Shown here piece by piece: positions 1 to 64,000 of a DNA stretch of 64,000 nucleotides. Position 1 is the first letter of the stretch; every line of letters begins with the position of its first letter. Under the pieces are notes generated by a model. That model did no database searches. It was not told the origin of the DNA and was given only the letters and a program-made list of their open reading frames with translations. The position numbers and the translations under genes are program-made. This stretch comes from Nitrospirota bacterium. Its GTDB lineage: Bacteria; Nitrospirota; JACRHJ01. The stretch is from the NCBI GenBank assembly GCA_016212105.1, contig JACRHJ010000035.1:17331-81330 (forward strand), read 5' to 3'.

Positions 1-31
1 CTCTCTCCCGCGAGGAGAGGGGGATTAAACT

Positions 32-1048
32 TTGAAGAAAATCAACTGGCGCCGCTGGATAATCAGGCGGCTAATTGTCATCTTTGTTGGACTCGTCCTG
101 CCGATAACCACCGCATGGGTGCTGGTGACCCAGCCGGGGATTCAGTGCGGCGGTAATAAGCCCGCCCCTGTCACGGTAGACCCCGCGCGCCTCGAAGCAC
201 ACGTCCGGATGCTGTCCGAGAAACTCCCGCCGCGCGACTGGTCCCATCCCGCGAACCTCGACAAGGCCGCGGAGTATATCCATGACGAACTGTATAAGGC
301 GGGCGGCGCTGTCTCGTATCAGCCATACAAGGCGGACGGCAAGGACTACAGGAACGTAATTGCGAGCTTCGGGCCGGACACGAAGGGGCGTATCGTTGTC
401 GGTGCCCATTACGATGCGGCGGAAGGCACGCCCGGCGCGGACGACAACGCGAGCGGCGTCGCGGGGCTCATCGAGCTTGCGTACATCCTCGGCAAGACCC
501 CGCCTCACATGCGCGTTGACCTCGTCGCATACTCGCTTGAGGAGCCGCCGTACTTTGGGACGCCGGACATGGGGAGCGCGATACATGCGCAGTCCTTACG
601 GAAGCAGGAAGTACCCGTCAGGCTTATGGTATCTTTGGAGATGCTCGGCTACTACTCGGACGAGCCTGGCAGCCAGGACTACCCCGCGCTCCTGCTCAAG
701 ATGTTCTACCCGTCCCGGGGCAATTTTATCCTTGTAGTAGGCAAGTTCGGGCAGGGCGAGGCAATTCGAGACGTCAAAAAGGCGATGCAGTCCGCCTCAG
801 CCGTACCGGTCTTTTCAATACGGGCCCCGCTGGTCGTGCCCGGCATCGACTTCTCCGACCACAGGAACTACTGGGAGGCCGGATACGACGCGGTAATGGT
901 GACCGACACCTCGTTCTACAGGAACAAGCAATACCATGCTAGAAAGGACACGGCCGACGCCCTCGACTACGTCCGCATGGCCCAGGTCGTGCAGGGCGTT
1001 TACGCGGTTATCGCCGAAACGGCCGGGGCGAAACCCTCCGGTGAATAA
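32..1048 (+). CDS. M28 family zinc aminopeptidase-like peptidase
   Basis: Probable membrane-anchored or exported metallopeptidase of family M28, which usually trims N-terminal residues with two zinc ions. Residues 12-30 form a hydrophobic segment after a basic N-terminus, so the catalytic part should lie in the periplasm. Zinc ligands are visible in order: 'GAHYD', 'GADDNASG', 'SLEEPP' (ligand plus catalytic Glu) and a late 'QYHARKDTAD' His. About 338 aa is normal for a single-domain M28 protein. The start is TTG, with gaggagaggggg just upstream as ribosome binding site. The upstream neighbour lies outside the window, so operon membership is unknown. The substrate cannot be told. Confidence 0.85.
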   Translation: MKKINWRRWIIRRLIVIFVGLVLPITTAWVLVTQPGIQCGGNKPAPVTVDPARLEAHVRMLSEKLPPRDWSHPANLDKAAEYIHDELYKAGGAVSYQPYKADGKDYRNVIASFGPDTKGRIVVGAHYDAAEGTPGADDNASGVAGLIELAYILGKTPPHMRVDLVAYSLEEPPYFGTPDMGSAIHAQSLRKQEVPVRLMVSLEMLGYYSDEPGSQDYPALLLKMFYPSRGNFILVVGKFGQGEAIRDVKKAMQSASAVPVFSIRAPLVVPGIDFSDHRNYWEAGYDAVMVTDTSFYRNKQYHARKDTADALDYVRMAQVVQGVYAVIAETAGAKPSGE

Positions 1049-1066
1049 GGCCGGGGCAGCCCGCCT

Positions 1067-1093
1067 TTGACTTTACTCAGTGTCTGCTATAAT
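1067..1093 (+). promoter_or_regulatory. Candidate sigma70-type promoter for the methyltransferase
   Basis: TTGACT at 1067-1072 and TATAAT at 1088-1093, 15 bp apart. The spacing is short but both boxes are near consensus. The site sits about 50 bp before the ATG at 1145 and overlaps the longer ORF-track start, which argues that the longer start is wrong. Confidence 0.45.
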
Positions 1094-1144
1094 TACAAAA
1101 TCACCCGCTCTCCGCAGTGCACCAGTTTACCCAAGGTTAAAACC

Positions 1145-1939
1145 ATGACCGACTACAGTACCTCACGCTGGGCTGACAAGGCATTCGCCGACGGCTATGC
1201 GGACCGCGCGGACGCGATAATATTCGAGCGCAGGCGGCTCATCGGCGTCCTCAAGTCGTTCTACAGCCACCACTACGGTACAAAGGAGAGGGTGCACGTC
1301 CTCGACCTCGGCTGCGGGGACGGGACGCTCACCGAGGAACTGGCGAAGGAGTTCGGCAACGTAGTCCCGACGCTGATGGACGGCTCCGAGGACATGCTGG
1401 CGAAGGCGCAGATACGCCTCGGGGAGTGCTGCCCCGGCGCGAGCTACGAGTGCGCAAGCTTCCAGGAGGTACTCGCGGGCGACGCGGCCCTGCCGGAGGC
1501 GGATTTCATGTTCTCGTCGCTCGCCATACACCACCTCGACAAGGCGGAGAAGGCCGCCCTCTTCAGGCGGATACACGCGAGGCTTATAAACGGCGGCCAT
1601 TTCGTGAACGTGGACGTCGTCCTGCCCCCTCCCGGCGTCGAAGGCTGGTACCTGAAGATGTGGAGGGAATGGATAGACGGGCAGCGGCACCTGCTGGAGG
1701 TCCCGGAAGACAGCGTGGACATACCGTCCCAGTACAAGGGCAACACGGACAACAAGCCGGACAGCCTCGCGTCCCAGATGCGCGCGCTCTTCGCGGCGGG
1801 CTTCCGGGACGTGGACTGCTACTACAAACACGGGCTGTTCGCCGTATACGGCGGCAAGAAGGTGGCCAGGGAGGGCCTGGACGATGAGGCAGACGCTGAC
1901 GAACCTGAGGATGGCCGCGACTGGGATTTCGCGGACTGA
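1145..1939 (+). CDS. Class I SAM-dependent methyltransferase
   Basis: Rossmann-fold methyltransferase of unknown substrate, about 264 aa, probably cytosolic. SAM-binding motif I is 'VLDLGCGDGTLTEEL', with an acidic motif II region 'PTLMDGSEDMLAKA' and the post-motif 'SSLAIHHLD' typical of the Methyltransf_12/25 group. I chose ATG 1145 over the track's TTG at 1067 because a TTGACT/TATAAT pair covers the longer N-terminus and the homologous fold begins after it. The C-terminus is acidic ('DDEADADEPEDG') and overlaps a short ORF in another frame. Confidence 0.8.
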   Translation: MTDYSTSRWADKAFADGYADRADAIIFERRRLIGVLKSFYSHHYGTKERVHVLDLGCGDGTLTEELAKEFGNVVPTLMDGSEDMLAKAQIRLGECCPGASYECASFQEVLAGDAALPEADFMFSSLAIHHLDKAEKAALFRRIHARLINGGHFVNVDVVLPPPGVEGWYLKMWREWIDGQRHLLEVPEDSVDIPSQYKGNTDNKPDSLASQMRALFAAGFRDVDCYYKHGLFAVYGGKKVAREGLDDEADADEPEDGRDWDFAD

Positions 1940-2042
1940 CGACGAGAACCTGAAGGTCGTACTGGACGAGATATTCCGCGCGCTCAAGGAGCTGGACGAG
2001 CGGCTGGAGGCGACGGAGAAGAAGGTGCGGTCGGGCTACTGA
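1884..2042 (+). CDS. Short hypothetical coiled-coil-like protein, 52 aa (below ORF-track limit)
   Basis: An ATG-started frame runs from inside the methyltransferase 3' end to TGA at 2040-2042. It encodes about 52 residues, the second half an E/K/L-rich amphipathic helix ('ALKELDERLEATEKK'). Third codon positions are strongly G/C, as in neighbouring genes, and 'agggaggg' lies about 8-12 nt before the ATG. The overlap with the methyltransferase is 56 nt, so translational coupling is possible. No family was recognised. It could be a chance frame, but the codon pattern past 1939 favours coding. Confidence 0.5.
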   Translation: MRQTLTNLRMAATGISRTDDENLKVVLDEIFRALKELDERLEATEKKVRSGY

Positions 2043-2430
2043 TACCCGCAACACCAATCCATGTCATTGCGAGGAGTCCCGCTGGGGCGGGCTTGACGCC
2101 GTCTTTTGTCGCCCCGTGCTTGACACGGGGTCCAGGAAGTTGCACTGTTTAGTTGCCGTGATAATAACCGCAATTGCACGCATGTGGAGGAGATTGCTCC
2201 GCAGAGCCTGCCCTGAGCGTAGCCGAAGGGGTCGGGACGACGATATAATCAATCCGGCAGCATTATATGCAAACCATGCGAAGTAAGAAAAGTCACTGGT
2301 TTCCCGCGTTCGCGGGAATGACGCGTGCCTGTTCGTCGCCCCGTGCCCATTCGACTACGCTCAGGGCAGGCTTTGACACGGGGTCCAGGAAGTTTGCTGA
2401 TTATGTTGCCGGTTACATAATACAATAACC
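2043..2430. repeat. Intergenic block of interspersed palindromic repeats
   Basis: No gene is supported between 2043 and 2517. The block holds a 'gccccgtgcttgacacgggg' copy (about 2110-2141), a degenerate second copy (about 2335-2394), and a 'ttcccgcg..cgcgggaa' palindrome near 2300. The same units recur in most intergenic gaps of this window. Short ORFs here (for example 2064-2252) are repeat translations. Confidence 0.7.
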
Positions 2431-2449
2431 CGCAAACTACCCGCCACGT

Positions 2450-2478
2450 TTGTCAAGTACCCCATTTTTTGTTACATT
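2450..2478 (+). promoter_or_regulatory. Candidate sigma70-type promoter for wrbA
   Basis: TTGTCA at 2450-2455, 17 bp spacer, TACATT at 2473-2478, about 40 bp before the wrbA start. The flank is AT-rich compared with the rest of the region. Confidence 0.45.
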
Positions 2479-2517
2479 TACATTAGACTTGAATAATGCG
2501 ATATTAAGGAGGGCGTC

Positions 2518-3138
2518 ATGTCCAGCGAAGTCAAGGTGCTCGTGCTGTACTACAGCATGTTCGGCAACATAGCAGAGATGACGAAAGCCGTTGCCGAGGG
2601 GGTAAACTCCGTGCCAGGCGCGGCTGCCGTCGTAAAGCAGGTGCCCGACCTGCTGCCCGACAAGGTGATAAACGAAAACGCCGCGATAAAGGCGGTTAAG
2701 GACAGATACAGGGACGTGCCGGTCGCGGCGGTGAACGACCTCGCGGAGGCAGACGCGGTTATCGTCGGCACCCCGACCCGGTTCGGCAACATGTGCGCCC
2801 AGATGCGCAACTTCTGGGACCAGACCGGCGGCCTGTGGGGCAAGGGCGCGCTAATCGGCAAGCCCGCCGGCGTGTACACGTCCACCGCCTCCCCGCACGG
2901 CGGGCAGGAGACGACGATAATCTCGACGATGTTCACGCTGATGCACCACGGCATGATAATCGTCGGCGTCCCGTACTCGGTCGAGGAACTGGTCACGACG
3001 ACCGGCGGAGGCACGCCGTACGGCCCGTCACATACCGCCGGGCCGGAGGCGGACATCCCGGTGGACGAGAAGGAGAAGGTTATATGCCGCGCGCTCGGCA
3101 GGCGGGTGGCCGAGGTTGCGATAAAGCTGAAGGGGTAA
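2518..3138 (+). CDS. wrbA: NAD(P)H:quinone oxidoreductase, WrbA type
   Basis: Flavodoxin-like FMN enzyme that reduces quinones by two electrons, avoiding semiquinone radicals. The N-terminal FMN phosphate loop is 'YYSMFGNIAEM', followed by 'GTPTRFGNMCAQMRNFWD' and 'STASPHGGQETT', both hallmarks of the WrbA group. Its 206 aa match the usual length of about 200. The ATG at 2518 has 'aaggagg' upstream at good spacing. It has its own candidate promoter and is followed by a repeat-bearing gap, so it is probably monocistronic. Confidence 0.93.
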   Translation: MSSEVKVLVLYYSMFGNIAEMTKAVAEGVNSVPGAAAVVKQVPDLLPDKVINENAAIKAVKDRYRDVPVAAVNDLAEADAVIVGTPTRFGNMCAQMRNFWDQTGGLWGKGALIGKPAGVYTSTASPHGGQETTIISTMFTLMHHGMIIVGVPYSVEELVTTTGGGTPYGPSHTAGPEADIPVDEKEKVICRALGRRVAEVAIKLKG

Positions 3139-3300
3139 TCGCATTATGGTGTCATTCTGAGGCGCAGCCGAAGAATCCGCCTGTATACGATTCTTCCCCT
3201 CTCTTGAGGGGAGGGGACCAAGGGGAGGGTGAAATCCAAGTGCATCACCCCCACCCTGCCCTCCCCCCTCGCAGGGGGAGGGTAAGACAATACGAGAAAT
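3139..3300. repeat. Intergenic repeats between wrbA and the NUDIX gene
   Basis: The gap holds a 'gtcattctgaggc..gaagaatccgcctgtata' unit and two C/T-rich plus G/A-rich arms ('cccctctcttgaggggagg', 'ctcccccctcgcagggggag') that can fold as hairpins. Similar units occur near 23995, 31985, 40940, 41035 and 42120. Confidence 0.6.
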
Positions 3301-3318
3301 AAGGAGCAATCACGCATC

Positions 3319-3819
3319 ATGGAGATATTCGAAATAGTAAACGAATCTGGCGAGGTAATCGGCACCGCGCCCCGGAACAAATGCCACGGCGACCCGTCGC
3401 TCGTCCACAGGGCGGCGCACGTCCTGGTATTCAACGGCGCGGGCGAACTCCTGTTGCAGCTTCGCTCGATGGACAAGGACATACAGCCGGGCAGATGGGA
3501 CACGTCAGTCGGCGGGCACCTCGCTCCCGGAGAGGACTACGAGACGGCGGCGGCACGCGAGATGGCGGAGGAGCTTGGCATAACAGGTATCAAGCTCAAC
3601 TACCTGTACGACTACCCGCTCCGTAACGAGGTGGAGTCCGAGAACATACGGAGCTTCTATGTAATATACGACGGGCCGGTCAGGCATCAGCCCGAGGAGA
3701 TAGACGAGGTACGGTTCTGGAGCCTGAAAGACGTCAGGCTTGCGCTCGGGACCGGGGTGTTCACGCCGAATTTCGAGCAGGAGTTCGGGCTGTACGAGAA
3801 ATGGGAAGGGGCAAGATGA
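3319..3819 (+). CDS. NUDIX hydrolase (Idi-like subgroup)
   Basis: Hydrolyses a nucleoside diphosphate linked to another moiety, or a related pyrophosphate. The NUDIX box is complete: 'GGHLAPGEDYETAAAREMAEELGI' spans the G-X5-E-X7-RE-X2-EE-X-G pattern at about residues 65-88. The N-terminus ('EIFEIVNESGEVIGTAPR') resembles isopentenyl-diphosphate-isomerase-like NUDIX proteins, which often are not isomerases. Length is 166 aa. The next gene starts inside its stop codon (ATGA), and a third gene follows the same way, so it is the first gene of a three-gene operon. Confidence 0.88.
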   Translation: MEIFEIVNESGEVIGTAPRNKCHGDPSLVHRAAHVLVFNGAGELLLQLRSMDKDIQPGRWDTSVGGHLAPGEDYETAAAREMAEELGITGIKLNYLYDYPLRNEVESENIRSFYVIYDGPVRHQPEEIDEVRFWSLKDVRLALGTGVFTPNFEQEFGLYEKWEGAR

Positions 3820-4826
3820 GCGAGGCATACCTGGGCACCCTTGCATACAAGGACCCGCTTTACGACTACCTCGCGGCGGACGTGATGCCGGGGGTGGAGA
3901 TAGATGTCAAGGACCCGGTCTTCCATGTCAGCCGGCTGTCCGGCTCGAACATGGTCTACAAGTACACGGAGGAGCGCTCCGAGCTTTCGGTCATAGGCAA
4001 GTTCTATGCCTTCGACCGTCCGGACAAGGCGCGGAGGCTGATGGCCGAGTTCGAGAACCTCAAGAGCGCGCGCGGCCTGGGGCTCGCGACGATGCCGAAC
4101 TACGTAGTCAGGCCGCTCGGACAGAGGAAGAACATGGGCCTGGGCCTGCTGGAGGAGTTCGTGCAGGGAAAGGACCTCGACCACTACATACGGCGCGCGA
4201 TATACGAGGGCCGGCACGGCAGGCTGATGCACAGGCTCGGCGAGCTTGCGACGTTCCTCGCGGAGATGCACAGGAAGGCCGGCTTCACGCGTCCGCTCGA
4301 CATAAGGCCGTCGCTCGGATACTTCGAGAAGATGCTCGGCAACCTCCTGAAGAAGCGGATGCTCGACGAGGACATGGCGAAGCGGCTCAGGAAACTCGGT
4401 AACACATGGACGGGCAGGGGGTTCATGAGCCGGGACCAGGAGGTCATAATACACGGGGACGCGACGCCCACCAACTTCCTGTTCCCGAAACAGGACGGGG
4501 TAGTGGCCATAGACCTCGAACGGATGAAGCGGGGAGACCGGATGTTCGACGTCGGGATGGTATGCGGCGAGCTGAAGCACGCCTTCATGTGGCGTACCGG
4601 GAACCGGTTTGCGTCAGAGCCCTATATTGGACATTTCCTGAAGGAGTACGCGGACGCGACCGGCTTGGGCGACAGGATGTACTGGTCCGTCGTGCGAAGG
4701 AACCCGTTCTACATGGCGGTCACAGAGCTTCGTATAGCCCGCAATGACTGGCTGGACCACGGCCACCGCCTGCGCCTGATACGCGAGGCGGAGCGGTGCC
4801 TCTCCTGGGGGCTCGACGTGAAATGA
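3816..4826 (+). CDS. APH/choline-kinase-fold phosphotransferase
   Basis: Probable small-molecule kinase of the aminoglycoside phosphotransferase fold, 336 aa. The catalytic loop is 'IIHGDATPTNFLF' (H-G-D-x4-N) and the metal-binding Asp lies in 'VVAIDLERMKRGD', which matches the Brenner and DxD motifs of the family. The ATG at 3816 overlaps the NUDIX stop by 4 nt and has 'gggaagggg' upstream. The track start (3801) is earlier and less likely. A resistance role is not implied: placement between a NUDIX hydrolase and a HAD phosphatase suggests metabolism or salvage of a phosphorylated small molecule. Substrate unknown. Confidence 0.8.
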   Translation: MSEAYLGTLAYKDPLYDYLAADVMPGVEIDVKDPVFHVSRLSGSNMVYKYTEERSELSVIGKFYAFDRPDKARRLMAEFENLKSARGLGLATMPNYVVRPLGQRKNMGLGLLEEFVQGKDLDHYIRRAIYEGRHGRLMHRLGELATFLAEMHRKAGFTRPLDIRPSLGYFEKMLGNLLKKRMLDEDMAKRLRKLGNTWTGRGFMSRDQEVIIHGDATPTNFLFPKQDGVVAIDLERMKRGDRMFDVGMVCGELKHAFMWRTGNRFASEPYIGHFLKEYADATGLGDRMYWSVVRRNPFYMAVTELRIARNDWLDHGHRLRLIREAERCLSWGLDVK

Positions 4827-5542
4827 CCATCAAGGCCATCCTGTTCGACCTGTATGGGACGCTTGTGAACATACGCACTGACGAGGGCGACCCGGAGGTA
4901 TACCGGCAGCTCTCGAGGTTCCTGTCCTACAACCACGTCTTCGTCGAGCCGGAGCCGCTGAGGCGTTTCTACTCTGAGAAGATTAAGGCGCACATCGTGA
5001 AGAGCCGGGAGCAGTACCCGGACGTGGACGTCCTGAAGGTGTTCTCCGAGATAGTCCACGAGTACGGCACCGGGAAGATGGAGCCGCGCCTGCCCCTTTA
5101 TACCGCGCGGCTGTACAGGTCGCTGACCCGCAGGACGTTCGAGCCTTTCCCCGGCGTGTACGGGATGCTCGAAAGGCTCCGGGACAGATACCCGCTCGCG
5201 CTCGTCTCGGACGCGCAGAGGTGTTACACCGACCCGGAGATAGAGTCGCTCAAGCTCGGCTGGTTCTTCGACCACATCTTCCTTTCGTCGGACCACGGCT
5301 TCAGGAAGCCCGACCCCAAGTACTTCAACATAGCCCTGAAGGCGCTCGGCGTGAAGCCGTCCGAGGCGGTGTACGTCGGCGACAACGCGTACAGGGACCT
5401 GCTCGGGGCGAGGAAGACCGGCATGAGGATGGTGCTGGTCAGGAGCTCCGAGCGCGAGTACGAGGGCGAGACCCCGGACGCGTATATCGAGGAGATCGCA
5501 TCGCTCGAAGGCGTGCTTGAGGAGCTGGACAGCCCTGCGTGA
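4823..5542 (+). CDS. HAD-superfamily hydrolase (subfamily IA phosphatase)
   Basis: Phosphatase-like HAD protein, about 239 aa. Motif I is 'LFDLYGTLVN' with Tyr in place of the usual second general-acid Asp (DLYGT rather than DxDGT), common in some subfamily IA proteins. Motif II is 'LVSDAQ', motif III 'KPDPKYF', and motif IV 'VGDNAYRD'. The cap domain is the helical insertion between motifs I and II. The ATG at 4823 overlaps the kinase stop (ATGA), so translation is coupled. Together with the two preceding genes it could act on the same phosphorylated metabolite. Substrate unknown. Confidence 0.85.
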   Translation: MTIKAILFDLYGTLVNIRTDEGDPEVYRQLSRFLSYNHVFVEPEPLRRFYSEKIKAHIVKSREQYPDVDVLKVFSEIVHEYGTGKMEPRLPLYTARLYRSLTRRTFEPFPGVYGMLERLRDRYPLALVSDAQRCYTDPEIESLKLGWFFDHIFLSSDHGFRKPDPKYFNIALKALGVKPSEAVYVGDNAYRDLLGARKTGMRMVLVRSSEREYEGETPDAYIEEIASLEGVLEELDSPA

Positions 5543-5639
5543 ACCTCCAGACGTCATAAACACCTTTAAACCGGTATTGCGAAGGGCCGCCCGTCTCTCC
5601 GGCGGCCCGCCAAACTCCGCCCCGCCAAGATATTACCTG

Positions 5640-5669
5640 TTGCTTTAGCCATGCCCACAGTGGTAAAAT
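5640..5669 (+). promoter_or_regulatory. Candidate sigma70-type promoter for mrcA
   Basis: TTGCTT at 5640-5645, 18 bp spacer, TAAAAT at 5664-5669, about 48 bp before the mrcA start. A GC-rich hairpin ('gggccgcc..ggcggccc', about 5584-5608) lies between it and the HAD gene. Confidence 0.4.
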
Positions 5670-5716
5670 ACGCATTCGTGTCAACCAACATCCCCTTCAA
5701 CGTAAGGCAGCAATAA

Positions 5717-8128
5717 ATGTCCAGGACAAGGCTCCCCCGTTCTCTAAAGAAAAAACTGCATTTCCCGCGCGTGCCGAGCATCAAGTGGAAGGTGGTCGCG
5801 GTCGCGGTCGTCTGCTTCCTCTCCATCGCCGCGGGCTCAGGCTACGCGATATTCGACTCGCTGACGGCCGACCTCCCCAAGATAACCTCGCTCAAAAACT
5901 ACAAGCCGCCGGTGGGCACGCGGATATTCTCGGCGGACGACCACCTCATCGGCCGTATAAAGGTGGACAAGGGCATATTCGTCCCGCTCGCACAGATACC
6001 GGACAGCCTGAAAAAGGCGGCGGTCGCGGTCGAGGACGCGCGTTTTTATACGCACAAGGGCATCGACCCGCAGGGGATACTGCGCGCGGTGTTCAAGGAC
6101 GTCCTGTCCATGAGCCTCAAGGAGGGCGGGAGCACCATCACCCAGCAGCTCACCAAGGTCTACTTCCTGACGCCGGAGAAGAGCCTGAAACGGAAGCTGA
6201 AAGAGGTCGTCCTCGCGCGCAAGATGGAGCAGCAGCTCACCAAGGACGAGATACTCGAACTGTACCTGAACAAGATATACTTCGGGCACGGGGCGTACGG
6301 CGTCGAGATGGCAGCGCGCACGTACTTCGGGAAGAGGGTGGGCGACCTCACGCTCGGCGAGTCTGCGGTAATAGCCGGGCTGATACGCTCCCCGCTCAAC
6401 TACTCCCCGTACAACAACATGGAGCGCGCGCGGAACAGGCAGAAGACGGTGCTCGGCAGGATGGTGGACGAGAAGTACATCACCCAGGGCCAGGCGGACA
6501 AGGCCTACGCCCAGCCGATGGTCCTCAAGAACCTCCGAGTCCACGAGGAGGTCGCGCCGCACCTGGTAGAGCAGATACGCATGTACCTGGAGAAGAAGTA
6601 CGGCGTGGACAAGGTCTACAACGAAGGCCTCGAAGTCAGGACGACCATAAACTACCGTATGCAGGAGGCGGCGCAGAAGGCGGTCGAGGAGGGGCTCCGA
6701 GAACTCGACAAGAGGCAGGGCTACCGGGGCCCGGTCAGCCGCCGGGACCCCGAGGAGATGAAGAAGTTCCAGGACGACCCGCCGGCCGGACGCGACCTGT
6801 TCAAGAGGGGCGAGATAATGTTCGCCACCGTCCTGAAGGTGGACAAGGCCTGGGCGCTGGTGTCGTCGAGGGGTGGCACGGGCTACATCTCCCTAAAGGA
6901 CATGGAATGGGCAAAGCTCCTTCCAGGCCAGACCTGGAAAGACGCCAGCGCAAACAACAAGAAGGTAGCATCGGACATCCTCAGGCCTGGCGACGTCGTG
7001 CAGGTCAGGTTCAGGGACATAGACAAGAAGACCAAGGCGCTGTCGTTCTCGCTGGAGCAGGAGCCGCTCTCCCAGGCCGCGCTGGTCGCCATAGACCCGT
7101 GGGAGGGCAAGGTCGTTGCCCAGGTCGGCGGTTACGACTTCCAGAACAACGAGTTCAACCACGCGGTAAACGCCAGGCGCCAGCCCGGCTCCGCCTTCAA
7201 ACCGTTCGTGTACGCGACCGCGCTCGAGTCCGGTTTCACCCCGGCGTCCATCATGGACGACTCGCCCAAGAGCTACGACGAAAACGCTTGGAAGCCGCAG
7301 AACTTCGACGGCGAGTACTACGGCCCGACCAGGCTCAGGGAGGCGCTGGTCGAGTCCAGAAACGTCGTGACGGTGGACCTCCTGAACCAGGTGGGCGTAA
7401 AGCACGTGGTCACGCTCGCCCAGAACCTCGGCCTCACCGGGCCGTTCACGAAGGACCTGACGCTCGCGCTCGGCTCCTGCGGCGTGACCCCGATGGAGCT
7501 TACAGCCGCGTATACCGCGTTCGCCAACGGCGGCTATTCCGTAAAACCCGTGACCGTGACCCGGATAACCGACTCGCACGGGAAACTGCTCGAGGCCAAC
7601 GAGGCGGCTGTCGAGCAGGTGCTGACGCCAGAGACCGCGTACCAGATAACCAGCATCCTGAAAGACGTCGTGGCGCGCGGCACCGCGAGGCGCGCGTCCT
7701 GGCTCAAATGGCCGGTAGCTGGCAAGACCGGGACGACCAACGACTACAAGGACGCCTGGTTCGTGGGCTACACTCCATACCTCGTCGCCGGGGTCTGGGT
7801 GGGCAACGACGACACAAAGACGCTCGGACGCGGCGAGGCCGGAGCGCGTTCCGCGCTCCCGATATGGATAAACTTCATGGGAACGGCCCTCGGCAGCTAC
7901 CCCCAGGACGACTTCAAGGTGCCGGAAGGCATCACGTTCGTGGACATAGACGCGGACAGCGGGCTCCTCGCCGCCGGGCACAGCAGGAAGGTCGTCTCGG
8001 AGTGCTTCAAGGCCGGCACCGAGCCGACTGACTACACGCCCATGCCCGCGCCAGGAACCGCCGATACGGCCGTGATAGACGCGGACAAGGAGAAGGAGAA
8101 GGCGAGGCGGCTGGAGCAGGCGGATTAG
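5717..8128 (+). CDS. mrcA: Penicillin-binding protein 1A (bifunctional transglycosylase/transpeptidase)
   Basis: Class A PBP that polymerises glycan strands and crosslinks peptides. It is an inner-membrane protein with its catalytic domains in the periplasm. After a basic N-terminus, residues 24-46 form the membrane anchor. The GT51 transglycosylase domain carries 'VEDARFYTHKGID' and 'GGSTITQQLTK'. An OB-like insert ('GEIMFATVLKVDKAWALVSS') precedes the transpeptidase, where 'QPGSAFKPF' (SxxK), 'ESRNVVT' (SxN) and 'KTGTTNDYKDAWFVG' (KTG) are visible. Its 803 aa are normal for PBP1A. The AT-rich unit starting at 8.2 kb lies directly downstream. Confidence 0.95.
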   Translation: MSRTRLPRSLKKKLHFPRVPSIKWKVVAVAVVCFLSIAAGSGYAIFDSLTADLPKITSLKNYKPPVGTRIFSADDHLIGRIKVDKGIFVPLAQIPDSLKKAAVAVEDARFYTHKGIDPQGILRAVFKDVLSMSLKEGGSTITQQLTKVYFLTPEKSLKRKLKEVVLARKMEQQLTKDEILELYLNKIYFGHGAYGVEMAARTYFGKRVGDLTLGESAVIAGLIRSPLNYSPYNNMERARNRQKTVLGRMVDEKYITQGQADKAYAQPMVLKNLRVHEEVAPHLVEQIRMYLEKKYGVDKVYNEGLEVRTTINYRMQEAAQKAVEEGLRELDKRQGYRGPVSRRDPEEMKKFQDDPPAGRDLFKRGEIMFATVLKVDKAWALVSSRGGTGYISLKDMEWAKLLPGQTWKDASANNKKVASDILRPGDVVQVRFRDIDKKTKALSFSLEQEPLSQAALVAIDPWEGKVVAQVGGYDFQNNEFNHAVNARRQPGSAFKPFVYATALESGFTPASIMDDSPKSYDENAWKPQNFDGEYYGPTRLREALVESRNVVTVDLLNQVGVKHVVTLAQNLGLTGPFTKDLTLALGSCGVTPMELTAAYTAFANGGYSVKPVTVTRITDSHGKLLEANEAAVEQVLTPETAYQITSILKDVVARGTARRASWLKWPVAGKTGTTNDYKDAWFVGYTPYLVAGVWVGNDDTKTLGRGEAGARSALPIWINFMGTALGSYPQDDFKVPEGITFVDIDADSGLLAAGHSRKVVSECFKAGTEPTDYTPMPAPGTADTAVIDADKEKEKARRLEQAD

Positions 8129-8191
8129 ACGTTACCGTAGGTTATTGCACGTATCTAATGCCAACGTGTGGCAGGCGGCATAATTATTATC

Positions 8192-8220
8192 TTGACATTG
8201 TCTCTTTAACGATATATGTA
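8192..8220 (+). promoter_or_regulatory. Candidate sigma70-type promoter for the cyclase/radical-SAM operon
   Basis: TTGACA at 8192-8197 (full consensus), 17 bp spacer, TATGTA at 8215-8220. It lies about 90 bp before the preferred start at 8313 and within the AT-rich flank, so the unit seems to bring its own promoter. Confidence 0.55.
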
Positions 8221-8312
8221 TTGAGGATATAGCCCCTTATCGTAAAAGGTTGGTACCTGCAGCAGAGGAGATTCACCATTCTCATCTCTCTGACAAACGG
8301 AGGTTAAGCAGA

Positions 8313-11156
8313 ATGCTGTACATAAGAAACTTATATAATAACGAGTACAATGGGTATACATATGCCAAGATGAAAGGCGAGATAGAAAAGAAACTAATAT
8401 CCAATTTTGATGATGGCATAGTCTTTTATTTGGCCGTAGTCCCAATGGAAGATGCCGGCTCAGAGCATTTGCTAATGGTTGTTAGGCGGCTTGTAATGTC
8501 GCGTCTTAACGGAAAAGCCGATGCCGACTTTGAAAATTTCAAGCTTAAACTTATGGAGCCGGGCTTACTAAGCCGGATTGACTCGTATATATCCGAAAAT
8601 AATTTATCCTCAAAATCACACTTGTATAAACGCTATGAGATAGCACGCCTCTTGTCTGAGAAGGGGTGCTACAAGGAGGGGTTATACCTTTTTGACCTCA
8701 TTTTGAGCGAGAGTGCTAAAACGGATATAGTGTGGTATTTCGCCATGTCAGGTTATGTTGTCGTTCTTCAAAATCGGGGCTTGTTCGCGCAGGCAAAGGA
8801 AATTGCAGATTCGCTGATGGATGCCTGTAATCAGCTTGACGAGAATGTTATTTCAACTGAACAAAAGAACAGCATCCTTTATTTTAGCAATAAACACTAT
8901 GCCACATTATTGAGAAGACTCCATTTTACTGACTTGAGTCGTAAGGTTAGAACTAGCATTATTGCACATTTGGAAGCAGCTTGGAGGTTTTGTCCTTCAT
9001 ATTATGTATGCTTCAGTAAAGGCTTCTTTCATTATTTTATAGGGGAATATGAAAATGCGCTCACCGAGTACAATAATTGCCTTGATATGTTGGAAGGTCA
9101 CGAAAACGAATATTATTTAATTCATCTTAATTGTTGTCTTGCTGAAATGGGATTGCAGAAGAACTTTGAAGCGTCTCATTACACAAGTAGAATATTGCCC
9201 AAGCTTAACAAATACAAAGATAGTGCGGAGAGTTTTCCAAACTTCAAAAATGAAATTAACGACTTTCTCGTTAAATTAATTGAGGATTTTTATAACGGGA
9301 ACGATCCGGATCAAGCCATTCTTCCTGATGTAAGACCAGGTTTTGAGAAGTTGTTGGGTACAAACGAAAGCCTCTATTGCATTAACAACGACTTAAAGAG
9401 AGTTACTGATTATTTTAGGCTTAAAACTTCATCGAGACTTCACGCTTATTTTAAGGAAGAACGCGAGGATGCAGAACGCAAGTTTGCAAACTTTGCTCGC
9501 GTCTTGGACAATTCGCCCACCCTGGCCCCCAGACAAGGTATCGCGCTCTGTGTTGACATCAGGGGCTTTACCAAGATGATGGATGTTGGAGATAATAAAC
9601 GAGCCACTGATAGCCTAAAGATTCTTCGCACACTTCTGCATACATACGTTTCAAGCCATTTCGATGACCTGAACTCTACAGGAGATGGCTATTTGTTCGT
9701 AAAATATACCGACAAGAATACTTCAATAGATGATTATACAACCATGGTTCTCGATATTGTAAGCAAGCTTGAATTAGTCTTCAACGAAATACCAAAAAGG
9801 GCAAAGGTATTGTGCTTAGATGAAGGCTTTAAAATCGGGGCGGGTATTAGTTGTGGTGAATTGATAAGATTGAGGGCAGAGTACAATAGAAGTGTTAGCT
9901 ATTATTTCCTTGGAGATGCTGCCAACAAGGCTACAAGGGTGTGTGATTTCGCCCGGCCGCAGGGTATTGTCATCCATTACAACAGCGAGCATCCATTGAT
10001 TGATAAAGATGTGATAGCAAAAGCTATCACGGTAAAATACGCCAACCTTAAAGGGAAGCCTGGTGAAACATATTGTGTATTGCTCTCGCAGGATGTTAAT
10101 GAGTTGTGTCACGAGTATAGCCACGCGTTCAAATATATCTTTAAGTCTGCAAGTCCTAACGAAAAGAGGATATTTGTCAACTATGGAGAGCCGTGCAAGA
10201 AAGGGTGCATGTACTGTTTAAACCCTAACTCAAAATACGAGACATTTAAGATTAATGATTTTGATGAGGAGCTAAAGAAGTTTTCTGCAACAGATCCATC
10301 AGGCGAGTATTTGGTTTCCTTGGGGTGTGAAAACGAGGCTCTCGACGCAAACAACAAAACAGCGACCACCGAGCTGACGATTCACCTTCTCGATAATACA
10401 AAATACTCAATCCAGATTTCCACCAAGGCTGATGCAGAAACTATTGCCACCTTTATTGATAACCTTGAGGTTGGCTTAAAGGTAGTAAGTAAAGACGACA
10501 TTAAAACACGACTGGTATTCTTGTATTCTTTATGTACCGTAGAGCAATCGCATGTTCTGGAAAAAAACAGGTTCAGCGATGCAGGCGCCAACTCTGAGGA
10601 GCGTGTCAACAAAATAGAAAATGATCTCCAAAGGCTTCTATCGATAGCAAAACGTGGATATAGATTTATACCGTATGTCAAACCCTTCTTGCCGGGTATT
10701 ACAGATAAAGACGTTAAATTGAGAAAGATGTTGTCTGATTTCGATACCGTTGTCGTTGGCTATCCGTATTTTTCGAGGCAGATAATGTATTCGCTCTCGT
10801 CTACGTTATGTAATCAACCGGAAGGTGCCAAGTATTATGACTATTCCAAGTACTTCAGCGACAACGATGTCCTTGCCCTGACCCATCCGCATAGCACTGG
10901 TGATAAGTTGTTTGCGTTTGATTACAAGAAAGAGTTAATGGACTATGTGGCTTCGGTTGAGGGGGTTAATGATAATATAAAGATATTTCTGTCAAGCCCA
11001 TGCGCGGTTGCTTCTTGCAAGGGTGAGACGTGTTCGACAAACGTCGGTGACAGGTCTAAAGAAATTGCGTCTTTACTTTGCAGGAGTCGGGACGCCGAGA
11101 ACTCGGACAGGCGCAAGTGCCCAAATTCCAGTTGTGAGCATAACTCACCGAAATGA
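8313..11156 (+). CDS. Fusion protein: helical repeats + class III nucleotidyl cyclase + SplB-like radical SAM
   Basis: I do not know a described system with this architecture. Residues 1-400 are alpha-helical with TPR-like stretches ('YKEGLYLFDLILSE', 'GEYENALTEYNNCLDML'). Residues 405-600 form a class III cyclase domain. The metal ligands are D415 ('VDIRGFT') and D458 ('STGDGYLF'), 43 residues apart as in active cyclases. The transition-state pair is N538 and R542 ('GDAANKATR'). The base-recognition positions appear to be N454 and Y531, not the Lys/Asp of adenylyl or Glu/Cys of guanylyl cyclases. C628-X3-C632-X2-C635 is a radical SAM cluster motif. Downstream 'ISTKAD', 'LEKNRFSDAGANSEERV' and 'PFLPGITDKD' resemble SplB/photolyase-like radical SAM proteins. 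A C-terminal C897-X4-C902-X4-C907 and 'CPNSSC' may bind another cluster. The ATG at 8313 has 'ggagg' 9 nt upstream; the track's TTG at 8250 has none. Codon use is AT-rich, which suggests transfer. Confidence 0.8.
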   Translation: MLYIRNLYNNEYNGYTYAKMKGEIEKKLISNFDDGIVFYLAVVPMEDAGSEHLLMVVRRLVMSRLNGKADADFENFKLKLMEPGLLSRIDSYISENNLSSKSHLYKRYEIARLLSEKGCYKEGLYLFDLILSESAKTDIVWYFAMSGYVVVLQNRGLFAQAKEIADSLMDACNQLDENVISTEQKNSILYFSNKHYATLLRRLHFTDLSRKVRTSIIAHLEAAWRFCPSYYVCFSKGFFHYFIGEYENALTEYNNCLDMLEGHENEYYLIHLNCCLAEMGLQKNFEASHYTSRILPKLNKYKDSAESFPNFKNEINDFLVKLIEDFYNGNDPDQAILPDVRPGFEKLLGTNESLYCINNDLKRVTDYFRLKTSSRLHAYFKEEREDAERKFANFARVLDNSPTLAPRQGIALCVDIRGFTKMMDVGDNKRATDSLKILRTLLHTYVSSHFDDLNSTGDGYLFVKYTDKNTSIDDYTTMVLDIVSKLELVFNEIPKRAKVLCLDEGFKIGAGISCGELIRLRAEYNRSVSYYFLGDAANKATRVCDFARPQGIVIHYNSEHPLIDKDVIAKAITVKYANLKGKPGETYCVLLSQDVNELCHEYSHAFKYIFKSASPNEKRIFVNYGEPCKKGCMYCLNPNSKYETFKINDFDEELKKFSATDPSGEYLVSLGCENEALDANNKTATTELTIHLLDNTKYSIQISTKADAETIATFIDNLEVGLKVVSKDDIKTRLVFLYSLCTVEQSHVLEKNRFSDAGANSEERVNKIENDLQRLLSIAKRGYRFIPYVKPFLPGITDKDVKLRKMLSDFDTVVVGYPYFSRQIMYSLSSTLCNQPEGAKYYDYSKYFSDNDVLALTHPHSTGDKLFAFDYKKELMDYVASVEGVNDNIKIFLSSPCAVASCKGETCSTNVGDRSKEIASLLCRSRDAENSDRRKCPNSSCEHNSPK

Positions 11157-11944
11157 ACACTGATATAGAGAGATGGATAGTTTCCCGGTTGAGCGGGAAA
11201 AATCAGGACGCTTCGGATCAAAGCCATGACCTGGACCACTTCATGCGTGTTAACAATATCGCGCGCAAGTTGTTGAGTTTGTTTGAGCATGACAATCCGG
11301 CAATCCAACTGGAATATGAAGACCGAATAGTGTTGTCATCGGCATGCTTGTTGCACGATATAGGCGACAAAAAGCTATGCGGCGGGATAGACATGCGAGA
11401 GAGAAATATAAGGGATTTTCTTGGCATGGGCGTGGCCGAGTTGACTATTACGCCTGACGTTGTGAGCAGAACATGTATGATTGTTTCCAAGGCATCGTTC
11501 AGTGATTTTGTTGCGGAGAGAGACAAGAAAAACAGAAGAGGTTTGTGGAGTGAAAATGACAATCTGGTTTGCGATATTCTTGAGGATTCGGATAGAATCG
11601 ACGCTATTGGGGCCGTAGGGATTGCAAGGTGCCTTGCATTTAAAAAGAATGTAGGGATATTAAAACCGAATGAAAGGCCGCGGACATTAAGCGAGTTAGG
11701 GAGGGCCGCAACTTGTGACGTGGAATACAGGTCGGCCATTACTCACTTTTTCGAGAAATTGCTACATATTCACAAGAACCTTAATCTGGATGTGAGTAAA
11801 CGATTTGCTCAAGACAGACATGAACTGACGGTTAATTATCTTAAAGCGTTTCTTGAAGAATACAAAATGACATCCGAAGAATATATTCCAACGATAATGG
11901 AATTGCAGGAGATGTGTTCAAATACCAATTGGTATGAACGCTGA
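11153..11944 (+). CDS. HD-domain phosphohydrolase (YedJ-like), partner of the cyclase/radical-SAM protein
   Basis: HD-superfamily metal phosphohydrolase, 263 aa, cytosolic. Ligands in order are 'SHDLDHFMRV' (first His), 'CLLHDIGDKK' (HD) and the later Asp in 'EDSDRIDAIGAVGIAR', a signature of the YedJ-type HD group. The tail 'ITHFFEKLLHIHKN...AQDRHELTVNYLKAFLEEY' also fits that group. Its ATG overlaps the upstream stop by 4 nt (ATGA), and it shares the AT-rich codon use, so both genes were probably acquired and are translated together. By inference it may hydrolyse a nucleotide made or used by the upstream protein. The substrate is unknown. Confidence 0.85.
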   Translation: MNTDIERWIVSRLSGKNQDASDQSHDLDHFMRVNNIARKLLSLFEHDNPAIQLEYEDRIVLSSACLLHDIGDKKLCGGIDMRERNIRDFLGMGVAELTITPDVVSRTCMIVSKASFSDFVAERDKKNRRGLWSENDNLVCDILEDSDRIDAIGAVGIARCLAFKKNVGILKPNERPRTLSELGRAATCDVEYRSAITHFFEKLLHIHKNLNLDVSKRFAQDRHELTVNYLKAFLEEYKMTSEEYIPTIMELQEMCSNTNWYER

Positions 11945-11986
11945 TTTCCCCTTGCCCTTTCCCCCGTACCCTGCTAATATTCCCCC

Positions 11987-13204
11987 ATGTTTATAAGGGC
12001 CTGCATTATAGCCGTCCTGACGTCGGCGGCGCTCCTCACGTCCGCGCCCGCGCGCGCCGCGGACGACCCGTCGAAGGCCAAGACCGAGCTTGAGCGCATC
12101 CAGAGAGAACTCACAGGCATAAAGAAGAAGGCCACCGAGACCGGCAAGAAGGAGAAGTCCGTCCTGACCGAGATCGAGAAGATGGACCGGAAGCTCTCGG
12201 CCAAGCGGGCCGAGGTGAAGAAGCTGGAGAAGCACTTGGGCAAGGTCAGTTCGGAACTCGAAACCACCGCGCAGGAGATGGAAAACACGAACAGCAAGCT
12301 CGCAGAGAGGCAGGGCTCGCTCAGGGAGCGGCTCCGTGCGATGTACACTGCGGGACGTGCAGGCGGGGCATGGGCGCTGCTCATGACCGGCGACTACGGG
12401 GGTACGCTCAAGCGGTACAAGTACCTCTCCGTGATGTCCCAGAGGGACAAGACGCTGGTGGACAGGTACGCGAGCGACCTCGACGAGCTGGCCCGCCACA
12501 GGGAGCTCCTCGGCGAGAAGCGCAGGGACTACGACTCCCTGAGGGCGGCCCGGGACAAGGAGGCGAAAAAGGTCGCGGCGCAGGAGGAGGACAAGAAGAG
12601 GCTGCTCGTCACCATAAGGAAGCAGAAGGGCTCCTACGAGGCGATGGCGAGGGAGCTGGAGGAATCGAGCAGGAGGATGCAGGCGCTCATCCAGAGGATC
12701 GAGGCCGAGTCGAAGGCGCGCGAGAAGGCGGCCTCGAAGCCGCCAGCGTCCGGCGCCCCCGGCGCCCCGAAGCCCCATGTCGCGGCCGCTCCGCCCGGCA
12801 GTTTCCCGTCCCTCAAGGCCGGGCTGGACTGGCCGGTGGCCGGGAAGGTCATAAGCCGGTTCGGCAGGCAGAAGCACCCCGATTTCGACACGTACATAGA
12901 CAAGAAGGGGATAGAGATACAGGCGGGGGTGGGCTCGGACGTTCGCGCGGTCGAGGCGGCCGAGGTCGCCTTCGCCGACTGGTTCAAGGGGCTCGGCCTG
13001 GTAGCGATACTGCACCACGGGGGCGACTACTACACGGTATACGCCCACCTCTCGGGACTCAGGGTGAAGACGGGCGACCGGGTGTCGAAGGGCCAGAACA
13101 TAGCCTCGGTCGGGGACTCGGGCGCGTCCGGGCCCTCGCTCTACTTCGAGGTCAGGCGCGGGGCGTCCGCCCAGGACCCGCTCCGGTGGCTCAGGAGAAG
13201 GTAA
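11987..13204 (+). CDS. envC: EnvC-like murein hydrolase activator (degenerate LytM/M23)
   Basis: Secreted protein with signal peptide at residues 1-24 ('LTSAPARAADD'), a long coiled coil (about 30-255), a Pro/Ala linker and a C-terminal LytM/M23 fold, 405 aa. The fold is clear ('GKVISRFGRQKHP', 'YTVYAHLSGLRVKTGDRVSKG', 'GPSLYFEVRRG'). The zinc ligands are not: the HxxxD site reads 'KKGIEI' and the last His is Tyr ('LYFEV' for LHFEV). That fits EnvC, which activates amidases at the division site rather than cutting murein. The next gene is an S41 protease, an order common in Deltaproteobacteria (ftsEX-envC-ctpA). Confidence 0.85.
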   Translation: MFIRACIIAVLTSAALLTSAPARAADDPSKAKTELERIQRELTGIKKKATETGKKEKSVLTEIEKMDRKLSAKRAEVKKLEKHLGKVSSELETTAQEMENTNSKLAERQGSLRERLRAMYTAGRAGGAWALLMTGDYGGTLKRYKYLSVMSQRDKTLVDRYASDLDELARHRELLGEKRRDYDSLRAARDKEAKKVAAQEEDKKRLLVTIRKQKGSYEAMARELEESSRRMQALIQRIEAESKAREKAASKPPASGAPGAPKPHVAAAPPGSFPSLKAGLDWPVAGKVISRFGRQKHPDFDTYIDKKGIEIQAGVGSDVRAVEAAEVAFADWFKGLGLVAILHHGGDYYTVYAHLSGLRVKTGDRVSKGQNIASVGDSGASGPSLYFEVRRGASAQDPLRWLRRR

Positions 13205-13215
13205 GAAATACCTCT

Positions 13216-13243
13216 TTGCTAATCAGGCGCAATGCGGTATAAT
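13216..13243 (+). promoter_or_regulatory. Candidate sigma70-type promoter for ctpA
   Basis: TTGCTA at 13216-13221, 16 bp spacer, TATAAT at 13238-13243, about 85 bp before the ctpA ATG. The repeat hairpin at 13259-13297 would lie in the transcript leader. Confidence 0.45.
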
Positions 13244-13258
13244 TACATAACTCATAGA

Positions 13259-13297
13259 AGTTTTTGGGCCGCCTTTTTCCAAAAAGGCGGGACTTTC
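13259..13297. repeat. Interspersed hairpin repeat (GGCCGCCTTTTT type), copy 1
   Basis: Inverted repeat with arms 'ccgccttttt' and 'aaaaaggcgg' and a 2-nt loop, flanked by 'agtttttggg' and 'gacttt'. Nearly identical copies lie at 19442-19473 (opposite orientation), 29319-29356 and 59252-59290. Confidence 0.75.
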
Positions 13298-13328
13298 CAA
13301 TCACCCCGTTCCGGTTTGGAGGATTTAG

Positions 13329-14705
13329 ATGCGTTTTTTCGGCAGTGACAGAAGTGTGGCCCCGCTCGTGGCGGTGCTTGTATTCGTGATGGGCGTCTTC
13401 ATGGGCTCGGTCATGGTGCGTTACAGCCAGGCGGACAACGAGACTTACGACAACCTCAAGACGTTCTCCGAGGTGCTGTCGCTGGTGCAGAGGAACTACG
13501 TCGAGGAGGTGGACGCCAAGGAGCTTATCTATGGCGCCATCAAGGGGATGCTGAACAACCTCGACCCGCACTCCTCGTTCATGACGCCGGAGATGTACAA
13601 GGAGATGCAGGTCGACACAAAGGGCGAGTTCGGCGGACTCGGCATCCAGATAGGCATCAAGGACAAGATGCTGACCGTCATCGCGCCGATCGAGGACACC
13701 CCGGCCTATGCCGCCGGCATCCTCGCGGGCGACAAGATAGTCAAGATAGACGGCGCTCAGACCAAGGACATGACGCTCACGGAGGCGGTCGAGAAGATGC
13801 GCGGCCCAAAGGGGACGAAGGTCACGATTACGGTCTGGCGCGAGGGCTTCAAGGAGCCCAAGGACTACACGCTTACACGCGACATCATAAAAATCAAGAG
13901 CGTCAAGTCCAAGGTGATGGATGACATTGGGTATGTGCGCGTCAGCCAGTTCCAGGAGAACACGGACACCGACCTCCAGAAGGCACTGGCGGAGCTTGAC
14001 GAGAATAAGGTCAGGGCTATAGTCCTGGACCTCAGGAACGACCCGGGCGGGCTCCTCAACATGGCGGTGGACGTCGCGGGCGAGTTCCTGCCTACCGGCA
14101 AGCTCGTGGTCTACATCAAGGGCAGGGACGGCAAGAAGGACGAGTTCTTCACCGCCAACAAGAGCCCGAGGACCGAAATGCCGATGGTGGTCCTGGTGAA
14201 CGAGGGTTCGGCCTCGGCCTCCGAGATCGTCGCGGGCGCGCTCCAGGACTGGGGCAGGGCGGTGGTCATGGGCACGACCACCTTCGGCAAGGGCTCCGTC
14301 CAGACGGTCATAGGGCTGTCCGACGGCTCCGGCCTCAGGCTCACCACGGCGAAGTACTACACGCCGAAGGACCGCTCGATACAGAACACCGGCATCAAGC
14401 CGGACATAGAGGTCAAGCAGCCGCCCCTCGCCGGTAACAACGCACGCGAGACCGACTTCCCGCACTCGCTCAGGGAGAAGGACCTTGAGAGACACCTGGG
14501 CAACGAGACGGTGAAGGAGGACGAGGCTGCTCCCGATGCCAAGCAGGACGCCGAGCCCAAGAAGGAGCCGACCATAGAGGAGATGCCGGGCGACAGCACG
14601 ACTCTCGGGCCGGTCGAGCGCTCAGAGAAGGACGACTACCAGCTCCAGAGGGCAGTGGACCTGCTGAAGGGCCTGCTGATACTCGATGCGCAGAAGAAGA
14701 AGTAG
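13329..14705 (+). CDS. ctpA: S41 carboxyl-terminal processing protease
   Basis: Periplasmic Ser/Lys-dyad protease of the CtpA/Prc family, 458 aa. Residues 13-30 make a signal/anchor. The N-terminal lid has 'YVEEVDAKELIYGAIKGM', a PDZ domain spans about 100-185 ('GGLGIQIGIKDKMLTVIAPIEDTPA' region), and the catalytic core has 'VNEGSASASEIVAGAL' (nucleophile Ser) and 'TFGKGSVQ' (general-base Lys). The C-terminus is acidic and low in complexity. The ATG has 'ggagg' 7 nt upstream. It follows envC, with its own promoter candidate, and ends before a 20-bp perfect-stem hairpin. Confidence 0.94.
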   Translation: MRFFGSDRSVAPLVAVLVFVMGVFMGSVMVRYSQADNETYDNLKTFSEVLSLVQRNYVEEVDAKELIYGAIKGMLNNLDPHSSFMTPEMYKEMQVDTKGEFGGLGIQIGIKDKMLTVIAPIEDTPAYAAGILAGDKIVKIDGAQTKDMTLTEAVEKMRGPKGTKVTITVWREGFKEPKDYTLTRDIIKIKSVKSKVMDDIGYVRVSQFQENTDTDLQKALAELDENKVRAIVLDLRNDPGGLLNMAVDVAGEFLPTGKLVVYIKGRDGKKDEFFTANKSPRTEMPMVVLVNEGSASASEIVAGALQDWGRAVVMGTTTFGKGSVQTVIGLSDGSGLRLTTAKYYTPKDRSIQNTGIKPDIEVKQPPLAGNNARETDFPHSLREKDLERHLGNETVKEDEAAPDAKQDAEPKKEPTIEEMPGDSTTLGPVERSEKDDYQLQRAVDLLKGLLILDAQKKK

Positions 14706-14727
14706 ACCCTTCGGGGGTTACATGTGA

Positions 14728-14770
14728 TAAACGAAACGGGGGAGGCCGATGGCCTCCCCCGTTTCGTTTA
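14728..14770 (+). terminator. Strong hairpin after ctpA (20-bp perfect stem)
   Basis: Arms 14728-14747 and 14751-14770 are perfect complements around a 3-nt 'gat' loop, with a GC-rich 'cgggggaggcc' core. The outer arm is AAACGAAA/TTTCGTTT, so it can work as an intrinsic terminator in both directions, although no long U run follows. Confidence 0.7.
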
Positions 14771-14799
14771 TGTAGGGGCCGACCCGTGTGTCGGCCCTG

Positions 14800-14958
14800 A
14801 TTGTCACCCCCGTGAAAACGGGGGTCCATTTTGAATTATGGCATTACAATGGATTCCCGCTTTCGCGGGAATGACAGACAAAGGAGTAGATTGCCGCGTC
14901 GTCCCGCGAAACGCGGAACTCCTCGCAAAGACAGATAAGGCGTCGCGGCGCCACGGCC
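14800..14958. repeat. Intergenic interspersed repeats after ctpA
   Basis: Contains a 'taggggccgacccgtgtgtc' unit (about 14773), 'ggattcccgctttcgcggga' (about 14849) and a 'cgtcccgcgaaacgcggaac' palindrome (about 14901). No gene is supported here. Confidence 0.6.
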
Positions 14959-15942
14959 TTATTCCCCCTCGCCCATCTCCGGCCTGCCCTTGTAGAAGTA
15001 CCGCTCGTACAGCTTGTTGTACGCGGTGAAATCGCCCTCGGTCAGGTCCTTCCCGGCGAACTCCATCAGGCCCTGGAGCTTCGCGTCGAGGTTGTCCGCG
15101 TAGTGCAGGATGAACGCCTCCAGGCATTTCGGCCGCTTGGGCGCGCCGTACTCCAGCTCCCCGTGGTGCGACAGCACCATGTGCATCAGGAGTTCCGCCG
15201 CGTCCTCCGGGAAGCCTTCGACCTCGTCCATGCGCGCCTTGAGCGTAAGCAGGCCGAGAGATACGTGGCCCAGGAGCCTCCCCTTCTTCGTGAAGTCGAA
15301 GGTCGGGCCGGGCGTCAGCTCCTCCATCTTGCCTATGTCGTGCAGGAGCGCGCCCGCTATCAGGATGTCCCTGTTTATCATCGCGGCTATCTTGGGGTCG
15401 GTCTCGCTGTACTCCTTGTATATAATCTCGCACAGACGCGCGACCTTCAGCGTGTGCTGGATGAGGCCGCCGGAAAATGCGTGGTGTATGCCCTTCGCGG
15501 CCGGCGCGGCCTTGAACGCGGCCATGAAGCCGGGGTCGCCGAATATGTTGTTTATCAGCTCGCGCACCTTGGGGCTCTTTATGCCCGCGACTATCTCCGC
15601 GACCTCGCCCGCGAGGCCGTCAACGTCCCTGTCCGTCGTGGCGACGAAACGCTCGATGTACTCCGGCGTCTGCTCGACCTTCTTCAGCGTCTGGATGGTA
15701 AGCTGGAGCGTGCCCTGGTAGTTCGAGACGTCGCCCCTGATGCCCAAGAAGTCGCCCTTGACGAACTTCTGGTTGTGCGCCTCCGCGTTGTCCCAGATTA
15801 CCGCGTCCACGGAGCCGGTCTTGTCGGACAGCTTGAGCGCAAGGAACGCCTTGCCCGCGCGCGTGATGCGCAGGCTCTTCTCGGAGACCGCGAAGACAGA
15901 CTCGACCCGCTCGCCCTCTTTCAGTTCGTTTATGTATTTCAA
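14959..15942 (-). CDS. YhaM-like OB + HD domain 3'-5' exoribonuclease
   Basis: An N-terminal OB-fold nucleic-acid-binding domain ('AFLALKLSDKTGSVDAVIWD', 'GDFLGIRGDVSNYQGTLQL') is followed by an HD phosphohydrolase domain ('LIQHTLKVARLCEII', 'IAGALLHDIGKMEEL', 'MHMVLSHHGELEYG'). This is the YhaM/CBF1 arrangement, a 3'-to-5' exoribonuclease in Firmicutes and widespread in Deltaproteobacteria. About 327 aa. I place the start at TTG 15942, because 'gaggggag' precedes it and the track's longer N-terminus ('SRWIPAFAGMT') is translated interspersed repeat. RNA or single-stranded DNA as substrate is inferred from the family. Confidence 0.85.
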   Translation of the reverse strand: MKYINELKEGERVESVFAVSEKSLRITRAGKAFLALKLSDKTGSVDAVIWDNAEAHNQKFVKGDFLGIRGDVSNYQGTLQLTIQTLKKVEQTPEYIERFVATTDRDVDGLAGEVAEIVAGIKSPKVRELINNIFGDPGFMAAFKAAPAAKGIHHAFSGGLIQHTLKVARLCEIIYKEYSETDPKIAAMINRDILIAGALLHDIGKMEELTPGPTFDFTKKGRLLGHVSLGLLTLKARMDEVEGFPEDAAELLMHMVLSHHGELEYGAPKRPKCLEAFILHYADNLDAKLQGLMEFAGKDLTEGDFTAYNKLYERYFYKGRPEMGEGE

Positions 15943-16023
15943 GTGGACTCCCCTCACCCCTGTAGTTGACGTCATTCCCGCGAAAGCGGGAATCCAGCGA
16001 CTTTGGCCTGTCTTGCTCGCTTG

Positions 16024-16053
16024 AGTATATTTTATCCCGCCACATAATGTCAA
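16024..16053 (-). promoter_or_regulatory. Candidate promoter for the YhaM-like gene
   Basis: On the minus strand TTGACA (16053-16048), 18 bp spacer, TATACT (16029-16024). A palindromic repeat lies between it and the TTG start. Confidence 0.45.
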
Positions 16054-16158
16054 TGAAGTTCGGGGGCGGACAAATCTTTCTTGACTTTGAGGTGGATATT
16101 ATATAGGTTAGGTTTGCAGGGATTGCACTTAACGCCCGACTTGATGGGAAGGTTGTGT

Positions 16159-17643
16159 ATGAGTGAGAACGAGGAGATGAAGCCGCTTAGGAAGATTAGT
16201 GATGAGGAGTTGAAGGCTGTCCTTGCGGAGCATAAAAGGTGGTTTGCAACCAAGGGCAAGAAAGGAACGCAAGCCGACTTTTCAAATTCAGACATACAGA
16301 ATATAGACTTACAGGGCGCTAACTTAGAAAAGGCAAACCTTTGGGGGGCAAACCTCTGGAAGGCCAACCTTGAATCGGCCAACCTCCAAGGGGCCGAGCT
16401 CAGTGATGCCAACCTAAGTCAGGCTACCCTCAAGTGGGGCAAACTCAGCGGCGCAATCCTCCAGATGGCCAAACTCAGCGGCGCGAACCTCCAAATGGCC
16501 AAACTCAATGGGGCAGACCTAATACTGGCGGATATTCACGATGCGGACCTATTGCATGCCGACCTTCAAGGGGCAACACTCTACAGGTCTAACCTCAAAA
16601 GAGCAATTCTTTTCGAGACCAACCTTTACAGGACTAGACTCTCTAAGGCCAATCTCTATAGAGCTAATCTCGTAGGGGCAAACCTCGTAGAGGCAAACCT
16701 CGTAGGGGCAAACCTTGAAGGTGCAAACCTGAATAGTGCAAAGTTCACCACGCGCGAGGAGATCGAACAATTTGACAGGGAACAGGCAAAGAAAGAGAAT
16801 GATAATGCAAGGAAAGACAATGAAGGAGCGGAAGAAATTACTCGTCCACAATTTCCTGACTTCCTACACGCCAAACTCAACGGTGCAACTCTTATAAACT
16901 GCAACCTCAAGTACGCGAGAAACCTCTATGCCGGTCAGCTCGCCGGCACCGACCTGACCGGCTCAACCCTCCCCGAGCATATCACATGGGAACCCGGCCT
17001 GGAGTACGTAAAAGAGTCGGCCATATCCACCAATAAGACCTATTACGTTCTGTTGGGCGGTTGCGCATACTCGGCTCTTGCAATAGCCACAAAGGCCAAG
17101 CATTCGACAACCAGCACTACGCAGCAATCCGATAAGCCACTAACTCTGCCAGTAATCAATAGCCCGGTTGAAATGGCCGACTTCTTTGTTTTTGCACCTG
17201 CGGTAATCTTCCTGATACACCTATATTTTCTTATCAAACTTCAAAACGTGTGGCGCGGTCTGAGCAAACTACCTGCATACTTCGAGGACGGACGTCCATT
17301 GTATGACAGGGCATACCCTTGGATATTTATAAGCCTCGCACGACCTCTCATTCCGTTACTCAGAAAGAAGGGCGACCATCCCCTCGACCTCTGGTTGCAG
17401 ATATTTGCCGCAGTAGTAATGGCTTGGGTGGTCGTCCCTGTAACACTCTACTATTTCTGGCGTGAATATGTTTTGAACTTTCCAAGCCTTGATGCAAATT
17501 ATCAGATCGGGATATTTGGGATAAACGTGTTTGTGAGCGTTCTCTTTGGCTACTTGGCAGTTGCCACGCTTAGCGGGTACAGTTTATGGGAGCGCATCAA
17601 AGTTAAAGCGATAAGCCTCAAGGACAGACTCGCCCATCGTTAG
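16159..17643 (+). CDS. Pentapeptide-repeat protein with C-terminal membrane domain
   Basis: About 494 aa. After a short N-terminal helix ('LKAVLAEHKRWFATKGKKG'), residues 45-200 consist of A(N/D)LxxA pentapeptide repeats that fold as a right-handed quadrilateral beta-helix. A charged insert ('FDREQAKKENDNARKDNEG') separates them from two or three more repeats. The C-terminal 190 residues hold about four hydrophobic segments ('FFVFAPAVIFLIHLYFLIKL', 'IFAAVVMAWVVVPVTLYYFW', and two others). 'LSKLPAYFEDGRPL' recalls a known family of membrane-linked pentapeptide proteins. The ATG at 16159 has 'gggaagg' upstream. Base composition is visibly more AT-rich than the neighbours, suggesting transfer. 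Function unknown. Confidence 0.85.
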   Translation: MSENEEMKPLRKISDEELKAVLAEHKRWFATKGKKGTQADFSNSDIQNIDLQGANLEKANLWGANLWKANLESANLQGAELSDANLSQATLKWGKLSGAILQMAKLSGANLQMAKLNGADLILADIHDADLLHADLQGATLYRSNLKRAILFETNLYRTRLSKANLYRANLVGANLVEANLVGANLEGANLNSAKFTTREEIEQFDREQAKKENDNARKDNEGAEEITRPQFPDFLHAKLNGATLINCNLKYARNLYAGQLAGTDLTGSTLPEHITWEPGLEYVKESAISTNKTYYVLLGGCAYSALAIATKAKHSTTSTTQQSDKPLTLPVINSPVEMADFFVFAPAVIFLIHLYFLIKLQNVWRGLSKLPAYFEDGRPLYDRAYPWIFISLARPLIPLLRKKGDHPLDLWLQIFAAVVMAWVVVPVTLYYFWREYVLNFPSLDANYQIGIFGINVFVSVLFGYLAVATLSGYSLWERIKVKAISLKDRLAHR

Positions 17644-17660
17644 GCCACCTGAAACACAAA

Positions 17661-17695
17661 CGGCCCGCCTCCTTCCGGAAGCGGGCCGCATAATC
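17661..17695 (+). terminator. GC-rich hairpin after the pentapeptide gene
   Basis: Arms 'cggcccgc' (17661-17668) and 'gcgggccg' (17681-17688) with 'ttccggaa' inside. There is no clear U tract, so it is only a candidate terminator. The following 17700-17810 holds C/T-rich intergenic repeat sequence and no gene. Confidence 0.35.
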
Positions 17696-17816
17696 CAAAC
17701 TCCCCTTCCCTCTTAATCCCCCCCTCTTAGTCTAAGAGGGGGGCTGGGGGGCGTTATTACCTATTATTTTTCCTCATCCCTTCGTCCGGGAGAGGGGCCG
17801 GGGGCGAGGGTCTTCC

Positions 17817-18056
17817 CTACTGCACCACAGTCCTGTCTATCATCTTGACGAAGTCGCCGGTCGGTGCCATGTTGTCGGCCGGGGGCTGGCCGGTCTCCCT
17901 GCGTATCGCCTTCCTCTTGCACCTCTCGGACTTCTCCTTGGACTGGCAGAACATCCTGACCCAGCCCGCCTTGATGACCTCGGAGTTCCCCTTGAAGTTG
18001 TTGAAGAACCCGCACTTTTCCAGCAGCTCGCAGCTCTCTTCCATGATTGCCTCCAC
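17817..18056 (-). CDS. Small cysteine-containing hypothetical protein (79 aa)
   Basis: 79 aa with Cys in 'ESCELLEKCGFF', 'VRMFCQSKEKSERCKRK', and a Pro-Asp-Asn-rich end ('GQPPADNMAPTGDFV'). The spacing of four Cys could bind a metal or an Fe-S cluster. I recognise the general pattern of small conserved proteins in Deltaproteobacteria but no assigned function. The start may be the Met at 18056 or the internal Met four codons later. It is encoded just downstream of the HAMP pair on the same strand. Confidence 0.65.
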   Translation of the reverse strand: MEAIMEESCELLEKCGFFNNFKGNSEVIKAGWVRMFCQSKEKSERCKRKAIRRETGQPPADNMAPTGDFVKMIDRTVVQ

Positions 18057-18142
18057 GTTGATAGTGAAACCCCATGTATTAGGTTACCTGTTGTCTGGAA
18101 TTTTAGTTTTCTCGCGGGCGATTGTCAACAGAAAAGTGACCA

Positions 18143-18739
18143 CTACCCTTCCGCCCTCTCAAGGGTGAACGCCTTCAGGGACTTCCTGAGCGCGGCAGTC
18201 CTGAGCCTCATCCTGCGCGCGGCGGCCCCCAGCGCCTCCATGTCCGCGCCGTCCGCCCTCTCAAGCTCCCTGGCCGCGGCCTCCGCCTTCGCCACCGCCC
18301 TTGCGACATCGGCGAGCCTCGCCCTGTTCGCCTCGATCATCTCATTCATCGTGCGTTCCAGGCCGGGGAACTCGTCCTCGTTCCCCAGCTCCATCCGGAA
18401 GTCGAGGTGTCCGTCCCGGAGCTTCCTCATGCCGGAGGCCATGTCCCGCGCCATCCTGTCCGCCTTCCGGGAGTACCGCATGGAGAGGTAGCCTATCATG
18501 CAGACAGAGAGGATGAAGAACGCGAGGTTCACCTGGAGCGCGACAGGCAGCATCACGTCGCCGGTGCTCGATATGTCGAGGTGCGTCCTGTATAACCGGG
18601 ATTCTAGGCCGGAATAGACGTAATATACCATCGTGGCCGCTGCGGCAGCCATGCCGAGGATGTACACGGCCATGTACAGCCCTATGAACCGCCCCTGGTA
18701 CTTCCTGTTGATAAGGTAGTTCCTGCGCTTGATCTCCAT
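18143..18739 (-). CDS. Two-TM HAMP-like membrane protein without output domain (second of pair)
   Basis: 198 aa with two transmembrane helices (about 19-41 and 68-88) around a short extracytoplasmic loop. A HAMP-like segment follows ('RKADRMARDMASGMRKLRDGHLDFRMELGNEDEFPGLERTMNEM') and then a charged coiled coil that stops without any kinase, GGDEF or methyl-accepting domain. It resembles the input half of a chemoreceptor or sensor kinase. The gene starts 11 bp after the similar gene upstream, so the two form an operon. They may dimerise or modulate another sensor; that is inference. Confidence 0.75.
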   Translation of the reverse strand: MEIKRRNYLINRKYQGRFIGLYMAVYILGMAAAAATMVYYVYSGLESRLYRTHLDISSTGDVMLPVALQVNLAFFILSVCMIGYLSMRYSRKADRMARDMASGMRKLRDGHLDFRMELGNEDEFPGLERTMNEMIEANRARLADVARAVAKAEAAARELERADGADMEALGAAARRMRLRTAALRKSLKAFTLERAEG

Positions 18740-18750
18740 GTCGTGTCACC

Positions 18751-19320
18751 TCACACCCTGAACCGGTTGACCGTCTCCCGTATCTCCCTAAGCCCGTCGC
18801 TCATCCTCGGCAGCGCTTCGGCCATCGCCCTGTCCGCGCCGGGTCCGGATGCGGCAGCCTTCTCAAGCCTTACCGCCTCCCTGCCGAGTTCCTCGGCGAG
18901 TGCGTCCGCCTTTGCGAGCCTCGCCCGGACCGCCTTCACCGCCTTGTCCATCTCCTCGGCCACATCGGACATCTCGTCCAGCCTCCTGAGCCTTACGTCC
19001 ACGGAGAAGTCTCCGCCCCGGAGTGACTCGGCCGTCTTCTCGAAGCGGTAGACTGGCCCCGACACCCTGTGCGACATCAGAAGCGACGCCACGAAGACCA
19101 GCGCGCTGAACATCACGAACAGGGCGAGGCATATGGCCGCCGCCTGCCCGAGTGACGTGTCGCGGGTGTCCTTCAGGATGTACAGCGCGCGTGCGTACGA
19201 GCCGCCGAGCGGCCTGCTCATCACGAGGTAGAAGACGGCGTTGGACGCGGCCAGGCCGATTAAAAGGTAAAATGCAATCTTCCAGGTGAGCACATGGTGG
19301 GACCGCCTTCTCTTTTCCAT
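18751..19320 (-). CDS. Two-TM HAMP-like membrane protein without output domain (first of pair)
   Basis: About 189 aa from the ATG at 19320, which has 'ggagg' 10 nt upstream; the track start is longer and lacks a site. Two transmembrane helices (about 13-33 and 60-81) flank a periplasmic loop. They are followed by a HAMP module ('HRVSGPVYRFEKTAESLRGGDFSVDVRLRRLDEM') and a coiled coil. No signalling output domain follows. It is a paralogue-like partner of the next gene, with which it shares a promoter. The 'GPVYRFE' HAMP start matches many deltaproteobacterial receptor-like proteins. Confidence 0.78.
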   Translation of the reverse strand: MEKRRRSHHVLTWKIAFYLLIGLAASNAVFYLVMSRPLGGSYARALYILKDTRDTSLGQAAAICLALFVMFSALVFVASLLMSHRVSGPVYRFEKTAESLRGGDFSVDVRLRRLDEMSDVAEEMDKAVKAVRARLAKADALAEELGREAVRLEKAAASGPGADRAMAEALPRMSDGLREIRETVNRFRV

Positions 19321-19376
19321 CGCATTCGCGCCTCCTGATAAAAAAACGAAGTGCCCTGGCTGGTGCGGTTGATATA

Positions 19377-19404
19377 AATATACTATACTGCGCGGATTTG
19401 TCAA
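19377..19404 (-). promoter_or_regulatory. Promoter for the HAMP gene pair
   Basis: On the minus strand TTGACA (19404-19399), 16 bp spacer, TATATT (19382-19377), about 57 bp before the ATG. Both boxes are at or near consensus. Confidence 0.6.
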
Positions 19405-19441
19405 AAGACGGGCTGGGAGACATAAGAAGAAGGGAGAACAC

Positions 19442-19615
19442 CCCGCCTTTTTGGAAAAAGGCGGCCCAAAAACTATCGACGGTTGTTATTAATCCGGCAA
19501 CCAAACAGGCAGACTTCCTGGACCCCGTGTCAAGCACGGGGCGACGAAAAATTACAAGTCATTCCCGCCCCGGCTTTAGGCGTACCGGGGTAAACTCCAG
19601 CGGGAATCCAGTGAC
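19442..19615. repeat. Intergenic repeat cluster
   Basis: Contains the GGCCGCCTTTTT hairpin (19442-19473), the 'gaccccgtgtcaagcacggg' palindrome (about 19513-19546), and a 'cggctttaggcgtaccgggg' unit (about 19563-19612) like those at 32097, 50869 and 55459. The 73-aa ORF at 19398-19619 is a translation of these repeats. Confidence 0.7.
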
Positions 19616-19670
19616 TTAATATAGCATTGTCTGGTTGAGCTATATATTTGCCCAATTAATAAGAGGCGCA

Positions 19671-20069
19671 TTACAACACTCGCATGAGGAGCCCCTGGGC
19701 CTCGGCGACGACCGTACCGTCGTCCTTGACGCCAACGGCCTCGGCCTCGATGGCGCGACCGGACTCCTTCGTGAGCCTGCCGGTCACGGACATCCGCTCG
19801 CCGACCATGAGGGGTCTCTTGAACCGCACGGTCAGCCGGCCGGTCACGGCGTCCATCCCGAGCGAGAACGCGAGCTTGGTCATTGCCTCGTCGAGGACGG
19901 CCGATATAAGCCCGCCGTGCACGACGCCCTCGTAGCCCTGGTGTGTCTTTTCGGGTACGAACACGGTCGTTATGCTCCGTGCCTCCCTGTCCAGCTCGAA
20001 GACGAGCCGGAGGCCGGCCGGGTTCTCCCGGCCGCAAACAAAGCAGTGGTGGTCATCTTTAAGCTGCAT
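19671..20069 (-). CDS. PaaI-family hotdog thioesterase
   Basis: 132 aa from ATG 20069, preceded by 'aggaga' at 5 nt. Hotdog-fold acyl-CoA thioesterase-like protein: 'CFVCGRENPAGLRL' at the N-terminus, then 'VHGGLISAVLDEAMTKLAF', the PaaI/UPF0152-type active-site helix with the catalytic Asp/Glu, then 'GRLTVRFKRPLMVGE'. It probably hydrolyses a CoA thioester in the cytosol. The substrate is not evident. The gene is alone, between repeat-bearing gaps. Confidence 0.85.
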   Translation of the reverse strand: MQLKDDHHCFVCGRENPAGLRLVFELDREARSITTVFVPEKTHQGYEGVVHGGLISAVLDEAMTKLAFSLGMDAVTGRLTVRFKRPLMVGERMSVTGRLTKESGRAIEAEAVGVKDDGTVVAEAQGLLMRVL

Positions 20070-20109
20070 TGGTTCTCCTATAATATATGTCGCCTCGAAC
20101 GATAAAACC

Positions 20110-20380
20110 AACCCCCACCCCAGCCCTCCCCCTTGCAGGGGGCGGGAGATTCGTCGAAGCCCTTTATAAAATTCTTACTCGAATCTTCCCCTCCCTCTCA
20201 GGGAGGGGATAAGAGGGAAGGGTTGCCTTTGTCTTTTGCGGCAGAGTGCCCGTGGACGAAGTGGACACTTATTTTCCTGTAATCTTTTCCCCCGCCCACC
20301 CGTCTAATAATCAAGACGGCGAAACTCCCCCAGGCCGGTAGAATACACGCAACAGCCGGAATTTTCAAGACAAACCCGGC
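20110..20380. repeat. Intergenic region with C-rich repeat arms
   Basis: The gap from 20070 to 20453 carries 'cccccttgcagggggcgg' and 'cttcccctccctctcaggga' type arms at 20110-20215. I see no convincing gene. A TATACT box near 20401 may belong to a promoter of the FecR gene, but no good -35 was found. Confidence 0.5.
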
Positions 20381-20453
20381 GCGTCGCATGCGGTACATGT
20401 TATACTGTAGTAATACGAGGGCTCACTGCCCTGCACTTTCGAGGAGGTCCAAA

Positions 20454-22820
20454 ATGAGGACGACATTATTATCTGGTCTTGCAAGACCTTTATTCATGCT
20501 TCTGGCGGCATTCGCGCTGACTCCCGCGGCGACGGCATTCCCGTCTTACGACGTGCCGTCCGGCCTCGGCAACGCGCACATCGGCTTCATGGAAGGGGAC
20601 GTCCTTTTCGACAGCCCGGACACCGACGAGTGGGCCGCGGTTACGCCCAACTTCACTCTCAGGGACGGCGACAGGCTGTGGGTCGGCGAGGACTCCAGAA
20701 TGGAGCTTATCTTCAGGGGCGGCCCTAACGCATGGGTCAACTACAAGAGCGGGCTCGACATACTAAGGATGGACGTCGGGCTGGGCGGCACGGGCGACAC
20801 GTACCACGTGTCTCTCCCGTTCGGCGAGGCGACCTTCAGGGTCGGCAACTTCAGGGAACTCGGCTCAGTGTTCCAGGTGGACACCCCGAGCGCATCTGTG
20901 CGCGCCTACGGCGCGGCCCGGTTCAGGGTGATAGCCATGAGCGACAGCTCGACGCAGGTCGGCGTGCAGGAGGGCACTGTGGAGGTGGAGACCGATGACG
21001 GCATAATAACCGTGCGGGAAGGCGACCTGCTGGAGGTTACCGCACGGGGCAGGCCGTTCATCAGCGGGCTGCCGAGGGCGGACTCATGGGACAAATGGGT
21101 TGGTTCACGCATGGGCCGGTATACGCGCGGATACGACAGCGACCGTTACCTGCCCGAGGACATCCGCTACTACTCATATGAGTTCGAGGGCAACGGCAGG
21201 TGGGAAAGCTACCCGGAATATGGTTTCGTATGGGTGCCGAGGGTTGACCCGCTCTGGTCCCCGTACTCGAACGGCCGCTGGATATGGAGCGGCGGACAGT
21301 ACGTATGGCTGTCATACGACCCGTGGTACACCCCGTTCCATTTCGGACGCTGGGCGTGGACGGCGAGGCTCGGATGGTATTGGGTGCCGCCGGGTTCGAG
21401 GTCGGCATACTGGTCGCCGGGCTACGTCGGCTGGAGCTACAGCCATGACGACGTCTACTGGGTGCCGCTCGCGCCGGGCGAGATATACTACGGGCACGGC
21501 AACTACGGCCGGAACAGCGTGAACATCATCAACATCAAGACGTACAACATCACCAACGTGTACGTCAACAGCAGGGCGCACCGCGGCGTCGTCGGGAGCC
21601 GCAGGAACGACTTCCTCGAAGGCAGGCACAAAAGGGTAGACGTCTCGGAGCGCGACAACCCGTTCGTGCACAGGGACAGGAAAGGCCACAGGCTTATCGG
21701 CAGGCAGCCGGTTGAGGAACTGAGGCCCGCGAAGAGGACATGGATGCCGGAGCCGGACAGGAAGGTCTCCGAGCGCATGAGGCCGCCCGACTGGGTAGGC
21801 GATAACGCCGAACGCATCCGGAAGGAGCGGGCGGTGGCGAGGAAGACCGGCGAGTCCGCTTTCGGGGGCGCCGACAGGCCGCGCAGGATAAAGGACGTGA
21901 CAAGGGACCGCGTGCCGGAAAGCGCCGCGTCCGGCCAGGAGATGAGGAGAGAGCGGGATTCAGGCGGGACGTCCGGCCCGGTACGGACTCCGGACAGGCC
22001 GAAGACGCTGGAGGAGCAGGGAAAAGATGACCTGGAGCGCGAACAGGGACGCTCACGCGAGGACCGCGACAGGCGCGACAGGCGGGACGATGGCCGGGTG
22101 GAGCAGCCCGGAAACGGTGAGAGAGACGGGCGCACCCGCAGCCAGGCGCCTGCTCCGGACACCGTCAGGCGAGGCGTGACCGAGCCCGAGAGACAGCCGG
22201 ACAGGCCAGGCAGGGGCGGCCGGGAACAGGGTATAGAGGGGACCGGAGCCGCGGCAGGCACCGTGATAACCCCTCAGGCGCCCGGGACGCTCGACGAGCA
22301 GGGCCGTGAGGGCCTGGAGCGCGAGCAGGGACGCGTGCGCGAAGAGCGGGAGCAGGAACGCATCCGCCGCGAAGAGCGGGACAGGCGGGATGACGGCCGC
22401 ACTGAGCAGCCGCGTACCGAGCAGCCCCGCGTCCGCGAGCCGGGGGTCGAAGAACGTAATACCCGGCAGCAGGACGTCGTGAAGCCCCGCGCGGACGAGG
22501 CACCGGCCGCGAGGCAGCCCGGCGCGTTGGGCGGTGGAAATGGCTTCGGCGGCGCACCCGAAACGGTGCCGGAGTTCCGGGGTCCCATGACGTTCGAGGA
22601 GCAGGGCAGGGAGGCGGTTGAGCGCGAGCAGAGGCGGGAGAGGGAGACACGGGAAAGCGGCAGGAAGCCGGAACCCGCGCCCCGTACCCGAGTCCAGGAA
22701 CCGGCCTCCCCGGCGGACGGAGCGCCTTTCAGCGGCGTAACCTCCGGCGGGAAAACGGAAGACGGCTCCAAAGACACGGGCCGCGAAAAGAGAAGGGACA
22801 GGCGTGACAGGCGGGACTGA
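20454..22820 (+). CDS. Secreted FecR-domain / DUF6600 protein with charged repeat tail
   Basis: 788 aa from ATG 20454 with 'gaggagg' upstream; the residues after it form a signal peptide ('LAAFALTPAATAFP'). Residues 45-200 match a FecR-type domain ('LRDGDRLWVGEDSRMELIF', 'VRAYGAARFRVIA', 'GVQEGTVEVETDDG'). Residues 250-370 are the aromatic-rich DUF6600 pattern ('YGFVWVPRV', 'WSPYSNGRWIW', 'FHFGRWAW', 'WVPLAPGE'). The last 350 residues are Arg/Glu/Pro-rich and hold three degenerate repeats starting with a T(L/F)(E/D)EQG motif. Probably extracellular or periplasmic and envelope-associated; function unknown. Confidence 0.82.
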   Translation: MRTTLLSGLARPLFMLLAAFALTPAATAFPSYDVPSGLGNAHIGFMEGDVLFDSPDTDEWAAVTPNFTLRDGDRLWVGEDSRMELIFRGGPNAWVNYKSGLDILRMDVGLGGTGDTYHVSLPFGEATFRVGNFRELGSVFQVDTPSASVRAYGAARFRVIAMSDSSTQVGVQEGTVEVETDDGIITVREGDLLEVTARGRPFISGLPRADSWDKWVGSRMGRYTRGYDSDRYLPEDIRYYSYEFEGNGRWESYPEYGFVWVPRVDPLWSPYSNGRWIWSGGQYVWLSYDPWYTPFHFGRWAWTARLGWYWVPPGSRSAYWSPGYVGWSYSHDDVYWVPLAPGEIYYGHGNYGRNSVNIINIKTYNITNVYVNSRAHRGVVGSRRNDFLEGRHKRVDVSERDNPFVHRDRKGHRLIGRQPVEELRPAKRTWMPEPDRKVSERMRPPDWVGDNAERIRKERAVARKTGESAFGGADRPRRIKDVTRDRVPESAASGQEMRRERDSGGTSGPVRTPDRPKTLEEQGKDDLEREQGRSREDRDRRDRRDDGRVEQPGNGERDGRTRSQAPAPDTVRRGVTEPERQPDRPGRGGREQGIEGTGAAAGTVITPQAPGTLDEQGREGLEREQGRVREEREQERIRREERDRRDDGRTEQPRTEQPRVREPGVEERNTRQQDVVKPRADEAPAARQPGALGGGNGFGGAPETVPEFRGPMTFEEQGREAVEREQRRERETRESGRKPEPAPRTRVQEPASPADGAPFSGVTSGGKTEDGSKDTGREKRRDRRDRRD

Positions 22821-23639
22821 CTACTCGAAGCGGGTGAATATGGCCCCGATGAACTTCATGGCGGAGACGTAGTCGAGGAGGCTTACCTCTTTGACTATGC
22901 CTCCGCCCGGCTTTTCGGCCGAGGCCTTCGAGCCGCTCGCATGTATCAGGCTCAGGCCGGCGTCGCCGGCCTTTATGATGCCGAGGTGCCCCACGACCTC
23001 GCCGACGACACGCCTCTCCGGGGCCTTGACGAAGAATATCAGGTCGCCCGTCTTCAGCTTTCCGTGCGTCTCCGGCTTTAGTATCTCGTCCTTGGGCAGT
23101 ATCGTGACGGACTCACGCCCGCGCGAGCCGGGGATGTCCGTCGCGCTTCCAAGCTCCGCGGTTATGTCCCTGCCCCACCTGCCGGACGCGGCCATGTCCT
23201 CGCCGTACTCGAACCGCTCTTCGTAGTTTGCTATACTGCCGCAGCTTATCCTGCCCCGCGTCCGGAACCGCAGGTCGAGCGCCCTGTCCGCCGCGCCCTC
23301 CGGCGTGTTCGCCTGCGCAAGCTCGACCGCGCGGAAGACCAGGTACATGCAGTCCACCCGCTCGTCGCAGACAGCCTTCTTCGTCCGGACGTACTCGCCA
23401 AGCGGGTCGACGTCGTAAGGCGCGCCGATAAACCGCTCCCCCCAGAACGCGATGCGCTCGCCGATGGGCCTTGTGTTCACCTGTTCCTGGAGCCTTGCGA
23501 TATCCTCCGCGACCGGCGGGATAAACCCGGGCCCGCCATTCACGGCGCGTCCCCCGGTCGCGCAGGCGTTAAGGAGAAGGATACATGCAACCAGTGAGAG
23601 GGACAGGCTGACAGGCCTGATGAGACGGGGTTGTTTCAT
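22821..23639 (-). CDS. Lipoprotein of the DUF1460 (N-acetylmuramoyl-L-alanine amidase-like) family
   Basis: About 272 aa. The lipobox 'LLLNAC' after a hydrophobic stretch marks a lipoprotein. The mature part reads 'ERIAFWGERFIGAPYDVDPLGEY' and 'DERVDCMYLVFRAVEL', the DUF1460/NlpC-P60-like Cys site, with the later 'VVGHLGIIKAG' and 'LIHASG' giving His positions. Such proteins cleave peptidoglycan peptides or amide bonds. The start at 23639 gives a normal signal; the track start adds 8 residues. The stop codon abuts the stop of the FecR gene with no bases between them (convergent). Confidence 0.75.
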   Translation of the reverse strand: MKQPRLIRPVSLSLSLVACILLLNACATGGRAVNGGPGFIPPVAEDIARLQEQVNTRPIGERIAFWGERFIGAPYDVDPLGEYVRTKKAVCDERVDCMYLVFRAVELAQANTPEGAADRALDLRFRTRGRISCGSIANYEERFEYGEDMAASGRWGRDITAELGSATDIPGSRGRESVTILPKDEILKPETHGKLKTGDLIFFVKAPERRVVGEVVGHLGIIKAGDAGLSLIHASGSKASAEKPGGGIVKEVSLLDYVSAMKFIGAIFTRFE

Positions 23640-23663
23640 GGTGCTCGCTTTCGGGGATGGCAT

Positions 23664-24010
23664 AGGTAATTAAGGTCATTCCCGCCTGTCCCGGACTATT
23701 GAGCGGGGCGAAAGCGGGAATCCATATTTCCCTCTCCCCTCGCGGGAGAGGGCGGGGTGAGGGGGATTCAAAGACAGGGCCGACACGCGGGGCGGCCCAT
23801 GTTTGTCATTGCGAGGAGTCCCGCGAAACGCGGGACGACGCGGCAATCTCAGACTTTGACCGTCATTCCCGCGAAGGCGGGAATCCAGGAAGTTCATAAT
23901 TCCTAGCCCCCGTGTCAAGCACGGGGCTACACATTTTAAATGAGCGGGCGCAGTAAACTGCGCCCCGACAATATCCGGATACAGGCGGATTCTTCGCTCC
24001 GCTCAGAATG
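23664..24010. repeat. Dense interspersed repeat block
   Basis: 354-bp gap. Units include 'gtcattcccgcctgtcccgg', 'tcccctcgcgggagaggg', 'gtcattgcgaggagtcccgc', 'gtcattcccgcgaaggcggg' (about 23865), 'ccccgtgtcaagcacggggc' (about 23909) and 'gattcttcgctccgctcaga' (about 23988). Nothing here looks coding. Confidence 0.75.
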
Positions 24011-24017
24011 ACACCTA

Positions 24018-24224
24018 TTATTCCACCTTGTACCCCGCCTCGACGACCGCGTCCGCCAAGTCCTCCGCGTCCACCTTAGTGTCGTCGTAGGTAACGACGG
24101 CGGTCTTTGCCGCGAGGTCCACCTTCGCGTCCTCGACGCCTTCGAGTTCCTTGAGCGCCTTGACCACCCGCATAACGCAGTGGTTGCAGGTCATCCCTGA
24201 CACTTTCATAGTCACGCTGCTCAT
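24018..24224 (-). CDS. Heavy-metal-associated (HMA) domain protein, CopZ-like
   Basis: 68-aa single HMA fold with the metal site 'GMTCNHCVMRVVKAL' (MxCxxC) and the typical end 'AVVEAGYKVE'. Cytosolic Cu(I) or similar soft-metal chaperone. No P-type ATPase is next to it. It lies 107 bp downstream of the thioredoxin/CcdA operon on the same strand, so a link to the metal/thiol module is suggested by position only. Confidence 0.9.
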   Translation of the reverse strand: MSSVTMKVSGMTCNHCVMRVVKALKELEGVEDAKVDLAAKTAVVTYDDTKVDAEDLADAVVEAGYKVE

Positions 24225-24330
24225 TATTCCTCCATCGATGGATATTGGTTGTCCCCAATGTACCCTCTCCCTTCAATGGGAGAGGGTGGCCCGCAGGGCC
24301 GGGTGAGGGTTGGTTTTCTGTGACCCGCCC

Positions 24331-25251
24331 TCAGTCCGTCGGGCTCACCGTAATGTACCGCGATTCCACCCAGCCCGCGTTAACCTCGTACGGGTCATGC
24401 GTCCGGAGCGGGTTGCTCGTGTCGTCAAGCTCCACGAAGCACCAGGTCCTGCCCGCGTCGTCTTTTTCCGTGCTGAGAACCGTCCCGGTACAGCCGGGCA
24501 GGTACTTCGACAGGACGTTCCCGAATACCGCCGTGTCCATGTGCCCGCTCTCGTCCTTGTCGTATGCGTCGTCTACCTCCGGGGACGCCCTGAGCGCCAG
24601 CTCGCCGCCGGATGTAAAGCGTGCGGGCTTGTTCCCGGCGGGCGGGATCACTGTATCGCTCGTAATGCTGACGTCGCCGACGATGCCGGAAACGGTCAGG
24701 TCGCCGACCAGGTATTCGTCGACCGCCGAGTCGCAGCAGGCGATGGCAACGGAGCTTACCTGGAGCTGGCCGCCTTCCTTTACGCGGAGCGCGAGCGTGT
24801 TCCAGAGCGCGTCCTGCTTCACGGCGTACCCGCCCTTGACCCCGAACCAGATCAGGGTCGCATCGGACTCCGAGCACTGCGCAGGACCAGTATAAAGCAC
24901 ATCAGCAAATCCGTCAGCGTCCATGTCATGGATAAAGAAATAATCGGGATAACCTTCCTCTTTCAAGAATATACTTTCAATAAACGAACAGTCTGCGTCT
25001 TCGCCGGTTTCCGCGAGGGCGCTGTCCAGGTAAGATTGCCTGAGCGCCTTCTCGTTCTTGACAAGCCATTTCTCGTCGGCATTCTTCATCGAGTTAACCG
25101 CCGTCCAGCCCGAAGTCTCCGGGAACAGCACCGCCGAGACCTGTTCGTAGTCGAGGACGGCGTCCTCGGCTTGAGAAACGCCCGCAGTCAACCGGAGACA
25201 GACGAGCCCGGCCACGACCAGCATTGCAGCCAGGGATGTTTTGGAAGCCAT
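24331..25251 (-). CDS. Secreted hypothetical protein with SH3-like C-terminus
   Basis: 306 aa with a signal peptide (residues 1-28, 'AGVSQAED'). The middle carries a Ca-loop or FG-GAP-like string 'HDMDADGFADVLYTG' and paired Cys ('IACCDSAVDEYL'). The C-terminal part ('ELALRASPEVDD', 'AGWVESRYITV') resembles a bacterial SH3 domain. It starts 26 bp after ccdA and is likely cotranscribed. No function assigned. Confidence 0.7.
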   Translation of the reverse strand: MASKTSLAAMLVVAGLVCLRLTAGVSQAEDAVLDYEQVSAVLFPETSGWTAVNSMKNADEKWLVKNEKALRQSYLDSALAETGEDADCSFIESIFLKEEGYPDYFFIHDMDADGFADVLYTGPAQCSESDATLIWFGVKGGYAVKQDALWNTLALRVKEGGQLQVSSVAIACCDSAVDEYLVGDLTVSGIVGDVSITSDTVIPPAGNKPARFTSGGELALRASPEVDDAYDKDESGHMDTAVFGNVLSKYLPGCTGTVLSTEKDDAGRTWCFVELDDTSNPLRTHDPYEVNAGWVESRYITVSPTD

Positions 25252-25277
25252 GGTGTGTCCCGTAATTGAAGTGAAGG

Positions 25278-25991
25278 TCAGAAAGGCCAGTACTCCATCA
25301 GCACGCCGGACTTGCCCGCGAACATCAGCGCGCCGACCCCGATGAGCAGGCAGGCCGTCACGACCTCTACCACCCTCATGTGGTGCTTGACCTTATTGAA
25401 GAGGGGAAGGAAGAAGTTGATGGCCGTCCCGGTCAGGAAGAACGGTATCGCCAGCCCGAGCGTATAGAACGACAGCAGTATAATCGCGTCCCACTGGCTG
25501 TCGGCCTGGAGCCCCATCCCGATGATTGACGCGAGTATCGGGCCGACGCAGGGTGTCCAGCCCGCAGAGAACGCGATTCCCACGAGGAAGGATCCGAAGT
25601 AACCTGCGGGTATCGTCTTGATGTGGGCCCGCTTCTCGCGGTACAGCCACTTTATCTTGAAGACGCCGAGGAAGTGGAGGCCGAAGATCATGATGAGGAC
25701 GCCGCCGACCTTGCCGATGATGTCCTTGTGCTCCTTGAACGCGGAGGAGAGCAGGGTCGTACCAGCGCCGAAGACTATGATGAAGATGAACGAGAAACCG
25801 AGGATGAAGAACACGGTGTTGAGCATTATCCGCCGCCTCGCGGCGGCGGACAGCTCGCTCGAATACTGCTCTATCGACAGGCCCGTGATGTACGACAGGT
25901 ATGCCGGTATCAGCGGCAGGACGCACGGCGAGAAGAACGACAGAAGTCCCGCCAGGAATGCCGCGAAATTGCTTACATCGTTCTCGAACAT
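25278..25991 (-). CDS. ccdA: CcdA/DsbD-type membrane thiol-disulfide transporter
   Basis: 237-aa integral membrane protein with about six helices. The conserved redox Cys pair is visible in 'FFSPCVLPLIPAYLSY' (helix 1) and 'SAGWTPCVGPIL' (helix 4). Members pass electrons from cytosolic thioredoxin to periplasmic thiol proteins. Its ATG overlaps the stop of the upstream thioredoxin-like gene (TGATG). With three thioredoxin-fold genes just upstream this looks like a split DsbD system: membrane part plus soluble periplasmic partners. Confidence 0.93.
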   Translation of the reverse strand: MFENDVSNFAAFLAGLLSFFSPCVLPLIPAYLSYITGLSIEQYSSELSAAARRRIMLNTVFFILGFSFIFIIVFGAGTTLLSSAFKEHKDIIGKVGGVLIMIFGLHFLGVFKIKWLYREKRAHIKTIPAGYFGSFLVGIAFSAGWTPCVGPILASIIGMGLQADSQWDAIILLSFYTLGLAIPFFLTGTAINFFLPLFNKVKHHMRVVEVVTACLLIGVGALMFAGKSGVLMEYWPF

Positions 25992-26590
25992 CAGTTAGTG
26001 GCCCCGCCCTTGGCGACAAACTCCTCGAACTCCATCGTCTTGTAGGAACCGGCCTTGATGTAGTTGAGGTAGAGCAGAAACTCCTTGGGCCCCAGGTACC
26101 CGTTCAGGAGCTTGGCCTTGTTGCCGTCCTTGTCGATGAACCATATCGCCGGGTAGCTTCTGACCTCGTACTTGTCCGCAAGCTCGGACATGGTCACCTG
26201 CTGCATCTCGTAGACGGTCTTCTCGCCGGACTCGGCGTCCACCTTGACGGGTATGAAGCCGGCCTTGAGCGCGTCGATGACGGTCCTGTCGGTATAGGTC
26301 TTCTTGTCAAGCTCCTTGCACCAGTGGCACCACTTGGCGTAGAAGTCCACCATGATGACCTTGCCCTCCTGGCGAGCCTTTACCGTGGCCTCCTCGTAGC
26401 TGTACCACTTGAGCGCCTCCTCCTCGGCCGCCTGCTTCTCCTGGAGTTCCGCGTGAAGCTCCTTGACCGGGTTGGCCTTCTGCTCGACCTCGGTCTTGTC
26501 CACGGCGGTCGCGCAGCCCGTAGCGGAGAAGAACGCCGCTACGGCGGCCGCCGCCGTGAACGCGAAGATCCTGCTCGATATTTTGCGCAT
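25991..26590 (-). CDS. Periplasmic thioredoxin-fold lipoprotein (Trx 1, CHWC)
   Basis: 199 aa from ATG 26590; the track start is far too early. Signal with lipobox-like 'FFSATGC'. Thioredoxin_7/DsbD-gamma-like fold with active site 'YAKWCHWCKEL' and cis-Pro 'VRSYPAIWFID'. The tail 'SYKTMEFEEFVAKGG' is shared in pattern with the next two paralogues. Probable periplasmic thiol reductase fed by CcdA, encoded immediately upstream of it. Confidence 0.88.
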   Translation of the reverse strand: MRKISSRIFAFTAAAAVAAFFSATGCATAVDKTEVEQKANPVKELHAELQEKQAAEEEALKWYSYEEATVKARQEGKVIMVDFYAKWCHWCKELDKKTYTDRTVIDALKAGFIPVKVDAESGEKTVYEMQQVTMSELADKYEVRSYPAIWFIDKDGNKAKLLNGYLGPKEFLLYLNYIKAGSYKTMEFEEFVAKGGATN

Positions 26591-26600
26591 CAGTACCCCC

Positions 26601-27089
26601 CTATTTCTTCCTGGACTTGTAGTATTCCTTGAACTTCGTCGTCTTGTATGCCCCCGAAGAGGCGTACTCCAGCATGACCATGAAGTCCGACTTGTCGAGG
26701 TATCCGACGTTCTGGTAAACCTTTCCGCCGTCCGGCCCGAGCATGCAGAACGTCGGGTAGGCGAAGACACCGTACTTCGAGGCGGTCTCCTTCTGCGTGT
26801 CGCCGTCCACCCTCACCGCTACAAACTTTCCGGCAAGGAGCTTCACGACCTCCGGGTCGGCAAGAGTGGTCTTGTCCATCTTCTTGCAGTCCTTGCACCA
26901 GGTCGTGTAGAAGTCCACGAGTACCGGCTTGCCCTCCTTCTTGGCACGTGCCATGCCCGCGGCGTAGTCGGTCCAGTTGACAACGCCGGGCTTCTCCGCC
27001 GCGACAGCGGGGCAAGGTGACATCGAGAAGGCAAGCAGCAGGCAGACAGCCAGAAGCGCGCCTGCGCCGGCTATGTTACGCGTCCTCAC
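26601..27089 (-). CDS. Periplasmic thioredoxin-fold protein (Trx 2, CKDC)
   Basis: 162 aa with a signal peptide ('FSMSPCPAVAAE'). Active site 'YTTWCKDCKKM', cis-Pro 'FAYPTFCML', C-terminal tail 'AYKTTKFKEYYKSRKK'. Same group as its two neighbours. The start overlaps the stop of the gene upstream by 4 nt (ATGA), and the next gene begins 10 bp after its stop. Confidence 0.88.
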   Translation of the reverse strand: MRTRNIAGAGALLAVCLLLAFSMSPCPAVAAEKPGVVNWTDYAAGMARAKKEGKPVLVDFYTTWCKDCKKMDKTTLADPEVVKLLAGKFVAVRVDGDTQKETASKYGVFAYPTFCMLGPDGGKVYQNVGYLDKSDFMVMLEYASSGAYKTTKFKEYYKSRKK

Positions 27090-27679
27090 TTCTTCTCCCC
27101 GTGGCCGTCGCCCGCCGGGGCGGGCTCCTTGGATGCGGGCGCCCCGGAGGGTGCGCCGGCCTGCCTGGACTTGACATAGTCCTCGAACTCGATGCCCTTA
27201 GCGAACGAGCCGCCGGAAATCCAGGTCAGAAACTCCTTGAGCTGCGCAGCCGGGGGGTGACCGGGCATGGACCCGACGGGTTTGCCGCCCCTGTCAAAAA
27301 ACCACAGCGTCGGGTACCCGGTGACCTGGTAGCTCTGCGCCAGCTCGAGCTCGGTCATCTGCTTCCCGAACTCTGTCACGATGTTCCTGCCTTCCGCGTT
27401 GACCTTGATGCAGACGAAGTCGCTGTTCATCATCTCTATGACGGAAGGGTCCTTGAAGGTGCCCGCGTCCAGTTCCTTGCATATATGGCACCAGTCGGTA
27501 TAGAAGTCCACAAACACGGGCTTGCCGGTCTCCTTCGCCTTGGCCATGCCCTCGGTATAGCCCATCCATGCGATACCGCCGCCCTCCGCCTTGCCCGTCC
27601 CGCCCTGCTTCTTGTCACAGGCCGACGCGGACATCAGCACCAACGCAGCCACCAAAGCCAGTACATATACCCTTTTCAT
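27086..27679 (-). CDS. Periplasmic thioredoxin-fold lipoprotein (Trx 3, CHIC)
   Basis: 197 aa; 'LMSASAC' looks like a lipobox. Active site 'YTDWCHICKEL', cis-Pro 'VTGYPTLWFFD', and the shared tail 'SFAKGIEFEDYVKSRQ', followed by a Pro/Ala-rich end. First of three tandem paralogues. A 96-bp gap separates it from the YHS gene. Confidence 0.88.
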   Translation of the reverse strand: MKRVYVLALVAALVLMSASACDKKQGGTGKAEGGGIAWMGYTEGMAKAKETGKPVFVDFYTDWCHICKELDAGTFKDPSVIEMMNSDFVCIKVNAEGRNIVTEFGKQMTELELAQSYQVTGYPTLWFFDRGGKPVGSMPGHPPAAQLKEFLTWISGGSFAKGIEFEDYVKSRQAGAPSGAPASKEPAPAGDGHGEKK

Positions 27680-27775
27680 CGGTACTTCACGCCTCCGGTT
27701 GGATTAACGCCGGCCAACCCGCACACGGGTCAAACCGGCCTTTCGATAAAAAATAACAGCGTCCCCCGCACCAGG

Positions 27776-28075
27776 CTACTTTTTCTCCTCGCCTATGTAT
27801 TTTGACGGGTCCTTGGCGAAGCTCTCCATGCATGACTTGCTGCAGAAGTAGTAAGTCTTGCCGTTGTATTCATGGCTGGGCGTGTCCTTGCCGACGGTCA
27901 CGTCCATGCCGCAGACCGGGTCTACCACGACCTCCTGCTTCGTCGGGTCGTTCAATCCCGATGAAGCGGTCGATGACTTGCAGCACTTCTTGTTGCAGTC
28001 GGCCGCGATGGACACTGTAACGGCCAGGAGGGCTACCGCCCCGGCGACCGCGAGTATTGCGAACAGCTTCTTCAT
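27776..28075 (-). CDS. Secreted YHS-domain protein
   Basis: 99 aa with a signal peptide (1-25). Mature N-terminus 'DCNKKCCKSS' is Cys-rich. The YHS domain follows: 'DPVCGMDVTVGKDTPSHEYNGKTYYFCSKSCMESFAKDPSKY'. YHS domains bind heavy metals and often accompany copper or arsenic handling proteins. Encoded 33 bp after the Cys/Met-rich gene. It likely supplies a metal-binding function in the same periplasmic module. Confidence 0.9.
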   Translation of the reverse strand: MKKLFAILAVAGAVALLAVTVSIAADCNKKCCKSSTASSGLNDPTKQEVVVDPVCGMDVTVGKDTPSHEYNGKTYYFCSKSCMESFAKDPSKYIGEEKK

Positions 28076-28108
28076 GCTTTTTACTCCTTTTGACTCTTTG
28101 GTTGTCGA

Positions 28109-29011
28109 CTACCGCATCATGCGCTCGCGCATGTTCTCCATCATCTTCTCTTTCATCATCTCTTCCGGCATGCCGCCCATACCAGGCATGCGCGGCTTCC
28201 CGTCCGGCATCGTCCGGCATGCGCGGCCAGGCATGTCCATGTCCTTTATCCTGTCGAGCTGCTCCACGCCAAGCACGTCGCGCGCGTCAGAGGAGGCCTT
28301 GATAACCGTAATGCGCAGCTCCGTGCGGGCCTTCTCTATCTCTTTGAGCTTGGCTACGGCGTCCTCGTACTTGAAGTCCGTCTTCGTCACGATGCCGCTC
28401 AGGCCGAGTTCGAGCGCCTTGACCTGCGCGCCCTTTATAATCATATCCCGCTTCAGGGACTCGTCCAGCTTTTCGAGCGAGTCCGCCTGGACGTCGCTTA
28501 CGCCGAGCGCCCCGGCGTTGTCCAAGTAGAAGTCCGGCGTCCGGCAGGACCTGTTCATTCGCGGCCAGGTCATGTCGTCCACGTCGCCCCTCGGGCCCAT
28601 CATGCCGCCGTCCATGCCCTTGAGGCGCCCTGCCTTCATGCACATCTCGCATCCGCAACCCGGCCCGCCCATCATGCCGCCGCCCTTGCCGTCCTTGCAC
28701 GGCTTGTCGTCCATGTCCCCGGACTTGCAGGGCTTGTCTTTGTCCATGCAGGGCTTGTCCGTCATGCAGCAAGGCTTGTCACAGGACTTGCCGTCCTTGC
28801 ACTGCATCTTGCAGTCGTGCCCTTCCTTGCATTCCATGACCTTTGACATGCAGGGCTTGTCGCAGGGCTTGCCGTCCTTGCATTCCATTTCCTTGGACAT
28901 GCACGGTTTGTCACACGGTTTGTCACATGGTTTTTCAGGGTCGGCGGCGGCCAGGCCCGAGAAAGTCAGTACCGCAAGCAGTGTGATGGCCAGAATAGCG
29001 AACCTTTTCAT
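28109..29011 (-). CDS. Cys/Met-rich periplasmic protein with Spy/CnrX-like C-terminus
   Basis: 300 aa, signal peptide 1-23. Residues 25-130 are a run of Cys pairs in imperfect repeats ('CDKPC', 'CMSKEMEC', 'CKDGKPC'), with Met-rich 'GGGMMGGPGCGCEMCM'. Residues 160-265 are helical and resemble Spy/CnrX heavy-metal-resistance proteins ('LGVSDVQADSLEKLDESLKRDMI', 'KLKEIEKARTELRITVIKA'). The end is Met-rich ('EEMMKEKMMENMRERMMR'). By composition it should bind many soft metal ions. First gene of the module; a strong promoter candidate lies upstream. Confidence 0.82.
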   Translation of the reverse strand: MKRFAILAITLLAVLTFSGLAAADPEKPCDKPCDKPCMSKEMECKDGKPCDKPCMSKVMECKEGHDCKMQCKDGKSCDKPCCMTDKPCMDKDKPCKSGDMDDKPCKDGKGGGMMGGPGCGCEMCMKAGRLKGMDGGMMGPRGDVDDMTWPRMNRSCRTPDFYLDNAGALGVSDVQADSLEKLDESLKRDMIIKGAQVKALELGLSGIVTKTDFKYEDAVAKLKEIEKARTELRITVIKASSDARDVLGVEQLDRIKDMDMPGRACRTMPDGKPRMPGMGGMPEEMMKEKMMENMRERMMR

Positions 29012-29076
29012 CCGTGCCTCCTTAACGGGTCGGTCACAAGTTACAACGGGAACTTTTTTCGAGAAGCATTCTGAAA

Positions 29077-29105
29077 AGTATAACAGCGATACCCGTTAAA
29101 AGCAA
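29077..29105 (-). promoter_or_regulatory. Promoter for the Cys-rich/thioredoxin/CcdA operon
   Basis: On the minus strand TTGCTT (29105-29100), 17 bp spacer, TATACT (29082-29077), about 65 bp before the ATG of the Cys-rich gene, which has 'aaggagg' as ribosome binding site. Another TATAAT-like box lies near 29150. Confidence 0.55.
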
Positions 29106-29318
29106 CCCCATTTTGTCCCGGTGCGGCTGCTGTATATTCCCTTGCATTATACTATAATCGGACGCCCATGTATCTACAATTATAAGGACAGGCCGGGGCA
29201 CGACGGCGCGGGGCACTTTTGCCTTGTCAACCGTGGCTTTAACGGGTAGAATTGATACAAGCCGACAACAGGCCCTCCCGCTTCGGCCGGGACGACAGCG
29301 TTATCGCAATCTAATAAA

Positions 29319-29356
29319 AGTTTTTGGGCCGCCTTTTTACAAAAAGGCGGGACTTT
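29319..29356. repeat. Interspersed hairpin repeat (GGCCGCCTTTTT type), copy 3
   Basis: 'agtttttgggccgccttttt' and its inverted arm 'aaaaaggcgggacttt', immediately before trxB. Same unit as at 13259 and 59252. Confidence 0.75.
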
Positions 29357-29383
29357 AACCATCCACACGGGGGTTTTCACGAA

Positions 29384-30290
29384 ATGTACGACTTGATAAT
29401 AATCGGCGGCGGGCCGGGCGGCCTGTCGGCGGCAATTTACGCACAGAGGGCGCGGCTCAAGACGCTGATGCTGGAGAAGATCGGAGTCGGCGGCCAGATA
29501 TGCATGTCCGACGTCATCGAGAACTACCCCGGCTTCAAGAGCATAGGCGGCATAGAGCTGATGAAGTTGTTCGAGGAGCAGGCGAGGGACCTGGGGCTGG
29601 AGATAAAGTTCGCCGAGGTCGAGTCCGTGAAGGACATGGGCGGCCACAAGGACGTGCACACGTCCGAGGGCGTATTCCAGGCCAGGGCTGTCATCGTCAG
29701 CACGGGCGCGTCTCCCAAGCGGATTGGCGCACCTGGCGAGGCCGACTTCATCGGACGAGGCGTGTCCTTCTGCGCGACATGCGACGGATTCTTCTTCAAG
29801 GACCGAGGTCGCGGTCGTCGGCGGCGGCGATGCCGCGCTCAAGGAGGCCCTGTTCCTCGCAAAGATCGTAAAGAAGGTGCACATCATACACAGGCGGGAC
29901 AGGTTCCGCGCCGAGAAGGTGACCCAGGAAAAGGCGCTGGCCCACCCTAACTTCGAGTTCCACTTAAACAAGGTAGTCGAAGAGATAAAGGGCGACTTCA
30001 TGGGCGTTCAGCGGCTGCGGCTGAAGGACACGGTGGATAGCTCGGAGCATGAACTTGCTCTGGACGGCGTCTTCGTCTTCGTCGGCATCTCGCCCAACAC
30101 CTCGTTCATAGACGTGGACAAGGACGACTACGGCTTTATCAAGACCGACCAGTTGCTCCAGACCTCGGTCGAGGGCATATTCGCGGCCGGCGACTGCCGC
30201 GTGACGCCGCTGAGGCAGGTCGCAACTGCGGTCGGAGACGGCGCCCTCGCGGCGGTCATGGCCCAGCACTACATCGAGTCGCTGGGATAA
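29384..30290 (+). pseudogene. trxB: Thioredoxin reductase, frameshifted as read
   Basis: FAD/NADPH enzyme that reduces thioredoxin, in the cytosol. The first frame (from ATG 29384) has the FAD motif 'IIGGGPGGLSAAIYAQRA' and redox site 'SFCATCDGFFFKD'. The second frame has the NADPH motif 'EVAVVGGGDAALKEALFL', 'HIIHRRDRFRAEK' and the FAD-binding end 'GIFAAGDCRVTPLRQVATAVGDGALAA'. The two frames join near 29801-29806: 'gaccgaggtc' where family proteins suggest 'gaccgcgaggtc'. A 2-base loss in a GC-rich dinucleotide run explains it. The rest is intact and complete, so a sequencing or assembly error is as likely as a true mutation. Confidence 0.9.
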
Positions 30291-30360
30291 GATAAAACAA
30301 AGTTCATCCCCCTCCCCTTAATCCCCTCCCGCGAGGGGAGGGGAAATAATAGAGGTGTTC

Positions 30361-30972
30361 ATGAAAATCCACGACATAACACGCCCCATGTACGAAGGAA
30401 TGGCGGTATACCCCGGCGACCCGACGGTGCGCTTCCGGCGCGGCGAGAAGGTCGAGGAAGGCGCGTCCGCGAACACCTCGGTATACACCTTCGGCTCGCA
30501 CACCGGCACGCACGTGGACCCGCCGTTCCACCTGCTCACGGAAGGCGCGAAGCTCGACGAGCTTGCTCTTGAGCAGCTCATCGGCCCCGCGCTCGTCGTG
30601 GAATGCCCGGCGGGCGAACTCGGCGCGGAGCTTGTCGGCGGCATGGATTTCTGCGGCGCGGCGCGGCTGCTCATCAAGACCTCGGCCGCCCCGGACAGCG
30701 GCATATTCGCGGGCTCCTACCTTACCGGAGAGGCCGCGGCCGTCCTTGTCGAGCGCGGAGTAAAACTCGTCGGAGTCGAGGCGCTCTCCGTGGACAAGTT
30801 CGGCTGGGAGCTTGATGCGCACAGGGCGCTGCTCGCCTCCGGCGCGGTGATAATCGAAGGCCTCGACCTCTCCGGTGTCGCGCCGGGCACGTACGAGCTG
30901 ATATGCCTGCCGATGAAAGTACAAGGCGGGGACGGCGCGCCGGCAAGGGTCGTATTGCTGGAGAGAGGATAA
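30361..30972 (+). CDS. Cyclase/kynurenine formamidase-family hydrolase
   Basis: 203 aa. Metal-dependent hydrolase of the cyclase family (PF04199), which includes arylformamidase KynB. The signature 'HTGTHVDPPFHL' (HxGTHxDxPxH) is complete, with 'GDPTVRFRRGEKV' before it and 'LKTSAAPDSG'-like and 'VGVEALSVDKFG' segments after. The ATG at 30361 has 'agagg' 5 nt upstream; the track's GTG at 30355 is less likely. No other kynurenine gene is nearby, so the true substrate is open. Confidence 0.85.
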   Translation: MKIHDITRPMYEGMAVYPGDPTVRFRRGEKVEEGASANTSVYTFGSHTGTHVDPPFHLLTEGAKLDELALEQLIGPALVVECPAGELGAELVGGMDFCGAARLLIKTSAAPDSGIFAGSYLTGEAAAVLVERGVKLVGVEALSVDKFGWELDAHRALLASGAVIIEGLDLSGVAPGTYELICLPMKVQGGDGAPARVVLLERG

Positions 30973-31092
30973 CATGACAACAGCCACTGGGTCCCCGTTT
31001 TCACGGGGACGACATACATATGGCGTCATTCCCGCGAAGGCGGGAATCCAGGGACTTTGCTCTTTGTCAACGCTTGTCCAGGTCGGGTTGTA

Positions 31093-31872
31093 ATGGAAAC
31101 GCCCGTGTCGCTTTTCGCCGACAAGGCGAAGCTCTTTGTGCACGAGGTGCAGGAGTTCTCACGGCTCTGCTGGGCGGGGCTTACCGGGATTTTCAAGAGG
31201 CCGCGCTACGTCCGAGAGGTGATATACCAGATGGACGTGATTGGGGTGGGCTCCATCCCCATCATCATCCTGACCGGCATTTTCACAGGCATGGTCCTCG
31301 CCCTCCAGACCTCCGTGCAGCTCAAGATTTTCGGCGCGTCCATGTACGTCGGCAAGGTCGTGGCGAAGTCCATGGTGAGCGAGCTCGGCCCAGTCCTCGC
31401 GTCCCTTATGGTCGCTGGCCGCGTGGGCTCCGGAATCGCGGCGGAACTCGGCTCCATGGTGGACACAGAGCAGATTGACGCGATGAAGGTCGAGGGCTCG
31501 GACCCCATCAAGAAGCTGGTCGTCCCGAGGCTCATCGCGTGCGTCCTGATGCTACCTCTACTGACGGTCATCGCGGACGCGGTCGGGCTCTTCGGCGGCC
31601 AGCTCATCGCGGTATACCAGCTCCGCATAGACAGCGCGTTTTACTGGTCGTCCGCGTTCGACATACTCGACTACAGGGACGTCATACCCGGCCTGGTCAA
31701 GCCGGCCTTCTTCGGGTTCATCATAGCGATGGTCGGCAGCCACCAGGGCCTGACGACACACGGCGGCACCGTCGGCGTCGGCAGGAGCACCACCGAATCC
31801 GTGGTATACTCTTCTATATCGATACTCGCGTCGGACTTTTTCATCACGAAGTTCTTCCTGTATATATTGTAG
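31093..31872 (+). CDS. mlaE: MlaE-type ABC transporter permease
   Basis: 259-aa inner-membrane permease of the phospholipid/sterol MlaE (YrbE) family: 'GVGSIPIIILTGIFTGMVLALQ', 'VSELGPVLASLMVAGRVGSGIAAELG' and 'DYRDVIPGLVKPAFFGFIIA' are family signatures. With mlaF and mlaD downstream it forms a lipid transporter that moves phospholipid between inner and outer membrane. The start is ATG 31093; upstream bases are partly repeat-derived. Confidence 0.93.
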   Translation: METPVSLFADKAKLFVHEVQEFSRLCWAGLTGIFKRPRYVREVIYQMDVIGVGSIPIIILTGIFTGMVLALQTSVQLKIFGASMYVGKVVAKSMVSELGPVLASLMVAGRVGSGIAAELGSMVDTEQIDAMKVEGSDPIKKLVVPRLIACVLMLPLLTVIADAVGLFGGQLIAVYQLRIDSAFYWSSAFDILDYRDVIPGLVKPAFFGFIIAMVGSHQGLTTHGGTVGVGRSTTESVVYSSISILASDFFITKFFLYIL

Positions 31873-32133
31873 GGGCGCGGTTCATTGCGCCAGACCTCAT
31901 ATTTGTCGCCCCGTGCTTGACACGGGGTCCAGGAAGTTGTAGGGGCGCGGATTCCGCGCCAGACGATGCACCGGACACAAGCAGATTCTTCGCTTCGCTC
32001 AGAATGACACCGTAAGAGCAAAATCAAGGGCCGACACGCGGCCCATAAATCGGGCCTTGGTACGGCCCCTACAAAATGCAGATCCTGGATTACCGCCGGA
32101 GTTTACCCCGGTATGCCTGAAGCCGGGGCGGGA
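31873..32133. repeat. Repeats between mlaE and mlaF
   Basis: Units 'gtaggggcgcggttcattgc', 'cgccccgtgcttgacacggg' (about 31906-31938), 'gattcttcgcttcgctcaga' (about 31983), 'gggccgacacgcggcccata', and 'agtttaccccggtatgcctg' (about 32099). They split an operon that is usually contiguous. The last unit supplies the ATG at the track's mlaF start (32113). Confidence 0.75.
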
Positions 32134-32958
32134 ATGACGGACAGCGAGGCCGCAAGCAGCATGATCCACCTCGAACACGTATACCTGGCGCTCGGAGACG
32201 CGCCCATCCTGAAGGACGTCTCGCTCGACCTGAATAAGGGCGAGACCGGCGTTATACTCGGCTCGTCCGGCTCCGGAAAGACGACGATCCTGCGCCTCCT
32301 GCTCGGGCTATACAGGCCGGACTCGGGCAGGGTGTTCGTGAACGGCGACGAGGTCAGCGCGATGGGCGAGGACGACCTCTACCGCGTGCGCGGGATGATG
32401 GGCATGGTGTTCCAGGGGGGCGCGCTGTTCGACTCGCTCACGGTGGGCGAGAACGTCGCGTACCGCCTGACCGAGCGCGACGAGCTCGACGACGAAGAGG
32501 TCGAGACGCGCGTCAGGAAGAGCCTCGGCTTCGTAGGGCTGGAAGACTCGATAGACCTGATGCCCGCCGAGCTTTCCGGCGGAATGAAGAAGAGGGTCGC
32601 CATTGCGCGCGGCATCGCCGCGTCTCCAAAGATGATGCTGTACGACGAGCCGACTGCCGGGCTCGACCCCATCAACTCTTTCAACGTCATACGGCTGATA
32701 AAGAAACTCAAGGAAAGCGAGGGCGTCACGTCCGTGGTCGTGACCCACGACCTCGTGGCGGCATTCGAGGTCGCGGACAGGATAGCGTTCATACACGAGG
32801 GCGAGCTGGTATACGTCGGCGACAGGGACGGCGTGCTCGCATGCAGGGACACGCGCGTGCACGAGTTCCTCGGACGCTCAGGATGCGTGGCGCTCTTCTC
32901 CGGGAACGGCGCGCCGGCGGGGTACAGCATGTCAGGAATCGGGAGGGACAAGGTTTGA
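32134..32958 (+). CDS. mlaF: MlaF-type ABC transporter ATP-binding protein
   Basis: ATPase that powers the MlaE permease. Walker A 'LGSSGSGKTTILR', Q-loop 'MVFQGGALFDSLTV', signature 'LSGGMKKRVAIAR', Walker B 'MMLYDEPTAGLDP' and switch His 'VVVTHDL'. About 274 aa. The true start is ATG 32134 or 32161 ('MIHLEHVYLAL'); the track's 32113 falls inside an interspersed repeat. The stop overlaps the TTG of mlaD. Confidence 0.93.
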   Translation: MTDSEAASSMIHLEHVYLALGDAPILKDVSLDLNKGETGVILGSSGSGKTTILRLLLGLYRPDSGRVFVNGDEVSAMGEDDLYRVRGMMGMVFQGGALFDSLTVGENVAYRLTERDELDDEEVETRVRKSLGFVGLEDSIDLMPAELSGGMKKRVAIARGIAASPKMMLYDEPTAGLDPINSFNVIRLIKKLKESEGVTSVVVTHDLVAAFEVADRIAFIHEGELVYVGDRDGVLACRDTRVHEFLGRSGCVALFSGNGAPAGYSMSGIGRDKV

Positions 32959-34031
32959 AGACAAGCAGAAAACTCTCCTGGTCGGAGCTGAAGGTCGGCA
33001 TGGTAGTCATCGTCTCGCTCGCGCTCCTCGCCGTGGGCATACTCCAGCTCGGCGGCAATGCGGGCTTCTTCACGAAGAACTACAGCATATTCGTCCGGCT
33101 CGACAATACGTTCGGCCTGAAGGTCGGCAACACCGTCCGGCTCGCGGGCATAGACATAGGCAACATCGAGGACATCTCCCTGCCCGCCGACCCCAACGAC
33201 CGGTCCATAGTCGTCAAGCTCAAGCTCCAGGAGAAGTACATGGGCAGGGTGCGCGAGGACTCCAGGGTCAACATCAGGACGCTCGGGTTGCTTGGCGACA
33301 AGTACGTCGAGATAAGCGTCGGCAGCCCGGCAGCGAACGTCGTCGCGGACGGCGGGACGATAACCGGCTCCGAGGAGACGCAGATAAACAAGGTGCTTGC
33401 CGGGGCGAGCACCGGTATAGAGGGGCTGAACACGGTCATGGGCCAGCTCCGGGACGTCATGCAGGAGATCGGGCGCGGCGAGGGCACTGCCGGGCTCCTC
33501 ATCAAGGACCCCAAGCTTTACCGGGAACTCACGGACGCCGCCGAGAACATCGACGTCATGGCGAAGAACCTGCGAAACGGCAAGGGCAGCCTCGGCAAGC
33601 TCGTGAACGAGACTGAGCTGTACGACAACCTCGTCGCGGTCTCGGAGAAGACGCGCATAGTCGCCGAGAAGCTCAGCACCGGGAGCCTCGTTCGGCTCTC
33701 GGACGACCAGGAGTTCTACCAGAACCTGCACGACGTCTCCGGAGACCTCAAGGACGTGACCAGGTCCAGCAAGACCTTCATGGCGAACCTCGAGTCCGGG
33801 AACCTCGCCAAGCTCTCGGCCGACAAGGAACTCTACGACAAGCTGAAGAGCGCCACGGACAGGCTCGACCGCGTACTCGCTCACCTCGACGGCGGCAAGG
33901 GCAGCGCGGGCAGGCTCCTGACCGACGAGCAACTCTACAACGACATGGACAAGTTCTTCAAGGACGCGGACGCGCTGGTGCTCGACATGAAGGAGCACCC
34001 GAGTAAATATGTGAACTTCTCGATATTCTAG
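32955..34031 (+). CDS. mlaD: MlaD/MCE-domain periplasmic lipid-binding protein
   Basis: 358 aa. One N-terminal membrane helix ('VGMVVIVSLALLAVGILQLGG'), then an MCE domain ('RLDNTFGLKVGNTVRLAGIDIGNI', 'SRVNIRTLGLLGDKYVEISVG'), then a long helical tail with repeated 'LAKLSADKELYDKLKS'-like units. It is the substrate-binding subunit anchored to MlaEF. The start is TTG 32955, overlapping the mlaF stop (TTGA), with 'ggagg' 8 nt upstream; the track start is far inside mlaF. The family's MlaB and MlaC are absent here. Confidence 0.9.
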   Translation: MKTSRKLSWSELKVGMVVIVSLALLAVGILQLGGNAGFFTKNYSIFVRLDNTFGLKVGNTVRLAGIDIGNIEDISLPADPNDRSIVVKLKLQEKYMGRVREDSRVNIRTLGLLGDKYVEISVGSPAANVVADGGTITGSEETQINKVLAGASTGIEGLNTVMGQLRDVMQEIGRGEGTAGLLIKDPKLYRELTDAAENIDVMAKNLRNGKGSLGKLVNETELYDNLVAVSEKTRIVAEKLSTGSLVRLSDDQEFYQNLHDVSGDLKDVTRSSKTFMANLESGNLAKLSADKELYDKLKSATDRLDRVLAHLDGGKGSAGRLLTDEQLYNDMDKFFKDADALVLDMKEHPSKYVNFSIF

Positions 34032-34128
34032 CCTGCCCTACCTTCCCTGCCCACATAAGAACATGCGCATATATCCAACATACTTATACTATATTTACAA
34101 TTAACAGGTATTAACCTTAACTTTTCCA

Positions 34129-34157
34129 TTGACATTAAAATCGGCTAATGATACAAA
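34129..34157 (+). promoter_or_regulatory. Candidate sigma70-type promoter before the endolysin cassette
   Basis: TTGACA at 34129-34134, 17 bp spacer, TACAAA at 34152-34157. The region is AT-rich. Transcription from here would pass a terminator at 34249-34284 before reaching the endolysin-like gene. Confidence 0.5.
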
Positions 34158-34163
34158 TGCGGG

Positions 34164-34284
34164 TGTAAGACTGCACTACCGCGATTTGGGAAGTATAGTA
34201 CCATGTTCGGCCAGGGTGTACGTCAGCCGCGTAATATTAGTTCAGGCTAAAGCCCGCACCGGGAATGGTGCGGGCTTTTTTATA
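34164..34284 (+). ncRNA. Candidate small RNA or attenuator leader
   Basis: The stretch between a consensus-like promoter and a textbook intrinsic terminator is about 120 nt and has no long ORF. It could be a free small RNA. Alternatively it is a leader: a 15-codon ORF (34203-34250) with 'gggaag' upstream ends exactly at the terminator stem. No known RNA family was recognised. Confidence 0.35.
34249..34284 (+). terminator. Intrinsic terminator
   Basis: 'agcccgcacc' and 'ggtgcgggct' (34251-34260 and 34267-34276) form a 10-bp stem with a 6-nt loop, followed by TTTTTT. Confidence 0.85.
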
Positions 34285-34321
34285 TTTCAATCGTTCCGTG
34301 TGAATTTCGGAGACTGCCACC

Positions 34322-35086
34322 ATGCCCATCAAAGAGCTTGTCTTCAATGGCCCGGTTAAGAGAGACGACAGGGGCGCGAAGGTAGCGCAGGTTCAGGAAT
34401 GGCTTTGCCTCAACGGCTATCAGGTCAAAATAGACAAGGACTTCGGCCCAGCCACCGAACTGGCGGTCAGGCGTTTTCAGAAGTCGAACAGGCTGCCTGA
34501 AACCGGAACGGTCGACGAACCCTGTTTCAACGCCCTGACCACCCCGATGCGGCGCGCGCTCGCCCCCTTGAACGGTGCGGGCAAGACCTTCGGCGGCCTG
34601 GTTGTCAACTATGCAAAACAACACCTCGCCGAACATCCCCTCGAGATAGGCGGGCAAAACAGCGGCCCGTGGGTAAGGCTCTACATGGGCGGCAACCAGG
34701 GTCCGGACTGGCCGTGGTGCGCGGGTTTCGTCTGTTACATCCTCAAGCAGGCGGCCGGCACATCGGGCGTCCCGCTCCCCTTCAAGCCTACCTATGGCTG
34801 CGACTCGATAGCCAGCCAGACACAGCAAAGCGGTATCTTTGTATCTGAAAAGTCGCTGGCAAGCGGGAACGTCCCGAAGAGCGCGATGAAGCCCGGCAGT
34901 ATATTCCTCAACAGGAACTCCAAGAATTCCAGCGACTGGACTCATACGGGCATCGTCACAGCCTTCCGCGAGGATTCGTTCGATACAATAGAGGGCAATA
35001 CGAACGATGCGGGCGACCGCGAGGGCTACGAGGTCTGCAAGCGCATCAGAGGGTACAAGAACACCGACTTCGTAAAGGTTTCATGA
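34322..35086 (+). CDS. Endolysin-like protein: peptidoglycan-binding + CHAP-type domain
   Basis: 254 aa with no signal peptide. Residues 8-75 form a PG_binding_1 domain ('RGAKVAQVQEWLCLNGYQV', 'FGPATELAVRRFQKSNRLPETG'). The rest has a Cys/His pattern of CHAP/NlpC-type amidases: 'DWPWCAGFVCYILKQAAG' (nucleophile Cys) and 'SDWTHTGIVTAF' (His). The protein would cut peptidoglycan, like phage lysins, and needs a membrane pore to exit. It overlaps the following lipoprotein gene (ATGA). The cassette is AT-richer than the neighbours. Confidence 0.82.
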   Translation: MPIKELVFNGPVKRDDRGAKVAQVQEWLCLNGYQVKIDKDFGPATELAVRRFQKSNRLPETGTVDEPCFNALTTPMRRALAPLNGAGKTFGGLVVNYAKQHLAEHPLEIGGQNSGPWVRLYMGGNQGPDWPWCAGFVCYILKQAAGTSGVPLPFKPTYGCDSIASQTQQSGIFVSEKSLASGNVPKSAMKPGSIFLNRNSKNSSDWTHTGIVTAFREDSFDTIEGNTNDAGDREGYEVCKRIRGYKNTDFVKVS

Positions 35087-35433
35087 TAAGGCTTGGACTT
35101 CTCGCGCTGATGCTCGTCGCACTTCCGGGCTGTTTTGCCTTCACCACGACTTGCGATGACGGTTCCAAGGTCCATCATTACCTTGGATATGCACGGGTGA
35201 TAGAAAACCCGCGATATCCCGAAGACGCGAAGTTCGGCGGGCTGGAAGACGAGATATACGGCATCCGCATCGAGAACGGCCTGACCATCGGGTACTCACA
35301 CAGGAAGGAAGAATACTTCCCGTTCGACTGCAAACTGGTAGTCAAGGTTAAGGACAAGGAACAACTGGACGAGGCAGTTAAACTATTATCGCCTATTCTC
35401 AAGGAGGGGTTATGCGTGGAGGTAAGTCAGTAG
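35083..35433 (+). CDS. Small lipoprotein of unknown function (116 aa)
   Basis: Lipobox 'LVALPGC' after a short hydrophobic signal. The mature part is about 100 aa, with two Cys ('TTTCDDGSKVHHY', 'FPFDCKLVVKV') and mixed alpha/beta character. It overlaps the endolysin-like gene by 4 nt and the next gene by 22 nt, so it belongs to the same transcript. No family recognised. Confidence 0.75.
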   Translation: MIRLGLLALMLVALPGCFAFTTTCDDGSKVHHYLGYARVIENPRYPEDAKFGGLEDEIYGIRIENGLTIGYSHRKEEYFPFDCKLVVKVKDKEQLDEAVKLLSPILKEGLCVEVSQ

Positions 35434-36092
35434 TTCTCGTACTCGCGGTTGGGTTGATGGTGTCGGTGCTTGCGACGGGGTGCGCGGGCCGCCAGAACAC
35501 TATAATGTTCGGGACCAACACGCTTATCGGTGTCAAGGTTACAGCCAGGGATACCGCCACGGAGATGCCTGAAGTCAAGATAGGGTACGAGCGCGCCGAG
35601 TTCGTATGGATGCCGTTGATTTCAAGCAACAAGGAGGGGGACCCTGTAGGTACGGTTTGTGAGTCATGCCCGGATTCTTGTACTTATTGCAAGGATCGCA
35701 CAGGAGCATGCACTTGTCCCAAGAAGATGATAGACGGAAAGTTCTTTGCGGGCAAGGATGGCAATGATAAGTTAGACAGCTACTCAGTTATAGCAACGAT
35801 GAGCGGCTCTCTTTCCACTGGAGCAAGCGGTACCAATGGCGGAATAGCGCAGTATTTCGCTACTGGCATTGCGGCGCGCGAGTTAGCAAAGAAAAGCGGG
35901 GCTGCGTTGGTTTCAACTGCGCCATCGGCAGAACTTGAGAAGGCAAAACTCGATACCATGAAGTTCATGGAGGAAACTGAGCAAGCAAAGAAATCTGATG
36001 CAGAAGAGCCCAAAGCAGAAGAGCCCAAAGCAGAAGAGCCCAAAGCAGATGAACCCAAAGCAGATGAACCCAAAGCAGGAGGTGGCAAATGA
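35412..36092 (+). CDS. Lipoprotein with Cys cluster and tandem E/A-E-P-K-A repeats
   Basis: 226 aa. Lipobox 'LATGC'. Mature region starts 'AGRQNTIMFGTNTLIGVKVTA' and carries 'CESCPDSCTYCKDRTGACTC' (six Cys, possibly a metal site or disulfide knot). The C-terminus has five pentapeptide units (EEPKA/DEPKA) encoded by 15-bp tandem repeats. The extended acidic/Pro tail could span the periplasm. The gene overlaps its neighbours at both ends. Function unknown. Confidence 0.72.
   Translation: MRGGKSVVLVLAVGLMVSVLATGCAGRQNTIMFGTNTLIGVKVTARDTATEMPEVKIGYERAEFVWMPLISSNKEGDPVGTVCESCPDSCTYCKDRTGACTCPKKMIDGKFFAGKDGNDKLDSYSVIATMSGSLSTGASGTNGGIAQYFATGIAARELAKKSGAALVSTAPSAELEKAKLDTMKFMEETEQAKKSDAEEPKAEEPKAEEPKADEPKADEPKAGGGK
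36000..36074 (+). repeat. Tandem 15-bp repeat, five units, inside the lipoprotein gene
   Basis: Units 'gcagaagagcccaaa' (three) and 'gcagatgaacccaaa' (two), in frame, coding AEEPK/ADEPK. Unit number can vary by slippage without breaking the frame, because 15 is a multiple of 3. Confidence 0.95.
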
Positions 36093-36274
36093 GCAAGCTA
36101 CTCGACAAGCTGATAGAGGCAAAAGAAAAAGGTGTAACCCTCGCAGTTGCGCTGAACGGGAAAGAACTCATAGTCAAAGTCGAGGCTGAGGACAACGAGC
36201 TCATAACCATAAAGGACACCAAGAGCACTCGCAAATACTACCTTCATTATACGGCGGTTGTCTTGTGCGGCTGA
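36089..36274 (+). CDS. Small hypothetical protein (61 aa)
   Basis: 'SKLLDKLIEAKEKGVTLAVAL', then an acidic-mixed segment, and a 'YYLHYTAVVLCG' end. Starts in the stop codon of the preceding gene (ATGA) with 'caggagg' upstream, so coupling is likely. No family recognised. Confidence 0.6.
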   Translation: MSKLLDKLIEAKEKGVTLAVALNGKELIVKVEAEDNELITIKDTKSTRKYYLHYTAVVLCG

Positions 36275-36293
36275 GGACAACAGGGAGGTTAAT

Positions 36294-36734
36294 ATGGGCA
36301 TTTCTGACCTGCTAACTTTCTTGACATTGGGCGCATTTCTCGGTGCGCTCGGTCAAGGCGCAAGGGTTATCGTTGGGATAAAAAAGATGAATGACGAGGC
36401 GGCCGCCACCGGCTTGCAGTCGAAAGACCTCTTCGCAGCAAACCAGTTATTGTTAAGCCTTCTCATCGGAGCAGTAGCAGGAGGCATTGCGACTTTCTTC
36501 TACATTACCGATTCGCAAGCTGACATTACAGCCAAGCTCAAGGAACTCTGGTTCACGCTGTTCGCGGCAGGCTATGCTGGAGCTGATTTCATAGAGGGCT
36601 TCATGGCAACCAAAGTGTCGGCACTTTCAGCGCCAACGGCGGCAGCGTCATCCCAGGTAGGAACCTTAATGGAAAGTGGCGGCTCTGGAGCCAACGCAAC
36701 ACCGCAAGTTCAGCAACTAATGGAGTCAAAGTAA
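36294..36734 (+). CDS. Small membrane protein, holin-like by topology
   Basis: 146 aa from ATG 36294 with 'ggagg' upstream. Two or three hydrophobic segments ('LLTFLTLGAFLGALG', 'LLLSLLIGAVAGGIATFFYI', 'LWFTLFAAGYAGADF') and a polar Ala/Ser tail. Holins are short multi-helix membrane proteins that let endolysins out, so this is a candidate, but no sequence signature confirms it. It ends just before a strong hairpin. Confidence 0.5.
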   Translation: MGISDLLTFLTLGAFLGALGQGARVIVGIKKMNDEAAATGLQSKDLFAANQLLLSLLIGAVAGGIATFFYITDSQADITAKLKELWFTLFAAGYAGADFIEGFMATKVSALSAPTAAASSQVGTLMESGGSGANATPQVQQLMESK

Positions 36735-36775
36735 GAGAAGCCCCCGCCTCCGCAAGAGGCGGGGGCTTCTCTTAA
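36733..36775 (+). terminator. Strong intrinsic terminator (18-bp stem)
   Basis: 'aagagaagcccccgcctc' (36733-36750) pairs with 'gaggcgggggcttctctt' (36756-36773), loop 'cgcaa'. The 3' arm ends in an A/T-rich 'cttctctt', and an A-rich string follows. Shares its core with the hairpin at 37861. Confidence 0.75.
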
Positions 36776-36790
36776 AAGAAAAGGGGCGAT

Positions 36791-37843
36791 ATGGCTGATG
36801 AGCAGTTTTATGTCCATTCTTTGAAGCACATTGAGAATGCAACTGAAGAACACCTATTCGCCAGCATGTTGAGCATCGAAACCGAGTTCGATATTCTGAA
36901 ATCAAGGCTTAGTGCTACCAATGAGCCGTTCACAATAGATATCATAGCTCAGTTAGATATAAGGATCAGCCTGCTTAGAAAAACTCTTGAAGACGGCAAG
37001 AGCAAAGGGCCTGATAAGAAAAGTGTATTCTTTCGCGAGTCGGCCCATAGAATAGACGAGGATTTTATTCTGTTACGAAACAGGGAGGAATTAATTACAG
37101 TCGCACTCACTATTCTTGACAATCTCCATTTCACAGATCTACCCATAGAAATAGTAAACGTCTGGGATAAGAAAGTAACGGATGTAGTAGAAATTCTCGA
37201 AAATATCCCATCAAGATGCGCAAACGATGCGAACTCATTGGCTGAACCACGAATTAACTTAAAGGCGGCATTGAACGTGGTAAACAGGAGTCTTGATGGC
37301 AACTATAATGAACTATACATGGTAAAGTATTGTCGCGTCTTTCAGGGTGCCGTAGTACTGTTTATTCTGTCCTCGTTAGCTGCTTTACGAAGTATTGATA
37401 GTGCAGTCGATAAAACGCTATTATCATATGTCTATTATTGTGCACTCGGCGCTCTCGGTGGGAGTCTCAGTTCACTGCTTTCCAATGCACAAGGGCTATC
37501 AAAGGGTAATTTCTTCAATAATATCTTTCTGAACGTGTTCTCACGACCAATCATCGGAGCCGCCTCAGCTTTGGTTATGGTTCTTGTCGCAAAAAGCAGG
37601 TTATTGTTCGGCATAGGTTTAGACAAGCCCGGCATCGAGAATCCACTACTTATTCTACCTGTAGCAAATGTTGAAGCTGCATACCGGGTACTAAGCATAG
37701 CTTCTGGTTTCGGGGGAGAAAGATGGTTGAAGTCTACAATGGACCAGTTAATATCAAAGCTCACAGTCTATGCCAGCAGGAACACCGCACCTACAAATAC
37801 CCCCGCGCCTCCCGCCCAGGATACTTCCCAAACGAACACATAA
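36791..37843 (+). CDS. Hypothetical membrane protein (350 aa)
   Basis: The N-terminal 170 residues are helical and charged. Residues 185-290 carry three to four hydrophobic segments ('VVLFILSSLAALRSI', 'LSYVYYCALGALGGSLSSLL', 'IIGAASALVMVLVA'). 'GALGGSLSSLLS' looks like a conserved glycine-rich helix. The tail is Thr/Pro-rich. The ATG has 'aagggg' upstream. Coding usage is AT-rich. It stands alone between two related terminator hairpins. No family recognised. Confidence 0.65.
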   Translation: MADEQFYVHSLKHIENATEEHLFASMLSIETEFDILKSRLSATNEPFTIDIIAQLDIRISLLRKTLEDGKSKGPDKKSVFFRESAHRIDEDFILLRNREELITVALTILDNLHFTDLPIEIVNVWDKKVTDVVEILENIPSRCANDANSLAEPRINLKAALNVVNRSLDGNYNELYMVKYCRVFQGAVVLFILSSLAALRSIDSAVDKTLLSYVYYCALGALGGSLSSLLSNAQGLSKGNFFNNIFLNVFSRPIIGAASALVMVLVAKSRLLFGIGLDKPGIENPLLILPVANVEAAYRVLSIASGFGGERWLKSTMDQLISKLTVYASRNTAPTNTPAPPAQDTSQTNT

Positions 37844-37860
37844 GCGTTAAGTACGTTTAT

Positions 37861-37895
37861 GCCCCCGCCTCCCCCGGAGGCGGGGGCTTCTCTTT
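37861..37895 (+). terminator. Hairpin terminator, related to the one at 36733
   Basis: 'gcccccgcctcc' pairs with 'ggaggcgggggc' around a 3-nt loop, followed by 'ttctctttcccc'. The 'ggcgggggcttctctt' core is shared with the hairpin at 36733-36775. Confidence 0.7.
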
Positions 37896-37922
37896 CCCCG
37901 CAAACCGCAAACCAACCAGAAC

Positions 37923-39287
37923 CTACTCCCCCACCTCTTTCAACTTCCCCACGACCACGATATACAGGTTGTCCGGGTGCAGGTACTTCCTCGCCACGTC
38001 CTGCACGTCCTCTTTCGTGACCTTCATAACCTCGCGCTCGTATGTGTCGAAGTAGTCCAGGCCGAGGTTGAAGAACTCGACCTGCGTGAGGAGCCCGGCT
38101 ATCTTCGCGTTCGTGTCGGTCTTCCGGGGGAAACTCCCGGTGATGTAGTCCTTCGCGTCCTGGAGTTCCTTGTCCGTGACGGGCTCCGCGCGCATCTGCT
38201 CGACCAGATTAAGCGTCTCGTCTATGGCAAGCTTCGCGGACTCGTTCTTGGTCTCCAGCCCGGCGGTGAACTCCCCGTCGAACTTGCGCGGGCCGAAGTA
38301 GCTGTACGCGCTGTACGCGAGCCCCATGTCGTCCCGTATCTTGTCTAGTATGCGTGAGACGAACCCGCCGCCGCCCAGTATGTAGTTCATCACCTGGAGC
38401 TTGTAGTAGTCCGGGTCCTCGCGCCGGACGCCCAGGTGGCCCATCATGATGTTGGCCTGAGTGATGTCCCTGTCCACCATAATCCACTCGCGGCCCTTAG
38501 GCTCCGGAGTCGCGGGGAAGGACGGAACCGGCGCCACGTAGTTCTCCAAGCCCGCGAGGTGCTTTTCGACGAGCGCCTTCGCCTCGTCCGCGGTGATGTC
38601 CCCGACCACGGCCATGATAGTGTTGTTCGGCACGAAGTGGGATGTATGGAACTTCGAAATGTCGTCCTTTGTGATGCCGTCTATGGTATCGAGCGTGCCC
38701 TCGGTGGGTATGCCGTAGGGGTGCTTCTCGCCGTAGACCGCCCTAGCGAAGGCCTTGGACGCGACAGACGCCGGCTCCTGCTCGGAGCGTATGATGCCCG
38801 CCTTGACGGACTTCCTGAGCCGGTCAATCTCGGACTGGTCGAACGCAGGCTTCATCAGGACCTTGCCCAAGAGGTCGAAGCCTGTGTCCGCGTCCTTCTT
38901 GAGCACCGACAGGCTCGCGGTCGCGTAGTCGCCGCCTCCGCCCACGGAGAGCGAACCGCCGACGAACTCTATCGCCTCGCTTATCTCTGTCGCGGACATC
39001 CCGGACGCGCCTTTGGTCAGGAGACCCGCGGTCATGTGCGCGAGCCCGGCCTTATCAGGAGTCTCGTTTACCGCCCCCGCCTTGATTATCATGTTGACCA
39101 TGACGACCGGCAGGGCGTGGTTCTCCTTGACGAGGAGCACCATCCCGTTGCCAAGTTCGTAACGCTCGCCGATGGGCTCGCGCACGGCCTGAGGCTTGGG
39201 TATGGTTGTATCGGACATCGTGTTCGCTGTGGCGCAGCCTGATGCGATAAGGGCTACTATAAAGACTATCGGCAGGAACCTTTTCAT
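37923..39287 (-). CDS. M16 peptidase-fold protein, non-catalytic partner (lipoprotein)
   Basis: 454 aa from ATG 39287; the earlier track start is repeat translation. Lipobox 'ALIASGC'. Both M16 domains are recognisable ('RYELGNGMVLLVKENHALPVV', 'LAYSAYSYFGPRKFDGEFTAG'), but the HxxEH zinc motif reads 'GLAHMTAGLLTKGA', so it should not cleave. It follows an HxxEH-containing M16 gene, and the two probably form an active/inactive heterodimer as other bacterial M16B pairs do. Confidence 0.85.
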   Translation of the reverse strand: MKRFLPIVFIVALIASGCATANTMSDTTIPKPQAVREPIGERYELGNGMVLLVKENHALPVVMVNMIIKAGAVNETPDKAGLAHMTAGLLTKGASGMSATEISEAIEFVGGSLSVGGGGDYATASLSVLKKDADTGFDLLGKVLMKPAFDQSEIDRLRKSVKAGIIRSEQEPASVASKAFARAVYGEKHPYGIPTEGTLDTIDGITKDDISKFHTSHFVPNNTIMAVVGDITADEAKALVEKHLAGLENYVAPVPSFPATPEPKGREWIMVDRDITQANIMMGHLGVRREDPDYYKLQVMNYILGGGGFVSRILDKIRDDMGLAYSAYSYFGPRKFDGEFTAGLETKNESAKLAIDETLNLVEQMRAEPVTDKELQDAKDYITGSFPRKTDTNAKIAGLLTQVEFFNLGLDYFDTYEREVMKVTKEDVQDVARKYLHPDNLYIVVVGKLKEVGE

Positions 39288-39417
39288 CGAGAGACCCCTT
39301 TGCGTATATTCGTCATTCCCGCGAAAGCGGGAATCCAGTGACTTTATGTAGGGGCGGGTCCCCGTGCCCGCCCTGATTTTCATCCTTAACGGCTTCAACA
39401 TAAACAACCCGCCCCCT

Positions 39418-40803
39418 CTAATGCACTCCCATCCCGTGCCCGCCACCACCGCCCGGCATCGGGGCATCTTCGCCTTCGCCTATCGGCAGCGGCTCCAGTA
39501 CTCCGACGGTGCGGTTGTCCTTGGTCAGGTACTTCGCCGCGACCCGCCTGACGTCGTCCGCCGTGACCGCCCGTATGCCGTCGAGGTACGTGTTCAGGAG
39601 CTTCCACGACGAGACCGACTCGTAACGCCCTATCATCATCGCGCGGTTGAAGTTCGAGTCGAGCCCCATGATGAAGGACGACTCTATCTGGTTCTTGGCC
39701 TTCTGGAGTTCGCGGTCCGAGACAGCGTCCGTCTTTAGCTTTTCTATCTCTGCGTATATAGCCTGCTCCACCTCGCCCACCGGCTTCTCCGGCATGACGC
39801 CCGCGTACAGCGTGAACGTCTCCGGGTCCTTCGACACGCTTGAGTAGCCCGCGCCCGCGTACTGGGCTATCTGCCTGTCGTATACGAGCGACTTGTACAG
39901 CCTTGAACTCTTGCCGCCGGACATGACAACCTCAAGCACGTCGAGCGCGTACGTGTCCGGGTCGTCCTGGTTGGGCGTATGGTAAAGGACGTATATCGTC
40001 GGGAGCTGCGCCTCCTTCTTGAGAGTCACGCGCCTCTCGCCCTTCTGCACAGGCTCGGTCATGATGACCTTTGGCGGCTCCGGCCCGCGCTTTATGCCGC
40101 CGAACTTATCCTTGATGTCCAGTATCATCTTGTCCGCGTCGATGTCGCCGACGATGACTATTGTCGCGTTGTTCGGCTCATAGTACGTGTCGTAATGCCT
40201 CTGCGCGTCCTCGACCGTGAAGTTCTGTATCGTGTCCATCCAGCCGATTATCGGCCAGCGGTATGGGTGCGTCTGGAACGCGGCCGACTGGACGAGCTCG
40301 CCCAGGGCCGATTCAGGGTCCGTATCGGTACGCATCCGCCTTTCCTCGGCGACGACGTCGCGCTCGGACAGGAAATCCTTCTCGTCGAGCATCAGGCCCT
40401 TCATCCGGTCGGACTCGAGGTCGAGCGAGAGGCCAATCCTGTCGGACGCGAATGTCTGAAAGTACGCCGTGTAGTCCTGGCTGGTGAAGGCGTTGTCGCT
40501 CCCGCCGTATCTCTGGACGGTCTTCGAGAACGTCTTCGGGCCGTACTTCTTGGTGCCCTTGAACATCATGTGCTCCAGCATGTGCGAGATACCCGCCTTG
40601 TCGTAAGGCTCGTAGCGCGAGCCGACCTTGTACCATATCTGGAAGACTGCGACAGGCGACTTGTGCTCCTCCAGCAGCAGCACCTTCAGGCCGTTGTCGA
40701 GAGTATACTCCTTGACGCCGTCGAAGCCGACGGCGAACGCGGACGCGGTCGTCGTCAGCACAATAATGGCGGCGATTATTGCCGCGCGGAACTTCTGGGT
40801 CAT
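39418..40803 (-). CDS. M16 zinc peptidase, catalytic member of pair
   Basis: 461 aa from ATG 40803 with 'ggagg' upstream. Signal peptide 1-24 ('TTTASAFAVG'). The zinc site is 'GISHMLEHMMFKGTKK' (HxxEH) with the third ligand Glu in 'VVAEERRMRTDTDP'. The C-terminal domain ('ISSVSKDPETFTLYAGVMPEKP'-like) has the R/Y pair typical of M16B. Periplasmic protease or oligopeptidase. The gene 130 bp downstream encodes its probable inactive partner. The last residues are Gly/His/Met-rich ('PGGGGGHGMGVH'). Confidence 0.88.
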   Translation of the reverse strand: MTQKFRAAIIAAIIVLTTTASAFAVGFDGVKEYTLDNGLKVLLLEEHKSPVAVFQIWYKVGSRYEPYDKAGISHMLEHMMFKGTKKYGPKTFSKTVQRYGGSDNAFTSQDYTAYFQTFASDRIGLSLDLESDRMKGLMLDEKDFLSERDVVAEERRMRTDTDPESALGELVQSAAFQTHPYRWPIIGWMDTIQNFTVEDAQRHYDTYYEPNNATIVIVGDIDADKMILDIKDKFGGIKRGPEPPKVIMTEPVQKGERRVTLKKEAQLPTIYVLYHTPNQDDPDTYALDVLEVVMSGGKSSRLYKSLVYDRQIAQYAGAGYSSVSKDPETFTLYAGVMPEKPVGEVEQAIYAEIEKLKTDAVSDRELQKAKNQIESSFIMGLDSNFNRAMMIGRYESVSSWKLLNTYLDGIRAVTADDVRRVAAKYLTKDNRTVGVLEPLPIGEGEDAPMPGGGGGHGMGVH

Positions 40804-40856
40804 TGTTATCCTCCGGGTATTGACTACGTGCAACAGGAAGCGGTTGTGTGTTTAAT

Positions 40857-41186
40857 GTAGGGGCGGGTCCCCGTGCCCGCCCAGTATTGCTCTTAATGCA
40901 GGGGCCGACCTGTGTGTCGGCCCTTGCATTGTCTTTACGGTGTCATTCTGAGCAACGCGAAGAATCCGCCTCTATACGATTAATTGTAAGGGCGCGGCTT
41001 ACCGCGCCCGGCGACTTCATTGGATACAGGCAGATTCTTCACTTCGTTCAGAATGACAACAGAAATTCCAAAGACATGGCCCGGGACGCGCCTCGCCAGA
41101 TACTGACCCATCGAAGGCATGGCGGGCAGTGCCCGCCCTACTATAAATCCCCTCGCCTTGTGGGAGAGGTGTTGGGGCGAGGATGT
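40857..41186. repeat. Dense interspersed repeat block
   Basis: 387-bp gap with 'taggggcgggtccccgtgcc' (about 40857), 'gccgacctgtgtgtcggccc' (about 40903), 'gtcattctgagcaacgcgaa' (about 40942), another such unit in reverse (about 41032) and 'gcgggcagtgcccgccctac' (about 41119). No gene is supported. Confidence 0.75.
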
Positions 41187-41190
41187 TCCG

Positions 41191-42018
41191 CTATATCGTC
41201 TCGTTATACACTTCTCTCTTGGGCACGCCGCGAAGTTTGGCGACTTTGGCGATTGCGTCCTTCTTGGATATGCCCTCCTCGCGGACAAGCTTTTCGACGT
41301 GGTCGGCGAGCGAGAGCACCGACTCCTCGACCGGCTCGGAAGTCCGTCCCTCGACCACGAGCGTTATCTCGCCCTTGACCGCAGCCTTCTGCCCGATTAT
41401 ATCAATTATAACATGAATTCTCCCGCGCAGGGTCTCCTCGTGCAGTTTGGTAAGCTCGCGCGAAAGCGAGACGCGCCGGTCGCCGAGGACCCCCGCCATG
41501 TCCTTCATGCAGTCGAGTATCCTGTGCGGCGCCTCGTAGAAGATCATCGTGCGCGGCTCGGCCTTCAGCACTTCGAGCTTCCTGAGCCTCTGGGAATGCC
41601 GGGCCGGCAGAAAGCCCTCGAAGACGAACGCGTCCGTCGGGAGCCCGGACACGGACAGCGCGGCAGTCGCCGCCGCGACGCCGGGTATAGGGATGACGGC
41701 TACGCCTTCCTCAATCGCCCGGTTGATGAGGTAATATCCGGGGTCGGATATGCCCGGTGTGCCCGCGTCGGAGACGAGCGCGACGTCGTCGCCGTCCTTG
41801 AGACGCGCGACAAGCACCTCGCCCTTTTGCTCCTTGTTGTGGTCGTGGTAGCTCGTGAGCGTCTTGTGTATGCCGAAGTGAGTAAGCAGCTTCTGCGTGT
41901 GGCGCGTGTCCTCCGCCGCGATGAGCGATACCTCGCGCAGCGTCTTCAGCGCCCGGAGCGTGATGTCGTCGAGGTTGCCGATCGGCGTGGCGACTATGTA
42001 GAGCGTACCTGCGGACAT
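41191..42018 (-). CDS. rsmI: 16S rRNA (cytidine(1402)-2'-O)-methyltransferase
   Basis: 275 aa. Uses SAM to 2'-O-methylate C1402 in 16S rRNA. Tetrapyrrole-methylase fold with the family signatures 'TLYIVATPIGNLDDITLRAL', 'EDTRHTQKLLTHFGI', 'VSDAGTPGISDPG', 'PIPGVAAATAALSVSGLP' and 'FYEAPHRILD'. Length is normal. Repeat-rich gaps on both sides make it probably monocistronic. Confidence 0.95.
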   Translation of the reverse strand: MSAGTLYIVATPIGNLDDITLRALKTLREVSLIAAEDTRHTQKLLTHFGIHKTLTSYHDHNKEQKGEVLVARLKDGDDVALVSDAGTPGISDPGYYLINRAIEEGVAVIPIPGVAAATAALSVSGLPTDAFVFEGFLPARHSQRLRKLEVLKAEPRTMIFYEAPHRILDCMKDMAGVLGDRRVSLSRELTKLHEETLRGRIHVIIDIIGQKAAVKGEITLVVEGRTSEPVEESVLSLADHVEKLVREEGISKKDAIAKVAKLRGVPKREVYNETI

Positions 42019-42019
42019 T

Positions 42020-42404
42020 CTGTACCTTAATCCCCCTCTCCTTGCGGGAGAGGGGGTTGGGGGTGAGGTGGTTCCATTGGGGCCGACCCGCGTGTCGGCC
42101 CTGCCTTTGCTTTTACGGTGTCATTCTGAGCAAAGCGAAGAATCCGCCTCTATATGATAAATCGTAGGGGCGCAGTTCACTGCGCCCGCACCTTTTACAA
42201 AATATAACGAAATTCCTGGATTCCCGCTTTCGCGGGAATGACAGGATATTGAGGAGATTGCCGCGTCGTCCCGCCGGGCTGGACTCCTCGCAATGACAAT
42301 AATGAGGGCGGGCACGGGGACCCGCCCCTACGAAAATCCTAATTCAATGGCCTCGACGAATCTCCCGCCCCCTGCACAGGGGGAGGGCTGGGGTGGGGGT
42401 TGGT
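42020..42404. repeat. Dense interspersed repeat block
   Basis: 386-bp gap with 'cccctctccttgcgggagag', 'gccgacccgcgtgtcggccc' (about 42081), 'gtcattctgagcaaagcgaa' (about 42119), 'ggattcccgctttcgcggga' (about 42220), 'gcgggcacggggacccgccc' (about 42309) and a C/G-rich arm near 42365. The 64-aa ORF at 42121-42315 translates these units. Confidence 0.75.
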
Positions 42405-43295
42405 TCACCCCCTCGGATGAAACTGCTTATGCAACTTCTTCAGCCGCTCCGTCTCAACGTGCGTGTAGATTTGCGTTGTCGAGATGTCCGCGTGGCCGAG
42501 CATCGCCTGCACGATGCGAAGCTCCGCGCCGTGGTCGAGCATGTGCGTCGCAAAGGAGTGGCGCATCATGTGCGGAGTCAGCTCCTTCTTTATCCCCGCC
42601 TTTGCAGCGTACTTCTTGATTATCTTCCAGAAGGACTGCCGGGTCATCCCGGAGCCGAGCCTCGTGACGAAAAGCTCCTGGGACTGCCGCCCCTTCAGGA
42701 GCAGCGGACGAGCGGAGTCGATGTACTTCTGCACCGCATCGATGGACGACTCGCCGAGCGGGACGACACGCTCCTTTGCGCCCTTGCCGAATACGCGTAT
42801 GTACCCGACCTCGAACTCAATGTTGCCCGCCTTCACGCCTACCAGTTCGCTCACGCGGAGGCCGGTGGCGTACAACAGCTCGAACATTGCCTTGTCGCGC
42901 ACAGCCTCGGGCGTGTCGCCGGACGGCGCGGCGAGGAGCGCGTCCACCTCGGCCATACTCAGGACTTCGGGCATCCTGAGCGGCTTCTTCGGTGTCTCCA
43001 GCGTCTCGGTCGGGTCCTTGTCCACGAGTTTATCCCCGAGCAAGAACTTGTAGAACCCGCGTATCGTGGAAATAATCCTGTTCGTGGACGTCACGGACAT
43101 CCCGCCGTCCCGCAGGCTCCTGAGGAAGTCGCGGACGTCAGTCAGCCCCGCGCCGCCTGGCGCGTGTATGCCCCGTTTGTCAAGAAACGTGGCGTACCTG
43201 CCCAGGTCCCGGCCGTAGGACTCCAGCGTGTTCTTGGACAGACCCTTTTCGACCACGAGGTAGTCGAGGTAGCGGACTACCGACTTTTCCATCAC
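42405..43295 (-). CDS. xerD: Site-specific tyrosine recombinase XerD
   Basis: 296 aa, the typical XerC/D length. N-terminal SAM-like domain ('YLVVEKGLSKNTLESYGRDL') and catalytic domain with 'ATGLRVSELVGVK' (Arg), 'VFGKGAKERVVPL' (Lys), 'LTPHMMRHSFATHML' (HxxR), 'MLGHADISTTQIYTHV' (His and the Tyr nucleophile). It resolves chromosome dimers at dif with XerC. There is no sign of a nearby mobile element. It could be another XerC/D paralogue, but the sequence fits XerD best. Confidence 0.9.
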   Translation of the reverse strand: MMEKSVVRYLDYLVVEKGLSKNTLESYGRDLGRYATFLDKRGIHAPGGAGLTDVRDFLRSLRDGGMSVTSTNRIISTIRGFYKFLLGDKLVDKDPTETLETPKKPLRMPEVLSMAEVDALLAAPSGDTPEAVRDKAMFELLYATGLRVSELVGVKAGNIEFEVGYIRVFGKGAKERVVPLGESSIDAVQKYIDSARPLLLKGRQSQELFVTRLGSGMTRQSFWKIIKKYAAKAGIKKELTPHMMRHSFATHMLDHGAELRIVQAMLGHADISTTQIYTHVETERLKKLHKQFHPRG

Positions 43296-43354
43296 AAGAT
43301 ATTAGTCCACGCGCGCTTTTATTGCAAGGAAAGAGTTGCAAGCTCACGCCGTTA

Positions 43355-43383
43355 TTGACTTTGGGGCGCGTATGGATTATATT
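43355..43383 (+). promoter_or_regulatory. Candidate sigma70-type promoter for the UbiD-like gene
   Basis: TTGACT at 43355-43360, 17 bp spacer, TATATT at 43378-43383. Two inverted repeats follow before the TTG start. Confidence 0.55.
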
Positions 43384-43424
43384 CGTGCGAGCGTGAATAC
43401 AAGACAAGCAAATGCAAATCCCCC

Positions 43425-43503
43425 CTGTAGTCCCCCCTTTTACAAAGGGGGGATATGAACGACCTTACCTCCCCCTTTGACAAAGGGGGATTGAGGGGGA
43501 TTT
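43425..43503. repeat. Two inverted repeats in the UbiD leader
   Basis: 'ccccccttttacaaaggggg' and 'tccccctttgacaaaggggg' are self-complementary hairpins, about 40 bp apart, between promoter and start. Confidence 0.7.
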
Positions 43504-43537
43504 AAAGCGGTAACGATAACATGAAGGAGGCAGTACA

Positions 43538-45007
43538 TTGGCATACAAAGACCTGCGTGAATTCATAAAGGCGCTCGAAGGCAAGGGGCTCTTAAAGCGC
43601 ATAAAGGCCGAGGTAGACCCGTACCTCGAAATCACCGAGATTACCGACCGCGTCTCGAAGGAAAAAGGCTCGAAGAACGTTGCGCTCCTGTTCGAGAACG
43701 TAAAAGGGACAAGCATCCCGGTGCTGACGAACGCGCTCGGCTCGATGGAGCGGATGGCGATGGGCCTCGGCGTCAACAACCTCGACGAGATAGGCGAGCG
43801 CGTCCGCAACATGGCCGACCCGACCCAGCTCTTTCCATCGCCCGGCGCATCCTTCATGGAGAAGCTCTCGGTCCTGCCCAAGCTGAACGAGCTGTCGAAC
43901 TGGTTCCCCAAGACCGTCAAGAAGGCCCCGTGCCAGGAGGTCGTCATGACAGGCGACCAGGTGGACCTGACCAAGCTCCCGGTCCTGACATGCTGGCCGG
44001 GCGACGGCGGGCCGTTCATCACATTGCCGATGGTCGCGACGGTTGACCCCGTGACGGGCATCACGAACCTCGGCATGTACCGCGTCCAGGTCTTCGACAG
44101 GAACACCACCGGAATGCACTGGCACAAGCACAAGGACGGCGCGCGCCATTATTCGCACTACGAGGGCGCGGGCAAACGCATGGAGGCCGCGGTCGCCATC
44201 GGGGCCGACCCTGCAACGATATACACGTCCACCGCTCCGCTCCCGCCGGTCGTCGGCGAGTACCTGTTCGCCGGGTTCCTGCGTCAGGAGCCGCTCGAAG
44301 TCGTCCAGTGCAAGACGGTGGACATACGCGTCCCCGCGCACGCGGAGTTCATAATTGAGGGCTACATCGAGCCGGGCGAACGCCGCACCGAAGGCCCGTT
44401 CGGCGACCACACCGGGTACTACTCGCTGGCGGACGAGTTCCCCGTCTTCCACGTCACATGCTTGACTCACAGGAAGGACCCGATATACCCCGCGACGGTC
44501 GTCGGCCGCCCGCCGCAGGAGGACGCGTACATCGGCAAGGCGACCGAGCGCATATTCCTGCCGCTCCTCCAGATGGTCTCGCCGGACATACTCGACTACG
44601 ACATGCCGGTCGAGGGGGTGTTCCACAACAACGTCATCGTGAAGATAAAGAAGCGTTTCCCCGGCCACGCGAAAAAGGTTATGAACACCATCTGGGGCAC
44701 CGGTATGCTGATGCTCTCGAAATTCATCGTCGTCGTGGACGAAGACGTGGACGTGCACGACTACTCCGAAGTCGCGTGGAAGGTGATGAACCACGTCGAC
44801 CCGAGGCGGGACACGGTCATACTCGACGGCCCGCTCGACATACTCGACCACGCATGCCCGTACGTCGGCTTCGGCTCCAAGATGGGCATAGACGCGACGA
44901 AGAAGTGGGCGGGCGAGGGATTTACGCGCGAGTGGCCGGACGAGATTAAGATGTCGCCCGATGTTATCGCGCGGGTGGATGCGAAGTGGAGGGAGCTGGG
45001 GTTCTGA
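43538..45007 (+). CDS. UbiD-family decarboxylase (probable menaquinone-type)
   Basis: 489 aa. Prenylated-FMN-dependent decarboxylase fold: 'TDRVSKEKGSKNVALLFENVKG', 'ITNLGMYRVQVFDRNTTGMHW', 'ERRTEGPFGDHTGYYSLAD', 'YPATVVGRPPQEDAYIG'. The last two are UbiD signatures including the active-site Glu region. In lineages of this kind UbiD homologues decarboxylate menaquinone or aromatic precursors; which reaction applies here is not evident. Start TTG with 'ggagg' 7 nt upstream; no other in-frame start fits. Confidence 0.88.
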   Translation: MAYKDLREFIKALEGKGLLKRIKAEVDPYLEITEITDRVSKEKGSKNVALLFENVKGTSIPVLTNALGSMERMAMGLGVNNLDEIGERVRNMADPTQLFPSPGASFMEKLSVLPKLNELSNWFPKTVKKAPCQEVVMTGDQVDLTKLPVLTCWPGDGGPFITLPMVATVDPVTGITNLGMYRVQVFDRNTTGMHWHKHKDGARHYSHYEGAGKRMEAAVAIGADPATIYTSTAPLPPVVGEYLFAGFLRQEPLEVVQCKTVDIRVPAHAEFIIEGYIEPGERRTEGPFGDHTGYYSLADEFPVFHVTCLTHRKDPIYPATVVGRPPQEDAYIGKATERIFLPLLQMVSPDILDYDMPVEGVFHNNVIVKIKKRFPGHAKKVMNTIWGTGMLMLSKFIVVVDEDVDVHDYSEVAWKVMNHVDPRRDTVILDGPLDILDHACPYVGFGSKMGIDATKKWAGEGFTREWPDEIKMSPDVIARVDAKWRELGF

Positions 45008-45009
45008 GG

Positions 45010-45270
45010 CCCGTCTCCCCTACCCTCGACGGCTGTCCCGATTGTTCCACTCTCATGGCGGTCGCCCCGTTATCTCCCCTCCCCTTGCGGGAGGGGCTGG
45101 GGGAGGGGGAAGCCTTTGACGTCATTCCCGCCCGTTCGGCTGCGCTCAGGGCAGGCTCCAGCGGGAACCCAGTGACTTTGCCTGTCATCCCGAGCGGAGT
45201 CGAGGGATCTGCTTTTCGCCTCGGTCGTCATTCCCGCGAAGGCGGGAATCCAGGAAGTGTCTAATTTGGA
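45010..45270. repeat. Interspersed repeats after the UbiD gene
   Basis: Contains 'cccctccccttgcgggaggg' (about 45077), 'gtcattcccgcccgttcggc' (about 45121) and 'gtcattcccgcgaaggcggg' (about 45228). No gene is supported in the 274-bp gap. Confidence 0.65.
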
Positions 45271-45281
45271 AGCGTACAATT

Positions 45282-45605
45282 ATGATAAAACTCCTCATAC
45301 CTGATACCGAGGTCCAACTTGCTCTTGTGAAGGGTATCCTTGAAACCGAGGAGATACCCTATTACGTGCTCAACGACCACTTCGGTTCAATGTGGGCGGG
45401 TGCACAGATAGAGCTGTACAACCAGAAAGCCGTGATGGTCGACGATGCGGACGCGGAGCGCGCCAGGGGGGTGTTAGGTGCGTTCGAGTCTTACCCGCAG
45501 GAGCCGGAGGAATCCCAAGATTCTCCAGCCACCTCCCTATGGGACAAGATTCGCATGGTCTTGGAAGTCCTGTTATTCGGCTGGATAATGCCAAGGAAAC
45601 GATAA
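45282..45605 (+). CDS. DUF2007-type small protein with C-terminal hydrophobic segment
   Basis: 107 aa. 'IKLLIPDTEVQLALVKGILETEEIPYYVLNDHFGSM' and 'VMVDDADAERARGVL' match the DUF2007 (putative signal-transducing) fold. The end is a hydrophobic helix ('MVLEVLLFGWIMPRKR') that may sit in the membrane. The next gene starts 2 bp after its stop. Confidence 0.75.
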   Translation: MIKLLIPDTEVQLALVKGILETEEIPYYVLNDHFGSMWAGAQIELYNQKAVMVDDADAERARGVLGAFESYPQEPEESQDSPATSLWDKIRMVLEVLLFGWIMPRKR

Positions 45606-45607
45606 TA

Positions 45608-46048
45608 ATGAGTTTTCGCTTCATATGCCTGCTGATAATATCCGCCGCACTCCTTGCCCCCGCGACAACCCAAGCCGCCCCCCCGTGCGCGACCTACGAC
45701 GACTGCTATAAACTCTACGTCCCGTACGTCAAGTACGCGAGCGCATCCACCCTCTGCCCGGAACTCCCGGACGAGTCGCTCGGCACCTGGCTTGAGGGCG
45801 AGTTCGGCGAGGGCGCGGAAATCGAATGGGACGTGAACGACTGCGGCGAGCGGCCGGAGGTCACAGACCCGGAAGCCGACTACCCCGTCTGCGTCGGCGT
45901 CTACTCGGTACTCCCGGACGGGGGCGACGTTTACCTGAACTTCATCGCGGGCACGGAGAAGAAGGGGCCGTCCGGCCCGGTGGAGCTTTTCTACGGCGAC
46001 GTGGACAGCATCTGCGACCTGCCCTACTATCTCGGCATGCCCGAATAA
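45608..46048 (+). CDS. Secreted hypothetical protein (146 aa)
   Basis: Signal peptide 1-24 ('LLAPATTQAAP'). The mature protein has six Cys ('CATYDDCYKLYVPYVKYA', 'TLCPELPDES', 'NDCGERPEV', 'PVCVGVYSV', 'SICDLPYYL'), suggesting three disulfides. Starts 2 bp after the DUF2007 stop (taataATG), so cotranscribed. No family recognised. Confidence 0.7.
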   Translation: MSFRFICLLIISAALLAPATTQAAPPCATYDDCYKLYVPYVKYASASTLCPELPDESLGTWLEGEFGEGAEIEWDVNDCGERPEVTDPEADYPVCVGVYSVLPDGGDVYLNFIAGTEKKGPSGPVELFYGDVDSICDLPYYLGMPE

Positions 46049-46154
46049 TCCAAGACGACGCCTCCCCAATTCGCTTGAATTCGATTCGCGATATGGCTAT
46101 AATGTCAGTTCGTGACAGCCTTACAACAACCAACCAGCAGGAGAACTAAGCAAA

Positions 46155-46709
46155 GTGAGCACGATGGACCCGATGGCGATACTCGCAAAATACTATTACA
46201 CGACATCCAACACATACCAGTACCTGATCATGCACAGCAGGGCGGTCGCAGACAAGGCTCTCAAGGCGGCGGAGAAGGTCGCCGACCTCAAGCCCGACAT
46301 GGCGTTCATAGAGGAAGCGTCGCTGCTCCACGACATCGGCATCTTCAAGGTCAACGCGCTGAAGATCGGCTGCATCGGCCCGATGGACTACGTCGCGCAC
46401 GGCTACCTCGGCCGCGAGATTATGGACGCGGAAGGGTATCCCCAGCACGCGCTCGTCTGCGAGCGGCACGTAGGCGCGGGCATTGCGGTGGCGGACATCG
46501 AGGCGTACAACCTACCGCTCCCGAAGCGTGAGATGCTTCCGGTCAGCATCGAGGAGCAGATAATCTGCTACGCGGACAAGTTCTTCTCGAAGTTCCCGAC
46601 GAAGATGAAGGAAGAGAAGACGGTGGACCAGGTGCGCGCGATGGTCTCCAAGTACGGCGACGCACAGCTCACGCGTTTCGACCACTGGCACGATATGTTC
46701 GGGGGGTAA
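46155..46709 (+). CDS. HD-domain hydrolase
   Basis: 184 aa, one HD phosphohydrolase domain: 'YLIMHSRAVADKAL', 'IEEASLLHDIGIFKV', 'ICYADKFFSKFPTKMKEE'. GTG start with 'aggag' upstream; an ATG three codons later is a second possibility. Unrelated to the HD gene at 11153: its Asp motif 'YADKFFSK' is of the metabolic HD type. Substrate unknown. A repeat-bearing gap and then the rplQ terminator follow. Confidence 0.85.
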   Translation: MSTMDPMAILAKYYYTTSNTYQYLIMHSRAVADKALKAAEKVADLKPDMAFIEEASLLHDIGIFKVNALKIGCIGPMDYVAHGYLGREIMDAEGYPQHALVCERHVGAGIAVADIEAYNLPLPKREMLPVSIEEQIICYADKFFSKFPTKMKEEKTVDQVRAMVSKYGDAQLTRFDHWHDMFGG

Positions 46710-46739
46710 CACGCGGCGCGTGTTAATGACTGATTCTAT

Positions 46740-46805
46740 GTAGGGGCCGACCCGTGTGTCGGCCCTTTTTGTATTCCCCCTCCCCACCTGCGGGGGAGGG
46801 GGGCA
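46740..46805. repeat. Interspersed repeat unit after the HD gene
   Basis: 'taggggccgacccgtgtgtc' and a C/G-rich hairpin arm ('ccccacctgcgggggagggg'). No coding signal. Confidence 0.6.
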
Positions 46806-46831
46806 GGGGGGCTGGGGGCGTCTCTTCCAAA

Positions 46832-46870
46832 TCAAAAAGGCCCCGTCCAACCGGACGGGGCCTTTTAATT
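46832..46870 (-). terminator. Terminator of the ribosomal operon
   Basis: 'ggccccgtcc' (46839-46848) pairs with 'ggacggggcc' (46853-46862); on the minus strand the stem is followed by TTTTTGATTT. It lies 22 bp after rplQ and can also stop plus-strand transcripts. Confidence 0.85.
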
Positions 46871-46891
46871 TCTATCGTATGCCAGCCGTTA

Positions 46892-47476
46892 CTACTCGGC
46901 CTTCTTCTCCTCGCCCTCGGCGGCGGGTGCCTCTTCTGTCGCGGCGGCCTCGGCCGGCGCTTCCGTGGACTCGGCGGCGGTCTCCTCAGCCGGAGCGGCT
47001 GCCTCTTCGGCCGGGGCCTTCTCCTCTACAGCCGGCGCGGGGGCCGGAGCTGCGGCTACCGGTGCCGGGGCTGCCTTCTCCTTCTTGGGGGCGGCGGCCT
47101 TTGGCTGGTAAACCGTGCCTTCCTTGTCGACAAGCTCGATTATGGCCATCGGCGCGGAGTCACCGTTACGGACGCGGGTCTTGGTTATGCGGGTGTAGCC
47201 GCCGGGGCGGTTGGCGACGCGGGGCGCTATCGTGTCGAAGAGCCTCGCCACGACGTCCCTGCTCTGTATGTAGCCGAACGCCATCCTCTTGGAGGAGAGG
47301 TCGCCCTTCTTGCCGAGGGTTATCATCTTCTCGGCGATGCCGCGCATCTCCTTGGCCTTCGCCTCGGTGGTCTCGATCCTGTCGTGCTCGAGGAGCGCGG
47401 TGACGAGGTTCCTGAAGAGCGCCTTCCTGTGGCTGGAGTTCCTGCCGAACTGTCTTCCTGTATTCCTGTGACGCAT
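46892..47476 (-). CDS. rplQ: 50S ribosomal protein L17, with long acidic tail
   Basis: Core residues 1-122 match L17 ('[37 protein letters not shown]' region, '[16 protein letters not shown]'). L17 is usually about 120 aa; this one is 194, because a Glu/Ala/Pro-rich tail of about 70 residues follows ('[19 protein letters not shown]'). Last gene of the operon, before the terminator. Confidence 0.95.
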
Positions 47477-47584
47477 TGGAGATATCCTTCCTCGCTTGAT
47501 TTATGATGTCCACCGGCCGGCCGGTCCAGGGCAAGGCGGGTATACCATATTCACCGCCCCCGATAACATGCCCACCTGGCCGGT

Positions 47585-48595
47585 TTAGACGCCGGATTTC
47601 TGCATCGACTTCTCGTAGGCCCTGAGCTTCTCCATATCGACCTTGAGGCCGAAGCCGAGGCCCATCTCGACAAGGAGCTCCTTTATCTCGTTCAGGGACT
47701 TCCTGCCGAAGTTCTTTGTCTTGAGCATCTCGCCCTCGGAGCGCTGCACGAGGTCCGCGATGGTCTTGATGTTCGCGTTCTTTAGGCAGTTTGCGGAACG
47801 TACGGAAAGCTCGAGTTCGTTCACGCTCCTGAGCAGGTTCTCGTTGAACTTCTCCTCGACCTCCACGCCCTCGTCCTCCAGCTCCTCGCTCTCCTCGTCG
47901 AAGTTGATGAAGATGTTCAGGTGGTCCTTGAGGATCTTCGCCGCGTATGCGACCGCGTCGTTAGGCGTGACGCTGCCGTCGGTCTGGACCTCCATTATCA
48001 GCTTGTCGTAGTCCGTCTCCTGGCCGACGCGGGCGCTCTCCACCCAGTAGTTGACCTTCTGGACGGGCGTGTATATGGAGTCCACCGGTATGACGCCTAT
48101 GGGCGCCTCCGGGTCCTTGTTCTTCTCGGACGGGACGTAGCCGCGGCCCTTGCCGACCTGCATCTCCATCGTGAAGCGGGTGTCCTTGTCAAGCGTCGCA
48201 ATAAGGAGGTCCGGGTTCAGGACCTCGAGGTCCGAGTCGGTCTCGATGTGCGACGCATATACCACGCCGGGGCCCTCGACGTCGATGTTGACCGCCCTGG
48301 TCCTGTCGCCGTGCATCTTGAACCTGAGCCGCTTGACGTTCAGGATTATGTCCGTGATGTCCTCGACCACGCCAGGCAGGGACGAGAACTCGTGGAGGAC
48401 GCCGTCTATCTTTATCGATGTGGCAGCCGCGCCCTCGAGGGAGGAGAGCAGCACCCTCCGGAGCGAGTTACCTATCGTGGTGCCGAAACCCCGCTCGAAC
48501 GGCTCGGCGGAGAACTTGCCGTATGTATCTGTAAGGGTGTCTGTCTCGAACTCCAGTTTCTTGGGGATCTGGAAACCCTTCAACTTCATGGTCAT
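47585..48595 (-). CDS. rpoA: RNA polymerase alpha subunit
   Basis: 336 aa. N-terminal assembly domain ('[46 protein letters not shown]' region), and the C-terminal DNA/activator-binding domain ('[21 protein letters not shown]', '[15 protein letters not shown]'). Start at 48595 or the Met two codons later (48589); 'ggagg' fits both. Confidence 0.98.
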
Positions 48596-48726
48596 AACCC
48601 CTCCTTAAGTGGGTTATCCGAAACCTGCCCGCTGAGAACCGGCATCGACGGTGCAAGAACCCTTGGGCGGCCGTCCACCGCGTGCCACCGGTACCAGTCC
48701 GCCTGCCACCGCCCCCCTTGCCCCAA

Positions 48727-49353
48727 TTACTTGGAGTAGAGCTCGACGATGAGGTTCTCGTTGACGGGCATGGTTATGTCTTCCCTTGTGGGAAGCGCGG
48801 AGACGACGCCCTTGAAAGCCCTCTTGTCCAGGTCAAGCCACGCGGAGACGGTCTTCCTGTCCATCGCGGCAACCAGTTCCTGGAACCTCGGCGCGTTCCT
48901 GCTCGACTCGCGCAGTTCGACCACGTCCCCCTTCTTCACGACGAACGACGGGATGTTGACCCTGCGTCCGTCCACGAGGAAGTGGCCGTGCGTGACCAGC
49001 ATGCGGGCCTCCTTGCGGGACGCGCCGAAGCCGAGCCTGTATACGACGTTGTCGAGACGCCTCTCGAGGAGCGAAAGGAGGTTCTCTCCAGTCGCGCCCT
49101 TCATACGGGCGGCCTTGGTGTAGTAGCCTCGGAACTGGCGCTCGAGGATCCCGTAGACCCTCCTGGGCTTCTGCTTCTCGCGGAGCTGGATGCCGTAGTC
49201 CGAGATCTTGGCCCTTCCCTGTCCGTGCTGGCCGGGGGCGTAAGCCCTGCGCTCGACCGCGCACTTGTCGGTGAAGCAGCGGTCGCCCTTCAAGAACAGT
49301 TTATTGGATTCCCTCCTGCACAGACGGCAGACAGGACCGGTATATCTTGCCAA
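48727..49353 (-). CDS. rpsD: 30S ribosomal protein S4
   Basis: 208 aa. Starts '[21 protein letters not shown]' with Cys pairs ('CRLC', 'CFTDKC') that make a zinc-binding C+ form. The S4 RNA-binding domain ('[22 protein letters not shown]') follows. Early 16S assembly protein and usual autogenous regulator. Confidence 0.97.
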
Positions 49354-49458
49354 CTTGAAACCTCCTGTTATAGCGGGTAGCTATCTTCTGAAACCTGCGG
49401 ACCCGGCTCCGGCGCGTCGCCGCCCGTGAACGGACGGCCTCACGCCGGCGGCCGGTGA

Positions 49459-49848
49459 TTAAACCCTGCGCCTCTTGGGGGGACGGCAGCCGTTGTGCGG
49501 TATCGGCGTGATGTCCCTGATGGCGGTTATGTTAAGCCCGACGGACTGGAGCGCGCGTATCGCGGACTCGCGTCCGGAGCCGGGGCCGTTGACGCGAACC
49601 TCGACAGACCTCATACCGTTGTCCATCGCCTTCCTGGCGGCGTTCTCGGCAGCCATCTGCGCGGCGAACGGCGTGCTCTTCCTGGAGCCCTTGAAGCCCT
49701 GGTTGCCGGAACTCGACCAGCATATGACGTTGCCGTTCGCGTCTGTTATGGACACGATGGTGTTGTTGAAAGAAGCGAGCACATGCGCGACACCGGTCGG
49801 TATGTTCTTCTTCTCCTTCTTCGGGCCGCTCCGTCTCGGTTGAGCCAT
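49459..49848 (-). CDS. rpsK: 30S ribosomal protein S11
   Basis: 129 aa; '[21 protein letters not shown]' and '[18 protein letters not shown]' are S11 landmarks. Platform protein of the small subunit. Confidence 0.98.
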
Positions 49849-50013
49849 TTCTCCTCCTGTGGTTATGCTTGAATTACCACGGGCCTGCGGCCCGCAATCG
49901 ACTGAATTCTATCGCCACTGCCATGCATGCTTAGCGCGTCACGTGAGGTAGCAAGATTTCTGGAAGATACTTCCGTCCATCCACCCACTGGGCCCACGCG
50001 CCCGGTGCACGGT

Positions 50014-50391
50014 TTACTTTGTGGCCTTCTTCTTACCGGCGACGGTGCGCTTCGGGCCCTTCCTGGTACGCGCGTTCGTCTTGGTCCTCTGGCCGCGCAC
50101 GGGCATGCCGCGCCTGTGCCTGAGTCCCCTGTAGCACCCGATGTCCATAAGGCGCTTGACCGCGAGCGTGCGCTCGCGCCTCAGGTCGCCCTCGACCTTG
50201 TAGGACTTGTCGATGACCTCCCTGATCGCGGCTACTTCCGCGTCGGTGAGGTCCTTCGTCCTGGTGTCCGGGTTTACCTTTGCCTCGACGACGATCTTCT
50301 TCGCCGAAGTGGGCCCGATGCCGAAGATATAGGTGAGGGCTACTTCGACCCTCTTCTCCCTTGGTAGGTCAACGCCTGCAATCCTTGCCAA
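50014..50391 (-). CDS. rpsM: 30S ribosomal protein S13
   Basis: 125 aa; '[26 protein letters not shown]' region and the basic end '[18 protein letters not shown]'. Contacts the P-site tRNA and 23S rRNA. Confidence 0.98.
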
Positions 50392-50418
50392 AGCTTCCTC
50401 CTGTCAGCCGGGGACGTA

Positions 50419-50532
50419 TTATCCCTGACGCTGCTTGTGTCTCGGGTTCACGCATATAACCCTGACAGTCCCTTTTCTCTTGATTACCTTGCACTTGTCG
50501 CAAATCTTTTTTACGGACGAACGGACCTTCAT
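50419..50532 (-). CDS. rpmJ: 50S ribosomal protein L36 (not in ORF track)
   Basis: 37 aa, read directly: '[20 protein letters not shown]' then '[17 protein letters not shown]'. The Cys/Cys/Cys/His zinc ribbon of the C+ type is intact. It lies between infA and rpsM, the usual place. Confidence 0.97.
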
Positions 50533-50576
50533 TCCTGAGTCCCCCCATGACTTTTACCCAACATTAAAAACCGGGG

Positions 50577-50795
50577 TTATTTAAAGCGGTATGTTATCCT
50601 GCCCCTGGAAAGGTCGTAGGGCGATAGCTCAACCGTAACCCTGTCACCCGGCAGTATCTTGATGAAGTGCATCCTCATCTTACCGGAGATATGCGCAAGC
50701 ACGACGTGGCCGTTTTCAAGTTCTACACGGAACATCGCGTTTGGCAGGGTCTCCAGAATCTTGCCAGAAACCTCTATCGCACCTTCTTTGGCCAT
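50577..50795 (-). CDS. infA: Translation initiation factor IF-1
   Basis: 72 aa from ATG 50795; the track start adds 19 residues not seen in the family. '[19 protein letters not shown]' and '[19 protein letters not shown]' are IF-1 signatures (OB fold). It binds the 30S A site. Confidence 0.98.
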
Positions 50796-50865
50796 CAGGC
50801 TCCTTGTCTTGTTTCCTGCTGTCGCATGGCGGCCGACCCGCCAAAAGCTCAACTTCCTGTATTCC

Positions 50866-50910
50866 CGCCGGAGTTTATCCCGGTATGCCCGAAGCCGGGG
50901 CTGAGACGAC
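50866..50910. repeat. Interspersed repeat between infA and map
   Basis: 'ccggagtttatcccggtatg' followed by 'cccgaagccggggctgagac', a diverged copy of the unit at 32097 and 55459. The 155-bp gap between infA and map holds no gene. Confidence 0.6.
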
Positions 50911-50950
50911 TGGCTTCACCATACGCCCGCCTGCTCTAATCCCGCCCATC

Positions 50951-51697
50951 TTACAGCGCCGTGAGTATGTCCGGCCCATCTTCGGTGACAGCGATGGTGT
51001 GCTCGTAGTGGGCCGAGGCCTTCCTGTCGAGCGTGACGGCCGTCCAGCCGTCTTTCAAAACCACCGTCTGGTACACACCCAGGTTTATCATCGGCTCGAT
51101 GGCCAGGGTCATCCCTGCCTTGAGCCTCGGCCCCTGGCCCGGAGGCCCGAAGTTCGGGACCTGCGGGTCGTCGTGCAGCTTCCTGCCTATGCCGTGCCCC
51201 ACGAACTCCCTGACTACCGAGAACCCGTTCGCCTCGGCGTGGGACTGTACCGCGTGCGAGATGTCCGAGACCCTGTTGCCGACCACCGCCTGGGCTACCG
51301 CCCTGGCGAGGCACTCTTCGGTCACGGCCATGAGCCTCTTTATCTCCTGGGATACCTGGCCCACGGCGAAAGTAACCGCCGCGTCCCCGTAGTACCCCTC
51401 AGCGACAGCGCCCAGGTCTATGCCGATTATATCGCCTTCGTTCAGGACCCTTCCGGACGGTATCCCGTGTACCACAACCTCGTTGACCGAGGCGCATATC
51501 GTGGCCGGGTACCCCATGTAGCCCTTGAACGCCGGTTTCCCGCCCTGCTTCCTGATGTAGTCCTCGGCGTACCGGTCGAGCTCGGCGGTAGTAACGCCCG
51601 GCCTGACCAGCTCCCTCATCCCCGCCAGGGCGCCCGCGACAATCCGTCCGGCTACCCGCATCTTCTCGATCTCGGCGCGGGATTTTAAGACTATCAA
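50951..51697 (-). CDS. map: Methionine aminopeptidase, type I
   Basis: 248 aa from TTG 51697; 'ggaagg' lies about 8 nt upstream and the protein then begins 'MIVLKSRAEIEKMRVAGR', as in other MetAPs. The track ATG (51718) has no site. Metal ligands appear in 'GDIIGIDLGAVAEGYYGDAAVTF' (Asp, Asp), 'FVGHGIG' (His), 'MTLAIEPM' (Glu) and 'YEHTIAVTEDG' (Glu). Removes the initiator Met. Confidence 0.96.
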   Translation of the reverse strand: MIVLKSRAEIEKMRVAGRIVAGALAGMRELVRPGVTTAELDRYAEDYIRKQGGKPAFKGYMGYPATICASVNEVVVHGIPSGRVLNEGDIIGIDLGAVAEGYYGDAAVTFAVGQVSQEIKRLMAVTEECLARAVAQAVVGNRVSDISHAVQSHAEANGFSVVREFVGHGIGRKLHDDPQVPNFGPPGQGPRLKAGMTLAIEPMINLGVYQTVVLKDGWTAVTLDRKASAHYEHTIAVTEDGPDILTAL

Positions 51698-51766
51698 CTC
51701 TTCAGCCTTCCATTTCACGGACTACAGTGGCGGCATCCGTCACCGCACGTCCGCCCGGTAAGCCCC

Positions 51767-52411
51767 TTAGCCTTCGAGCGCCTTAACCATGCGGTCGAGG
51801 ATGACAGACATGTCGCCTACGCCGTTTACCGCCCTCAGTATGCCCTTCTTCGTGTAGTACTCGATGAGCGGCGCGGTCGAGGAGTGGTAGGTCTTGAGGC
51901 GGTTGGCTATCGCCTCGGCCTGGTCGTCGTCCCTCTGGTACAGCTCGCCGCCGCAGGCGTCGCAGACGCCCTCGACCTTGGAGGGCTTGAACTTCACGTG
52001 GAAGCCGGTCGGGCAGTTCCGGCAGGTCCTGCGGCCGGAGAGCCTCTCTATCAGCTCGGAGTCGGCAACCTCTATTGAGAGGACCTTGTCGAGCGGGGTG
52101 TTCATGTCGGCCAGCGCGGCTTCGAGCGCCTCGGCCTGCGGCACGGTCCTGGGGAAGCCGTCGAGGATGTAGCCTTTAGCGCAGTCGGACTCCTTCAGGC
52201 GCTCCTTGACTATGCCGACGACGACCGAATCCGGGACGAGCGCGCCCTTGTCCATGTAGCTCTTGGCCTCGATGCCGAGCGGGGTCTTGTCCGCGAGGTT
52301 CTTCCTCAGTATGTCGCCGGTCGAGATCTGCGGTATACCGTACTTGTTGACGAGGTCCTTTGCCTGGGTGCCCTTGCCGGCTCCCGGAGGGCCGAGTAGT
52401 ATCATCCTCAT
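51767..52411 (-). CDS. adk: Adenylate kinase
   Basis: 214 aa. P-loop 'LLGPPGAGKGTQAKDL', 'DGFPRTVPQAEALE', and a LID domain with Cys ligands ('CRNCPTGFHVKF', 'CDACGGELYQRDDD') that bind zinc, the long-LID type. It sits after secY, as usual. Start 1 bp from the secY stop region. Confidence 0.97.
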   Translation of the reverse strand: MRMILLGPPGAGKGTQAKDLVNKYGIPQISTGDILRKNLADKTPLGIEAKSYMDKGALVPDSVVVGIVKERLKESDCAKGYILDGFPRTVPQAEALEAALADMNTPLDKVLSIEVADSELIERLSGRRTCRNCPTGFHVKFKPSKVEGVCDACGGELYQRDDDQAEAIANRLKTYHSSTAPLIEYYTKKGILRAVNGVGDMSVILDRMVKALEG

Positions 52412-52412
52412 G

Positions 52413-53714
52413 TTATGCTCTCCTCCCTTTTATCCTGATGCCTTTCATGAAGCCCTCGTAATGGCGGGCGATAAGGTGCGTCTCAATCTGGCTCACTGTG
52501 TCGAGCGCGACGCCGACGACGATGAGCAGCGACGTACCGCCGAAGTAGAAGCTTGCGTTAAAGAAGTTGTAGAACACGTCCGGGACGACGCAGACGAGCG
52601 AGAGGTAAATCGCGCCGCCGAACGTCACGCGGTTGAGCACGTTGTAGATGTAGTCGGAGGTGTTCTTTCCTGGCCTGATGCCGGGTATGAAACCGCCGTA
52701 CTTCTTCATGTTGTCCGCCACGTCCACCGGGTTGAAGACGACTGCGGTGTAGAAGAAGGCGAAGAACACGATCATGCCGATGTAGAGGGTGTAGTATATC
52801 ACCGAGCCGCGCGAGAGCGCCTCCTGTATCGCCACGACCCATGCGGCGGTCGAGAACCCGGCGAGCGTCGCCGGGAACATCAGTATCGAGCTGGCGAATA
52901 TCGGCGGTATGACGCCCGCGGTGTTAAGCTTCAGCGGTATGTGGCTCGACTGTCCGCCCATCGGGACGTTGCCGACCATCCGCTTCGCGTACTGGACGGG
53001 TATCCTCCTCTGTCCGCGTTCCATGAAGACTATCGCGGCGATGACCGCGACCATCAGGGCAAGCATGACGACCACGGCGAATATAGAGAGCTCGCCGGTG
53101 CGGAACAGCCTGTATGTGCTGACTATCGCCTCAGGGAACCTTGCAACAATACCAGCGAATATGATAAGCGAGATGCCGTTGCCTATGCCGCGCTCGGTTA
53201 TCTGCTCGCCCAGCCACATGATGAAGGCGGTGCCGGTCGTCAGCGTCAGCATGGTCAGGAGCCTGAAGCCCCAGCCGGGGTTAGCGATGAACGCGCCGCC
53301 CGCCATGCCCTCGAGTCCAACCGCAATCATGAACGCCTGGACCAGCGATATGCCGATGGTGCCGTAGCGCGTGTACTGGCTCATCTTCCTGCGACCCCGG
53401 TCGCCCTCTTTCTGGAGTGCGGCGAGGTACGGGAAGACGATGGTCAAAAGCTGGAGTATGATGGACGCGCTGATGTACGGCATGATGCCGAGGGCGAATA
53501 TCGTGACCCTGGACAGCGCGCCTCCAGAGAACATGTCGAAAAAGCCCATCAGCGCGCCGGCGTTCTGGTGCAGAAACTTGGACAGCTCCTCGCCGTTGAT
53601 GCCCGGCGTGGGTATGTGCCCGCCAATCCTGTACACGGCCAGCAGGCCGACGGTAAAGAATATACGCTTCTTAAGCTCCGGTATCTTGAAGATATTCTGG
53701 ATGCTCTGAATCAA
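52413..53714 (-). CDS. secY: Preprotein translocase subunit SecY
   Basis: 433 aa, ten transmembrane helices. 'FHQNAGALMGFFDMFSGGAL'-type helix 2, 'PYISASIILQLLTIVFPYL', 'KRMVGNVPMGGQSSHIPLKLN' and 'GTSLLIVVGVALDTVSQIETHL' are SecY landmarks. Forms the protein-conducting channel. Starts in the rplO stop (ATGA). Confidence 0.98.
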   Translation of the reverse strand: MIQSIQNIFKIPELKKRIFFTVGLLAVYRIGGHIPTPGINGEELSKFLHQNAGALMGFFDMFSGGALSRVTIFALGIMPYISASIILQLLTIVFPYLAALQKEGDRGRRKMSQYTRYGTIGISLVQAFMIAVGLEGMAGGAFIANPGWGFRLLTMLTLTTGTAFIMWLGEQITERGIGNGISLIIFAGIVARFPEAIVSTYRLFRTGELSIFAVVVMLALMVAVIAAIVFMERGQRRIPVQYAKRMVGNVPMGGQSSHIPLKLNTAGVIPPIFASSILMFPATLAGFSTAAWVVAIQEALSRGSVIYYTLYIGMIVFFAFFYTAVVFNPVDVADNMKKYGGFIPGIRPGKNTSDYIYNVLNRVTFGGAIYLSLVCVVPDVFYNFFNASFYFGGTSLLIVVGVALDTVSQIETHLIARHYEGFMKGIRIKGRRA

Positions 53715-54157
53715 AGCGCAACCACCTCGGCCTTTCCGCCCGCGGCCTCGATCTTCTTCACGGCGCTCTCGGAGAACTTGTGCGCCTGAACCGTTATAGC
53801 CCTGTCTATGTCGCCGTGCGCGAGTACTTTTATGCCGGCGCCCATCTTCTTGACGAGGCCAAGGTCGAAGAGCATCTCAGGGCTTATCGTATCCGTGTCC
53901 TTTATGTTCACCAGGTCGCGCAGGTTGACCAGCGCATACTCCTCGCGGAATATGTTGGTGAAGCCGCGCTTGGGTATGCGCCTCATGAGCGGCATCTGCC
54001 CGCCCTCGAAGCCAGGACCTTTCGCGCCACCGGCCCTCGCGCGCTGGCCCTTTTCGCCGCGGCAGGACGTCTTGCCGTGGCCGGAGCCGTCGCCCCTGCC
54101 TACCCTCTTCCTGTCCTTCTTCGCCCCTGGGCGGGGACCAAGCTCTTCTATCTTCAT
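53711..54157 (-). CDS. rplO: 50S ribosomal protein L15
   Basis: 148 aa; 'RPGAKKDRKRVGRGDGSGHGKTSCRGEKGQ' region is the Gly/Lys-rich L15 start. Overlaps secY by 4 nt. Confidence 0.97.
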   Translation of the reverse strand: MKIEELGPRPGAKKDRKRVGRGDGSGHGKTSCRGEKGQRARAGGAKGPGFEGGQMPLMRRIPKRGFTNIFREEYALVNLRDLVNIKDTDTISPEMLFDLGLVKKMGAGIKVLAHGDIDRAITVQAHKFSESAVKKIEAAGGKAEVVAL

Positions 54158-54159
54158 AA

Positions 54160-54345
54160 CTAGTTAGTCTCCTCTACGGCCACCATGTGCGAGACCTTGT
54201 TTATCATGCCGCGTATCTCGGGGGTGTCTTTCCTCACGACCGTCTTGTTGGTCTTGGTGAGGCCCAGCCCAACGAGTATCGCCCTGTGCTTCTCCGGGCG
54301 GCTTATCGCGCTTCTTACGAGCGTAATCTTAATATCTCCGGCCAT
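54160..54345 (-). CDS. rpmD: 50S ribosomal protein L30
   Basis: 61 aa; '[20 protein letters not shown]' and '[20 protein letters not shown]' match L30. Short bacterial form. Confidence 0.95.
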
Positions 54346-54356
54346 GTCTCGCTCTC

Positions 54357-54857
54357 CTAACTCATCATCTCTTCGGTGGTCTTGCCGCGAAGCCTGGCCA
54401 CCTGTTCGGGGTTTCTGAGAAGCTTGAGGCCCTCGAGCGTCGCCCTCGCCACGTTGTGCGGGTTGGAGCTGCCGAGAGACTTGGACAGTATGTTGTGGAT
54501 GCCCAGGACCTCGAGTATGGCGCGGACCGCGCCGCCCGCGATGATGCCGGTACCGGGCCCTGCGGGCTTCAGGAGCACCCTGGCCGCCCCGAAGTGCCCG
54601 ATGATCTCGTGCGGTATCGTGGACTCCCTGAGCTGCACCTTGATCATGTCCTTCTTGGCGCGCTCGACCGCCTTGGATATGGCGACCGGGACCTCGACCG
54701 CCTTGCCCTTGCCGATACCGACGCTGCCAGCGCCGTCGCCGACGACGACCAGCGCCGAGAACGAGAACCTGCGCCCGCCCTTGACGACCTTGGCGACCCT
54801 GTTTATATGTACTACCTTATCCTTGAGCGCTCCGCCCTCGGCATCGAACTTTTCCAA
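54357..54857 (-). CDS. rpsE: 30S ribosomal protein S5
   Basis: 166 aa; '[30 protein letters not shown]' region and '[20 protein letters not shown]' are S5 landmarks. The N-terminus is short ('[13 protein letters not shown]'). Confidence 0.97.
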
Positions 54858-54870
54858 TGGACCCTCCTGA

Positions 54871-55236
54871 TCAGAAATTCAAGCCGGCTTCCCTGGCCGA
54901 GTCGGCCAGCGCCTTAATCCTTCCGTGGAAGATGTAGCCGCCCCTGTCGAAGACGACGTCCTTGACGCCTTTCTCGAGGGCCCTCTTCGCCACCTCTGCC
55001 CCGACCTTCTTCGCGGCGGCGATGTTGCCGCCGTGCTTGAGGCCTTCCTTCACGGACTCGTCCAGCGTGGACGCGGCCGCGAGGGTTATGCCCTTCGTGT
55101 CGTCAATTATCTGGGCGTATATGTGCGAGGCGCTCCGGAATACGTTGAGCCTCGGCCTCGCGGTGCTGCCCGATACCTTTTTCCTTATCCGGTTCTGCCT
55201 TCTCGCCCTGCCTGTGAGCTTGGCTGTGTAGCCCAT
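54871..55236 (-). CDS. rplR: 50S ribosomal protein L18
   Basis: 121 aa from ATG 55236; the track start adds 15 residues. '[20 protein letters not shown]' and '[25 protein letters not shown]' are L18 landmarks. A 346-bp repeat-bearing gap separates it from rplF. Confidence 0.96.
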
Positions 55237-55339
55237 TTCATCACCTCTTGCGTGGTATCCGTCCGCCCGGAGACTGTTCATCCGCGGCGATTGCGGCCTG
55301 TATATATAACTACTGGGTCGATAAAGCTGTATACCGCCT

Positions 55340-55505
55340 GAGCGGAAATGTCATGTTATATTTGTCGCCCCGTGCTCGACACGGGGTCCAGGAAGTTCAT
55401 GAAGGGCCGCACGCGCTTTAACTGGTACTGCCCCTGAGAAATCCAACTTCCTGGATTCCAGCCGGAGTTTACCCCGGTATGCGTAAAGCCGGGGCGGGAA
55501 TGACG
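55340..55505. repeat. Interspersed repeat cluster inside the spc operon (rplF-rplR gap)
   Basis: 346-bp gap (55237-55582) where adjacent genes are normally close. Two unit types: 'cgccccgtgctcgacacggg' (55364-55397) and 'ccggagtttaccccggtatg' with 'gtaaagccggggcgggaatg' (about 55459-55504). No gene is supported in the gap. Confidence 0.75.
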
Positions 55506-55582
55506 GGGTGTGTGACTTCCGCCCCGTCTCCATCTTTTCCAGTTGCAAGCGAGCTGCTTATTACTGCACCCGCGTGCCCCGG

Positions 55583-56119
55583 TTACTTGCCCTTCTTGCC
55601 TTCCTTGCGGAGGATAGTCTCCTCGGCGTATTTTATACCCTTGCCCTTGTACGGCTCGGGCTTCCTGACCGCGCGGACGTTCGCCGCGACCTGGCCCAGG
55701 AGCTCCTTGTCGATGCCCGCGAGCTTCACGACGGTCTGCTTCTCGACCGTGGCGGATATGCCCTTGGGCAGCTCGAAGTTGACCGGGTGCGAGTAGCCCA
55801 TGTTGAGCAGGAGTATCTCGCCTTTGGCCTCGGCCTTGTAGCCGACGCCGTTAATCTCGAGCACCCTCTCGAAGCCCTTTGTCACGCCGAGGACCATGTT
55901 GTTGATCAGCGTCCTGGTGAGGCCGTGGAGCGAACGGTGTTCGTTGTCGTCGGACGGCCTTTCGACCGTTATGACGTTGCCCTCGTACTTGACTATCATC
56001 TTGGGGTTGAGCGTCCTCTTGAGCACGCCCTTGGGCCCCTTGACGACCAGGTCGCTCTTGTCGAGCTTTATCTCGACGCCGGCCGGAACCTCAATCGGCG
56101 CCTTTCCTATTCTGGACAT
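55583..56119 (-). CDS. rplF: 50S ribosomal protein L6
   Basis: 178 aa; 'MSRIGKAPIEVPAGVEIKLD' and 'PEPYKGKGIKYAEETILRKEGK' are the L6 landmarks. Two-domain rRNA-binding protein. Confidence 0.97.
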   Translation of the reverse strand: MSRIGKAPIEVPAGVEIKLDKSDLVVKGPKGVLKRTLNPKMIVKYEGNVITVERPSDDNEHRSLHGLTRTLINNMVLGVTKGFERVLEINGVGYKAEAKGEILLLNMGYSHPVNFELPKGISATVEKQTVVKLAGIDKELLGQVAANVRAVRKPEPYKGKGIKYAEETILRKEGKKGK

Positions 56120-56202
56120 TTCTGAGTCTCCTTGAATATCTTGCCGCCAGCGGTGCCCCCGGAACTCCGTGGCCGCCGCCGCAACATGCCCACGTGCCCC
56201 AA

Positions 56203-56601
56203 TTACCAGATGTAGCAGAGGACCTCGCCGCCTATGTTCTGCTTGCGGGACTCCCTGTCGGCCATGACGCCTTTGGAGGTGGAGAGTATCGCCACACCCA
56301 TGCCGCCCATGACCCTGGGTATCTCGTCGGCCCCGACGTAGACCCTGTTGCCGGGGCTGCTGACCCTCTTGAGGCCGTTTATTACCCTGACTTCCTCGGG
56401 GCTGTACTTCATATATACCCTGACGATGCCCTGCTTCCGGTCCTTCAAGAGCTTGAAGTTCTTTATGTAGCCTTCATCTTTGAGGACGCGCGCCAGTTCC
56501 AGTTTCAGGTTGGAGGAGGGTATGTCCAGCTTCTCCAGCTTCGCCATGTTGGCGTTTCTGATCCTGGTCAGCATGTCCGCGATCGGGTCCGTCATTCCCA
56601 T
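56203..56601 (-). CDS. rpsH: 30S ribosomal protein S8
   Basis: 132 aa if started at ATG 56601; the track TTG at 56607 and the ATG at 56595 are alternatives. '[19 protein letters not shown]' and the end 'GGEVLCYIW' are S8 landmarks. Confidence 0.95.
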
Positions 56602-56642
56602 CTTCAATTGCTCCTTTTTGAATATTTAAAAAGGCGAGCCAA

Positions 56643-56828
56643 TTACCAGCTGGCCTTGATAACACCGGGTATCTCGCCCTTGAGGGAGAGGTCCCGGAAG
56701 CATATCCTGCACATTTCGAACTTCCTCAGGTAGCCGCGCGGCCTTCCGCAGACCTTGCAGCGCGTGTATGCGCGGACCGCGAACTTGGGCTTCCTCTGCT
56801 GCTTGGCTATCATGGATTTCTTTGCCAA
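56643..56828 (-). CDS. rpsN: 30S ribosomal protein S14, zinc type (61 aa)
   Basis: 61 aa with '[23 protein letters not shown]', the CX2C...CX2C zinc ribbon of the short S14 (type Z). Confidence 0.97.
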
Positions 56829-56844
56829 CTCGTCCTCCTATGGC

Positions 56845-57387
56845 TTATTTCCTGAAAGGCATCCCGATCTGGCGGAGGAGCGACTTCCCCTCTTCGTCAG
56901 TCTTTGCGCTCGTTACTATTGCTATGTCGAGGCCGTGCACCATCTCGACCTTGTCGTAGTCTATCTCCGGGAAGATGTACTGCTCCTTGAGGCCGAGGGA
57001 GTAGTTGCCGCGGCCGTCGAAGGCCTTGGGCGACACGCCCTTGAAGTCCCTGATCCTCGGGAGGGCGACGTTCACCAGCCTGTCGAGGAACTCCCACATC
57101 TTGTCCTGGCGGAGCGTGACCATTGCGCCGACAGCCATGCCCTCCCTCAGCTTGAAGGCGGCGATGGACTTCCTGGCCTTCTTGACGACCGGCTTCTGCC
57201 CTGTCATCTCGGTCAGCTCCTTGACGACGCCGTCCATGAGCTTGGGGTTCTGTATGGCCTCGCCGAGGCCGACGTTCACGACCACCTTGAGTATCCTGGG
57301 CGCCTGCATGGTGCTCGTGTAACCGAACTCCTTCATGAGCGCCGGGAGTATCTCGCCGGTGTACTTATCCCTCATCCTTGCCGCCAT
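56845..57387 (-). CDS. rplE: 50S ribosomal protein L5
   Basis: 180 aa from ATG 57387, with 'ggaggg' upstream; the track start is 14 residues too early. '[19 protein letters not shown]', '[34 protein letters not shown]' region. Binds 5S rRNA. Confidence 0.96.
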
Positions 57388-57475
57388 TATAACCCTCCGA
57401 TATATCAACCTGCCGCCCAGGTGTTGCATGGATGGTGCGCCGCCTTTTATCGGCCCACCTGCCCACGGGACGTGT

Positions 57476-57796
57476 TTAGACCTTGTCCATGGTGGAGCCG
57501 CACTTCTTGCAGACGCGGGCCTTCTCGCCGCCTTCCGCGAAGCTGTGCGCCACCCTCGTCGGCTTGTTGCACCTGGGGCATACCAGCATCACGTTCGAGA
57601 CGTTCATGGGGGCCTCCATCTCTATGATGCCGCCCTGCCTGTTGGCCGCGCCGGGGCGCTGGTGCTTCTTTACTATGTTGAGCTTCTCGACCACCACGCG
57701 CCCCGCGTCCGAGAGGACCTTGAACACGCGGCCGGTCTTGCCCTTTTCCTTGCCGGCGATTACCTTTACGGTATCGTTCTTCTTTATGTTAGCCAT
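57476..57796 (-). CDS. rplX: 50S ribosomal protein L24
   Basis: 106 aa; KOW domain '[20 protein letters not shown]', then '[11 protein letters not shown]' and two Cys pairs near the C-terminus ('[11 protein letters not shown]', '[13 protein letters not shown]') that may bind zinc. Confidence 0.96.
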
Positions 57797-57812
57797 TTTA
57801 TCTTCGCGCCTC

Positions 57813-58181
57813 CTATAGGACTTCCGGGGCCAGGGAGATTATCTTCATGAAGTTCTTCCACCTGAGCTCCCTGGCTACCGGCCCGAAGATACGCGTGCCG
57901 ACCGGCTCGCCCGCAGCGTTGATCAGCACGGCCGCGTTCCTGTCGAACTTTATGTAGGTCCCGTCGGCCCTCCTGACCTCCTTGGCGGTGCGGACGACGA
58001 CCGCGCGGGCGACCTTGCCCTTCTTGGCGGTGCCGTCGGGTATGGCCTCCTTGACCGAGACGATTATGACGTCGCCAAGCGTGGCGTACCTTCTCTTGGA
58101 CCCGCCCAGGACCTTGATGCACATTACCTTTTTTGCGCCGGAGTTGTCCGCCACATCCAGCAGCGTCTGGACCTGAACCAT
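57813..58181 (-). CDS. rplN: 50S ribosomal protein L14
   Basis: 122 aa; '[20 protein letters not shown]' and '[20 protein letters not shown]' are L14 landmarks. A 147-bp gap separates it from rpsQ. Confidence 0.98.
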
Positions 58182-58328
58182 TTTAGCTCCTCATTTATTT
58201 ATTATGCGAAACGGTGCATGTTGTAACAAAGGCCGCCGTCTTGCAATTTCACTACAGTACCAGCACGTCCGGCCTGCCGTCGTGCCCTTCCTGGCCGGGC
58301 GGCCGCAAACTCCGTACCGCCTTGCCCG

Positions 58329-58592
58329 CTAACCGACGAGGGTGGCCTTCTCGATTATCTCGACGACCTCGAAGTGCTTGTCCTTGGACAGGGGCCTGGA
58401 CTCCATGATCCTGACCTTGTCGCCCATGCCGCACTCGTTCTTCTCGTCGTGCGCCTTGAACTTCGTGACCCTGCTGATAGTCTTGTTGTACAGCGGGTGG
58501 TGTATGCGCCTGGCTATCGCGACGACGACGGTCTTGTCCATCTTGTCGCTCACAACCGTGCCAATGTACGTCTTCTTTTTAAACTCGGCCAT
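58329..58592 (-). CDS. rpsQ: 30S ribosomal protein S17
   Basis: 87 aa; OB-fold, '[19 protein letters not shown]' and '[23 protein letters not shown]' match S17. Confidence 0.96.
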
Positions 58593-58616
58593 CAGGCTTC
58601 CTCCAGCGGGCCGGGG

Positions 58617-58811
58617 TTAGTTCCCCAGCTGCTTCTCTCTGAGTATGGTATGCATCTTTGCGATCGTCTTCCTGACCTCGCGTATCCTCATCGGGTTCTC
58701 GATGTCGCCCATCGCAAGCTGGAACCTCAGGTTGAACGACTCCTTCTCGAGGTCTGCCAGCCGGACGTTTATCTCTTCGGCGGAGAGGTCCCTTATCTCG
58801 TTTATCTTCAT
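58617..58811 (-). CDS. rpmC: 50S ribosomal protein L29
   Basis: 64 aa from ATG 58811, which overlaps the rplP stop (ATGA). '[20 protein letters not shown]' and '[20 protein letters not shown]' are L29 landmarks. The track ORF extends far into another frame of rplP. Confidence 0.96.
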
Positions 58812-59227
58812 ATGATGCCGCCCTCCCTCGCGACGAACTTTGTGGCAAGCGGAAGCTTGTGTGCCGCGAGCCTGAGCGCCTCGCGGGCGACGTCCTCGGC
58901 CACGCCGGACATCTCGTAGAGCACCCTGCCCGGCTTCACGACCGCCACCCAGTGGTCCGGGGCGCCTTTGCCCTTGCCCATCCTGGTCTCGGCCGGCTTC
59001 TTGGTTATGGGCTTGTCCGGGAATATCCGGATCCATATCTTTCCGCCCCTCTTTACGTGGCGGGTCATCGCGATACGGGCGGCCTCTATCTGCTGGCTGG
59101 TTATCCAGCCCGGCTCGAGGACCTTGAGCCCGAACTCGCCGAAGCTGACCTCGGCCCCGCGAAGCGCGGTGCCCGTCATGGCGCCCTTGTGCTTCTTCCT
59201 GAATTTTACTTTTTTTGGCGCTAACAT
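58808..59227 (-). CDS. rplP: 50S ribosomal protein L16
   Basis: 139 aa; '[20 protein letters not shown]' and '[34 protein letters not shown]' region; '[16 protein letters not shown]'. Its 5' gap holds a repeat hairpin. Confidence 0.98.
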
Positions 59228-59251
59228 TTAAAAGCTCCCCGTATGTCGGAT

Positions 59252-59290
59252 AAGTCCCGCCTTTTTGTAAAAAGGCGGCCCAAAAACTTT
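59252..59290. repeat. Interspersed hairpin repeat (GGCCGCCTTTTT type), copy 4, inside the ribosomal operon
   Basis: 'ccgcctttttgtaaaaaggcgg' core (arms of 10 bp) followed by 'cccaaaaactttt'. It lies in the 125-bp rpsC-rplP gap. The stem plus T tract could affect transcript processing there. Confidence 0.75.
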
Positions 59291-59352
59291 TGTGAGGTAT
59301 GCGGCGTACACGCTGCCGTTTTAGACCCCATCTCGCCCACCCGCTCGCCCCT

Positions 59353-59997
59353 TTAGACGGTCAGGACGCTGGTGTCGAGAATGTCGCCCTTGTATATCCA
59401 GACCTTTATGCCTATCTGGCCGTAGGTGGTCTTTGCCTCAGCGAAGCCGTAGTCTATGTCGGCGCGGAGCGTGTGCAGGGGCACCCTGCCCTCCCTGTAC
59501 CACTCGGAGCGGGCGATCTCGGCCCCGGCGAGCCGGCCGGCGCAGGCGATCTTTATGCCCTGGGCGCCGAAGCGGAGCCCGGAGGTGACCGCCTTCTTCA
59601 TCGCGCGACGGAAGGCTATCCTCCTGACAAGCTGGAGGGCGATGCTCTCGGCCACGAGCTGCGCGTCCATCTCGGGCTTCCTGATCTCCATTATATTGAT
59701 GTAGACCTGCTTGCCGGTCTGGACCTCGAGCTCCTTCTTGAGCTTGTCGACCTCCGCGCCCTTCTTGCCGATGATGATGCCCGGCCGCGCGGTGTGTATG
59801 TTCACCTTGATGCGGTTACCCGCGCGCTCGATGTCGACCTTGCCGACGCCGGCGTGAAAGAGCTTCTCCTTGACGACCTTCCTGAGCTTCAGGTCCTCGT
59901 GCAGGAAATCGGCGTACTCTTTTTTCGCGAACCACCTGGACTTCCAGGTCTTGATCACGCCTAACCGGTAACCGGTTGGATGGACTTTATGACCCAA
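59353..59997 (-). CDS. rpsC: 30S ribosomal protein S3
   Basis: 214 aa from TTG 59997, so that it reads '[14 protein letters not shown]'. The track's GTG at 60003 lies inside the Shine-Dalgarno 'ggaggtgat', which cannot serve both roles. KH domain '[20 protein letters not shown]' and '[32 protein letters not shown]' region are S3 landmarks. Confidence 0.97.
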
Positions 59998-60021
59998 AAT
60001 CACCTCCGGGGGACAATACCC

Positions 60022-60354
60022 CTATTCGTCTCCGAGCACCAGCGTTATGTGGCTGGACCTCTTCTTGATTATGTTCGCCCTGCCCATGGCCCTGGGCATC
60101 ATCCTCTTCATGGTGGGGCCCTGGTCCACGAACGCCTTCGTTATCTTGAGCCTGTCGACGTCGGAGATGTTCTTCTGCTCCGCGTTGGCTATCGCCGAGC
60201 GCAGGAGCTTCTCGACCACCTTCGAGGCGTGCTGCGGCATGAACTTCAGGATGTTGAGAGCGTCGCCCGCCCTCTTGCCCCTGATGACGTCCACGACGAG
60301 TCTCGCCTTCCTCGGTGTGACGCGTATGAATTTGACTACAGCCTTGGATTCCAT
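60022..60354 (-). CDS. rplV: 50S ribosomal protein L22
   Basis: 110 aa; '[19 protein letters not shown]' and '[19 protein letters not shown]' are L22 landmarks; lines the exit tunnel. Confidence 0.97.
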
Positions 60355-60443
60355 GACTTCGCTCCAGAGTTGCCGGCCGGCGGCCGGTCATTTAAACATA
60401 TATCGAATGCGGTACGCCTCGCGTACCCGCCATACCTGCCGGA

Positions 60444-60722
60444 CTATCTGCCGGTCTTCTTCTCGTTGCCGCCGTGTCCCTTGAAGGTACGGGTGGCCGC
60501 GAACTCGCCCAGCTTGTGACCGACCATGTTCTCGGTGATGTAGACCGGTATGAACTTCTTGCCGTTGTGCACCGCGAGGGTGTGGCCGATGAAGTCCGGT
60601 ATTATCATGCTGCTCCGGAACCAGGTCTTGAGGATCTTCTTGTCCCCGGACTCGTTCATCTGCTCGACGCGCTTGACCAGCCTGTCGGCTACGTACGGCC
60701 CCTTCTTAATGGATCTTGGCAC
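60444..60722 (-). CDS. rpsS: 30S ribosomal protein S19
   Basis: 92 aa from GTG 60722 ('[20 protein letters not shown]'), with 'aggagg' 6 nt upstream; the track start lies in rplB's frame region. '[20 protein letters not shown]' is the S19 end. Confidence 0.96.
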
Positions 60723-60748
60723 GGCCTTCCTCCTGAAATGTCGCCAGA

Positions 60749-61570
60749 TTACTTGTTGCGCTTCTTTACTATATATCTGTCGGTGGTCTTGTTCTTCCTG
60801 GTCTTGATGCCCTCTGGCTTGCCCCACGGGGAGCATGCCGGGCGGCCGCCGGATGAGCGGCCTTCGCCGCCGCCGAGCGGGTGGTCGACCGGGTTCATCG
60901 CGACGCCCCTGACCTTCGGCCTCTTGCCCTTCCAGCGGTTCCTGCCGGCCTTGCCTATCGTCACGTTCTCGTGCTCGATGTTGCCGACCTGGCCGACGGT
61001 GGCCTTGCAGTCCATCAGGACCATCCTGACCTCGCCGGAGCCTAGCCTGACCTGCGCGTAGCGGCCTTCCTTGGCCATGAGCTGCGCGTATGCGCCAGCC
61101 GTCCTCGCCATCTGACCGCCGCCGCCGACCCTCAGCTCGACGTTGTGGATGAGCGTGCCGAACGGTATGTTCCGGAGCGGGAGGCAGTTGCCCGGGAGTA
61201 TGTCCGAGCCCTCGCCGGACATTATCTTGTCGCCGACCTTCATGCCGACCGGCGCGAGTATGTAGCGCTTCTCGCCGTCCGCATAAAAGAGCAGGGCGAT
61301 GTTCGAGGTCCTGTTCGGGTCGTACTCGATGGTCTTGACCGTGGCCGGTATGCCGTCTTTGTCGCGCTTGAAGTCTATCATCCTGTAGGCGCGCTTGACG
61401 CCGCCGCCCTTGCGGCGGACTGTTATCCTGCCGTAGGTGTTCCTGCCGGCGGTCTTGGAGAAGCCCTTTACGAGGCTCTTTTCAGGCGTATCGGTGGTTA
61501 TCTCGTCGAACGTGCTTACCGTCTGGAAGCGTATGCCCGGCGAGGTCGGGTTGTATTTCTTGATGCCCAT
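60749..61570 (-). CDS. rplB: 50S ribosomal protein L2
   Basis: 273 aa; '[22 protein letters not shown]' and the conserved '[21 protein letters not shown]' peptidyl-transferase-centre loop. Starts 0 bp from the rplW stop. Confidence 0.98.
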
Positions 61571-61861
61571 TTACTTGACTCCTTCGAGGTATTCGAGGGT
61601 ATCGCCCTTCCTCAGGGTGACTATGGCCTTCTTCCAGTCGGAGCGCTGGCCAAGCCTCGCGCCCATGCGCTTCTTCTTGCCCTTCAGGGTGATGGTCGCC
61701 ACGTTCTCGACCTTTACCTTGAACGCGGTCTCGACCGCCTTCTTTATCTCCATCTTGTTCGCGTCTATGTCGACCACGAACATGACCTTGTTCTCTTTTT
61801 CCTTGAGCGTCGTGCCCTTCTCGGTTATGAGCGGCTTCTTTATCACGTCGTAGAGGTTCAC
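61571..61861 (-). CDS. rplW: 50S ribosomal protein L23
   Basis: 96 aa; 'LYDVIKKPLITEKGTTLKEK' and 'VKVENVATITLKGKKKRMG'. Overlaps rplD by 4 nt (ATGA). Confidence 0.97.
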   Translation of the reverse strand: MNLYDVIKKPLITEKGTTLKEKENKVMFVVDIDANKMEIKKAVETAFKVKVENVATITLKGKKKRMGARLGQRSDWKKAIVTLRKGDTLEYLEGVK

Positions 61862-62481
61862 TTCAGCACCTCCTGCAGTTTTGCCAATGTCTCCCTGTCG
61901 GCCAGGAGGTTGTCGTGCTTGAGCAGGTCGTAGACGTTGACGTTCTCGACCCTGAATACGCTGACGCCGGGGAGGTTCCTGGCGGCCAGGTAGAGGTTCT
62001 TGTCCTCGCCCGTGGTCAGGATCATCGTCTTGCCGGTGAGCCCCAGCGCCTTGAGCATCGCCGCAGCCTCGGAAGTCTTTGGCGCGCTGACGGCCAGCTT
62101 GTCCATCACGTAGAGCGTGCCCTCGATGAGCTTAGAGGAAAGGACCGACGCCAGGGCCTGGCGGGCCGCCTTCTTGGGCATCGAGTACGAGTAGTCCCTC
62201 GGGTGCGGCCCGAAGACTATGCCGCCGCCGCGCCAGAGCGGGGAGCGGATGGTGCCCGCGCGTGCGCGGCCCGTGCCCTTCTGACGGAACGGCTTCACGC
62301 CGCCGCCGCTCACGAAGTGGCGGGTCTTGGTGCCCGCGGTGCCCTGCCTCGCGTTGGCGAGCTGCATCACGACGGCCTCGTGGACGAGCGACTTCTTCGG
62401 GTTTACGCCGAACAGTTCGTCCGAGAGCTCCATCACGCCCGTCTTTTTCTTGTTAGCGTCTATTATGTCTACCGCTGGCAT
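61858..62481 (-). CDS. rplD: 50S ribosomal protein L4
   Basis: 207 aa; 'KPFRQKGTGRARAGTIRSPLWRGGGIVFGP' region is the L4 exit-tunnel loop. Often an autogenous regulator of the S10 operon; no regulatory hairpin is evident here. Confidence 0.97.
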   Translation of the reverse strand: MPAVDIIDANKKKTGVMELSDELFGVNPKKSLVHEAVVMQLANARQGTAGTKTRHFVSGGGVKPFRQKGTGRARAGTIRSPLWRGGGIVFGPHPRDYSYSMPKKAARQALASVLSSKLIEGTLYVMDKLAVSAPKTSEAAAMLKALGLTGKTMILTTGEDKNLYLAARNLPGVSVFRVENVNVYDLLKHDNLLADRETLAKLQEVLK

Positions 62482-62578
62482 CTGAAAATCTCCTGATATT
62501 TATTCGTCCAGGCAATCCGCCCGGCTGTCCCGGCCATGTCACGCGGCCAGTCTGTATTCCGGCAAACCCGGCCGGTTG

Positions 62579-63196
62579 TTACGCCTTGTTGAGTATGACG
62601 ATACCGGAGGGCGAACCGGGGACCGCGCCCTTCACGAGTATGACGTTCTCCTGCGGCCTCACGTCCACGACCTCGAGTCCCTTGACGGTGACGCGCGCGT
62701 CGCCCATGTGGCCCGGGAGGCGCTTGTTCTTCCAGACCCTGGAGGGCCACGCGGAGGAGCCTATGCCGCCCGGCGCCCTGTGGAACATGGAGCCGTGGGT
62801 CGCGCCGCCGCCGACGAAGTTGTGCCTCTTCATGACGCCCTGGAAGCCCTTGCCCTTCGAGGTGCCGACCACGTCCACCTTGTCGCCCTTGGCGAACATC
62901 TCGACGGTGATCTTCTGGCCGGTCTCCATGTCGGAGACGTCGCCCCTGAACTCGCGGAGGACCTTGAATGCCTGGGTGCCGGACTTCTTGAAGTGGCCGG
63001 ACATCGGCTTGTTGGTGCGGCCTTCCCTGGCCTCGTCGAAGCCGAGCTGCACCGCGTCGTAACCGTCGGTCTGGACGCCCTTCTTCTGGGTGACGCTGCA
63101 CGGGCCGGCCTCTATGACCGTGACCGGCATCACGCGGCCGTCCTCCAGAAATACCTGCGTCATCCCGAGCTTCCTGCCTATTATCCCTGTAATCAT
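62579..63196 (-). CDS. rplC: 50S ribosomal protein L3
   Basis: 205 aa; '[20 protein letters not shown]' and '[40 protein letters not shown]' region; the Gln/Gly loop is intact. Confidence 0.98.
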
Positions 63197-63303
63197 CGCT
63201 GATTGACCTCTGATTTCATATCAGGCTTGTAGCGGGCTTATATAGCCTGCCGCCTCTCATTAATACCGCCGGGCCGAAAACCGCTGCTATCTCGTGCCCC
63301 AGG

Positions 63304-63609
63304 TTATAACTTTATTTCGACGTCCACGCCGGCCGAGAGGTCGAGCTTCATCAGCGCGTCTACCGTCTGCGGCGTCGGCTCAAGTATGTCCACGAGCCTC
63401 TTGTGGGTCCTTATCTCGAACTGCTCGCGTGACTTCTTGTCCACGTGCGGGGAACGAAGGACCGTGTACCTGTTTATCTTCGTGGGCAGCGGCACCGGGC
63501 CGGAAACCCTCGCGCCGGTCCTCTTGGCGGTGTCGACTATCTCGGTCACGGCCTGGTCCAGCAGCCTGTGGTCGTATGCGTTGAGCCTTATCCTTATTTT
63601 CTGTGCCAC
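63304..63609 (-). CDS. rpsJ: 30S ribosomal protein S10
   Basis: 101 aa; '[30 protein letters not shown]' region and '[25 protein letters not shown]'. First ribosomal gene of the S10 group after tuf. Confidence 0.98.
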
Positions 63610-63632
63610 GTTACCCTCTTATTTATCAACCG

Positions 63633-63660
63633 TTCTTTTCTTTCAGGTGAAAGAAAAGAA
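63633..63660. repeat. 12-bp perfect inverted repeat between tuf and rpsJ
   Basis: 'ttcttttctttc' and 'gaaagaaaagaa' around the loop 'aggt', in the tuf-rpsJ gap. It is a weak, AT-rich hairpin. Its purpose is not clear; it might be a processing or attenuation site. Confidence 0.6.
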
Positions 63661-63726
63661 CCAAAAGAAAGCCGACCTATATATAGACAGGCAAGGGGGT
63701 TGATAAAACCGGCCCCCTGAATGCCC

Positions 63727-64000
63727 TTATTCCACTATCTCGGCGACGACGCCGGCGCCGACTGTGCGGCCGCCCTCGCGGATCGCGAAGCGCAGCTCCT
63801 TCTCGCAGGCTATCGGCATGATTAGCTCCACCTGCATCGACACGTTGTCGCCGGGCATCACCATCTCCACGCCCTCGGGAAGCTTCACCACGCCAGTCAC
63901 GTCAGTCGTCCTGAAGTAGAACTGCGGACGGTAGCCGTTGAAGAACGGCGTGTGCCTGCCGCCCTCTTCCTTCGTCAGGATGTACGCCTCAGCCTTGAAC
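63727..64000 (-). CDS. tuf: Elongation factor Tu, 3' part (runs off the window)
   Basis: Only the C-terminal ~90 codons are present; the gene continues past 64000. Read on the minus strand it ends '...[18 protein letters not shown]' before TAA, with '[16 protein letters not shown]' and '[13 protein letters not shown]' upstream, all EF-Tu landmarks (domain 3). It delivers aminoacyl-tRNA to the ribosome and precedes rpsJ, as in many bacteria. Confidence 0.97.

Follow-up and report, generated by a model that had tools for sequence, protein, structure and literature searches.

The T10SS comprises a holin, an endolysin and two spanins encoded outside phage and releases its cargo by lysis, as exemplified by ChiWXYZ of Serratia marcescens and YenLC of Yersinia entomophaga (PMC10847048). 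Such systems have been described as probably descended from phage cassettes. In this work, we analyzed a six-gene cassette in which a related logic seems to be built from bacterial modules. It lies in a 64,000-nucleotide stretch of DNA (hereafter, the window) from a Nitrospirota genome of 3.05 Mb (61 contigs, 93.8% complete) and encodes a lysin, two lipoproteins (lip116 and lip226), a small protein (p61) and two membrane proteins (mem146 and mem350). Like the T10SS, the cassette is chromosomal and non-phage and combines a leaderless endolysin, a holin candidate and envelope lipoproteins in a compact run. Unlike the T10SS, it has no i-spanin/o-spanin pair, its lipoproteins belong to a different family, its order is lysin-lipoprotein-lipoprotein-small protein-holin-like protein instead of holin-endolysin-spanin, and it has no known regulator or cargo. 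Because the spanin feature is absent, we do not file the cassette as a T10SS.

Three other groups resemble parts of the cassette. The lysin is of the same family as the p76 endolysins of Myxococcus phage Mx4, but it groups with chromosomal members, and the surroundings of Mx4 p76 yielded no relatives of the remaining cassette genes. Tandem lipoprotein-hydrolase loci of Nitrospira and Methylomonas, identified in this analysis (L029-L039 and L086), carry the family of lip226, designated as lip2, and probably that of lip116 (lip1) in the same order, and L086 also carries a lysin, as does the cassette. In most of these loci, however, the effector is a patatin or alpha/beta-hydrolase that is secreted, and no mem146 or mem350 lies beside it. 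With holin superfamily III (LydA type), mem146 shares three helices, and LydA is among its best viral fold matches, whereas the sequence match is weak or absent. An earlier note on this DNA had considered a phage or tailocin origin. Neither a contractile sheath (PF04984) nor a T6SS sheath (PF05943) was found in the 93.8% complete genome, which argues against a tailocin or injected delivery, and a tailocin- or T6SS-linked cassette was rejected on these grounds.

Results

The cassette is a clean insert of foreign genes

The six ORFs, all of which the earlier note had listed, are on the + strand at 34322-37843 of the window. They are flanked by mlaD, which ends at 34031, and by an M16 peptidase gene on the opposite strand, the stop of which is at 37923. 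The stop codons of mlaD and the M16 peptidase gene are 3,891 bp apart here versus 1 bp in all three sister-genus (sister-family) genomes used for the comparison (G001, G002 and G003); two further related genomes were left outside it, as their contigs break nearby or the flank differs. This difference indicates that the insert is more than chance. The GC content of the six genes is 0.43-0.58, and their GC3 is 0.75 (lysin), 0.64 (lip116), 0.53 (lip226), 0.61 (p61), 0.55 (mem146) and 0.43 (mem350) versus 0.84-0.90 in the flanking genes; the AT-richness noted earlier is thus correct relative to the surroundings. No relatives of the lysin, lip226, mem146 or mem350 were detected in five same-family genomes searched. 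The locus contains no integrase or neighboring phage genes and, as already noted, no phage structural genes. The 3.9-kb stretch is a clean, horizontally acquired insert of foreign genes that forms a self-contained unit and is not recognizable as what remains of a prophage or tailocin.

The first five genes form a chain, in which lip116 starts within the lysin stop (4-bp overlap, ATGA), lip226 overlaps lip116 by 22 bp, p61 overlaps lip226 by 4 bp, and mem146 follows p61 after a 19-bp gap. A Rho-independent-type terminator at 36732-36774 (+ strand) ends this run, and the sixth gene, mem350, stands apart behind it, followed by a second terminator at 37861-37895 (+ strand) that ends the insert. 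Both were detected by a terminator scan and are 91% identical to each other over 34 nt. The duplicated terminator and the GC3 gradient suggest that mem350 was acquired separately from the five-gene run.

The lysin belongs to a leaderless and mostly chromosomal family

The lysin (254 aa, 34322-35086, + strand) matches PF01471 (E 2.2e-13) and PF05257 CHAP (E 1.7e-6) in Pfam, both above the curated cut-offs, and has no signal peptide. Its catalytic motifs are intact: an alignment of 11 members shows no variation at Cys133, His208, Glu224 or Asn226. Judging from these domains and residues, it is a predicted PG_binding_1 + CHAP peptidoglycan hydrolase, in agreement with the signal-less lysin proposed earlier. 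Relatives occur at at least 110 genome places in more than 12 phyla, and the best 80 of these 110 loci were read. An N-terminal hydrophobic segment is missing in 79 of 80 chromosomal relatives by a simple hydropathy test, which makes leaderlessness a trait of the family. As judged by homology, the lysin is a member of a leaderless family found mostly in the chromosomes of these phyla.

The lysin is 42.5% identical to Mx4 p76 over 97% of its length and 46.5% identical to a Paroceanicella plasmid protein, which has an extra N-terminal domain. Near-full-length matches are also present in eight viral contigs (L058-L065), some with holin-like neighbors. In a maximum-likelihood tree, however, the window lysin is placed beside those of the chromosomal loci L080 and L081 (support 94/73), apart from the viral groups; these two MAG contigs share a long stretch yet bear different phylum names and may be misbinned. 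Since the nearest relatives are chromosomal, the phage origin put forward in the earlier note is doubtful. Of the 25 entries listed in a PHROGs scan of 89 operon neighbors of lysin relatives, none belongs to a structural phage family. One locus, L140, is probably a prophage because its lysin is close to that of the viral contig L060.

lip226 belongs to a lipoprotein family paired with diverse hydrolases

The lipoproteins lip116 (116 aa, 35083-35433, + strand, recognized from its sequence) and lip226 (226 aa, 35412-36092, + strand, recognized by an iterated HMM family and alignment) bear out the two lipoproteins of the earlier note. Iterated profile searching gathered about 20 members of the lip226 family, and lip226 carries all of the family motifs, namely the conserved lipobox Cys, T-x-T, G-Y-x-R-x-E and ATG-x-AA. 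Its core has four predicted beta strands (low-confidence model, pLDDT 63), and its K/E/P-rich tail arises from 15-nt repeats. A fold search with lip226 returned no match under E 0.1, with pore formers and CsgG among the non-significant matches, and the phage collection contained no match. With a combined lip1 profile, lip116 was the first non-seed sequence among 8302 ORFs, but with an E-value of 0.12; its hhalign probability against a four-sequence lip1 profile was 76%, and the lip116-lip226 order matches the arrangement of lip1 upstream of lip2. These results are suggestive only of homology between lip116 and lip1.

In Nitrospira-type genomes, two tandem lip2-family lipoproteins lie behind a third, different one (lip1). 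A patatin follows the tandem lipoproteins in L029, L030, L031, L034 and L039, and an alpha/beta-hydrolase is found near them in L032 (assigned by eye), L033 and L036. In a gammaproteobacterium (L173), lip1-lip2-lip3 is followed by a leaderless DUF2272 protein, which we take to be an NlpC/P60-like peptidoglycan hydrolase. Because the same lipoproteins stand beside enzymes of differing substrate, a general envelope role would be likelier for them than specific immunity. The suggestion in the earlier note that the lipoproteins act as spanins is not supported: lip226 falls in a non-spanin family of tandem lipoproteins paired with patatins, alpha/beta-hydrolases and a peptidoglycan hydrolase, both candidates are lipoproteins, and the cassette encodes neither an i-spanin with an N-terminal TM and a periplasmic coiled coil to pair with an o-spanin lipoprotein nor a u-spanin. 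The usual lip2 partners are secreted patatins or lipoprotein hydrolases, which are enzymes that need no holin, and this pairing is a point against a lysis cassette.

Membrane proteins and p61

The earlier note had named the 146-aa membrane protein as a holin candidate. This protein, mem146 (36294-36734, + strand), was characterized by its family, a structural model and fold matches. It has three predicted helices and a conserved GYAGADFIEGF end, and its relatives occur in viral contigs L012, L013, L078 and L079. Three of the six family members match the PHROG 'holin' (best E 0.021), and the top viral fold match is a holin with a probability of 0.93 at E 0.23, from a low-confidence model (pLDDT 61). 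LydA proteins of holin superfamily III rank 4 and 11 among the viral fold matches, with non-significant E-values, and no Pfam holin family is matched by mem146. Taken together, these matches point weakly to a holin. Protein searches of mem146, lip226 and mem350 against phages and/or plasmids, protein searches with mem146 relatives and PDB profile searches with the membrane protein and lip2 families yielded nothing useful.

Based on its relatives (L041, L080, L081, L166 and L167), mem350 (350 aa, 36791-37843, + strand) is predicted to consist of a soluble N-terminal half and a C-terminal membrane domain. Matches are scattered over 5 of 246 genomes of the phylum, its own included, and the neighbors of its relatives include papain-like, DUF6765 and peptidoglycan-binding proteins. 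Profile comparison of the membrane domains of mem146 and mem350 gave a probability of 7%. The small protein p61 (61 aa, 36089-36274, + strand) is perhaps Sm/Hfq-like: Hfq accounts for three of its four PDB matches up to E 10, colinear over residues 12-58 at E about 1. No relatives of p61 were found in the fetched loci. Pfam, PHROGs, NCBIfam and PADLOC gave no family with a meaningful E-value for the five non-lysin genes.

Parts of the cassette recur beside lysin relatives

We saw the complete six-gene set in no other genome, including those of the best 80 lysin loci, and on this basis rejected a conserved six-gene unit. The neighborhood search proposed in the earlier note gave a divided answer, in that the six-gene unit does not recur, while three of the five non-lysin families (the mem350, mem146 and lip226 types) each recur beside lysin relatives. 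We did not find what that note had named as contrary to its reading, namely that each gene belongs to a known non-lytic family with unrelated neighbors in other genomes. Genes in the fetched loci were chosen simply as the longest ORFs, so that the neighbor lists are not free of errors, particularly for GC-rich genomes; in addition, one locus labeled as an archaeon (L090) is possibly misbinned.

A mem350-type protein is encoded upstream of the lysin in both L080, together with a LysM-amidase, and L081. In two Rhodovibrionaceae, L089 and L112, relatives of mem146 precede the lysin by about 4.6 and 7 kb and sit in islands with a haem-peroxidase-like gene (assigned by eye), a DUF900 hydrolase and a membrane protein; the L112 island also carries TIR and P-loop genes upstream. 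In Methylomonas L086, the order is papain-like protease, lip1, lip2, patatin, lysin and PhoD, and lip2 is 2.4 kb from the lysin. Given that the lip2 family occurs in only 2 of 321 genomes of the Methylomonas class, this proximity is unlikely to be chance, although the argument is rough and involves no formal test. Within a limited set of papers, we found no description of this gene combination.

Discussion

With a probability of roughly 0.45, we regard the locus as a modular envelope-lysis cassette that was acquired horizontally and stems from bacteria, not from phage. On the best reading, it would resemble the T10SS and phage lysis cassettes in its working by analogy, with membership in neither. 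A leaderless lysin, a holin candidate and two lipoproteins in one run fit a three-layer lysis device. The lysin, which has no export signal, would remain in the cytoplasm until a trigger causes mem146, encoded in the same run, to open the inner membrane; the lysin could then reach and cut the peptidoglycan, and the cell would lyse. At the periplasm or outer membrane, lip116 and lip226 may finish lysis or position or restrain the lysin, while p61 and mem350 may be regulatory or accessory. Several observations weigh against this reading: the full set was seen in no other genome, the holin matches come from a low-confidence model and E-values above 0.01, and no antiholin or transcription regulator is recognizable in the cassette.

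The same genes could instead form a suicide or immune effector module, in which the lysin and membrane proteins kill the infected cell, the hydrolase being one arm of bacterial immunity, and do not serve protein release. TIR proteins adjoin or lie near lysin relatives in three loci, L095, L112 and L133, the last of which has its lysin gene overlapping a TIR-SLOG gene, and the P-loop and TIR genes of L112 lie upstream of the lysin. We nevertheless consider this module unlikely, because the cassette itself has no TIR, nucleotide-signal sensor or NTPase, PADLOC gives nothing, and TIR is found in a minority of lysin loci (2 of 89 operon-neighbor proteins, the L112 TIR being further away). An antibacterial effector, that is, a lysin delivered to or released on rivals with lip116 and lip226 protecting the producer, would account for the lipoprotein gene directly downstream that overlaps the lysin stop, and immunity of this periplasmic kind is known for peptidoglycan hydrolases. 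However, the partner enzymes of the lip2 family (patatin, alpha/beta-hydrolase and DUF2272) act on unrelated substrates, which is ill-suited to a specific inhibitor, and with neither sheath nor T6SS genes detected in the genome, such an effector seems quite improbable.

Descent from the decayed lysis region of a prophage is the least probable of the explanations considered. The lysin relatives in Mx4 and the viral contigs, some with holin-like neighbors, and the viral relatives of mem146 would be expected of such a remnant, whereas the chromosomal nearest lysins, the absence of phage matches for lip226 and of phage genes, and the clean insertion with its terminators, unlike a decayed remnant, disfavor direct descent. 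It is also rather improbable that the genes are unrelated passengers at an insertion-tolerant convergent junction with no common function. The mosaic composition, with GC3 falling from lysin to mem350, the non-conserved set and the position of mem350, which two near-identical terminators enclose in a way suggestive of a separate addition, would agree with passengers; the overlap or tight spacing of starts and stops across five genes and the recurrence of three families near lysin relatives in other phyla would not.

Beyond the modular envelope-lysis cassette itself, it is conceivable, though doubtful, that the locus is a member of an undescribed, widespread mix-and-match system for envelope lysis. 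Such a system would combine tandem lipoproteins and holin-like membrane proteins with interchangeable hydrolases (lysin, patatin, alpha/beta-hydrolase and DUF2272, leaderless or secreted), would pass these parts between phyla and would be used for programmed lysis or for immunity. If the assembly of a T10SS-like logic from bacterial modules is confirmed, programmed lysis, whether for release or for immunity, may prove commoner than thought, and the cassette would provide a defined small operon for testing it.

The earlier note had placed the start of the run at 34129, but the lysin starts at 34322, and the AT-rich leader after the mlaD stop (34032..34321, + strand) is taken as non-coding. An Rfam search of the leader gave chance-level matches only. 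The leader contains TTGACA at 34129 with TACAAA 17 nt downstream (+ strand, recognized by eye and absent from the promoter scan list) and, by the terminator scan, a terminator-like hairpin at 34249-34278 (+ strand); its fold has a z-score of -2.4.

Distribution and neighbours of the lysin family

Leaderless lysins with the PG_binding_1 and CHAP domains occur in more than 12 phyla (L080–L159, the best 80 of 110 genomic places with a lysin relative), and phages account for a minority of these occurrences. Among the same best 80 of 110, 16 of the 80 lysin ORFs read exceed 400 aa, at least some of which appeared by eye to possess an extra N-terminal lysozyme-like domain. The lysin gene overlaps a TIR + SLOG-cluster gene in one locus (L133:8966-13035), an arrangement that would suit a nucleotide-signal immune system with a wall hydrolase as its effector. 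Proteins of approximately 520 aa, which belong to an unknown family and are in some cases arranged in tandem, adjoin the lysin in L093, L108, L114, L119, and L121; their hosts are Nitrospirota, Bacteroidota, and one cyanobacterium.

Tandem lipoproteins and the 350-aa membrane protein

The tandem lipoproteins lip1-lip2, to which lip3 is frequently added, are found in Nitrospira-type loci (L029–L039), a Methylomonas locus (L086), L172, and a gammaproteobacterial locus (L173), accompanied by patatin, alpha/beta-hydrolase, or DUF2272 genes. A Pfam scan of those lipoproteins examined from these loci found no meaningful family.

The 350-aa membrane-protein gene of the window is flanked by near-identical terminators (36732-36774 and 37861-37895; 91% over 34 nt), possibly a trace of its separate acquisition. 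A relative of this protein adjoins a peptidoglycan-binding enzyme in L167:6360-11093, beside proteins resembling, by eye, the DUF4157 type.

A second low-GC insert in the window

A PBP1A-like gene on one side and an EnvC-like gene on the other border another low-GC insert (8250-11944; GC 0.42 and GC3 0.39, measured over 8000-12000). The insert encodes a 968-aa protein in which, as judged by eye, a repeat region occurs together with a part resembling class III nucleotide cyclases and a radical-SAM-like CxxxCxxC motif; its gene overlaps that of a 263-aa HD-type protein. The combination is unusual.
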